Below, one piece after another: positions 1-37,151 of a stretch of DNA of 37,151 nt. The stretch lies in the NCBI GenBank assembly GCA_011388275.1, contig DSAB01000071.1, positions 1-37,151 of the forward strand. The letters are read 5' to 3'. The translations under genes and the position numbers were made by a program. This stretch comes from a bacterium. GTDB lineage: Bacteria > Zhuqueibacterota > QNDG01 > DSAB01. The notes beneath the pieces are model-generated. The model worked only from the letters and a program-made list of their open reading frames with translations, ran no database searches and was not told the origin of the DNA. How positions within the stretch are numbered: position 1 is the first letter of the stretch; each line of letters begins with the position of its first letter.

Positions 1-11
1 AAATCAGAGGA

Positions 12-1817
12 TCACTGACCGTCTTCGATTCGATTTTTTTCTTCAACGGAAATGACTTTTTCTTTAATCTGATTCTTTTCAAAATCCAAAATGCGGATTT
101 TGGATCCGTACCGTATCTCTAAACGCGGAACCATGACATCACCATAAAGGTAGGGACTTTCGAAAAGAGGGTATTTGGACAGATCAACAGACACTCCGTT
201 CAGCTTTCGCGGACCGTTAAAGGTAAATTCCATCCAATTCCCCCGTGATGTGACATAGGAGACGGACAGAGAATCATCGAAAACCGACAAATCCGGCAAG
301 TTGTTTCGTATTTGCTTTTGAAAAGAATCGAAAGATGTGTATTCATCTTCACTGCCCGCCTCCAGAACCAGACCGTTATGCAGATGCCGGCTTGTCAAAC
401 GATGGCAGGTGGATTCTTCCTTCCATTCATAGGGTTTTAGCGGAAAATAGGCGATATATACTCCGCCCTCCCTGCAAAATATCCATCCTGATGCATCCTC
501 GATTCTCTCATCGAGCTGTTTTGGAAAATAGGCGCTTATATACGGCCAGTTGATCCCTTTGGGTATATCATACAGCACGATCAGTGCATTCTCGTGTTGA
601 AAAGTCTGTTCATAAGGAGACCCTCCGGTCCATTTATCAGGACTGGTGTAAGTTCCCTTGGACTTGATTACCTCACCCACCAGATACTTCGGTTCTTCAG
701 GAAAAAAAGCAGCGAGTTCTTTGACTGAATAAGTAGGATGAAGCGAAAAGAGTGTCGAATGGGGCTTCTCTGATACCCAGGTGACACTCCAGGTATGCTG
801 CTGAATGGGCTGAAGGATACCTCCCTGAAGGGATCCAAGGCCGTAAAGACGCGTCACATAATTGGTCTTGTATACCGGAGGGTTTCTTTCCCGGCCGTAA
901 CGGATGATGTTTCGTACTCTCTTGGTTTCCAGATGTGTGTATGGAATACTTCGATCGGTGGCGGCCTGAACGATGATATTCGGACAGCGATATCCGGAGA
1001 GTGCCGGAAAAATCGATTCATGCATGGAAGCATTCGGATTGAATTCGCTGTCACCGAAATACAGCCACATGAGGGTTGCGACAACGCTGGCGCGTGGTGT
1101 ATAGACTCGAGGTTCATAGATCCGGCTGAATCCGCCGATCGGCATGCCCTTCAGGTGTTCACAGGCCCAATCAGCCAGCAAATAATCCATAAGCATATTT
1201 GCCTGCTGTCGAAGAAGAGGGTCGACCGCAAAATCATAAAGCAGTGCTATCGGCGACAGAAAAACCCCTCCATAGTCGGGTGAATCGAACTCCATCTGAC
1301 CTCGGGTCGTTGTCTCGCGGATCCAGTGCTGCAGATACGCATACGCTTCCCGGTAATTTTCTTCGGAACTTTTCCCGTTGAACCAGGTCAGACCGTTTTC
1401 ACCGGGCCAGGTCTGAGCTGCCAGCAATATGGCTGTATAGTACATAAGCCAATGATTTTCCGTATCGCCCCTGTAGGCGGTATAATCTCTGAACAGCATG
1501 CGGCAATGCCGGATGATATCCTCGGGCAGTCGGTGCTGAAAGTGCAGATAGGTGCCGATGAGCGGATAGATGAAAAACATATCTCCGGTAGGATGACGGA
1601 TCTTCTCTCTAAGCAGAGCCAGCGCGTTTTCTTCGTCGATTCCGGTTGCCAGTTTCGCACACACCCCCTGAAAACCAGGCCTGCTGGTTCTTGAAGCATA
1701 ATAGGAAAGCAGCCTGTCGCGCCGGGATTCAAATCCCAGTTTCTCGATATGCCGGGTTTGCGCAGAAGCTTGTGCCGTAAGAAAAATCATCAAAATCACG
1801 GCAAGGCGCCTAATCAT
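12..1817 (-). CDS. Secreted helical-toroid protein, possible polysaccharide lyase-like, function unknown
   Basis: About 601 aa. The start at 1817 is chosen over an upstream in-frame start because it gives a clean signal peptide (MIRRLAVILMIFLTAQASA) and has AGGAGG six bases upstream. The N-terminal half is rich in helices with repeated aromatic and His/Asn patches (for example ENHWLMYYTAILLA and DYGGVFLSPIALLYDFA). This is like the (alpha/alpha) toroids of heparinase II/III and alginate lyase families. The C-terminal half is mostly beta-strand. The fold is my inference from the pattern; I see no decisive catalytic signature. The start overlaps the stop of the propeller gene by 8 nt (ATGATTAG), so the two are probably translationally coupled at the end of the mutL-miaA operon. 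It is probably exported to the periplasm or surface. It could also be a structural surface protein rather than an enzyme. Confidence 0.6.
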   Translation of the reverse strand: MIRRLAVILMIFLTAQASAQTRHIEKLGFESRRDRLLSYYASRTSRPGFQGVCAKLATGIDEENALALLREKIRHPTGDMFFIYPLIGTYLHFQHRLPEDIIRHCRMLFRDYTAYRGDTENHWLMYYTAILLAAQTWPGENGLTWFNGKSSEENYREAYAYLQHWIRETTTRGQMEFDSPDYGGVFLSPIALLYDFAVDPLLRQQANMLMDYLLADWACEHLKGMPIGGFSRIYEPRVYTPRASVVATLMWLYFGDSEFNPNASMHESIFPALSGYRCPNIIVQAATDRSIPYTHLETKRVRNIIRYGRERNPPVYKTNYVTRLYGLGSLQGGILQPIQQHTWSVTWVSEKPHSTLFSLHPTYSVKELAAFFPEEPKYLVGEVIKSKGTYTSPDKWTGGSPYEQTFQHENALIVLYDIPKGINWPYISAYFPKQLDERIEDASGWIFCREGGVYIAYFPLKPYEWKEESTCHRLTSRHLHNGLVLEAGSEDEYTSFDSFQKQIRNNLPDLSVFDDSLSVSYVTSRGNWMEFTFNGPRKLNGVSVDLSKYPLFESPYLYGDVMVPRLEIRYGSKIRILDFEKNQIKEKVISVEEKNRIEDGQ

Positions 1818-2805
1818 GGCGGACCTCCTGATCAATAAAAAGCGACCATACCTGCGCACCTTCAAGCCCCGCGTGTTCCCAGGTACGGCCCTTATGGTTG
1901 ATGAATATGCCCCCTCCCACTGTGCCAGCCAGAACAAATCCGGATGGATGCACTGCAACGGCATGCACCACGGGATGGGTCAATCGACCGTAAGACTTCC
2001 ACGACATGCCTCCGTTCGTGCTCCTGTACACTCCGTTTCCGTGGGTTCCCGCATAGATCACCTCGTTTCGACCAGGATCAAAGGCCAGATCGTACACGGT
2101 GAGGGAATCAGGCCATCGGCCGCAGGTTTCCCAGATAAGACCGCCGTCTTCGGAACGATAAACTCCACGGTTTTCGGTACCTGCAAGCAGACGGTCAGAA
2201 TCGTTCGGATGCTGAATCACGCAGCGGACGGCAACCCCCTTTAAACCGGTTGTCTCCCAGGACAGTCCTCCGTCCAGAGACCGGTACAGACCGCCTTCAG
2301 TACCCGCCCAGATACGCCTGGTATGGTACCGATCCATTTGCAGGCCGGAAACAAAGGTTTCTTCCAACCCCTTATTTCCCTCCAGCCAGGTGTCCCCTCC
2401 ATCTTCGGAGACATAGATCCCATACGCGGTTCCGATTACGACCCGGCGCCCTGAAGGCGCTTCGGCCTGGATCGCCTGCACTTCGGTGATTTTCCAGTCC
2501 GTGACGATTTTCCAATGCAGTCCGCCGTTTACGGTTTTCAGTACGCCGTTACCACCGGCCACATAAATGACTTGACCCTGAGTATTCGGAACAACGAAAA
2601 CATCGAACACCCGGCAATTGGTCCAGCAAATGTGCGCCCATTGTTCGGCATCAGGTGAAACGTAGACACCAATTGGAGGATTCTCCGCTCCTACTACGTA
2701 TTTTCTGTTTCCGAGAATTCCCGCGTAAATGATCTGGCTGCGTGCGTTCTCTGCAGTCAAACATGCCAGGATGATAAAAAGACCAAGAAATGCGGCCGGT
2801 TTCAT
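1810..2805 (-). CDS. Secreted seven-bladed Asp-box beta-propeller (BNR/Ycf48-like)
   Basis: About 331 aa. The start at 2805 gives a signal peptide (MKPAAFLGLFIILACLTAENA) and overlaps the miaA stop as TGATG, implying translational coupling. Seven spaced Asp-box-like motifs are visible: SPDAEQW, VNGGLHW, SEDGGDTW, SLDGGLSW, SEDGGLIW, STNGGMSW and NHKGRTW. These suggest a seven-bladed propeller. The family is known for sialidase-like, Ycf48-like and sortilin-like scaffolds. The catalytic arginines and tyrosine of sialidases are not evident, so a binding or scaffold role is more likely than hydrolysis. It is exported and probably partners with the toroid protein encoded immediately downstream. 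Confidence 0.75.
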   Translation of the reverse strand: MKPAAFLGLFIILACLTAENARSQIIYAGILGNRKYVVGAENPPIGVYVSPDAEQWAHICWTNCRVFDVFVVPNTQGQVIYVAGGNGVLKTVNGGLHWKIVTDWKITEVQAIQAEAPSGRRVVIGTAYGIYVSEDGGDTWLEGNKGLEETFVSGLQMDRYHTRRIWAGTEGGLYRSLDGGLSWETTGLKGVAVRCVIQHPNDSDRLLAGTENRGVYRSEDGGLIWETCGRWPDSLTVYDLAFDPGRNEVIYAGTHGNGVYRSTNGGMSWKSYGRLTHPVVHAVAVHPSGFVLAGTVGGGIFINHKGRTWEHAGLEGAQVWSLFIDQEVRHD

Positions 2806-3743
2806 CACGGATTCTCCCCTTGAAAATGTCTTGCAATTATTTCGGCAGCCGAATTCAGGGGTGTCGTTTCTTCGATATCGATCCATTTGATTCGGGAATC
2901 CCGCCTGAACCAGGTCATCTGGCGTTTGGCAAACCGAACCGTATTTCGCTTGATTCGCTCAACAGCTTCATCCTTGCCGATCTCGCCCCTCAAAAAAGCT
3001 GCAGTCTCTTTGTAACCCAGTGAATCAAGGCTGTTGGCGCCGGGATCGATACTCGAATCCATCAGTTTGCGTACTTCCTCAAATAAGCCCTGTTCGACCA
3101 TTTGGTCCACCCTTTGTCGTATTCTTTCTTTCAGAATTTCACGGGGGAATCGCAGTCCGTAGAAATTCGGTGAGAAGAATCCGGGAAGTGTTTCCTCCTT
3201 TTGAACCGAGGAGATGGGCTTTCCCGAAATGGAATAAACTTCCAGGGCCCTTATAATGCGTTTTTGATCGTTGGGATGTATTTTCCCGGCCGCGCACGGG
3301 TCTTTGGATTGCAGCCTGGCATACAAATACCCGGAACCAAATCTCTTCGCCTCCTCTTTCAAGTTTGCACGCAGATCGATGTTTCGGTAATTTCCAGGGA
3401 AGAAACCATCGACCAGGGCCTGAACATAGAGTCCGGATCCCCCCACGATGATAGGAACACGTTTCCTTCCGATGATTTGGATGACCGCTTCGCGTGCCAA
3501 TCGGGCGAAATCGCCGGCACTGAAAGGTTCTTCGGGATCGAGAATATCGAGACAGTGGTGCGGAATATCCCCGATCTCTTCAGGAGCCGGCTTGGCCGTG
3601 CCGATATCCATACCGCGATAAACCTGCCGAGAATCCGCGGAAACAATTTCTCCGTTCAGCAGCTCGGCCAATTTCAAAGAGACGGCGGTTTTTCCCGAAG
3701 CGGTAGGGCCAACCAAAATCAGCACCCGCGAAAAAGCATTCAT
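2805..3743 (-). CDS. miaA: tRNA dimethylallyltransferase
   Basis: 312 aa, the usual MiaA length. It transfers a dimethylallyl group from DMAPP to N6 of A37 in tRNAs that read UNN codons; cytoplasmic. The P-loop GPTASGKT is at residues 12-19. It is followed by the family segments SADSRQVYRGMDIGTAKP and HHCLDILDPEEPFSAGDF, then VGGSGLYVQALVDG. The ATG overlaps the mutL stop by one base (TGATG). The mutL-miaA order is widely conserved. Nothing is truncated. Confidence 0.97.
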   Translation of the reverse strand: MNAFSRVLILVGPTASGKTAVSLKLAELLNGEIVSADSRQVYRGMDIGTAKPAPEEIGDIPHHCLDILDPEEPFSAGDFARLAREAVIQIIGRKRVPIIVGGSGLYVQALVDGFFPGNYRNIDLRANLKEEAKRFGSGYLYARLQSKDPCAAGKIHPNDQKRIIRALEVYSISGKPISSVQKEETLPGFFSPNFYGLRFPREILKERIRQRVDQMVEQGLFEEVRKLMDSSIDPGANSLDSLGYKETAAFLRGEIGKDEAVERIKRNTVRFAKRQMTWFRRDSRIKWIDIEETTPLNSAAEIIARHFQGENP

Positions 3744-5446
3744 CAGCGTCCGAACCTCCTGTCTATCTCTTCCAGGCTCAAATTCACAATAATCGGACGT
3801 CCGTGAGGACAGAAATAGGGTTCACTCGTGGCGAAAAGCTGATCGATCAGTGAAGTCATTTCCGGCAGGGTCAGAGAATCTCCTGATTTTACAGCCGATT
3901 TACACGCGTAGGATTTGGCCACGGCGTCCCAGAAATCTTCACCGGTGCCGCGGTTTTCCCGGTAATCATCCAGTATATCGAGAAGAATATCCTTCTCATT
4001 GCCCTTTCGAATGTCCAGAGGGACGGATTCGATGACAACGGTTTGTTTTCCGAATTCTTTCAAACCGAATCCGATCCGTTCCAGCGCTGTATTGATCTCG
4101 GTCAGTGTCGAGTAATCATCGATAGAGAGCTGCAGAGTCTGAGGAAAAAGCAGCTGCTGAGAACCACCCGGAGCCGACTTTTTGCACGCCAATACTTTTT
4201 CGTAGAGGATTCGCTCATGAGCGACATGCTGATCAATGATAGTTATTCCGCTTTTGATTTGTGACAGAATATACCGGTTATGAATTTGCCAGAGTTCCGG
4301 AAATCTTTTTTCCCCCTCACGAAATGAAACGGATGCAGGTAAAGGCGCCGTTTCAGTAGATTGAGCTTCCAGGGACAACTGACTGGACAACCTGGGTGTT
4401 TCATTTCCGCGAAAACGCAGATTCGATCCCCTCTTCTTTGTAATCAAATGCAGATCAGGAATCACCGCGGGTCCCCGAAGGGCGTCTTCCGTGATTTTTC
4501 GGATCAAATTGTAGATCAGATGTTCATCCTGAAAACGGACTTCACTTTTCATTGGATGTACATTTACATCCACCAATCGGGGATCCATCTCTATATACAG
4601 AATATAAACAGGATATTCACCCCGGCCCAGTCGATTTCCATACGCGGAAAGCACGGCGTGTGAAAGACTTCGATTCTGTACAGCGCGCCCGTTGATGAAA
4701 ACGAATTGATTTTCGCGGGATTTTCTCCCGTCTCCGGGACGGCTGATCCATGCCTCGATGTTCAGTCCGGATACCGATCTATGAATATGAATCAATTCCC
4801 GTGAGTCACCCAATACATCGTTGAGGCGTTCTTCGAGAGTGTTTCTGAGCAGATGCATGGTTTTATCGCCGTTGACCTGAAGCGTCCAATCGATTTTCGG
4901 ATGGGAAAGCACCATGGTACGAAATACACGGATGAGATGACGCAGTTCAGTGACCGGTGTTTTGAGAAATTTTCGCCGTGCCGGGACTGCGGCAAAAAGG
5001 TCACGCACGGATACAGTTGTACCTTTTCGCGGAGCAACCTTCAGCACCTCTCTGATTTCTCCCGATTCCAGCAGCACTTGCGTCCCCTCATTTTCTGATT
5101 GGTGACAGGTTGTAATCACCATTCGTGAAACCGCACTGATGCTGGCCAGGGCTTCACCTCTGAATCCCAAGGTTGTGATGGCTTCCAGATCCTCTTCATC
5201 GCGAATTTTGCTGGTTGCATGTCTGCGGCAGCAAAGCAGAACGTCCTCTTCCGTCATACCGTTTCCGTCATCCGTCACTTCGATCAGAGAAACGCCGGAT
5301 TCTTCGATTCGAAGAAGGATGCGGGATGAGCCTGCGTCCAGGGCGTTTTCAATCAGCTCTTTGGCCACCGAGGCCGGTCTTTCGACCACTTCACCGGCGG
5401 CTATCCGCTTCATCATCAAATCAGAGAGCAGATGGATAGAGGCCAT
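3743..5446 (-). CDS. mutL: DNA mismatch repair protein MutL, endonuclease type
   Basis: 567 aa. The GHKL ATPase domain is complete: KELIENALDAG with the catalytic Glu near residue 30, DDGNGM at 59-64 and GFRGEAL at 94-100. The C-terminal domain keeps the latent-nuclease motifs: DQHVAHERILYE at 405-416 (consensus DQHA-x2-E-x4-E, here Ala to Val), ACKSAVKSG at 514-522 and CPHGRP at 546-551. It is therefore probably a nicking MutL of the kind found where MutH is absent. The linker is short, which gives a compact protein. The ATG is preceded by AAGGTG and lies 3 nt after the YlxR-L7Ae gene. MutS is not in the window. Confidence 0.97.
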   Translation of the reverse strand: MASIHLLSDLMMKRIAAGEVVERPASVAKELIENALDAGSSRILLRIEESGVSLIEVTDDGNGMTEEDVLLCCRRHATSKIRDEEDLEAITTLGFRGEALASISAVSRMVITTCHQSENEGTQVLLESGEIREVLKVAPRKGTTVSVRDLFAAVPARRKFLKTPVTELRHLIRVFRTMVLSHPKIDWTLQVNGDKTMHLLRNTLEERLNDVLGDSRELIHIHRSVSGLNIEAWISRPGDGRKSRENQFVFINGRAVQNRSLSHAVLSAYGNRLGRGEYPVYILYIEMDPRLVDVNVHPMKSEVRFQDEHLIYNLIRKITEDALRGPAVIPDLHLITKKRGSNLRFRGNETPRLSSQLSLEAQSTETAPLPASVSFREGEKRFPELWQIHNRYILSQIKSGITIIDQHVAHERILYEKVLACKKSAPGGSQQLLFPQTLQLSIDDYSTLTEINTALERIGFGLKEFGKQTVVIESVPLDIRKGNEKDILLDILDDYRENRGTGEDFWDAVAKSYACKSAVKSGDSLTLPEMTSLIDQLFATSEPYFCPHGRPIIVNLSLEEIDRRFGR

Positions 5447-5449
5447 TTT

Positions 5450-6010
5450 TCACCTTTTTGGGTTCGGCGGTTTTGCATAGGCATCGATAATGCTTGAAGC
5501 CAAACCTGAATGTGTAATACCTGCCGTGCGACATCCAACTCTGCCTGTCAGGCTTTCCAGCCGCTGACGGGCCAGAATGATCATGGGAATGTCCATTTTT
5601 TCCGACCAGAATTCCATTTTTCTTCGTGTCCATTTCTGTGTATCTTCATCCATCAGCAAGAGATGGATTTTTCCTTGATCGAATCCTTTTTCCAGAGCCG
5701 TTATACCCATGATGATTTCCCGGCTTTTCCTTGCAAACCCGATATAGGACTCCGATGAATTCTGCAGCAAACAAGCCATTTCCAGATACAGCGATTCGGG
5801 AATGGGTTTACCCGTGACATGATCCAGTATACGGCGTTTTCGTACTTTTTCCAGACAATTCGAATTCCTGCATGAATAAAAACCGCGGCCCGGCAGTCTC
5901 TGTTTGGTATCGATCGAAGTTTCTCCGGACAAAGATCGAACGATCCGAATCAACGTTTCTTTGGGAAACTTCTGCCGGCAGGCCACACATTGACGGAGAG
6001 AAACAGCCAT
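5450..6010 (-). CDS. YlxR (DUF448) - L7Ae-like RNA-binding fusion protein
   Basis: About 186 aa from the ATG at 6010; a TTG at 6016 is an alternative start two codons earlier. Residues 1-80 carry the YlxR/DUF448 signature: RQCVACRQ, an IRIVR strand, LPGRGFYSC and a basic VRKRRI segment. Residues 90-175 resemble the L7Ae/YlxQ fold (ESYIGFARKSREIIMG, then a hydrophobic core). Stand-alone YlxR and YlxQ genes normally sit between nusA and infB; here the two are joined and lie directly upstream of mutL. The likely role is RNA binding linked to transcription or translation. Neither nusA nor infB is present in the window. Only 2 nt separate it from the upstream gene. Confidence 0.85.
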   Translation of the reverse strand: MAVSLRQCVACRQKFPKETLIRIVRSLSGETSIDTKQRLPGRGFYSCRNSNCLEKVRKRRILDHVTGKPIPESLYLEMACLLQNSSESYIGFARKSREIIMGITALEKGFDQGKIHLLLMDEDTQKWTRRKMEFWSEKMDIPMIILARQRLESLTGRVGCRTAGITHSGLASSIIDAYAKPPNPKR

Positions 6011-6012
6011 GA

Positions 6013-6225
6013 TCAACCCTTGCCGATACGGCTCAGATAGATGATAAAATACAATACTGCTGAAAGCAGAAACACAAGCCAGATCAAAGATCGCATTTTG
6101 GCCTGCGACCGTGAACGGCTTCGTTTAAATTCGATTCTATGTTTCCCTTTTTTCTCTTTTAACGGATCGTAATACCGGCATTCATAATGAAATTTCCGAT
6201 TCTTCGGCAATCGGGATCCGAACAT
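6013..6225 (-). CDS. Small basic single-pass membrane protein
   Basis: 70 aa from the ATG at 6225, which has a G-rich Shine-Dalgarno (AGGGGGA). An upstream in-frame start at 6354 would lie upstream of the promoter at 6265-6293, so I reject it. The N-terminal 45 residues are soluble and strongly basic, with a KNRKFHYECRYYDP motif. One hydrophobic helix follows (SLIWLVFLLSAVLYFIIYL), then a short tail. From memory, small proteins with an R-K-F-x-Y-x-x-R-x-Y motif occur near mutL in Bacteroidetes, often mislabelled as a riboflavin synthase subunit; I cannot verify this. First gene of the mutL operon; function unknown. Confidence 0.65.
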   Translation of the reverse strand: MFGSRLPKNRKFHYECRYYDPLKEKKGKHRIEFKRSRSRSQAKMRSLIWLVFLLSAVLYFIIYLSRIGKG

Positions 6226-6264
6226 GAGTCCCCCTGTATCAAACCCTTTCGTATGCCAATAAAA

Positions 6265-6293
6265 AATATACAGAAATCCCGGCGGATAATCAA
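6265..6293 (-). promoter_or_regulatory. Sigma70-like promoter of the mutL operon
   Basis: On the minus strand, TTGATT (6293-6288), a 17-bp spacer and TATATT (6270-6265). Transcription should start near 6258, about 33 nt before the ATG at 6225. It lies in the divergent gap with mazG, for which I see no comparably good promoter. Confidence 0.65.
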
Positions 6294-6381
6294 GACCTTT
6301 CCCGTCATGTTTTTCCTTGCAATTGAAAGAAAAAATAGCGACATTGATCACCAATTGATATCCGATTGATGGAGGAATGGC

Positions 6382-7161
6382 TTGTCTTGTCCATTCGATG
6401 AACTGAAGAGAATCATGAGCAAACTCCGGTCGCCTTCAGGATGTCCCTGGGACCGGGAGCAGACGCATCAATCACTCAAGCCTTACCTGCTGGAAGAAGC
6501 GTATGAAGTGCTTGAAGCGCTGGACAGCGGAAGCGATACCGAGATAGCGGAAGAACTGGGAGATCTTCTTCTGCAGGTGATCTTCCATGCGCAAATCGCT
6601 TCTGAGCAGGAACGATTCGACATTGAAGCTGTTATTCGGAATCTGAACGATAAACTCATTCGCAGACACCCCCATGTATTTGGAAATGCAGTGATCAAAA
6701 ACGCGGATCAGCAAAAAAAACACTGGGAGAAAATCAAGCGTCAGGAGGGAAAAACGTCTGTACTGGATGGAGTTCCCGTGTCGCTGCCTGCACTGATCCG
6801 GGCTGTCCGTCTTCAGCAGAAAGCATCTACAGTCGGTTTTGACTGGAATTCCATGGAACCCGTTCTGGATAAAATCAGTGAAGAACTTGACGAACTGCGT
6901 GCGGCTTGCGAAGCCGGCGATCCGGATCGCATGACAGAAGAACTGGGAGATTTCCTGTTCTCTCTGGCCAATGCGTCACGATTTTTGCATATCGATCCGG
7001 AAGACGCCTTGAGACGCACATGTCAGAAGTTTACAGATCGTTTTCATTTTATCGAAGAACGCCTTAAGAAAGAAGGGAAACCAATCAATCAGGCCTCGCT
7101 GGAAGAGATGGATGCGATCTGGGAAGATGCCAAGAAAAAAGGACAAAAGAGCCGGAATTAA
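6382..7161 (+). CDS. mazG: Nucleoside triphosphate pyrophosphohydrolase MazG
   Basis: 259 aa, the length of the two-domain MazG. It hydrolyses (d)NTPs to NMP and pyrophosphate, a house-cleaning function; cytoplasmic. The N-terminal domain has CPWDREQTHQSL, LLEEAYEVLEAL and EELGDLLLQVIFHA, supplying the EExxE/ExxD metal ligands. The second domain repeats the pattern as ISEELDELR and EELGDFLFSLAN. The start is a TTG: it is the first possible start after an in-frame stop at 6367 and has GGAGGA upstream. Nearby ATGs at 6369 and 6377 are out of frame. Confidence 0.95.
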   Translation: MSCPFDELKRIMSKLRSPSGCPWDREQTHQSLKPYLLEEAYEVLEALDSGSDTEIAEELGDLLLQVIFHAQIASEQERFDIEAVIRNLNDKLIRRHPHVFGNAVIKNADQQKKHWEKIKRQEGKTSVLDGVPVSLPALIRAVRLQQKASTVGFDWNSMEPVLDKISEELDELRAACEAGDPDRMTEELGDFLFSLANASRFLHIDPEDALRRTCQKFTDRFHFIEERLKKEGKPINQASLEEMDAIWEDAKKKGQKSRN

Positions 7162-7169
7162 ATCGATTC

Positions 7170-7198
7170 TTGACAATTTCTTTGAAAAAGTGTACTAT
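7170..7198 (+). promoter_or_regulatory. Near-consensus sigma70 promoter
   Basis: TTGACA (7170-7175), a 17-bp spacer and TACTAT (7193-7198). This is the strongest promoter by eye in the window. It sits between mazG and the lipoprotein gene and predicts a leader of about 34 nt. Confidence 0.8.
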
Positions 7199-7238
7199 AT
7201 AAGGATGGTTTATTGAAAACTCTATAAGGCGGACGTTT

Positions 7239-8393
7239 ATGAAAAAGGCACTGCTCATTACTCTGTTTCTTTGTTTTGCCATCTCTTGTTCGAGGAAATC
7301 CAGTCCGGTGGGATCTGACCTTTTCGACCGGATCAACGAGAATACGGTTTCCTACAAACTGCTTTATACCGTCTCGGCGGATACATTTTTTCAGACATCG
7401 ATAAACATGGGAAACAGTGCCTATCTGTATATCGGCCGCCAGCAGGATGTCATCGCTCACACACTGATCCGATTCGAGACCAAACCGGATTCGGGCATTT
7501 TAGACAGCACTATTGCCAAAATGTTCGCTTCCCGTTCACTGGACGGGTCTTCGGCACCCATGACGGTCAGAATGATTGAATGCAGGGTGCCCTGGGATGA
7601 GTATGAGATCCGATGGGATACCTGGGATAAGGTTCAGAACGGCTTTCTGGGTAATGAGATCGGCCGTTTCACACTGCACCCGGAATCCGATACGATTCTC
7701 TTTTCTCTGCCGAACGACCGCGTCAGGGAGTGGTCTGAATCGGATCAGTCCAATTACGGGCTCATGCTGACCTCTGACGATGCCGACTTCATTATGGAGT
7801 TGTACAGTAAAAACGCACCCACGGATGACACAACGCAAACCGTGTCCCATCCCTATTCCACATCTTATGTCACACGGAACGGAGAAACACTTCAGAGTTC
7901 ACGACTGGTCACGCAGGACGCCGTGCTGGTCAGCCGAAAGGTTGAGCCCACAGCCGAAAGGATGTGGATTCACAATGGCCTGGGTTTACGGACATTCATC
8001 AAAGTCGAAGTCGAGGGAATTCCGGAAAACGCAACTGTCAACAAGGCGCTTCTGATTCTGCGTCCGGATACCACGCTTTCATTTCCCGACAACAAACCGT
8101 TTGATTTTCTGGTCTATCCCGTTACTTCCGAAACCTGGGAACTGCCCAATATTCCTTTTGACCCATCTGGCGTTCAAACCGGTCGAATTGAGGGGGATTC
8201 TGCGGCCGTGGACATCACATTTTTCCTGCAGAACTGGATTTTCGGATCCGAAAAGAATTTTGGATTGATTTTAAGCGGAAACCTGGAGACCACGAATCTG
8301 ACAAGTCGTGCATTTTATACAACAACGGCTGACAGCCTTTTTCGTCCTCATATTCGATTGTACTATACACTTCCGCCATCGAGCCGTTATTAA
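7239..8393 (+). CDS. Lipoprotein with two DNRLRE/CBM-like modules
   Basis: 384 aa. It begins MKKALLITLFLCFAISCSRK, a lipoprotein signal with Cys17 as the likely lipidated residue. The rest is beta-rich and has two similar modules. Each carries a strand like AYLYIG or RTFIKVEV, an AxIxKALLxLRP-type segment and a late extension domain of the form VDITFFLQNW. This resembles DNRLRE carbohydrate-binding-like domains found in surface proteins of diderm bacteria; that assignment is inferred from pattern only. Start supported by AAGGCGG. Followed after 25 nt by a beta-barrel gene and probably co-transcribed with it, so it may be a surface partner of that barrel. Confidence 0.65.
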   Translation: MKKALLITLFLCFAISCSRKSSPVGSDLFDRINENTVSYKLLYTVSADTFFQTSINMGNSAYLYIGRQQDVIAHTLIRFETKPDSGILDSTIAKMFASRSLDGSSAPMTVRMIECRVPWDEYEIRWDTWDKVQNGFLGNEIGRFTLHPESDTILFSLPNDRVREWSESDQSNYGLMLTSDDADFIMELYSKNAPTDDTTQTVSHPYSTSYVTRNGETLQSSRLVTQDAVLVSRKVEPTAERMWIHNGLGLRTFIKVEVEGIPENATVNKALLILRPDTTLSFPDNKPFDFLVYPVTSETWELPNIPFDPSGVQTGRIEGDSAAVDITFFLQNWIFGSEKNFGLILSGNLETTNLTSRAFYTTTADSLFRPHIRLYYTLPPSSRY

Positions 8394-8418
8394 GAAGACA
8401 GAGTGATTTGGAGTGATC

Positions 8419-9618
8419 ATGAGAACTACCGTCATTGTGACGATTTTACTTATCCTTGCTGCTTTCCCGGCCTCCATGCAGGCGACCATTCTTTCGTCCC
8501 GCGGTGCCGGCGATCCTTCACCCGGGATGGATGCCCGCGCATTGGGAATGGGTGGGGTTTCGGTCTCCCTGGCAAGCCCGCACCATATTGGGCTGATGAA
8601 TCCGGCATCTCTCATCTATACTGACGTGACGCGTCTTCTCGTTCAGGGGTCTTTTAAACGAAGCCGGTTTGAGGATCTTTCGGGCAGGGCCGATTTTCAG
8701 GATGCCAATTTCAATGCGTTTATCTTTTTCGTGCCTTTGGGTTCGGGAATCGGTTTTTCTACGGCCCTTTACCCTCTCTCGGACATCAATTATTTTCATG
8801 AATCGGCCGGAAAAAATGATGACGTGAATGTTCTCGAAACCGTTGAAGGTGACGGAGGACTCAATAATTTCTCGATGGGACTCAGTTTTGGTTTGACCCG
8901 TTTTTTCAGTCTGGGATTTGACTTCCGGTATATATTCGGCAAATTTCTGGAAGCCTGGAAAATCGACTATCCGGACAATGATTTCAACAATACGATGGAT
9001 AAATTCTATACCTGGAACCGCGGCTTCACGGTTCGAATGGGTTTTATACTGAAACCCTTTTCATCCCTGACTCTGGGCGGCGTCTATTCGCCAGCACTGG
9101 GTATTAAAAATGAGACCGATACCTATTTCGAAGGATTCGGCCAATCGTCGGAAACTTTAAAGGGATCGATTCGGCTTCCCGATAAATGGATCCTGGGCCT
9201 GTCTCATGACTTCGGAAACTGGATGACGGCAGGTATTGAGATTGCGAACCGTGACTGGTCCCGTTTCGAAATCAACGGCGAACCACTTGAGCACGGATGC
9301 CGTGTTCTGCGGGTTTCCGCAGGCCTCGAGCTCTTTTCGCACAGAGACCAGGACGCCCCTTACCTGAAGAAAGTGTCCTATCGAATCGGATATTCCACGC
9401 AGCCTTATTTTGTAACCGATTTGTACGAAAACGAATTCAGGGAACAATGGCTGACCCTGGGTTTGGGAATACCTCTTTTCATGGACGCTTCGGAGTTCAA
9501 CCTGGCCTTCGGATTCGGCCGCCGCGGTTCTCTGGAAAAGAATCAATTTGCCGAAAATCTATTCAGAGTGACGCTTTCATTTACCGGAAGCGAGAAATGG
9601 TTCAGTCGAAGATACTGA
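8419..9618 (+). CDS. PorV/FadL-like outer-membrane beta-barrel
   Basis: 399 aa from the ATG at 8419; a GTG at 8413 is in frame. The signal peptide ends near AAFPASMQA. The mature N-terminus has the typical DARALGMGGVSVSLA and NPASL motifs of PorV/UPF0164/OmpP1-type barrels. About 14 amphipathic strands follow, and the last one ends near FRVTLSFTG. The family includes fatty-acid transporters and the PorV shuttle of type IX secretion; no other type IX components are seen here. Downstream of the lipoprotein in the same operon. Confidence 0.75.
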   Translation: MRTTVIVTILLILAAFPASMQATILSSRGAGDPSPGMDARALGMGGVSVSLASPHHIGLMNPASLIYTDVTRLLVQGSFKRSRFEDLSGRADFQDANFNAFIFFVPLGSGIGFSTALYPLSDINYFHESAGKNDDVNVLETVEGDGGLNNFSMGLSFGLTRFFSLGFDFRYIFGKFLEAWKIDYPDNDFNNTMDKFYTWNRGFTVRMGFILKPFSSLTLGGVYSPALGIKNETDTYFEGFGQSSETLKGSIRLPDKWILGLSHDFGNWMTAGIEIANRDWSRFEINGEPLEHGCRVLRVSAGLELFSHRDQDAPYLKKVSYRIGYSTQPYFVTDLYENEFREQWLTLGLGIPLFMDASEFNLAFGFGRRGSLEKNQFAENLFRVTLSFTGSEKWFSRRY

Positions 9619-9635
9619 CAATCGTTCAGTTTTTT
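9614..9635 (+). terminator. Weak intrinsic terminator candidate
   Basis: A 5-bp stem ACTGA/TCAGT with a 7-nt loop is followed by six Ts. It overlaps the stop codon of the barrel gene. The short AT-rich stem suggests only partial termination. Confidence 0.35.
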
Positions 9636-9636
9636 C

Positions 9637-9665
9637 TTGATTCTGATTGATAATATATGTACAAT
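9637..9665 (+). promoter_or_regulatory. Sigma70-like promoter of the TPR-rpiB operon
   Basis: TTGATT (9637-9642), a 17-bp spacer and TACAAT (9660-9665). It predicts a leader of about 44 nt ending at the GTG start at 9716. Confidence 0.65.
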
Positions 9666-9715
9666 TAAAGTCAGCATACAGAGAGTTGAAATTATTTCAT
9701 TTGGAGGACTCTAAC

Positions 9716-10975
9716 GTGAACATATGCAAACAACTGACGGTATTTCTGTGTGTTCTCTCCGCGGGCATTGCGATCGCGACTGTCAATTTCTCGGGCTGTG
9801 CCGCGTCGAAACCCAAAGAACTCACGCCGGAACAGAAGAAAGCCCTTCAGGATTCTCTTTTCAATGAACACAAGAAACAATTGAGACTCTGGAACAGCCT
9901 GGCTTACGAGCCGTTCAGGCAGAGAGATTACGCGCAGGCAAAAAAATATTACCGAAGAATCGCCGAAGTCGATACCTCGGGTATTTACAGCAGTACGGTA
10001 TATCGAAATCTGGGCACCTGTTATATCCAGCTGAATGAACCTGACAGCGCCGAATGGGCCTATAAACTGGGAATCGAACGCAACCCCGATGATCCGTATT
10101 CACACAAACTCCTTGCCTATATCTACCGGATTCAGGGACGGACGGATGAAGCCATTGCACAATATCAGACACTGATCAATCTTGAGCCCGACTCTGTCGG
10201 CCATTATAAATACCTTGGTGAGCTTTATGTGCGAAACGGTGAGATCGACAATGCCGTTTCAGCCTATCAGAAAGCGGTTCTTCTGGATCCGTCCGAGAAA
10301 GACACCCAGCAGATTTTAAACAATCTGCTCTCCCAAACCAACAACGTGGATGCCCTCATCGCTCAGCGCGAATCCATGGTCGAAAGATTCCCGGAAGACA
10401 TGAATTTCCGAACGGATCTGGCTAAAAGCTATTTTGATATCGGAGCCTTCAATAAGGCCGTTGATCAGCTGAAAGTTATCCTGGAAAAGGACAGTGACAA
10501 TATCATCGCGCTGGAAATGCTGGGTGAAAGTTACAAACAGCTGGACCGGTTTCGGGAGGCTCTCGGGATTTACCGGAAAATTTTATCCATTCACCCGGAT
10601 GATAAAAAGAACCGCTGCAATCTGGCCATGACGCATCTGGAACTGGGTGAATACTCCACGGCCCGGTCTGAGGTGCGAAGGGTCCTGAGAATCGATCCCG
10701 ATTATGGTCTCGCCTTTCTGGCTTACGGCATGATCTACGAGCACTCGGCCAATCGATGCGTGGATTCTGGAGACGGCAAGATTACATTCGACGACAAACT
10801 GGTCTATAAAATGGCTTATGATCAGTACGCGAGAGCAAAAAGCGATCCTGAATGGAAGTCGGATGCGGAAAGACGAATGAATTATCTGGAAGGACAGATC
10901 CCGACCACGGGTGATTATTTTATGAACAAGAACGTAACCATGCCCAGGAAGGCCTGTTACGACTGGATTCAGTAG
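9716..10975 (+). CDS. TPR-repeat lipoprotein
   Basis: 419 aa. A GTG start at 9716 is chosen because GGAGGA lies just upstream and the product then begins with a signal peptide ending in the lipobox-like FSGC. A Lys/Glu-rich linker leads into about six to eight tetratricopeptide repeats, for example YRNLGTCYIQLNEPDSAEWAY, YKYLGELYVRNGEIDNAVSAY and LGESYKQLDRFREALGIYRK. It is probably a periplasmic protein anchored to the inner or outer membrane that mediates protein-protein contacts. It is followed 10 nt later by rpiB, which has no obvious functional link. Confidence 0.8.
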   Translation: MNICKQLTVFLCVLSAGIAIATVNFSGCAASKPKELTPEQKKALQDSLFNEHKKQLRLWNSLAYEPFRQRDYAQAKKYYRRIAEVDTSGIYSSTVYRNLGTCYIQLNEPDSAEWAYKLGIERNPDDPYSHKLLAYIYRIQGRTDEAIAQYQTLINLEPDSVGHYKYLGELYVRNGEIDNAVSAYQKAVLLDPSEKDTQQILNNLLSQTNNVDALIAQRESMVERFPEDMNFRTDLAKSYFDIGAFNKAVDQLKVILEKDSDNIIALEMLGESYKQLDRFREALGIYRKILSIHPDDKKNRCNLAMTHLELGEYSTARSEVRRVLRIDPDYGLAFLAYGMIYEHSANRCVDSGDGKITFDDKLVYKMAYDQYARAKSDPEWKSDAERRMNYLEGQIPTTGDYFMNKNVTMPRKACYDWIQ

Positions 10976-10985
10976 GTGCTTATTG

Positions 10986-11429
10986 ATGAAGGTGGCGATC
11001 GGTTCAGATCATGCCGGATTTTCGGTAAAAAACCGGATCATGAAGTACCTGAAATCGAAATCCATCGACGTGCAGGATTTCGGCACGGATTCCGAAGAAC
11101 CGGTTGATTATCCAGATGTTGCTGTAAAAATCGCCCGTGCGGTAGCGGATTCCGATTTCGATACAGGCATCCTGGTGTGCGGAACGGGAATCGGAATGGC
11201 CATTACGGCAAACAAGATTCCCGGTATTCGTGCCGCCGTGTGTTACAATGAAGAGACGGCCCGCCTCAGCCGTGAGCATAACCAGGCCAATATCCTGACG
11301 CTCGGTGCCAGGCAATTTTCATGGCCGGATATACAACGTTTCGTTGAAGTATTTCTTGAAACGCCGTTTCAAAACGGAAATCGGCATGAAAGGCGGATAA
11401 AGAAAATACATCAGCTCACACAGCGATAA
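10986..11429 (+). CDS. rpiB: Ribose-5-phosphate isomerase B
   Basis: 147 aa from the ATG at 10986; a TTG one codon earlier is also in frame. It interconverts ribose 5-phosphate and ribulose 5-phosphate in the pentose phosphate pathway. The family start [12 protein letters not shown] is present, as are the catalytic Cys65 in [14 protein letters not shown] and [15 protein letters not shown] transaldolase of the same pathway lies at 33797-34456. The gene is followed by a strong terminator hairpin. Confidence 0.95.
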
Positions 11430-11473
11430 TCATCATGTTTACATACAATCCTTTGATCAGAACCGAATTCATT

Positions 11474-11505
11474 CCGAATGGGACATTTTGTCCCATTCGG
11501 CGTTT
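11474..11505 (+). terminator. Rho-independent terminator after rpiB
   Basis: A perfect 12-bp stem, CCGAATGGGACA (11474-11485) paired with TGTCCCATTCGG (11489-11500), with a TTT loop, then CGTTTT. The strong stem is followed by only a short T tract. It separates the rpiB operon from glyA. Confidence 0.75.
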
Positions 11506-11515
11506 TACAGATCGG

Positions 11516-11548
11516 TACTGTTTTCAGGTTCTCTCGATGAAAACAGTA
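11516..11548. promoter_or_regulatory. Perfect 11-bp dyad upstream of glyA
   Basis: TACTGTTTTCA (11516-11526) and TGAAAACAGTA (11538-11548) are perfect inverted repeats separated by 11 nt, so the half-site centres are 22 bp apart, about two helical turns. It lies 44 bp before the glyA ATG, where a promoter should be, although I see no clear -35/-10 pair. It could be a dimeric repressor operator or an RNA hairpin in the leader. It has no T tract and so is not a terminator. It does not match LexA or PurR consensus. Confidence 0.5.
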
Positions 11549-11592
11549 TCTATATCACGATTTATCCCCTACGAATAGAATCGAGGTCAAAC

Positions 11593-12888
11593 ATGAACGC
11601 ACTGAAACAGGTCGACCCGGAAATCTTCAAGGCTATTCAGGGCGAAATCAGCAGGGAGAACGACAAGCTGGAACTGATCGCTTCCGAGAACTTTGTCAGC
11701 GAAGCGGTTCTCCAGGCTTTGGGATCACCGATGACCAATAAATACGCGGAAGGATATCCGGGAAATCGGTATTACGGCGGGTGTGAGTTTGTCGATATCG
11801 CCGAAAATCTTGCCCGTGACCGTTCGAAAAAACTTTTCCGCTGTGAATACAGCAATGTTCAGCCGCATGCCGGTTCTCAGGCCAATATGGCAGTCTACAT
11901 GACCTTTCTTCAGCCCGGTGACACTGTGCTGGGCATGGATCTGGCCCACGGCGGACATTTAACGCACGGCAGTCCCGTCAATTTTTCCGGTAAACTCTAT
12001 CAGTTTTTCTCATATGGCGTACAAAAAGAAAGCGGAACCATTGATTTCGATCAGGTATGGAAACAGGCCAAAGAACATAAACCCCGGCTGATTGTCACAG
12101 GCGCCAGTGCCTATCCCCGATTTATCGATTTCTCAAAATTCCGTGAAATCGCCGACGAGGTCGGAGCCTTTTTAATGGCCGATATCGCCCATACTGCGGG
12201 ATTGGTCGCCACGGAGATGCATCCCGACCCTCTCCCCTTCTGTGACGTGGTGACGACCACGACCCATAAAACATTAAGGGGACCCAGAGGCGGCATGATA
12301 CTGATGGGTAAAGACCGGGAAAACCCTTTCGGCATCAAGGCGCCCAAATCCGGCCGTGTGAAACAGATGTCCGAAGTCATGGACGGAGTGGTCATGCCGG
12401 GTATGCAGGGCGGCCCCCTGATGCATGTGATCGCAGCCAAGGCAGTCGGTTTTTACGAAAATCTTCAGCCGGAATACAAGGCATACTGCAGTCAGATCAT
12501 CAAAAACGCCCGGGCGCTGGCAGAGACATTGATGAGTCTCGGATATCAACTGGTTTCGAGAGGAACGGACAATCATTTGATGCTGATTGATCTCAGCCGT
12601 CAATCCATTACCGGAAAAGCCGCGGAAAACGCTCTGGAGAAAGCCGGAATCACGGTCAATAAAAATATGGTGCCCTTTGATACCAAGAGTCCTTTCATCA
12701 CCAGCGGAATTCGTCTGGGAACACCGGCTTTGACGACAAGAGGATTCACGGAAGAGGACATGAAAACAATCGCCGGCTTTATTCACCGAGTATTGACACA
12801 AATAGATGATGAGTCGGTTCAAGTTTGCGTGCGGAATGAAATCAAGGAATTCGGCCGCCGGTATCCCGTCTATGGGTCTCGGGTGTAG
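11593..12888 (+). CDS. glyA: Serine hydroxymethyltransferase
   Basis: 431 aa. A PLP enzyme that converts serine and tetrahydrofolate to glycine and methylene-tetrahydrofolate. The ATG at 11593 follows a GAGG box; a longer in-frame reading from 11488 would start inside the terminator and is rejected. Family segments are [29 protein letters not shown] and the PLP-lysine motif [15 protein letters not shown]. First gene of a run that continues without a clear break through nrdR, rnf and tatC. Confidence 0.97.
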
Positions 12889-12889
12889 C

Positions 12890-13363
12890 GTGATAAAATC
12901 GAGCCGTCCCTGCTGGGATCATTATTTTATGGAGATCACCCGTCTGGTGGCAACCCGGTCCACTTGCCTGCGCCGGCAGGTAGGCGCGCTGATTGTCAAG
13001 GACAAACGGATTCTTGCCACCGGGTACAATGGAGCGCCGAAAGGCCTGGCTCACTGCACCGATGTAGGCTGTCTACGGGATCAATTGAAAATTCCATCCG
13101 GTGAAAGGCATGAGTTGTGCCGTGGTATTCATGCGGAACAGAACGCGATCATACAAGCCGCCACGTCGGGAACCAATATCGAAGGTTCGGTGCTCTATTC
13201 GACACATCATCCTTGTTCCCTGTGTATCAAGATGATTCTAAACGCCGGTATTAACCTGGTTTTCTATGAGCAGGGATATCCTGATGAACTGTCCACTTCA
13301 TTGGCTCGTGAGAGTGGATTGGAACTTCAGCAAATTACAATGAAACCATCGGATCGTGCATGA
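12890..13363 (+). CDS. dCMP deaminase (ComEB-type cytidine/deoxycytidylate deaminase)
   Basis: 157 aa from a GTG at 12890, one base after the glyA stop. This start gives the family-like N-terminus ([16 protein letters not shown]); an ATG at 12872 inside glyA is the alternative. It deaminates dCMP to dUMP, the substrate of thymidylate synthase. The catalytic zinc motifs are [11 protein letters not shown] and PCSLCIKMI. The extra [10 protein letters not shown]...[10 protein letters not shown] region typical of bacterial dCMP deaminases is present. It is followed by nrdR with a 4-nt ATGA overlap. GlyA supplies methylene-tetrahydrofolate for the same dTMP pathway. Confidence 0.92.
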
Positions 13364-13824
13364 AATGTCCCTTTTGCGGTCATGACAGGGATCGAGTTGT
13401 GGATTCCCGTTCCAGAAATGACGGAAGGGCCATACGACGCCGCCGACTATGCGCGCAATGCGGCAGACGGTTCATCACCATCGAAGAGGTTGAAGACAAA
13501 ACCCTGTATGTGATCAAATCCGACGGGAGACGGGAAATATTTAATACAGGAAAACTACGCAGGGGCATTCAGATCGCCTGCAGTAAACGCCCGATTTCGG
13601 TGAACGATATTGAATCCATGGTCCAGCAAATAGAATCTGAATTGAATGAGGGATTCGTCAAGGAGATCGAATCACGAGTCATCGGTGAAATGGTCTCTCA
13701 GAGATTGAAAGAAATCGATGAAGTGGCGTATGTGCGTTTCACGTCAGTGTATCGAAAATTCAAGGATTCCGAAGAGTTTCTCAAGGAATTGCGTGAGTTA
13801 ATCGGAAGACAGGGCATATCCTGA
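13360..13824 (+). CDS. nrdR: Transcriptional repressor NrdR
   Basis: 154 aa, standard length. It represses ribonucleotide reductase genes in response to ATP/dATP. The zinc ribbon has Cys3, Cys6, Cys31 and Cys34 (CPFC and CAQC) with the usual VVDSR and IRRRR basic residues. The ATP-cone domain spans about residues 49-139. It overlaps the deaminase gene by 4 nt. No nrd genes or clear tandem NrdR boxes were seen in the window, so its targets lie elsewhere. Confidence 0.97.
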
Positions 13825-13858
13825 GCCTTTCTTTCCTTAAGGGTCTGAAGGAGACTGT

Positions 13859-15187
13859 ATGTTCAAGACCAATTCCTTTCGGGGAGGCACCCATCCTCCG
13901 GAAGACAAATCACGGACCGAACATCTCCCGATTGAGAATGTACCTATTCCCGAAAAGATCCTCATCCCCCTTCAGCAACATATTGGAGCTCCGGCTGAAC
14001 CGGTTGTTGAAAAGGGTGCCGGCGTTAAAACCGGACAGGTCATCGCCAAAAGCAATGGATTCATCTCAATCCCCGCACACGCCACGTGTTCTGGAACTGT
14101 TACGGCAGTCGATCTTTTCACCCATCCGTTGGGAAACCGAATGCTTGCGATTGAAATCGAAAATGACGGCAAGGATGAGTGGGAGCAGAAACAGTCCAGG
14201 GCATTGAGCATTCGATCCCTGAAAAAAGATGAAATGCTGAAAAGAATTCAGGAGGCCGGAATAGCCGGTATGGGTGGTGCCGCCTTTCCGACTCATGTCA
14301 AATTATCTCCTCCTGAAGACAAACCCGTCGATATCATCCTTCTTAACGGAGCGGAATGCGAACCCTGTCTGACCGCTGATCACCGTCTGATGCTGGAACA
14401 GCCGGATCTCATTATTCAGGGAATGCGAATCATGATGAAGATCCTGGGAGTTAAAACCGGTATCATCGGTATTGAGCGGAATAAACCGGATGCCATTGAC
14501 ACAATAACCGAGCGTGTCCGCAAAGTAAAATCAATCCGGGTTCTTCCCTTGAAAGTAAAGTATCCGCAGGGTGCTGAAAAACAGCTGATCAAGGCAGCCA
14601 CGGGCCGTGAAGTACCGTGCGGAGGACTTCCCATGGATGTGGGATGCCTCGTTCACAATGTCGGAACGGCTTTGGCCGTAGCCGAAGCGGTTTCCGTGAA
14701 AAAACCTCTCATCGAACGAATCGTCACGGTAACGGGAAACGGAATCGCGAAGCCTAAAAACTGCCGGGTTCGTATCGGCACTTCTTTTCGTCATATCATC
14801 GAATTTTGCGGCGGATACACGGCGAACGCATCCAAGCTGATCAGCGGCGGTCCCATGATGGGAATCGCTCAAGTCACAGACGCGGTCCCGGTCATTAAGG
14901 GCACTTCCGGTATTTTAGTTCTCGATCGAAAACAGGCGTTTCTTCGGAAAGAAAATCCATGTATTGGATGCGCACGGTGTGTGGATGTTTGTCCGATGAA
15001 CCTTGTTCCCAATCGCATTGCCGCTTTTGTAGAGTATCAAAAAATCGATAAGGCCCGCAGATTGGGACTGATTGACTGTATCGAATGCGGATCGTGCAGT
15101 TATATCTGTCCGGCCAAACGCAATCTGGTTCATTATATCAAACTGGGCAAGGCTGTCTGGAATAAGACTCAGAAAAAAGCCCAATAA
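13859..15187 (+). CDS. rnfC: Rnf electron transport complex subunit C
   Basis: 442 aa. The NADH-side subunit of the ferredoxin:NAD+ oxidoreductase (Rnf) complex. The N-terminal FRGGTHPP motif is present, followed by the complex I 51-kDa-like FMN/NADH region (GMGGAAFPT at 138-146, then NGAECEPC) and an SLBB-type segment. Two [4Fe-4S] motifs end the protein: C368-x2-C-x2-C-x3-C378 and C407-x2-C-x2-C-x3-C417. GAAGGAG precedes the ATG. It is 34 nt after nrdR with no evident promoter. There is no fused RnfB-like domain. Confidence 0.95.
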   Translation: MFKTNSFRGGTHPPEDKSRTEHLPIENVPIPEKILIPLQQHIGAPAEPVVEKGAGVKTGQVIAKSNGFISIPAHATCSGTVTAVDLFTHPLGNRMLAIEIENDGKDEWEQKQSRALSIRSLKKDEMLKRIQEAGIAGMGGAAFPTHVKLSPPEDKPVDIILLNGAECEPCLTADHRLMLEQPDLIIQGMRIMMKILGVKTGIIGIERNKPDAIDTITERVRKVKSIRVLPLKVKYPQGAEKQLIKAATGREVPCGGLPMDVGCLVHNVGTALAVAEAVSVKKPLIERIVTVTGNGIAKPKNCRVRIGTSFRHIIEFCGGYTANASKLISGGPMMGIAQVTDAVPVIKGTSGILVLDRKQAFLRKENPCIGCARCVDVCPMNLVPNRIAAFVEYQKIDKARRLGLIDCIECGSCSYICPAKRNLVHYIKLGKAVWNKTQKKAQ

Positions 15188-15224
15188 ACCTGTTCGAAAA
15201 CAATCTGATGGAGGATCCTGCTTA

Positions 15225-16271
15225 ATGGACCGGTCATTTTATATTTCTCCCTCTCCACACATAAAGGATTCAGACTCCATTCCGCACATCATGTATTGGG
15301 TGGTCGGAGCGCTGATTCCGGCAGGAATCGGTTCTGTAGTGATATTCGGTTCCCGTGTGCTATGGATCATCGCCATCGCCGTGGTCGTTTCCATTATGAC
15401 AGAATGGATCTGTCAACTGATTCTGAAAAGACCGGTTCGCGCTTTGGACGGCAGCGCCATCATTACCGGAATTCTTGTGGCTTATAATGTACCGGCTGAA
15501 GTTTCCTGGTGGATTCCTGCTGTGGGCGCTTTTGTGGGTATCACCCTCGGTAAAATGGTTTTCGGCGGACTCGGATACAATCCAATGAATCCGGCTCTGA
15601 TTGGAAGGGCTTTTCTGACCGCTTCCTGGCCCTTGCAAATGACGGTTTTTCAAACATTGCCCGCGAACGGCACTCTTTCGGGTATTGATCTTGAAGGCAT
15701 TGATGCGATATCCAGTGCCACGCCTCTGAACATGTTCAGTCAGGTACGAGAAATATTATTGAATGTTTCACAGTATAGCGACCGGATCGATCTCATCACA
15801 CAAGCACAGGTGGTTGAAACGCGGCTGTACGACTCGACAATGAATCTTCTTCTGGGGAAAATCGGTGGATGCATCGGCGAAACATCGGTGGTCCTTCTGC
15901 TTTTTGGGGCCGCTATTCTGATGTACAAGAGAATCATCGGATGGAAAATCCCCTTTTTCTTTGTGGGTACCGTGGCTTTTTTCGCCTGGCTTTTCGGTGG
16001 AACACGGGGTATCGGAACCGGAAATCCGCTTTTCCATGTTCTTTCGGGCGGTTTGATTCTCGGAGCTTTTTTCATGGCTACGGATATGGTGACTTCTCCG
16101 GTTACTTTCCGGGGCCGTATCTTTTTCGGGATCGGTTGCGGTGTGCTGACATCGGTCATTCGATTATGGGGAGGTTACCCTGAGGGAGTCTCCTATTCCA
16201 TTCTGCTGATGAATCTGGCCACACCCCTGATCGACAGAGTCACACTGCCTAAAAAATTCGGAGGCAAATAA
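15225..16271 (+). CDS. rnfD: Rnf complex subunit D (flavinylated membrane subunit)
   Basis: 348 aa. The ATG at 15225 has GGAGG upstream and gives MDRSFYISPSPHI, the usual RnfD start; a longer reading would begin inside rnfC. It has about eight to ten membrane helices. The covalent-FMN motif is SSATP near residues 163-167, with Thr166 as the probable flavin site. LGKMVFGGLGYNPMNPALIGRAF is the conserved core. It is homologous to NqrB and part of the ion-translocating path. Confidence 0.95.
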   Translation: MDRSFYISPSPHIKDSDSIPHIMYWVVGALIPAGIGSVVIFGSRVLWIIAIAVVVSIMTEWICQLILKRPVRALDGSAIITGILVAYNVPAEVSWWIPAVGAFVGITLGKMVFGGLGYNPMNPALIGRAFLTASWPLQMTVFQTLPANGTLSGIDLEGIDAISSATPLNMFSQVREILLNVSQYSDRIDLITQAQVVETRLYDSTMNLLLGKIGGCIGETSVVLLLFGAAILMYKRIIGWKIPFFFVGTVAFFAWLFGGTRGIGTGNPLFHVLSGGLILGAFFMATDMVTSPVTFRGRIFFGIGCGVLTSVIRLWGGYPEGVSYSILLMNLATPLIDRVTLPKKFGGK

Positions 16272-16275
16272 AAAG

Positions 16276-16854
16276 ATGAAAGATGTAATGCGTTTCGCAT
16301 TCATTTTGACTCTGACAGCGGCCGTTACTTCAGGGTCACTGGCTTATGTCAACTCTGTTACACGACCGCGTATTACAGCCCGTCAGAATGCCGAGATGAA
16401 AGAAGCCTTGCATTATGTTCTGCAGGGCAGTGAAAAAGGCATTATCGAATCGGTTTTTCAGAACGGTGAAATCGTTTTTTATAAAGGATATCAAAAGCCT
16501 GATAAACGTGATCTGATCGGATATGCCTTTGTCGCATCGGGACAGGGATACTCCAGTGAGATACAAACCATGGTGGGCGTCAACCCTCAGGGAAAAATCT
16601 TAAGAGTCCGTATTCTTTTTCAGCAGGAAACTCCGGGATTGGGAACACGCTGCGAAGAGATCAGGAAAAACGAGTCTGTCCCCTGGTGGCAACGTCAATT
16701 TCAAGGCACTGATGCACAGTCGATAAAAGTCGACAAGGATGGAGGTGCCATCGAATCGATCACAGGCGCAACCATCACTTCACGAGCCATCACCGAGTCC
16801 ATTGCCTTGAAAACAAAAATAGTTTTGCAAAAAACGGATCAAAAAGACAATTAG
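16276..16854 (+). CDS. rnfG: Rnf complex subunit G (periplasmic flavoprotein)
   Basis: 192 aa. One N-terminal membrane helix is followed by an FMN-binding domain. The flavinylation motif is TGATITS at about 163-169 (Thr166), which needs an ApbE flavin transferase not found in the window. GQGYSSEIQTMVGV and QQETPGLGT are the conserved pocket segments. GGAGG precedes the ATG. It starts 4 nt after rnfD. Confidence 0.95.
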   Translation: MKDVMRFAFILTLTAAVTSGSLAYVNSVTRPRITARQNAEMKEALHYVLQGSEKGIIESVFQNGEIVFYKGYQKPDKRDLIGYAFVASGQGYSSEIQTMVGVNPQGKILRVRILFQQETPGLGTRCEEIRKNESVPWWQRQFQGTDAQSIKVDKDGGAIESITGATITSRAITESIALKTKIVLQKTDQKDN

Positions 16855-16874
16855 TGGCTTGTATGGAGGATGCA

Positions 16875-17486
16875 ATGTCCCCTGGTAAGGAATTGATAAA
16901 AGGATTTTACACGGAAAATCCCGTCTTTCGTCTCATGTTGGGTCTTTGCCCTGTTCTGGCAACTTCAACGTCTGTTAATAACGGCATCGGAATGGGAGCG
17001 GCCACTCTGTTTGTTCTTGTCTGCAGCAATGTGGTGATCTCTCTTATTCGAAAAGCCATTCCCGCGAAAATCCGAATCCCTATTTTCATTATGATTATCG
17101 CCACTTTTGTCACTATTGTTGATCTGGTGATGGCCGGTTTTTTTCCTGAATTGCACGAATCGCTGGGTATATTCATCAGCCTCATAGTGGTCAATTGCAT
17201 TATTTTGGGAAGGGCTGAGGCCTATGCCAGTAAAAATAATGTGTTTTACGCCTTTATCGACGGGCTGGGAATGGGTTTGGGATTTACTCTATCCATGATC
17301 CTCATCTCTTCGATCCGAGAGATTCTCGGTAATGGCACATGGCTTGGATTGGAAGTATTCGGATCAGGTTACAATCCGGTATTGTTGATGATTCTTTCGC
17401 CGGGCGCTTTTTTCACAATCGGTCTTCTGATGAGTTTTCTGTCCTGGTTTGAGGGCAGACGCTCTTCATGCGTCACCAATTTCTGA
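16875..17486 (+). CDS. rnfE: Rnf complex subunit E
   Basis: 203 aa from the ATG at 16875, chosen over a GTG at 16854 and an ATG at 16863 because GGAGGA ends 4 nt before it. It is an integral membrane protein with about six helices, homologous to NqrD. Cys25 (LGLCPVLATS) and Cys108 (VVNCIILGR) are at the canonical positions for the iron-sulfur centre shared with RnfA across the membrane. Confidence 0.95.
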   Translation: MSPGKELIKGFYTENPVFRLMLGLCPVLATSTSVNNGIGMGAATLFVLVCSNVVISLIRKAIPAKIRIPIFIMIIATFVTIVDLVMAGFFPELHESLGIFISLIVVNCIILGRAEAYASKNNVFYAFIDGLGMGLGFTLSMILISSIREILGNGTWLGLEVFGSGYNPVLLMILSPGAFFTIGLLMSFLSWFEGRRSSCVTNF

Positions 17487-17495
17487 GGTCAAACT

Positions 17496-18131
17496 ATGGA
17501 TATGCATTCTCTTCTGGTCATTTCCGTTGGGGCCATTTTCATTTCCAACTTTGTGCTGCACCGATTTCTGGGGCTTTGTCCGTATATTGGCGTTTCCAAA
17601 CAGCTGGATTCCGCAGTCGGAATGGGCATGGCGGTGATCTTTGTCATGACCATGGCTTCTGTAGCGACGTGGCTGATCTATCATTATTTTCTTTCACCCT
17701 CGCCCCTGAATATTCTTTTCAGACTATTGATGCGCGGGCAGGGTGAGCCTCCGGATCTTACCTATCTGCGAACGATTGCCTTTATCCTGGTCATCGCCAC
17801 ACTGGTTCAGTTTGTTGAAATGGTAATTCAAAAACTCAGTCCAGGTCTTTATCGTTCGCTGGGTATCTATCTGCCTTTGATTACCACAAATTGCGCAGTT
17901 CTGGGTGTTTCACTCCTTAATATCAATGAACAATATTCATTTATTGAATCTGTTGTCAATGGTTTTACCTCGGGTCTGGGTTTTACTCTGGCCCTGGTTC
18001 TCATGGCCGGATTGAGGGAAAAACTGGAGCTGGCGCAGGTTCCCAGGTCAATGCATGGAGCTCCCATTGCGTTTATCATCGCGGGATGCATGTCGCTGGC
18101 ATTTCTCGGTTTTTCGGGTCTTAAGTTTTAA
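17496..18131 (+). CDS. rnfA: Rnf complex subunit A with a short insertion
   Basis: 211 aa, compared with about 193 in E. coli RsxA. Six membrane helices. Cys28 ([11 protein letters not shown]) and Cys133 (TTNCAVLGV) pair with RnfE for the intramembrane iron-sulfur centre. The extra residues lie around 69-87 ([18 protein letters not shown]), in the loop before [10 protein letters not shown]. It is homologous to NqrE. The next gene, 6 nt later, is tatC rather than the expected rnfB. Confidence 0.95.
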
Positions 18132-18137
18132 TTGAGT

Positions 18138-18908
18138 ATGACAGATAAACGAAAGAAATCTTCTAAAAAAAAGGATGACACCAGGGAGATGCCTTTTCTG
18201 GATCATCTGGAAGAATTCCGTTGGCGTGTTCTCAAATCGCTGGCTGCTGTCGTACTCTTCACTGTGGGATCCTTTTCGTTTTCCGGTTTCATGCTTCGGA
18301 TTTTGACTATACCTAATACCACATTGGAGAAACCGGCCAGGCTGATATTCCTGAAACCCACCGGCATGCTGATGGTCAGAATGGAAATTGCTTTGGCTGT
18401 GGGTATTATCTGCGCAATACCCGTTCTGTTTTATCAAGGCTGGCAATTTATCGCACCCGGTCTTTTGCCCCGGGAAAGAAAGTATTTTGTTCCTGCCCTG
18501 CTCCTTACCACACTGTGCTTTTTAATCGGCACCGGTTTTGCGTATTTTATTCTCATACCAACGGTTCTGCCCTTTCTGTTCAGTATGGGAACGGATACAA
18601 TCGAACCTACAATCAATATCACGGAATACATGAGTTTCGTTCTTCGTCTGATCCTTATTTCCGGACTGATCTTTGAAATGCCGATACTCGCTTTCTTCCT
18701 CTCTCGAACCGGAATTGTCAATCCCGCCATCTTGCGACGATACAGAAGATACGGCCTCGTTCTGGTCTTTATTTTTTCCGCACTGGTAACGCCTCCAGAT
18801 CCGATCAGCCAACTGCTCATGGCTTTTCCGCTTATCTTTCTTTACGAAATCAGTATTTGGGTTTCCGTGCTTGGTTATCGAAAGAAGAAAAAGCGAGAAT
18901 CGGAATAA
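18138..18908 (+). CDS. tatC: Sec-independent protein translocase TatC
   Basis: 256 aa from the ATG at 18138; a TTG at 18132 is in frame. It is the substrate-receptor subunit of the twin-arginine translocase. A basic N-terminus precedes MPFLDHLEEFRWRV, the family's conserved N-terminal motif. About six helices follow, with the conserved PGL segment (FIAPGLLPRERKY) and SALVTPPDPISQL. It sits at the end of the rnf operon, 6 nt after rnfA. The partner TatA-type genes are at 28619-29098. Confidence 0.96.
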   Translation: MTDKRKKSSKKKDDTREMPFLDHLEEFRWRVLKSLAAVVLFTVGSFSFSGFMLRILTIPNTTLEKPARLIFLKPTGMLMVRMEIALAVGIICAIPVLFYQGWQFIAPGLLPRERKYFVPALLLTTLCFLIGTGFAYFILIPTVLPFLFSMGTDTIEPTINITEYMSFVLRLILISGLIFEMPILAFFLSRTGIVNPAILRRYRRYGLVLVFIFSALVTPPDPISQLLMAFPLIFLYEISIWVSVLGYRKKKKRESE

Positions 18909-18911
18909 CGA

Positions 18912-18935
18912 TCGGGTATATCGGATTTTACCCGA
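18912..18935 (+). repeat. Small inverted repeat after tatC
   Basis: TCGGGTA and TACCCGA (7 bp) are separated by 10 nt, directly after the tatC stop. No T tract follows, so it is at most a 3'-end stabilising hairpin. Confidence 0.35.
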
Positions 18936-19029
18936 CATATTCATGAATAGAAAATACAAGATTGAAAGTCTGGATAATGCCGAATTCACAGAACAAGCTT
19001 CGAATAACCCATGTAACTATTGAATAAAG

Positions 19030-19070
19030 TAAAGCCGATTATTCCCGTTTCTCGAGTATAACCGGCTTTA
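19030..19070. terminator. Bidirectional terminator-like hairpin between convergent operons
   Basis: TAAAGCCGATTAT (19030-19042) pairs with ATAACCGGCTTTA (19058-19070), 13 bp with one mismatch. It lies in the gap between tatC (plus) and the barrel-TPR gene (minus). Flanks are A/T-rich but lack a long U tract, so efficiency is uncertain. Confidence 0.55.
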
Positions 19071-19096
19071 GTATATAATATTACAGGCATTTCGTT

Positions 19097-20452
19097 TTAC
19101 AGCTGACTGAGGTATCGCATGGCTTTCGGTGTGTATTCACTTTCCGGGAAACGGCTGATAAGCTGTTGAAAATTTTCTCTGGCCATGATGGAATTTCCCA
19201 ATCTCATATAGGAAAGACCACTCATAATCAACGCGTCATCAAATTTATAGGAACGCCGAAAATTCAAAACTTCTTGAAATGCGTTGATTGCCCTTCGATA
19301 ATCCCTCATCGCGTAATAACACTCGCCGATCCAGTATTGGCAATTGCTTGCAAGGCGATGATCCGGATTGGTACTGAGCAAATTCTGGAATATTGATATG
19401 GATTGCTGATAATTCTTTTTGTAAAAGAGCTGTAAAGCCGATTCATAACGCTCCTTGAAACCCTTGGGATCGGAAACTCCGAATGAACCGGCAGCAAGGT
19501 CCGCACTCCCCCTGCTGATCTCGGCAATCGCTTTTTCATTGGCTCTAACCTGATCTTTCAGATTTTGAATCGTTTCATTCCTCTCTCGGATCAAGTCTTT
19601 CATCTCGTCGACCTTTCTCATCAATAGGCCGACTTCTGTATCCGGATATTGAACGGCTGCAGTGGATTCTTTATAGGAGGAGTGCTCCGATTCCGGCCGA
19701 AACAGCATGGCAAGGGCATCCTCTTCCTCACTTGCACTCTCTCTTTTTCCGATTCGGGAAGGTTCTTCTCTGAAAAGATCATCCAAAACCAGCTCCGATT
19801 CGCCCAAAGGATATTCAATCTCTTCTCTCGCTGCCAGTAATCTGGGATTCAAAGAATAGCTCACACCGGCCTTTGCCACATAATGCTGTGGAATGGTATT
19901 ATCACCTGCCAATAGATTGCCGCTTGCAGTAAAAATATACCGATATTCGCCACTGGCAAGAAGAGTCCATTGATGGTTCAACCTGTATTCAAATCCAAGC
20001 CCTATGATGGCTCCTCCGTCAAAGAAGGGACCCTGAACAACCGGCACCCCGCCTCCGATTGCCTGACTCGATTTAAGGCCAAAAGCCGTCAATCCGGTCA
20101 GAAGATAGGGCGAGAATTTCTTGTCCGGAAGGAGACGGTAACCCAGTCTAATATCCAGAATAGGCAATAAAGTTGCCGAGGTCACTGAAGACGTGAGTAA
20201 CTCATCGGTAATGGTATAGAGTCCGGTTCCGGCGTTGATGAAGAAATTATTGGATAGACGGTAGGAAGCCATAAACTCGATACCCGGTCCTCCGGCGGTC
20301 ACGGGCCCCAATCGCGACTGATGCGTTACGGTAAACCCGGCACCGACTTCATCAGGATGAAAAATGCTGTAGAAAATTCCTTGTGCGCTGACAGAAGGAA
20401 CCGCGATTGCCAAGGCAAGTACCAGGACGGTCGTTGCCCTTTTCATATTCAT
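19097..20452 (-). CDS. Outer-membrane beta-barrel / coiled-coil / CpoB-like TPR fusion
   Basis: 451 aa. The ATG at 20452 follows GGAGG and begins a signal peptide ending at VPSVSAQ. About residues 25-210 form an OmpA-like eight-strand barrel (GPGIEFMASYRL, IGLGFEYRLNHQWTLLASGEYRYIF). An acidic linker follows, then a coiled coil (MRKVDEMKDLIRERNETIQN). From about 330 the C-terminus is a CpoB/YbgF-type TPR domain (YESALQLFYKKNYQQSISIF, NCQYWIGECYYAMRDYRRAI). CpoB is normally a separate periplasmic Tol-Pal partner; here the same module is tethered to a barrel. The start is supported by a promoter at 20489-20518. Confidence 0.8.
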   Translation of the reverse strand: MNMKRATTVLVLALAIAVPSVSAQGIFYSIFHPDEVGAGFTVTHQSRLGPVTAGGPGIEFMASYRLSNNFFINAGTGLYTITDELLTSSVTSATLLPILDIRLGYRLLPDKKFSPYLLTGLTAFGLKSSQAIGGGVPVVQGPFFDGGAIIGLGFEYRLNHQWTLLASGEYRYIFTASGNLLAGDNTIPQHYVAKAGVSYSLNPRLLAAREEIEYPLGESELVLDDLFREEPSRIGKRESASEEEDALAMLFRPESEHSSYKESTAAVQYPDTEVGLLMRKVDEMKDLIRERNETIQNLKDQVRANEKAIAEISRGSADLAAGSFGVSDPKGFKERYESALQLFYKKNYQQSISIFQNLLSTNPDHRLASNCQYWIGECYYAMRDYRRAINAFQEVLNFRRSYKFDDALIMSGLSYMRLGNSIMARENFQQLISRFPESEYTPKAMRYLSQL

Positions 20453-20488
20453 AGGTAAACCTCCCCAAGGCAAATGGCAAATCAACCG

Positions 20489-20518
20489 ATTATAATTGGA
20501 CTTTAGACACAGTTGCAA
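20489..20518 (-). promoter_or_regulatory. Sigma70-like promoter of the barrel-TPR gene
   Basis: On the minus strand, TTGCAA (20518-20513), an 18-bp spacer and TATAAT (20494-20489), a perfect -10. The predicted leader is about 30 nt. Confidence 0.7.
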
Positions 20519-20690
20519 ATAATCTGCCAAAAAGATTTCTTCCTTCCATGAAATGTTTTTATCGTCTTGTTAATAGTAGATTTAAGTCTTTATATTTATA
20601 AATTTCAAAAATCAATCAATAATTTCATTAAGCATACATATGGACGGAATTTTATCAGGCCTTTTTATTGAGAAAAATCATCAAAAAACC

Positions 20691-20719
20691 TTGCTTGATT
20701 CTTTAGAAAATAGTATCTT
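20691..20719 (+). promoter_or_regulatory. Promoter abutting the phosphorylase start (possible leaderless mRNA)
   Basis: TTGCTT (20691-20696), a 17-bp spacer and TATCTT (20714-20719). The -10 ends immediately before the ATG at 20720. A start point 7 nt downstream would coincide with the second in-frame ATG at 20726. No Shine-Dalgarno is visible before either ATG. Confidence 0.45.
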
Positions 20720-21532
20720 ATGTCTATGCACAAAATGTTTTTTCATTCAAATCGGAATAGTCAATACGACAAATTCGAGTCTCTGTCACCCAGAGAACAT
20801 GTTCGATTCCTGAGCCGTGGAAAGACTCATGAGCTTCCGTCTATTTGCCTGATGGGTTTTTATCCAAACCTTTTTCACGAGGTTCTCCGTTCATTTCAAG
20901 CTGCACACTCTTATTGCCTGATTCAATCGTATCACTATGCCTTATTTCAATACGGGAAAACATGGATGTCTTTCGTGTATCCGGGTATCGGGGCTCCATC
21001 AGCCGCGATTTGTCTGGAACAGAGTATTGCGATGGGAGTTCGTATTGTTCTCTTTTTCGGAAGAGCGGGAGCACTGGACACATCTCTGAAACTCGGTGAT
21101 CTGTTTGTGCCAGATCGCTTTTACATACAAGAGGGTACGTCGGCTCACTACACCGGCTTATCCTATAGCCGGCCTGATGATGACATGCAATCGCAAATAA
21201 AACATGTTCTATGCAAGAGGTCGATTTCATACAAAACGGGTTCGACCTGCTCCATGGATGCGCCTTACCGGGAAACACATAAATGGATCAGCGAAATGCG
21301 GCGGAAACAATGTGTGACTGTTGATATGGAAGCATCGGCACTGGCCGCTGTTTCAACACATCGTTCCATCAAGCTCGGAGCATTTTTTACTATCAGTGAA
21401 TGTTTTAATGGAAAAAAGTGGGAATTTAAACATTCTCAAGACTGCAAATCAGTACCGAAGCCCAAGGAAATGTTAAATTGGGCTTCTGAAGCGGCTTTTT
21501 CGTATATCAGCAAGAATTCTTCCTGTTCCTGA
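20720..21532 (+). CDS. Nucleoside phosphorylase (PNP/UDP family)
   Basis: 270 aa, or 268 from the ATG at 20726. It splits a nucleoside by phosphorolysis into free base and (deoxy)ribose 1-phosphate; cytoplasmic. Family features are YPGIGAPSAAICLEQ, the phosphate-site segment LFFGRAGALDTSLKLGD (usually GTAGxL or GTCG) and TVDMEASALAAV, which binds the ribose. The substrate is probably uridine or a purine nucleoside but cannot be assigned. The gene stands alone between AT-rich gaps with its own promoter, and its third positions look more AT-rich than its neighbours, which hints at separate acquisition. Near its 3' end it contains a 9-bp hairpin. Confidence 0.85.
   Translation: MSMHKMFFHSNRNSQYDKFESLSPREHVRFLSRGKTHELPSICLMGFYPNLFHEVLRSFQAAHSYCLIQSYHYALFQYGKTWMSFVYPGIGAPSAAICLEQSIAMGVRIVLFFGRAGALDTSLKLGDLFVPDRFYIQEGTSAHYTGLSYSRPDDDMQSQIKHVLCKRSISYKTGSTCSMDAPYRETHKWISEMRRKQCVTVDMEASALAAVSTHRSIKLGAFFTISECFNGKKWEFKHSQDCKSVPKPKEMLNWASEAAFSYISKNSSCS
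21457..21486 (+). repeat. Intragenic 9-bp inverted repeat
   Basis: GAAGCCCAA (21457-21465) and TTGGGCTTC (21478-21486) flank a 12-nt loop, about 50 nt before the phosphorylase stop. It may fold in the mRNA; no T tract follows closely. Confidence 0.4.
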
Positions 21533-21623
21533 TCGTGTTTTCTGTCCATTCTGACCAAATTCAAACCATGTTATCAAAATATCTTTTTTTGTAAAAAAAT
21601 TATAATATCATTATTATCAATCA

Positions 21624-21652
21624 TTTGTAAAGTTTGTTGCAAATAGTATAAT
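21624..21652 (+). promoter_or_regulatory. Sigma70-like promoter of the barrel-CsgG-like gene
   Basis: TTTGTA (21624-21629), a 17-bp spacer and a perfect TATAAT (21647-21652). The predicted leader is about 63 nt. The flanking 21580-21640 is extremely AT-rich, as an UP element would be. Confidence 0.6.
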
Positions 21653-21721
21653 CCTTTGGCAATAAATTTGCTGGAAAAGGGTTGCCACTTTTCAATTGAA
21701 CGCTTTCAGGGGGTAATCAGC

Positions 21722-22816
21722 ATGAAAAGAAAGGTTTTTTCAGTATTGTTTCTTGGCGGGCTGATGGTTTCATCGGTTTACGCCGATGTGTTGGTTGGTT
21801 TCAAAGTCAGTAATAATCTGTGGAAAGATCACTGGATAATTACACCGGCAATGGAAATCACTTTCGGCGGAAAATGGTTCATGATCGAAGGCGATGGAAC
21901 CTACGGAATTCATGAAATAACCAAACTGGAAAGAGGATACGCTTACCAGCTTTCTTATACCCTGACACCCATGTTTCGCGTTCCCATTGTCGGACCTTTT
22001 TACGGAGCCCTGGGATATGGAGTCAATTATACATATCGGCGGGAAGAGCTGCTTGCCGATGACGGCAAGTATCTTCTGGCATCGGAAGAATTGATCCGCG
22101 GGCAGGCCCAGGGATTCCTCGGTGCGGCCTTCCCGCTTACCCAAAACATGAAAATCTACGCGCACGGAGGTGCTTCTTATATAGATAAAAGCAATTTAAG
22201 CATTTTTGGAACAGTCGGGCTCAATCTTCGTTGGCCCCTTCCCTACTACCCGTCCGAATTCGCTCATTCAGGGCATTCTTCATCGGCCAATCACATTTCT
22301 CCTGAAGTAATTGACATCATTCTGCAAGCTCCACCCGAATATCGCCCCAGACAACGAGAAAGAATTCGTCTGGCCATTATCGGATCCGATGATCCGATTG
22401 TATTCGATTTCATCTCCAGTTTTCAGACCTCTCTTTTGGAAGAGGGAATCAAGGCCTATAATTGGAACAAGATCAATTTACCGGTTGATGCATACTACCG
22501 ACAAACGAACCTGAACACCATTCCTGCGGATTCACTGTCTTCTGTTTCGAACCGGAACCGCCACCTTTCCATCGCTTTGGAAGGCGCAAAACTTTTCGAT
22601 CTTGACGGATTGATCGATTTTCAGCTCAAGTATGAAAACAAGAAGAATCGATCCGTTCCGGCACGAATCAGCAATGCCATTATTCGTCTGATCAATCCTC
22701 AAACAGGAGAAATATTATGGGCCACCGAATATCGCGGCGGAGATCAGGAATATGATCACAGCAAAAAGATGCTCACCCAGTCATTGATCAAAGCCGTTCG
22801 GCAATGGTACAAGTAA
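21722..22816 (+). CDS. Outer-membrane barrel fused to a CsgG/LpoB-like domain
   Basis: 364 aa. The ATG at 21722 has AGGGGG upstream and a signal peptide ending VSSVYAD. About residues 20-180 look like a small outer-membrane barrel (EGDGTYGIHEITKL, FYGALGYGVNYTYRREEL, FGTVGLNLRWPLPYY). From about 200 the pattern changes to an alpha/beta domain (RIRLAIIGSDDPIVFDFISS, SIALEGAKLFDLDGLIDFQL, ARISNAIIRLINPQTGEILW). This resembles CsgG/LpoB/FlgO-type periplasmic domains, which end with the same x-G-E-I-x-W pattern. The domain call is by pattern. It converges on the metal-transport operon with a 25-bp gap. Confidence 0.65.
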   Translation: MKRKVFSVLFLGGLMVSSVYADVLVGFKVSNNLWKDHWIITPAMEITFGGKWFMIEGDGTYGIHEITKLERGYAYQLSYTLTPMFRVPIVGPFYGALGYGVNYTYRREELLADDGKYLLASEELIRGQAQGFLGAAFPLTQNMKIYAHGGASYIDKSNLSIFGTVGLNLRWPLPYYPSEFAHSGHSSSANHISPEVIDIILQAPPEYRPRQRERIRLAIIGSDDPIVFDFISSFQTSLLEEGIKAYNWNKINLPVDAYYRQTNLNTIPADSLSSVSNRNRHLSIALEGAKLFDLDGLIDFQLKYENKKNRSVPARISNAIIRLINPQTGEILWATEYRGGDQEYDHSKKMLTQSLIKAVRQWYK

Positions 22817-22841
22817 GTTCTGTGTTTATTGGAATAAAGCA

Positions 22842-23672
22842 TTATCCTGCCTTTTTGTTTGATTTGCATCTGCTTCGTAGCCCGGCCGAGATAACGAGAA
22901 TGATAACAAGCACGCTGACCATCGAAGGTCCTGCCGAAAAATCCATGCCAAAAGAGAGTGCAAGACCGGCCAGAATCGATGCTGCTCCGACCACCCATGC
23001 AATTACGATACGGCGAAACCACTGATCAGCGAACAAGGCGGCAAAAGTCGCTGGAATTACAATCAATGAAAAGATCAGCAGAACTCCGGCAACCGGGACT
23101 GTGAAAGTAATGACCAGACCTATCATACCATAAAATAGAAAATCCCAAAACCAGTGAACCTCTCCGTTTCGTTCTCTGCCGGACTGTGATAGCTGACGGA
23201 ATCGATGTCGAAAAACATAATACATGATACCCGCTGCCGAATAAACAACCCCTATAATCATGATATCTTTCCACTGAACCCATAGAATTCTGCCGATCAG
23301 AATATTTTCAAGATGCGTATCGGCTCCGGTTTCCATCCCCAACAAGAAGAGCATCAAGGCTGCAGCCAGGGCATAGATGACACCGATAAGAGCCTCCTGG
23401 GGAATCTGGGTTATTCGCCGGACTGCTATGGCAAAAAACAGGGATGCCAGAATCGAGCAGCTAAAGGCAAACGCATAGGAGATCCAGGTCTCTTCATGAA
23501 AACCGAACAGAATCAGTGCCAGAGCAGACCCCACAGCCGCGATCTGGGCCATGGCAATATCGATAAAGATGATTTTCCTCTCGAGTATATGGATTCCCAA
23601 ATATCCGAAAATCAAGATCATGGACAAGCATGCGATCAACGGTGGAAATAAAAAATGAATGATTTCGAACAT
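22842..23672 (-). CDS. Metal ABC transporter permease (ABC-3 family), second subunit
   Basis: 276 aa with about eight helices. ABC-3 permeases carry zinc or manganese across the inner membrane. Family signatures are ERKIIFIDIAMAQIAAVGSA near the N-terminus, QEALIGVIYALAAALMLFLL in the middle and VPVAGVLLIFSLIVIPATFA near the C-terminus. AAGGAG precedes the ATG. It lies 18 nt after the first permease, so the channel is probably a heterodimer. The predicted product ends in a short basic tail. Confidence 0.88.
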   Translation of the reverse strand: MFEIIHFLFPPLIACLSMILIFGYLGIHILERKIIFIDIAMAQIAAVGSALALILFGFHEETWISYAFAFSCSILASLFFAIAVRRITQIPQEALIGVIYALAAALMLFLLGMETGADTHLENILIGRILWVQWKDIMIIGVVYSAAGIMYYVFRHRFRQLSQSGRERNGEVHWFWDFLFYGMIGLVITFTVPVAGVLLIFSLIVIPATFAALFADQWFRRIVIAWVVGAASILAGLALSFGMDFSAGPSMVSVLVIILVISAGLRSRCKSNKKAG

Positions 23673-23690
23673 AGTTTTCTCCTTGAACGA

Positions 23691-24509
23691 TTACCCGGGG
23701 ACGTTAACCGGAGAGAACATTTTCAAAAATACTGCCGCTAAAAATACGATTCCAAGGCTGATCACCAGAGTCGGTCCGTAGGGAAGATGAAAAAAATAGG
23801 ACGTAAAAAGACCCAGCAGAGACGTGATAAATCCCACCAACCATCCAATCTTCAATGCTTTCCCCCACTCCCTGGTAAAAAGTGTGGCAACAGCGGCAGG
23901 AATCATCAGAAATCCATAAGCCAAAAGCACTCCGGCAATAGGCACAATCAGCACCGTGATAATTCCAAGGGAGATGAAAAACAAAAGGTCCCAGGCTTTC
24001 TCGCGGGTGACGGTTCCCGGATTTTCCGTAATTTGTATGAACTGATGCCTAAACCGGATATGAATCCAGGCCAGCAAAGCGTAAACAACAACCGTCACCC
24101 AGACCAGTGTCCAGTTGACCCACAGAAGGCATCCGGCCAGCGCCTGAGTAATATACGCTCCACCGCCGGGCACCTTATCGACCACCAGGAATGATCCGGT
24201 TAACGCCAAAGCATAAAGAATACCGATGATCGCTTCATGTGGTATTCTCTGGTTGACAGGCCGGACATAAGCCAGAACAACAGATCCGATCAGTACAGCG
24301 ATCATCGATACCAGATAGGAAAAAATACTCCCTCCATTGATTCCCATCGCGATTCCAACAATAATTCCCATTCCGGCCAGCTGATCCAGGGCCAGATCGG
24401 AAAATACGATACGCCTTCGAATCACATGCAGGCCCAGGTATGTATGTACCGAAGTCACCACGAATAAAAGAACAATTTGAATCGATAAAAAATTGAATGT
24501 CTGCCACAT
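23691..24509 (-). CDS. Metal ABC transporter permease (ABC-3 family), first subunit
   Basis: 272 aa from the ATG at 24509, chosen because GGAGG lies 8 nt upstream; a TTG at 24545 and an ATG at 24524 are also in frame. About eight to nine helices. RRRIVFSDLALDQLAGMG, PHEAIIGILYALALTGSF and VPIAGVLLAYGFLMIPAAVA are ABC-3 signatures matching its neighbour, so the two arose by duplication. No nucleotide-binding subunit is adjacent. Confidence 0.88.
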   Translation of the reverse strand: MWQTFNFLSIQIVLLFVVTSVHTYLGLHVIRRRIVFSDLALDQLAGMGIIVGIAMGINGGSIFSYLVSMIAVLIGSVVLAYVRPVNQRIPHEAIIGILYALALTGSFLVVDKVPGGGAYITQALAGCLLWVNWTLVWVTVVVYALLAWIHIRFRHQFIQITENPGTVTREKAWDLLFFISLGIITVLIVPIAGVLLAYGFLMIPAAVATLFTREWGKALKIGWLVGFITSLLGLFTSYFFHLPYGPTLVISLGIVFLAAVFLKMFSPVNVPG

Positions 24510-24545
24510 CGCAAATGCCTCCATGAATCCTTTTTTAATGCACAA

Positions 24546-25604
24546 TCAGGAATTTGACGATGATTCTCGAGAGCCGGAAACAGCCTGAAGAATTTGTTCG
24601 ATCCAGTAATCCACCAATGCAAAATTATCGGTGATTTCGGGAATGGCTCCAACAGAAAGGGGAAGAAAAAGTGCCTGAATTCCCGTCTTTTGTGCAATCG
24701 TCATGGGGCTTCGTTTTTCGAAATAGCTGGCGACAAGCATCACCTTTACACCCCTGTCTTTGATGAGCTGAATGGTGTTTTCCACATGTTTGGGTGTCGG
24801 AGGGATACCGGGTTTTGATTCGATATAACCCAGTATATGGATGCCGAAATCACGGGCAAAGTAGGCCCAGTTCTTGTGATAGGCCATCATCTCTTTACTC
24901 CGAAAAGGCAGGGCTTTTTTCAGCCATCCGCCCAGAAGGTCCAAAAGCAGCCCGTCTTGATATTCCTGATTCATGAACTCCATGAACCGTCCAGCAAGAA
25001 TCAGGTCCGTGAGGGCGTCACCTCCGAAGAGGTTTACCAGCTCATCGCCAAATAAAGCCCTGTCTGTTCGATCACAAAAGTCGGTCTTTCGTTTAACGTA
25101 TTCTTCCGCGTTTTCAGGATCCACTTTCTGCAGCCCGATAGAAATATTTTCCGCGATGACTTTCCAGTTGACCGGGCTGGTGTGGATATGCGGATTACCG
25201 TACATATGAATATCTCCTTCGGAACGGCTGATCGAAGTGACAGGTTTCTCCAACAGTTCGATACCGTGATAGACCGCAACATACCCCACGGCTCCATCCA
25301 TGATTTTCCTGTTTCTGGCTTTGTCCTGTAGTGTGGTTGTCCAAACTTCCAGATCGAGACCAGTCGTAATAAAAAGATCCGCATCCTTAAGTTTCAGTGC
25401 CAGCGAGGGTTTTGGAGGAACAAAATGAGGATCCTGGTCGCCATGTGAAAGATACTCGACACGTACACGGTCGCCTCCGATGGCTTTGGCGATGCTGGCA
25501 TAATCGGAGAAAGTCGTTATTACCTGAACCGTTCGATGATCGGCGTATGCTGAAAAAAGCATGAATAAAGTCAGAGTAAAAGCAGCAAATAGATGGCGTT
25601 TCAT
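24546..25604 (-). CDS. Zinc/manganese-type ABC substrate-binding protein (cluster A-I)
   Basis: 352 aa. The ATG at 25604 follows GGAGGA and starts a signal peptide (MKRHLFAAFTLTLFMLFSAYA). It belongs to the ZnuA/PsaA/TroA group. Candidate metal ligands are His in DQDPHFVPPKPS, His in GNPHIHTSPVNW, His in MAYHKNWAYFARDF and an acidic residue late in the chain. The long His/acidic loop of ZnuA is absent, so the metal may be zinc or manganese. It is 16 nt after the barrel gene and just before the permeases. Confidence 0.85.
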   Translation of the reverse strand: MKRHLFAAFTLTLFMLFSAYADHRTVQVITTFSDYASIAKAIGGDRVRVEYLSHGDQDPHFVPPKPSLALKLKDADLFITTGLDLEVWTTTLQDKARNRKIMDGAVGYVAVYHGIELLEKPVTSISRSEGDIHMYGNPHIHTSPVNWKVIAENISIGLQKVDPENAEEYVKRKTDFCDRTDRALFGDELVNLFGGDALTDLILAGRFMEFMNQEYQDGLLLDLLGGWLKKALPFRSKEMMAYHKNWAYFARDFGIHILGYIESKPGIPPTPKHVENTIQLIKDRGVKVMLVASYFEKRSPMTIAQKTGIQALFLPLSVGAIPEITDNFALVDYWIEQILQAVSGSRESSSNS

Positions 25605-25620
25605 TGACGATCCTCCTGTA

Positions 25621-26934
25621 TCAATAGGATTCATGTTTGTGAGGTCCCATGGACCATACAGTCTGAAGAAAGAGGGAGTGATCATGATCCGTCCAGTTTC
25701 GCCGAGTGTGGCTGAACTGCAGTCGAAGCATGACGAATTCACTCTGCCAAAAATCAATATAAGGAGTCAAATCCCACTCTGTACACATCCTGTCAAATGG
25801 AAGTTCGGAATATCCGGTCCGGATTCCAAGCCAGAATCTCCTGCCGCTTTTGGCAGACAAATAGGCGTAACTTCCGAAACGTTTTCGCGTTCCATGGTTG
25901 GTATCACAAAAACTCCAGAAATATTCCTGCCGGAATTCTATGGTTTTGTAATGGGATTCACCCGCCGGGGTCCATTTGACTGTGAAATCCGCACCCAGAA
26001 TTGTATTTTTCAACCGTCCCAGACGATGAAAACCGTGCGCTCCGGAAAAACCGATCTCCAAATAGGTATTTCTGTTAAGATCATAATAATTCTTAAAATG
26101 CAGAACCGTGATTACATTGCGCGGATCTTCGTCAAATGATATTCCGTCGCCTCCGGACACGGCCTCAATATCCAGCTCATTCACATGTGCCCAGAGACCT
26201 CTCATCAGAATATTGGCCGACAGCCCTACCCCGCCGAAGTTTTCCAAACCGAAAAGATGTACCAGAGCCCTTGGGCGATCCGCCTGGGGTAGTCCATGGT
26301 CATGCCAGCGGTTCAACAGACCGAACTGTGTGTTAAAGTATCCCAACTTCAGGTTAATACCACCGGGAAGATTCAACCACTCCAGATATGCCTCGCCGAT
26401 CATAGCACTGAGCGGATCGTCACCGTGTGCCGGAATGCCCAGAAAGAATTTTCCTCTGGTGTAGGGGTCCAGAGGCGCGATGATATGAAACTCCGCTTCC
26501 CGCAGCGCGAACCGGTTTCTTCCCTCGGTGCGGATGCCCGGTTCTACAATATTCCGGTCTTTCGATGAACTCAAGCTGCCCATAAAATCACCGGTCAAAC
26601 TGATATTGGGGTTCAGTGCCTGCATTTGGCGTTCTCCACCCCGGAATACTTTGGTCACAGCGGATCTTTCCTCTTTCTTTTGCTGTGACAGGTTTTGGGC
26701 CATGCCCATCAGCTTTTTCAACTCCTCTTCATGTTTCTGTTTATTCAGCATATTTTCAAGGTTTTCGATTCTTTGATTCATTCGAGAAATTGCCTGTTTC
26801 AATATTCGTAACGAATCCGGTTCTTCGGTTTTCTGAAAATGATTTAAGCGATTTCCCGATTCAGACGGCAAAGTCCGTGCTCCGGTCTGAACCGATAAAA
26901 TGATAAACAGGACATTCCACAAGATCAATCTCAT
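25621..26934 (-). CDS. Coiled-coil outer-membrane beta-barrel of the metal-uptake operon
   Basis: 437 aa from the ATG at 26934, which has GAGGAG upstream. A signal peptide is followed by a coiled coil at about 40-85 (SRMNQRIENLENMLNKQKHE) and then a barrel of about 16 strands. The strand REAEFHIIAPLDPYTRGKFF and the segment EWLNLPGGINLKLGYFNTQF are like phosphate-selective or zinc-regulated porins with N-terminal coiled coils. Short His-bearing segments occur (NRWHDHGLPQ, HDHSLF, GPHKHESY at the C-terminus). The likely role is passage of metal across the outer membrane for the ABC system, inferred from the operon. Confidence 0.75.
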   Translation of the reverse strand: MRLILWNVLFIILSVQTGARTLPSESGNRLNHFQKTEEPDSLRILKQAISRMNQRIENLENMLNKQKHEEELKKLMGMAQNLSQQKKEERSAVTKVFRGGERQMQALNPNISLTGDFMGSLSSSKDRNIVEPGIRTEGRNRFALREAEFHIIAPLDPYTRGKFFLGIPAHGDDPLSAMIGEAYLEWLNLPGGINLKLGYFNTQFGLLNRWHDHGLPQADRPRALVHLFGLENFGGVGLSANILMRGLWAHVNELDIEAVSGGDGISFDEDPRNVITVLHFKNYYDLNRNTYLEIGFSGAHGFHRLGRLKNTILGADFTVKWTPAGESHYKTIEFRQEYFWSFCDTNHGTRKRFGSYAYLSAKSGRRFWLGIRTGYSELPFDRMCTEWDLTPYIDFWQSEFVMLRLQFSHTRRNWTDHDHSLFLQTVWSMGPHKHESY

Positions 26935-26993
26935 GGTGTACTCCTCTTTTTGAGATATTTTTTTCAATCAATGATGTTGAATGTTCGATTCAG

Positions 26994-27299
26994 TCAGGAG
27001 AATGTCGAGAATGGGGGCGCTCGTGTTTGAGCGGTTGAAGACACATCTGAAAAATAGACAGAATTTTTGTCCGATGTCCTGAATCGGGAAAATCGGATTT
27101 GCTGATTATGGATGGTTTCCAGAATAACGCACTGTATGGGGTCGTAGTCCTGGGCCTGAGCTTCCCATTGACACGCCGAGCAATTGTCATGAAACCGGCC
27201 GTCGTTTTCATGATTATGGCCGTCGAGCAGTATCAGACACGATGTAAAAAAGTAGACTGCAAGAAATACAACACCCAATATCTTTCTGTATGATTTCAT
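26994..27299 (-). CDS. Small exported or membrane-anchored His/Cys protein, putative metal binding
   Basis: 101 aa from the ATG at 27299. A long hydrophobic N-terminal segment (LGVVFLAVYFFTSCLILL) is followed by DGHNHENDGRFHDNCSACQW. This His-rich stretch ending in CxxC is like DUF2946-type small proteins found beside metal transporters. The rest is polar and unstructured in appearance. First gene of the metal operon; the next gene starts 59 nt on. It could be a periplasmic metal chaperone or sensor. Start Shine-Dalgarno is weak, so the start is less certain than the protein. Confidence 0.6.
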   Translation of the reverse strand: MKSYRKILGVVFLAVYFFTSCLILLDGHNHENDGRFHDNCSACQWEAQAQDYDPIQCVILETIHNQQIRFSRFRTSDKNSVYFSDVSSTAQTRAPPFSTFS

Positions 27300-27312
27300 T
27301 GATAAAATCCAT

Positions 27313-27337
27313 CGAATTATTTCATTTAAATTATTCG
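27313..27337. promoter_or_regulatory. AT-rich dyad upstream of the metal-uptake operon
   Basis: CGAATTATTT and AAATTATTCG form 10-bp arms with one mismatched pair and a 5-nt centre. The dyad ends 14 bp before the first ATG of the operon and overlaps the last codons of the GNAT gene. Its size and symmetry suit a Fur/Zur/MntR-type operator, but it does not match a specific consensus. No convincing -35/-10 pair stands out around it. Confidence 0.4.
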
Positions 27338-28038
27338 TGTACCAGCCCCATGCGAAGCACATCCTTGTATTCATCATCCACCAAAATCTCATCCCGAAGA
27401 ATTCCTTCCACTCTGAATCCCAAATCCTCGTTGAGACGTATGTTACGAATGTTGGTATCAAGCGTGTTAAGATATATTTTATGCAATTTCAACCCCTGAA
27501 TACCAAATTGGATCCACAAATTTGCCGCTTCCCGGGCCAGTCCCCTTCCCCGGTAATGCGGTTCACCGATAAGTTTTCTGAGTTCGGCCTTTTTCTGCAC
27601 ACGGTCTCGATTCAAAAAGGCCACGGTGCCGATCGGCTTTTGATCCGGCAATGTGACCATTCCCACTACATGTTTTTCCGAATCGAGCAGTTCATCGATA
27701 GGCATGGTCCTTGCCGTTGTTCTGGAGAGCTGAAAATACCGTCCTTCAGGATCATTCAGCCAGTGCTCGATTAAATGAAGGTCCTTTCGGCAAAGAGGCC
27801 GAATCACGATCCGATCACTCTGAATTGGCAACTTTTCGACGTTTCCTTTCGAAACGGTCGATAAAGCAGGCTGCCGTTTGTATGATCCATCGGTACGATT
27901 CTGCATGGCGCAGTCCAAAATGCAGTTGACAAAGCGGACATAATCGACCTGACGAAACCCGTATGAGAGAGTCTCCTTGTAAAGACTTCTTGCCACGGTC
28001 TCCAGGGTAGCCTGCGGAATATTGGGTTTCTCATTCAT
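27331..28038 (-). CDS. GNAT N-acetyltransferase with a helical N-terminal extension
   Basis: 235 aa from the ATG at 28038; a GTG at 28047 is an alternative. The catalytic domain begins near residue 75 (DRIVIRPLCRKDLHLIEHWL). It contains the acetyl-CoA motif HYRGRGLAREAANL and KIYLNTLDTNIRNIRLNEDLGF, resembling RimJ/SpeG-type acetyltransferases acting on protein or polyamine amines. The first 70 residues are predicted helical and are not part of the GNAT fold. The substrate is not evident. It is last in the long minus-strand housekeeping series. Confidence 0.88.
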   Translation of the reverse strand: MNEKPNIPQATLETVARSLYKETLSYGFRQVDYVRFVNCILDCAMQNRTDGSYKRQPALSTVSKGNVEKLPIQSDRIVIRPLCRKDLHLIEHWLNDPEGRYFQLSRTTARTMPIDELLDSEKHVVGMVTLPDQKPIGTVAFLNRDRVQKKAELRKLIGEPHYRGRGLAREAANLWIQFGIQGLKLHKIYLNTLDTNIRNIRLNEDLGFRVEGILRDEILVDDEYKDVLRMGLVHE

Positions 28039-28097
28039 AACGGGCACGCCCTTTCCGGTCGATCGTCTGTGTCATGCATCTGCCGGCACGGAAACGA

Positions 28098-28583
28098 TCA
28101 GGCCATTTTATAACCGATTGAACGGAGAAAATCTTTACGTTTGCGTATGTCGTCTTCTTTTTCCACGCCAGAAGGAGCCTGACCATCGACAACACCCAAT
28201 ATGCCTCTGCCCTGATCGGTTTCCGCTACCAGAACCTGAGTCGGGTTGGCTGTGGCGCAAAATATCCGGCACACCTCAGCGACCTGTTTGAGCCCTGGCA
28301 GAACATTGACAGGGAAAACATCCTTCAGGAAAACAATAAATGAGTGACCTGCTCCGATACGCATGGCGTTGTCGGCCGCCAGATCGATGAGATCCTGATC
28401 CGTTCCCGAAATACGAACGAGCCGCGGACCCGACGCCTCGCAAAAGGCAATCCCAAACGCTATTCCCGGAATCGACTGAACAAGTGTTTCGTGTATGTCC
28501 TCGACCGTCTTGATAAAATGCGATTGACCCAGTATAAAATTCAGATTATCAGGATTTTGAATGGGTACGGTTTTAAATTCCAT
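28098..28583 (-). CDS. Adenosine-specific kinase (DUF355 family)
   Basis: 161 aa, the normal family length. The family (PF04008) was characterised in archaea as phosphorylating or binding adenosine. Typical segments are NLILGQSHFIKTVEDIHE-like at the start, IPGIAFGIAFCEASGPRLVR, the core MRIGAGHSFIVFL and CRIFCATANPTQV. GAGG precedes the ATG. It is common in archaea and some deep-branching or anaerobic bacteria. With purB/purC nearby a role in purine salvage is plausible, though not demonstrated. Confidence 0.93.
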   Translation of the reverse strand: MEFKTVPIQNPDNLNFILGQSHFIKTVEDIHETLVQSIPGIAFGIAFCEASGPRLVRISGTDQDLIDLAADNAMRIGAGHSFIVFLKDVFPVNVLPGLKQVAEVCRIFCATANPTQVLVAETDQGRGILGVVDGQAPSGVEKEDDIRKRKDFLRSIGYKMA

Positions 28584-28602
28584 GCGAACCTCGAAATTTT
28601 TA

Positions 28603-28614
28603 TTGATGCATCAA
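28603..28614. repeat. Perfect 12-bp palindrome
   Basis: TTGATGCATCAA lies in the 35-nt gap between the second tatA and the adenosine-specific kinase gene. It could be an operator half, but its small size makes chance likely. Confidence 0.3.
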
Positions 28615-28618
28615 CACG

Positions 28619-28828
28619 TTATTTCTTTTTTTTCCCTGAGGTTTTTTCTTCCTCCTCACCCTCATCCAATTCTTTGATCTCGTCATTAACATTTTTAAGA
28701 CCATCCTTGAATTCGCGAATACCCTTTCCCAAACCCCGGGCCAGTTCGGGAATTCGTTTGGCTCCGAAAAGCAGCAACACTACGAAAAGAATGATCAGCA
28801 GTTCACCGTGACCTGGCATGGATATCAT
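28619..28828 (-). CDS. tatA: Twin-arginine translocase TatA-type subunit
   Basis: 69 aa. A single N-terminal helix ([20 protein letters not shown]) contains the conserved FG hinge. An amphipathic helix ([16 protein letters not shown]) and a Lys/Glu-rich tail follow. This is the more TatA-like of the two tandem copies. GGAGGGAA precedes the ATG. Confidence 0.93.
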
Positions 28829-28903
28829 GTGCTGTTCCCTCCTCTTATCATTTTCAAAGGGCGGATCCTTTACTCTTCAGAGAAAGCCCGCCATTCCTGG
28901 AAC

Positions 28904-29098
28904 TCATCCCAGATACCTGGATTCATCATCGTCATCCATGAACCGATTGATTTCATCCTTCACGTCTCGTGTTGCGTTCTGGAAACGGCTCACAGCCTTT
29001 CCAAACTTTTTGGCCAGAGACGGTAATTCTCTGCTCCCGAATAAAAGTAAGAAAACCAGAAGGATGAGAAGCAGTTCATAGGTCCCGATGGATCCCAT
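28904..29098 (-). CDS. Second TatA/TatB-type subunit
   Basis: 64 aa. The transmembrane helix ELLLILLVFLLLFGSRELPS also has the FG hinge, followed by LAKKFGKAVSRFQNATRD. It differs clearly from the neighbouring copy, with an acidic DDDD stretch near its end, and may play a TatB-like role. The ATG is 2 nt after pssA and follows GAGG. Confidence 0.92.
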   Translation of the reverse strand: MGSIGTYELLLILLVFLLLFGSRELPSLAKKFGKAVSRFQNATRDVKDEINRFMDDDDESRYLG

Positions 29099-29100
29099 TT

Positions 29101-29847
29101 TTACCTCGATCCGTTCAATGATTCGTTCAGTATAAAAAGTTCCTTAAGCCTGGCATCTCCACGAATTATATCCAAACCCCGGCGCCCAATACCGGTCAGC
29201 ATATAGGCCATAAAGAGGGGCGCCAGACTCCATTGAGGACAGACAGCCAGACATACAATCCCTGCCGAATACAGGATGGACCGCCATCGCTTCGCACCAG
29301 GCTGGAAATCAAGACGAGGCCACTGATAAGGAACCGTACTCATCATAAAAATACTCAGAAAAAGCACCAGTATCAGCCAAACCGTCATTGACGGTTCAAA
29401 GTCAAAGGGTGGTGAAAAGATTACCATTCCGGCGATTGTCATACCCGCTACAGGCAGGGGAACACCCTGGTAACCCTGTGCCCGGTTACCTTTCTGCAAG
29501 GCATTGAAACGCGCCAGACGGTAGGCGCCGGCAAAAACAAACGCCGTACAAGCAAAGGCGCCAACCCATGCATGGGCCATGAAAACAGTTCGGAAAACCA
29601 GTACCGCAGGAGCCACACCCGCAGAGATGAGATCGGAAAAAGAGTCAAGCTCAAGACCGAAAGGTGTTTCGCATCCTGTCCAGCGGGCCAGCTTTCCGTC
29701 CATGCCGTCAAAAAGTATAGCCAGAATGATAAACCACGCGGCAATTGAAAGGTTCCCCTTCAAAACCTCAAGAACGGCCATAAAACCGAACCCGAAATTA
29801 AGCAGAGTGAACAGGCTGGGAATAATGTAACCGCGTTTTGTCTTCAT
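29101..29847 (-). CDS. pssA: CDP-diacylglycerol-serine O-phosphatidyltransferase
   Basis: 248 aa from the ATG at 29847; a TTG at 29859 is also in frame. It makes phosphatidylserine in the inner membrane. The CDP-alcohol phosphotransferase motif is complete (DGMDGKLAR, then GLELDSFSD), and about seven helices are visible. It overlaps the 3' end of psd by 50 nt, so the two are tightly coupled steps toward phosphatidylethanolamine. Confidence 0.95.
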   Translation of the reverse strand: MKTKRGYIIPSLFTLLNFGFGFMAVLEVLKGNLSIAAWFIILAILFDGMDGKLARWTGCETPFGLELDSFSDLISAGVAPAVLVFRTVFMAHAWVGAFACTAFVFAGAYRLARFNALQKGNRAQGYQGVPLPVAGMTIAGMVIFSPPFDFEPSMTVWLILVLFLSIFMMSTVPYQWPRLDFQPGAKRWRSILYSAGIVCLAVCPQWSLAPLFMAYMLTGIGRRGLDIIRGDARLKELFILNESLNGSR

Positions 29848-30490
29848 GAATGAATCCAATCACGGTGCCCGCCTTGACAAACGTTCCCGATCGAACGGTC
29901 AAAGTAACGGAAGCGGGCAGAATAAGATCAACTCTCGAGCCAAATCGGATCAGTCCGATGATTTCTCCTTTTCCAATCCGATTGCCTTCCAGAATCTCGC
30001 AATGAATCCGCCTTGCGATGAAACCGGCGGAAAGACGCATGTTTAATTCCATACCCGCCTTATACAAGCAGAGGCTTATCGAATGATTCGTCAAGCCCGA
30101 CTTTTTGGAAAAAGCGGGATAAAACGACACTCCGGTTGTTCGTCTGGAAATAACTGTTGCATCCAGAGGAGATCGAATCACATGAACGTTCCACAATGCC
30201 AGAAAGATCGATACACGGAGGCGTTCTTCGCCGTTGAATGCCCCTGTTGATTCCCTGCAAACCTCCAGAATTCGGCCGTCTGCCGGCGATACCAGCGTTT
30301 CCGGCCTTTCATCGATCCGCCTTGACGGATTCCGAAAAAAACACAGAAAAAAAGACAGAATCAGAAAAAAAAACAAGCCTGCAGCAGCGAACGAATCATG
30401 AAAAATCCTGGAGGCGGTAAAACCGGCCGCCGAAAAACAGATCAGCCCAAAAATCCATTTCCCGGCCCATGGATGAACCGGTAGCCTCAC
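29798..30490 (-). CDS. psd: Phosphatidylserine decarboxylase, short archaeal-type
   Basis: 230 aa. It decarboxylates phosphatidylserine to phosphatidylethanolamine. Two N-terminal hydrophobic helices precede FRNPSR and VSPADGRI. The autoprocessing site is FGSRVD, where the GS serine becomes the pyruvoyl group. The GTG start overlaps the purC stop as GTGA. The operon order purC-psd-pssA links purine and phospholipid synthesis only by position. Confidence 0.94.
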   Translation of the reverse strand: MRLPVHPWAGKWIFGLICFSAAGFTASRIFHDSFAAAGLFFFLILSFFLCFFRNPSRRIDERPETLVSPADGRILEVCRESTGAFNGEERLRVSIFLALWNVHVIRSPLDATVISRRTTGVSFYPAFSKKSGLTNHSISLCLYKAGMELNMRLSAGFIARRIHCEILEGNRIGKGEIIGLIRFGSRVDLILPASVTLTVRSGTFVKAGTVIGFIHEDKTRLHYSQPVHSA

Positions 30491-31194
30491 GAACAGATCC
30501 TTTCTTCGAGTATTTTGTAATCTTCACCCAGGTTTTCCGCTTTTTGAAAAAACCGATCCTGTTCTTTTTGATCCGCCTCTAAATCCCATAAACGGCAATT
30601 ATCGAGAGATATATCATCGCCCAAAATAATTTGATCTTTCACTCTCCCGAATTCAAGATTCAATTCCACGAGAGTAAGCCGGCGCCTGTGAAAATAAGAT
30701 TTCAGCACGGCGTTGACCTTCCTCGCCATCATATCGATCGCCTTCATCGCTTCGGGTGATGCATATCCCAAACTGTACGCATGATCTTCATTGACCATAG
30801 GATTTCCCAGCAACTGATCCTTAAGGTAATATTCCAGGATTGGAAATTCAAGGGGAGCGCCTTTTTTAAGATGAAACCGCTTGATCAATGATCCGGATGC
30901 AAAATTCCAGATTTGCACTTGAATGGGAATCATGTCCAACGCCTGCACCAGAAGCTCGCCGGGTTTGATCAACTCCAGATAATGAGTCGCTACATGGTAG
31001 CTGTTAAGGAATTTCAGAAGAGTTTCGCAAACAGCCGCATTGATGTTTCCCTTGCCTTTAATGGTTTTACTCTTTGATTTGATCCAGGGAGGAATATCAT
31101 CCTTGAAATGAAGGATCATCTTATCGTTTTCCTGGGTGGCGTAGATCTTTTTCCCATGTCCTTCATGAAGCAACTTGCCTTTTCGAATCTCCAA
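30487..31194 (-). CDS. purC: SAICAR synthetase
   Basis: 235 aa from a TTG at 31194, chosen because GGGAGG sits six bases upstream and the resulting start, MEIRKGKLLHEGHGKKIY, matches PurC (E. coli 237 aa). A GTG at 31233, 2 nt after purB, is the longer alternative. It joins CAIR and aspartate in purine synthesis. Further signatures are NAAVCETLLKFL, EFPILEYYLKD and LVELNLEFGR. It follows purB, which acts on its product. Confidence 0.95.
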   Translation of the reverse strand: MEIRKGKLLHEGHGKKIYATQENDKMILHFKDDIPPWIKSKSKTIKGKGNINAAVCETLLKFLNSYHVATHYLELIKPGELLVQALDMIPIQVQIWNFASGSLIKRFHLKKGAPLEFPILEYYLKDQLLGNPMVNEDHAYSLGYASPEAMKAIDMMARKVNAVLKSYFHRRRLTLVELNLEFGRVKDQIILGDDISLDNCRLWDLEADQKEQDRFFQKAENLGEDYKILEERICS

Positions 31195-31235
31195 AACAAA
31201 CCTCCCTTGATTGGTGCGGCCAGCATAATCCACGA

Positions 31236-32558
31236 TTAAAGAAGCACCGGTTTAGAGTCGGTCACAGGCAAACCCGCCCGATTAAACAAATAATTGATAT
31301 TGCGAAGATGTTTCTCAAAATTAAAACAGTCGTTTACCTGTTCCTCTGTCAATATTTCCAGAATTCGATGATCTTCCAGCAGAATCTTTTGAAACGACTC
31401 ACCGGATTTCCAGCATTTCATAGCCGATTCCTGGACCAGTGCGTAAGCCTTTTCACGCGTAATGCCCTCCCCGACCATGGCCAGCATGACAGATTGAGAA
31501 AAAATCAATCCATGGGTCAGTTCCAGGTTGCGCCTCATGTTTTCCGGATACACCAACAGTCTGTCGATGAGAGAGATCGTTTTTTTCAGAATATAATGCA
31601 GAAGAATCGCCGTATCCGGAAGGATCACGCGCTCTACCGAGGAGTGAGAGATGTCTCTTTCATGCCACAGGGCGATATTTTCAAGGGCGGCCCCTGCATT
31701 ATTTCTAATCAGCCTGGTCAGACCTGTTATCTGTTCACAGGTGATGGGATTTCTCTTGTGCGGCATGGCGGAAGAACCTTTCTGGCCTTCTGAGAAAAAC
31801 TCCTCGGCTTCCAGGACCTCGGTTCGTTGCAGATGCCGGATTTCAACGGCGATCTTTTCCAGTGTCGCAGCCGCAACAGCCATCATGCTCATGAAATGGG
31901 CATGACGGTCTCTCTGAATCACCTGTGTCGAGATCTCGGCGGGTCTCAGACCCAGTTTTTTGCACACGAACTCTTCGACATCCGGATCGAGGTGAGCGAA
32001 AGTTCCCACGGCGCCGGAGATCTTGCCCACCGAAACCATATCAACCGCTTCCTCGATCCGCTTCCGGTTTCTTCGGTTCTCCGTATACCATAGAGCCAGC
32101 TTCAGGCCGAAAGTCGTGGGTTCGGCATGAATTCCGTGTGAACGGCCCATACAGACAGTATCTTTAAACTCCACGGCCCTTCGCCCGAGCACTTCACCGA
32201 GTTCGTCGATCTCTTTGAGCAGCAGTGCTCCGGCTTCCCTGAGCTGCAGAGATGTCGCCGTATCCAGCACATCTGATGAAGTCATGCCGGAATGAATAAA
32301 TCGTGAATCGGGCCCCACAAACTCGGAAACGCTGGTTAAAAAAGCAATCACATCGTGTTTGACGACCGCTTCGATTTCGTCGATCCTTTTGACATCGAAA
32401 CGGGCCTTTTTTTTGATCGTTTCCCAGGCTTCCGCAGGAATTTTGCCCTGTTCGGCCAGGACTTCACATACCGCCAGTTCCACATCCAGCCATTTTTGGT
32501 ATCGATTTTCAAGACTCCATATACGACCCATATCAGGCAATGTGTATCGGCTGATCAC
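31236..32558 (-). CDS. purB: Adenylosuccinate lyase
   Basis: 440 aa. It cleaves SAICAR and adenylosuccinate, two steps of purine synthesis. The start is GTG, preceded by GGGAGG. The signature SSAMPHKRNP, the substrate-site HSGMTSSDVLDTA and GRSHGIHAEPTTFG are all present. It is followed by purC. Confidence 0.97.
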   Translation of the reverse strand: MISRYTLPDMGRIWSLENRYQKWLDVELAVCEVLAEQGKIPAEAWETIKKKARFDVKRIDEIEAVVKHDVIAFLTSVSEFVGPDSRFIHSGMTSSDVLDTATSLQLREAGALLLKEIDELGEVLGRRAVEFKDTVCMGRSHGIHAEPTTFGLKLALWYTENRRNRKRIEEAVDMVSVGKISGAVGTFAHLDPDVEEFVCKKLGLRPAEISTQVIQRDRHAHFMSMMAVAAATLEKIAVEIRHLQRTEVLEAEEFFSEGQKGSSAMPHKRNPITCEQITGLTRLIRNNAGAALENIALWHERDISHSSVERVILPDTAILLHYILKKTISLIDRLLVYPENMRRNLELTHGLIFSQSVMLAMVGEGITREKAYALVQESAMKCWKSGESFQKILLEDHRILEILTEEQVNDCFNFEKHLRNINYLFNRAGLPVTDSKPVLL

Positions 32559-32594
32559 AAAAAATCCTCCCGGCTGATGAATAGTGTCAAGGGT

Positions 32595-33791
32595 TTACTT
32601 TTCATCGGTTACCCACTCCAGTTCTAACTTCACCTGAATCAGCTTTCCGTCCCGAAATATATCCAGCGTCATGATGGAACTTTCATTGAGATCGACCCGC
32701 TGAATCACGTTTTGTATATCCGAAGTCGAACGAATCCGATGGCTGTTCACAGCCACAATGACGTCTCCTCTTCGGATACCGGCCCGTGATGCGGGGCTGT
32801 CTTTATTCACCAGCGTCACAATGACCCCATCGTTTCGTGAGATTCCCAAGGATCTGGCTTCCAGGGGGCCCAGGTTCTCGACTTCCAGCCCGGTCCGAAA
32901 GGCACGATCCACACGCCCGATATTTTTCAGATCCGGAAGAATGGTCTTCACTCGATTAATGGGGATGGCGAATCCCAGCCCGATGGATCCTTTGGAATAA
33001 TTTCTTTCTGTAAAAATGAACGTGTTGATTCCGATACACTGCCCCAGGCTGTTTAAAAGAGGACCTCCGCTGTTTCCTCCGTTGATGGCCGCATCGGTCT
33101 GAATCATGTCTTTGTACAGACGATCCTGATAAGAACCGCTGAAATCCATATTTACCGCGCTGATGACTCCAACGGTGACGATCGGTTTTGAATTTACATT
33201 GAATAATCCGAAAGGATTTCCCAAAGCGATCACCCATTCACCGATAATTATGTCATCAGAGCTTCCCAGGGGGATAAAGGGAAATTGTTCACCTTCGATC
33301 TTCAACAAGGCGACATCATAGGTCATATCCTGCCCTGCAATGCGTGCCTTGTATTGCTTTCCGTCTGTTGTGGTTACAACGATATCCGAGGCATTGTGAA
33401 CGACATGTTCGTTGGTGAGAATATAACCGTCCGGTGAAATTAAAAAGCCGCTTCCCAGACCCTGTACTCTTCGTTCATATTCCCTGGGGGGAAAGAACAG
33501 CCGAAGCCATGGATCATCGAAGAACGGAGATCCCTGAACATACCGTTGAATTTGGGTGACATTGATACCCACCACCGCATCCGATGCGGAATTCACGGCT
33601 CGTGTAATGGCGTTCTGACGCGAATGAAAAATTTCATTCTGAAAATCATCGATGGGTTTCGAGGTTTGAGAAGCCGTTGAAGCAGGGGGCAGAATATCTT
33701 CCAAAGATTCCAAACCGCCATTACCCGAACAGGTAATCAGCCCTGTTGATACAAGACACAGGAGAAAAAGGATTTTTGAGGTGATCTTCAT
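32595..33791 (-). CDS. htrA: HtrA/DegP-like serine protease, probable lipoprotein
   Basis: 398 aa from the ATG at 33791. A TTG at 33800 would overlap the tal stop as TTGA and is a serious alternative, since neither has a good Shine-Dalgarno. The N-terminus is a signal ending LITC, an unusual lipobox, so anchoring is likely but not certain. The catalytic triad is visible: His in NEHVVHN, Asp in TYDVALLKI and Ser in GGNSGGPLL. A single C-terminal PDZ domain begins near 300 (SPASRAGIRRGDVIVAVN). One PDZ resembles DegS more than DegP. It is periplasmic, for quality control or stress sensing. Confidence 0.93.
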   Translation of the reverse strand: MKITSKILFLLCLVSTGLITCSGNGGLESLEDILPPASTASQTSKPIDDFQNEIFHSRQNAITRAVNSASDAVVGINVTQIQRYVQGSPFFDDPWLRLFFPPREYERRVQGLGSGFLISPDGYILTNEHVVHNASDIVVTTTDGKQYKARIAGQDMTYDVALLKIEGEQFPFIPLGSSDDIIIGEWVIALGNPFGLFNVNSKPIVTVGVISAVNMDFSGSYQDRLYKDMIQTDAAINGGNSGGPLLNSLGQCIGINTFIFTERNYSKGSIGLGFAIPINRVKTILPDLKNIGRVDRAFRTGLEVENLGPLEARSLGISRNDGVIVTLVNKDSPASRAGIRRGDVIVAVNSHRIRSTSDIQNVIQRVDLNESSIMTLDIFRDGKLIQVKLELEWVTDEK

Positions 33792-33796
33792 TCCAA

Positions 33797-34456
33797 TCAA
33801 TTCGTTTGGACCGCGTTCCAGTCCGACAGAAACCGTTCAATTCCCAAATCGGTCAGAGGATGTCTTACCAGCTGATGTATCACTTTAAACGGTATGGTGG
33901 CGATATCCGCACCGATCATCGCCGCCTGAATTACATGAAGGGGATGCCGCACACTGGCCGCAATGATCTCTGTTTCGATCGCATGGTTTTCATAGATGAC
34001 GACGATCTGATCCACCAATTCCATTCCGTCATGACTGATATCATCGAGCCGTCCCACAAACGGGCTGACGAACGAAGCGCCGGCTTTGGCCGCCAGAAGC
34101 GCCTGACACGGCGAAAAAATCAGCGTGACGTTCGTTTTGATTCCTTCCAGGGAAAGCTGTCTGACCGTTTTCAGCCCTTCCAGTGTGACCGGAACCTTAA
34201 CAACGATATGGGGATCAAGAGAAGACAGCTTTCGTGCCTCCCCGACCATGCCGGCTTGTTCCATGCCCGTAACTTCTGCGCTGACCGGTCCTTTGACGAT
34301 ATCGCATATGTTTTTTAATATGGTTTCGGGTTTCGATCCTGTTCTTTTAATTTCACGGGCCAAAAGCGTCGGATTGGTCGTCACTCCATCCAGAATTCCA
34401 AGTTCCTCGGCTTCCCGAATCTCTTCCACGTTTGCCGTGTCGATGAAAAACTTCAT
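33797..34456 (-). CDS. tal: Transaldolase, short TalC/FSA-type
   Basis: 219 aa, typical of the short family. It carries out transaldolase chemistry in the pentose phosphate pathway, or fructose 6-phosphate aldol cleavage. [22 protein letters not shown] and the Schiff-base lysine in HIVVKVPVT are present, with SPFVGRLDD later. GGAGG precedes the ATG. It complements rpiB at 10986. Confidence 0.94.
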
Positions 34457-34483
34457 GCCTCCTCCGTTTAACTTCTTGTTGAA

Positions 34484-35224
34484 TCAGCCGTTTTCATAGT
34501 CTATTCGACACAGGTAAAGCCCCTGCGGCGGAATCGTACGGCCTGCCCTGCGGCGGTCTTTAGCCGCCAGGATCTCCGCTATTTCTTCGACCTCCCGGCT
34601 GCCCCGCCCAACCTCGAGAAGAGTCCCGAGAATAATGCGGACCATATGGTGAAAAAACCGGCTGCCCGCAATGGTAAAATATACTTGATTTTCCAGCGAT
34701 TTCCAACTCATTTCCATGATTTCAGCGACATGGGTCTCTTTTTTATCGGGCTTGCAGAACGAGGTGAAATCGTGTTCTCCGAGAAGTGCTTTTCCGGCTT
34801 TCTCCATCGGCAGTATGTTCAGCGGTCCCGAGTACCAGGCAAACCGGCGCGTAATGACTCCGGGATTTTTCATAAATACATATCGATACGTGCGACGTAC
34901 CGCCATTTTGCGCGCGTTGAAATCGCCCGCAACTTCCTCGGCCTCATGAACCATAATATCTTCCGGCAGCAGACGGTTCAGCCCCTTGTGATACGCGATA
35001 AGCGGCAATCCGTTCTCTTCCGGAAAACTGACCACCTGTGCCAGGGCGTGTACGCCCGCGTCAGTCCGTCCGGACCCGGTGATGCTGATCCCTCTTCCTG
35101 TCAACTGTTTCAGGGCTTTTTCCATTTCGCCCTGCACAGTCCTCCTTTTTGGCTGTATCTGCCAGCCTGAAAAATCGGATCCGTCGTATTCGACGGTCAG
35201 TCTGATGACGCGCCTGTGATTCAT
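34484..35224 (-). CDS. truA: tRNA pseudouridine(38-40) synthase
   Basis: 246 aa from the ATG at 35224; a TTG at 35245 is also in frame. It modifies U38-40 in tRNA anticodon arms. The catalytic Asp is in GSGRTDAGVHA, with EYDGSDFSGWQ at the start and RFFHHMVRIILGT later. It lies directly after ecfT, an order common in Firmicutes (ecfA-ecfA-ecfT-truA). Confidence 0.97.
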   Translation of the reverse strand: MNHRRVIRLTVEYDGSDFSGWQIQPKRRTVQGEMEKALKQLTGRGISITGSGRTDAGVHALAQVVSFPEENGLPLIAYHKGLNRLLPEDIMVHEAEEVAGDFNARKMAVRRTYRYVFMKNPGVITRRFAWYSGPLNILPMEKAGKALLGEHDFTSFCKPDKKETHVAEIMEMSWKSLENQVYFTIAGSRFFHHMVRIILGTLLEVGRGSREVEEIAEILAAKDRRRAGRTIPPQGLYLCRIDYENG

Positions 35225-35255
35225 TTCAGCCTGTATCCGGTGCAATCGCCGTGGA

Positions 35256-36053
35256 TCAAACCCATGCCAGGATCATGATTCCGGAAACCGCCACAACACC
35301 CAGTGCAGCCCCATCCACCCACCGAAACCGAAGAGCCTGGTAGCTGGTTCGATTTTCTCCTCCCCGATAGCACCGGGCTTCCATGGCCAGAGCCAGATCG
35401 TTGGCTCGCCTGAAAGTCGAGACAAAAAGCGGAATGATCAACGGGATCAAACCCTTTATTCTTTGAACCGGTGACCCGTTTATCCGGCTTCCTCTTGAAA
35501 TCTGAGCCTTTCGAATCCGGTCCGTCTCCTCCATCAATGTCGGTATGAAACGCATGGAAATGGACATCATCATCGCGATTTCATGAGCCGGCAGACCCAG
35601 TCTCGTCAAAGGCTTCAGGAAACGTTCGATGGCGTCCGTTAAAGCCATGGGAGATGTTGTCAGCGTGATCAAGGCTGCGGACAGAATTAAAACCACTATA
35701 CGAAACGAATAAAACAGACCCGCATGAATTCCTTCAGTCGTAACAGCCAGGGACAGGGGAAGCCGGATCAAAATGTGTCCTTCCGTAAAAAGCGCATGTA
35801 TGATCACGGTCAGTATCAAAATCCAGAGAAAGGGCCGAATATTTCGAAAAGCCAGACCTGTGTTTAAACGAGCTGCCTGATAGAGAACAATGGTTCCCAG
35901 GGCGATAACGAGCAGAGAGGACAAACGGGGCGCCAAAAAGATCAGGGTCATTAGAATCACTCCTGCCAGAATTTTCGTGCGTGAATCAAGGCGGTGAATT
36001 ACGGAATCACGAGGCGCGAAATGACCCAATGTAATGTCGGTAAAACGTATCAA
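35256..36053 (-). CDS. ecfT: ECF-type transporter transmembrane subunit
   Basis: 265 aa with about five to six helices. It couples an S-component to the ATPases in vitamin or metal uptake. The family start ITLGHFAPRDSVIHRLDSRTK is present, as are the two coupling-helix regions AQISRGSRI and MEARCYRGG; the second is usually ARG, here ARC. The start is TTG at 36053, with no ATG in the frame upstream and no Shine-Dalgarno. Neither ATPase (EcfA) nor an S-component lies in the window. Promoter at 36125-36153. Confidence 0.92.
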   Translation of the reverse strand: MIRFTDITLGHFAPRDSVIHRLDSRTKILAGVILMTLIFLAPRLSSLLVIALGTIVLYQAARLNTGLAFRNIRPFLWILILTVIIHALFTEGHILIRLPLSLAVTTEGIHAGLFYSFRIVVLILSAALITLTTSPMALTDAIERFLKPLTRLGLPAHEIAMMMSISMRFIPTLMEETDRIRKAQISRGSRINGSPVQRIKGLIPLIIPLFVSTFRRANDLALAMEARCYRGGENRTSYQALRFRWVDGAALGVVAVSGIMILAWV

Positions 36054-36124
36054 GGGATTGATGAGTTCCAGTGAGCCGATAAATATACGCTGTTCTCCGG
36101 GTGTTTCCCGATGTTTAGTATTAA

Positions 36125-36153
36125 AAAATAGACACTTTTTTTAAAAAAGTCAA
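36125..36153 (-). promoter_or_regulatory. Sigma70-like promoter of ecfT and its operon
   Basis: On the minus strand, TTGACT (36153-36148), a 17-bp spacer and TATTTT (36130-36125). The predicted leader is about 65 nt. It may serve much of the minus-strand series down to the GNAT gene. Confidence 0.6.
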
Positions 36154-36184
36154 ATAATAAATTCCTTTCCATCCCAATTTGTTC

Positions 36185-36213
36185 TTGACTTTCTCCCGAT
36201 TTCAGATTATGTT
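36185..36213 (+). promoter_or_regulatory. Sigma70-like promoter of the OPT transporter
   Basis: TTGACT (36185-36190), a 17-bp spacer and TATGTT (36208-36213). The leader to the ATG at 36400 is about 180 nt, the longest in the window. Confidence 0.55.
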
Positions 36214-36399
36214 TCAAAGTTATTTAACCGGAATTATTCGGGTTCGCTCACCTGGTCCGGCCGACTTGAACCGGGGAGTCATTGAGTTTTCGCCCCGGGT
36301 TTGCTCGGGAAAGCACCTGTTCACGACTTTGAAAACGATACTCAGCACCCTGCAGAATACACAGCAATCTGTAAACCTATTAACCGGAAGGAGCGATCT

Positions 36400-37151
36400 A
36401 TGGCAGATAAGAAACAAACCCTAGAATTCAAACCGTTCATTTCTGCCGAAACGGAGATGAAGGAATTCACCTTCAAAGCCGTTTTTGTCGGGGCCATTCT
36501 CGCCATTATAATGGGATCGGCCAACGCCTATATTGGTTTGAAAGTCGGTCTCACGGTTGCGGCGACTTTTCCGGCCGCTGTCATGGCCATGGCGATACTT
36601 CGCCCGTTCAAAGGCACGATTCTGGAAGAGAACACGTGCCGTACGACAGGTGCCGTGGGTGAAGCGCTGGTGGCCGGCGCTATTTTTACCATTCCGGCCT
36701 TTCTCATTGCCAAAAATCCCAAAACCTACATGCCGATTTGGGAAAATGTCCGCTATTTCGAGAGCACGGTTCTCATGCTCGTCGGCGGTATTCTGGGTGT
36801 TCTGTTCATGCTGTTCCTGAGAAGAGTGCTGATCGAAGACAAAACTCTTCGTTTTCCCGAAAGTGTAGCCTGCGCCGAAATCGTCAAAGCGGGACAGGGA
36901 AAAACAACCGGTGCCAAGTACGTATTCGGCGCCATGGGACTTTCCGCGTTGATCGATCTGTTTAAGAACCCGCACGGGCTCCTGACGGTTCGAGAATCGA
37001 TTACGGCCTTTTTCCCCATGCAGGTACAGAATTTCCGCCTGTTCGTGGAAAAAGCCGGAGAGAAGATGCTGCCTTCGGCGGATGTGGTTTCGCGCCAGCC
37101 GACCGGCGGCGTCTTTCTGGGATCGCCGGCCGCTTCTCCGGCGATGATGGG
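36400..37151 (+). CDS. OPT-family oligopeptide/metal-chelate transporter, 5' part only
   Basis: About 250 codons, open to the window end; the complete family has roughly 600-700 aa. The ATG at 36400 has GGAAGGAG upstream. The N-terminus reads MADKKQTLEFKPFIS, then membrane helices with MGSANAYIGLKVGLT, LEENTCRTTGAVGEALVAGA and RFPESVACAEIVKAG. These are typical of bacterial OPT proteins, which import small peptides or metal chelates. The reading frame has no stop to the edge. Substrate unknown. Confidence 0.9.
   Translation, partial: MADKKQTLEFKPFISAETEMKEFTFKAVFVGAILAIIMGSANAYIGLKVGLTVAATFPAAVMAMAILRPFKGTILEENTCRTTGAVGEALVAGAIFTIPAFLIAKNPKTYMPIWENVRYFESTVLMLVGGILGVLFMLFLRRVLIEDKTLRFPESVACAEIVKAGQGKTTGAKYVFGAMGLSALIDLFKNPHGLLTVRESITAFFPMQVQNFRLFVEKAGEKMLPSADVVSRQPTGGVFLGSPAASPAMM

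Follow-up and report, generated by a model that had tools for sequence, protein, structure and literature searches.

The ATPase is the defining component of ABC importers. Among described systems, ZnuABC, PsaBC, and TroABCD share with the locus considered here a ZnuA-type binding protein and the ABC-3 permease fold, but our locus differs in having no ATPase, a degenerate docking loop, other invariant membrane residues, and a dedicated barrel. A nearer counterpart is znuBII-znuAII-omr of Vibrio parahaemolyticus (VP_RS21420-21430), which is reported to belong to the Zur regulon, with zinc deficiency raising expression of znuBII 283-fold, znuAII 543-fold, and omr 1034-fold (PMC9817125). ZnuAII (VPA1307) helped one clinical isolate to grow when zinc was chelated, an effect that depended on two of the conserved histidines (PMC3794297). 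In a second V. parahaemolyticus strain, the role of ZnuAII was minor and seen only without ZrgA, and its loss alone had no effect on growth. Like our locus, the Vibrio cluster groups a barrel, a ZnuA homolog, and a permease, and no ATPase is listed for it. We found no comment on this missing ATPase in the available text of PMC9817125 and PMC3794297, and no description of an ATPase-less ABC-3 system in the open-access literature.

Sequence comparison was made with Vibrio campbellii (locus L067), which we equate with the V. parahaemolyticus cluster by gene order and gene names rather than by direct sequence comparison. Its barrel, binding protein, and permease matched the window proteins at 7e-14, 2e-29, and 6e-20, respectively. 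The arrangement is the same, but the Vibrio cluster has one permease where the window has two, its docking loop is deleted, and the small gene was not detected in L067. We propose, with a probability of roughly 55%, that such loci encode a widespread ATPase-independent, binding-protein-dependent importer of zinc (a divalent metal) that is built on the ABC-3 fold and served by its own plug-less porin.

The operon and its relatives

The window is the whole stretch of DNA analyzed, 37,151 nt, and corresponds to contig G000:C18 of a 2.82-Mb genome that is 96.5% complete. Its minus strand carries a five-gene run (27299-22842) that encodes a small His/Cys protein, a barrel, a ZnuA-type protein, and two ABC-3 permeases, with intergenic spacing of about 16-59 bases (Table 1). 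The first-pass annotation had described these five genes as contiguous, and their coordinates are borne out by the open reading frames and by Pfam matches, including matches of both permeases above the Pfam cut-off for PF00950. An upstream GNAT gene ends 31 bases ahead of the small-protein gene, and therefore the run, in part or as a whole, may belong to a larger transcription unit. In the operon region, promoter-like and terminator-like matches were no commoner than in shuffled sequence. The genome has two Fur-family genes, neither of them linked here to the operon.

Table 1. Coordinates of the operon genes and of the two permease loops within the window
Feature	Position	Strand	Remarks
Small exported His/Cys protein	26994..27299	-	101 aa; no Pfam/NCBIfam family over cut-off
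Barrel with N-terminal coiled coil	25621..26934	-	437 aa; no plug domain, porin-like
ZnuA-family metal-binding protein	24546..25604	-	PF01297, E=3.4e-44
ABC-3 permease A	23691..24509	-	PF00950, E=2.5e-23; alternative start 24524
ABC-3 permease B	22842..23672	-	PF00950, E=2.3e-29; PsaC/BtuC fold
Permease B loop aligned with ATPase-docking (coupling) helix	23145..23201	-	FD...A motif lost
Permease A loop aligned with ATPase-docking (coupling) helix	23991..24038	-	Shortened, degenerate

Several other features of the window were recorded. A 386-aa open reading frame (21656-22816, plus strand) is convergent with the operon and has a small barrel-like N-terminal part and no Pfam family. By eye, a membrane protein encoded close to the right edge (35256-36053, minus strand) resembles EcfT/CbiQ. 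Two genes that look like TatA and one that looks like TatC were likewise recognized by eye, apart from each other (28619-29098, minus strand, and 18132-18908, plus strand).

The absence of an ATPase, which the first-pass annotation had also reported, extends well beyond the window. No ABC ATPase reading frame was found in the 37,151 nt, and none lay within 2.2 kb in any of the 53 loci where barrel, binding protein, and permease occur together. For this survey, loci were fetched with their surroundings and every open reading frame was scored by profile for each component. In the window's phylum, 23 ABC-3 loci without the barrel carry an ATPase. The 53 loci come from that phylum, from metagenome-assembled genomes labeled Krumholzibacteriota and Bacteroidota, from Sulfurovum, and from Vibrio. 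The permease family occurs in 54 of 82 genomes of the phylum and the barrel in 36 of 59 relatives; two permeases are present in 16 loci and one in the others. In Sulfurovum mangrovi, four genes of the cluster are annotated, two of them as hypothetical. The recurrence of the order of barrel, binding protein, and permease across several phyla is more than chance, and, with no ATPase that close in any of the 53 loci, the missing ATPase is not a local accident.

ATPases elsewhere and the permease docking loop

The main alternative to an ATPase-independent importer is that the permeases form an ABC importer with a borrowed ATPase acting in trans, namely ZnuC in the window's genome and a different ABC ATPase where ZnuC is missing. 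We regard this as unlikely, although several observations speak for it. The window's genome contains a single ZnuC ortholog, and its one other ABC-3 permease belongs to a complete binding protein-ATPase-permease set (G000:C56). There, as in Vibrio species, ZnuC could act in trans, and other ABC ATPases are present in every genome. The first-pass annotation had advised a search for ZnuC elsewhere and had treated a separate, complete metal transporter as a challenge to its reading. Such a set does exist, but it does not account for the operon, which many relatives have in genomes without ZnuC. For the same reason, we rejected ZnuC in trans as a general answer and keep it as conceivable where ZnuC exists.

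The distribution of ZnuC weighs against borrowing. ZnuC orthologs were found in 32 of the 82 genomes (E at most 1e-40). At least 19 near-complete genomes (completeness at least 95%, contamination at most 5%, tallied over the result tables) have a permease of the barrel-linked type and lack both a detectable ZnuC and any further convincing ABC-3 permease; they include assemblies of 20-30 contigs that are 98-100% complete (G020, G027, and G028). In 14 of the 19, the best ABC ATPases scored at most about 125 bits versus 149-241 for full-length ZnuC, as measured with a ZnuC-like composite query of our own writing, not a natural sequence, that was later calibrated on real ZnuC (one partial ZnuC scored 120). 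None of the ATPases sampled from those 14 genomes joined the ZnuC clade, and one very long-branched row fell just outside it. ATPase matches at three cluster loci (L038, L056, and L062) were set aside as candidates, being 2.2-4.6 kb distant and outside the ZnuC clade. ZIP-family transporters were present in 14 of 15 genomes tested, which leaves room for zinc routes besides the cluster.

The permeases themselves form two classes. In our tree, ATPase-linked and barrel-linked permeases separate at a branch with 99% SH-aLRT, and the few rows labeled "other" are contig-end or truncated cases that were placed as expected. At three positions in the membrane region, all 67 barrel-linked permeases have private D, Q, and E residues, which occur in 0, 2, and 1 of the 25 ATPase-linked permeases; at two further positions, H is found in 62 and 60 of the 67. 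Permease B carries H28, D38, Q43, and E93 as its private residues. Its predicted structure (mean pLDDT 69) matches PsaC and BtuC-type permeases, which indicates that the permease fold is retained in the model. Two ATPase-linked permeases (L069:46-1654 and L070:5858-7313) have Q and H in common with the barrel-linked permeases and are possible intermediates between the two classes.

The loop at which an ATPase would dock bears on borrowing in both directions. We take the FD...A loop to be the coupling helix, based on alignment to PsaC and ZnuB and on what is generally known about type II ABC importers. In ATPase-linked permeases, the loop is constant in length and better conserved than the remainder of the protein, with an entropy of 1.55 bits versus 1.76. 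In barrel-linked permeases, conservation of the loop is far weaker than elsewhere in the protein, at 2.73 versus 1.72 bits, and at 2.42 versus 1.33 bits in the window's own group. Barrel-linked permeases also differ in the length of the loop, and those of Vibrio, Sulfurovum, and three relatives have it deleted. A motif of D/E plus A is kept in 23 of 25 ATPase-linked permeases, in 10 of 67 barrel-linked ones, and in neither window permease. A loop so unconstrained would be the expected picture of release from an ATPase, though 21 of the 67 barrel-linked permeases keep the alanine, and these partial retentions look as if some members still met one.

Binding protein, small protein, and outer membrane barrel

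The ZnuA-type protein bears on the identity of the metal. The window protein belongs to the ZnuA family (PF01297) and has its metal-ligand histidines: His61, His140, and His244 (numbering of the 353-aa copy) occur without exception in the 53 binding proteins linked to a barrel. The third of these ligands aligns with a histidine of cyanobacterial ZnuA. Within the family, a histidine at this position marks the ligand set of the zinc type, as opposed to that of the manganese type. In the Vibrio protein VPA1307, H69 and H148 keep the 79-residue spacing, and H202 is out of line with the third ligand of L067. Together with the Zur regulation of the Vibrio counterpart, the invariant histidines support the original view of the run as a metal-uptake operon, with zinc as the most likely metal, and we infer zinc specificity in this organism as well.

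The small protein has an N-terminal hydrophobic helix, DGHNHENDGRFHDNCSACQWE, and RAPP near its C-terminus. In many loci a homolog immediately precedes the barrel gene, and the protein is probably a periplasmic accessory that captures metal. For both the small protein and the barrel, weak Pfam matches below the cut-off were disregarded.

Neither the barrel nor its Vibrio homolog has a plug domain or any Pfam family over cut-off. A search with the PF07715 plug and TonB_dep_Rec profiles matched a receptor at L031, which served as positive control, and matched neither of the two barrels. The predicted structure of the window barrel consists of a signal helix, a helix at 40-98, and then about 15-16 strands, at low confidence (mean pLDDT 48); the alignments behind it were shallow, drawn only from the window and related loci, and hence the model is poor. 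Its best fold matches are porins, ScrY, OprO, and DcaP among them, and the description of the protein as a coiled-coil barrel is supported at low confidence by the model. ScrY, OprO, and DcaP are sugar or phosphate porins that likewise combine an N-terminal coiled coil with a nutrient barrel, but they share no sequence family with the window barrel. ZnuD-type TonB-dependent zinc receptors are likewise nutrient barrels of the outer membrane, from which the window barrel differs in having no plug domain. Because the barrel and its Vibrio homolog have no plug and the model resembles porins, the name "TonB-dependent receptor" for the Vibrio gene omr is doubtful, and this porin-like barrel may be mislabeled.

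The first-pass annotation had suggested an outer membrane route that does not use TonB. The plug-less barrel and its porin-like model agree with that suggestion. TonB independence of the system as a whole is not established, because about eight relatives, but not the window, have a genuine plug-bearing TonB-dependent receptor within a few kilobases of the cluster. The receptor at L031:9808-12114, like those of about seven other relatives, has both plug and CarboxypepD_reg domains.

A possible route for zinc import

For an ATPase-independent importer, we infer the direction of import, the driving force, and the step taken by each protein as follows. Metal would cross the outer membrane through the plug-less barrel, and in the periplasm both the small His/Cys protein and the protein of ZnuA type would capture it. 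The binding protein would then dock on two permease subunits, in this operon probably A paired with B, and this dimer would pass the ion inward without ATP. The driving force could be the membrane potential, tight binding of zinc in the cytoplasm, or protons, the last perhaps moving through the new acidic residues of the permeases. Favoring this importer are the 53 loci with no ATPase nearby, the ZnuC-less genomes, the clean split among permeases, the decayed docking loop, the D/Q/E signature, the retained fold, and a Vibrio counterpart that is Zur regulated and contributes to growth under zinc depletion. Against it stand the permeases that keep part of the coupling-helix motif, the genomes in which ZnuC could act in trans, and the V. 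parahaemolyticus strain whose growth was unaffected by loss of the binding protein alone. It is about an even bet that these loci represent a widespread but unrecognized class of ATP-independent metal importers that depend on a binding protein, derive from ABC-3 transporters, gave up the ATPase together with its docking site, and acquired a dedicated plug-less outer membrane porin. This history, with the small metal-capturing protein as a further gain, is the most economical one.

Analogs for parts of this scheme exist. Solitary BioY, a biotin transporter with an optional ABC module, is a published precedent (cited in PMC4820897). It resembles the proposed importer as a transporter of ABC ancestry that works without the ATPase module; it differs in its ECF S-component fold and in having no binding protein and no outer membrane part, and it is not a relative. 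TRAP transporters carry out binding-protein-dependent uptake without ATP, as the window system may also do, but they consist of DctP, DctQ, and DctM proteins, whereas the window's membrane proteins are ABC-3 permeases and not DctQ/DctM. If our reading is correct, an ABC importer can turn into a secondary or passive transporter, and a deep lineage spanning phyla has kept the permease and binding protein while losing its ATPase as well as the docking site for it. Such a lineage would offer a clean system for asking what powers such an importer. Annotated zinc ABC transporter operons, including the Zur-regulated one of Vibrio, may then be mislabeled.

A less probable alternative, one that we rank well below a borrowed ATPase, is that no transport across the inner membrane takes place. 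The permeases would provide the binding protein with a membrane anchor or a sensor, and the role of the cluster would be periplasmic metal capture, buffering, or signaling. Permeases without a motor, a His-rich small periplasmic protein, and the HEAT-like extensions of some permeases would fit such a role; the strong conservation of the permease fold and of residues in its membrane region is better suited to translocation, and the Vibrio binding protein aids growth under zinc depletion. An ordinary Znu operon in decay, with its ATPase gene lost locally or hidden by an assembly gap, has in its favor only the usual presence of an ATPase beside genes of this kind and is highly improbable, being already contradicted by open reading frames, by a clade with its own invariant residues, and by an ATPase-less layout conserved in deep relatives and in other phyla.

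Additional features were noted in other loci. Some permeases bear an extra C-terminal domain, which is HEAT-like in a 505-aa form. Three barrel-linked permeases (L059:10097-11614, L061:10384-11901, and L045:5361-6674) have this domain along with an extra predicted membrane helix; by its charge pattern, the domain may be periplasmic and could be a docking site for the binding protein. In Chlamydia, YtgCR is a permease fused to a DtxR-type regulator. We rejected a fusion of that kind for the long permeases: the 505-aa form has the HEAT-like extension, and the extension of the 437-aa form has no assignment. Finally, P-loop ATPases of the Mrp/NBP35 type lie near the cluster in L041, L073, L068, and L038, Sulfurovum included, an association that is probably coincidental.
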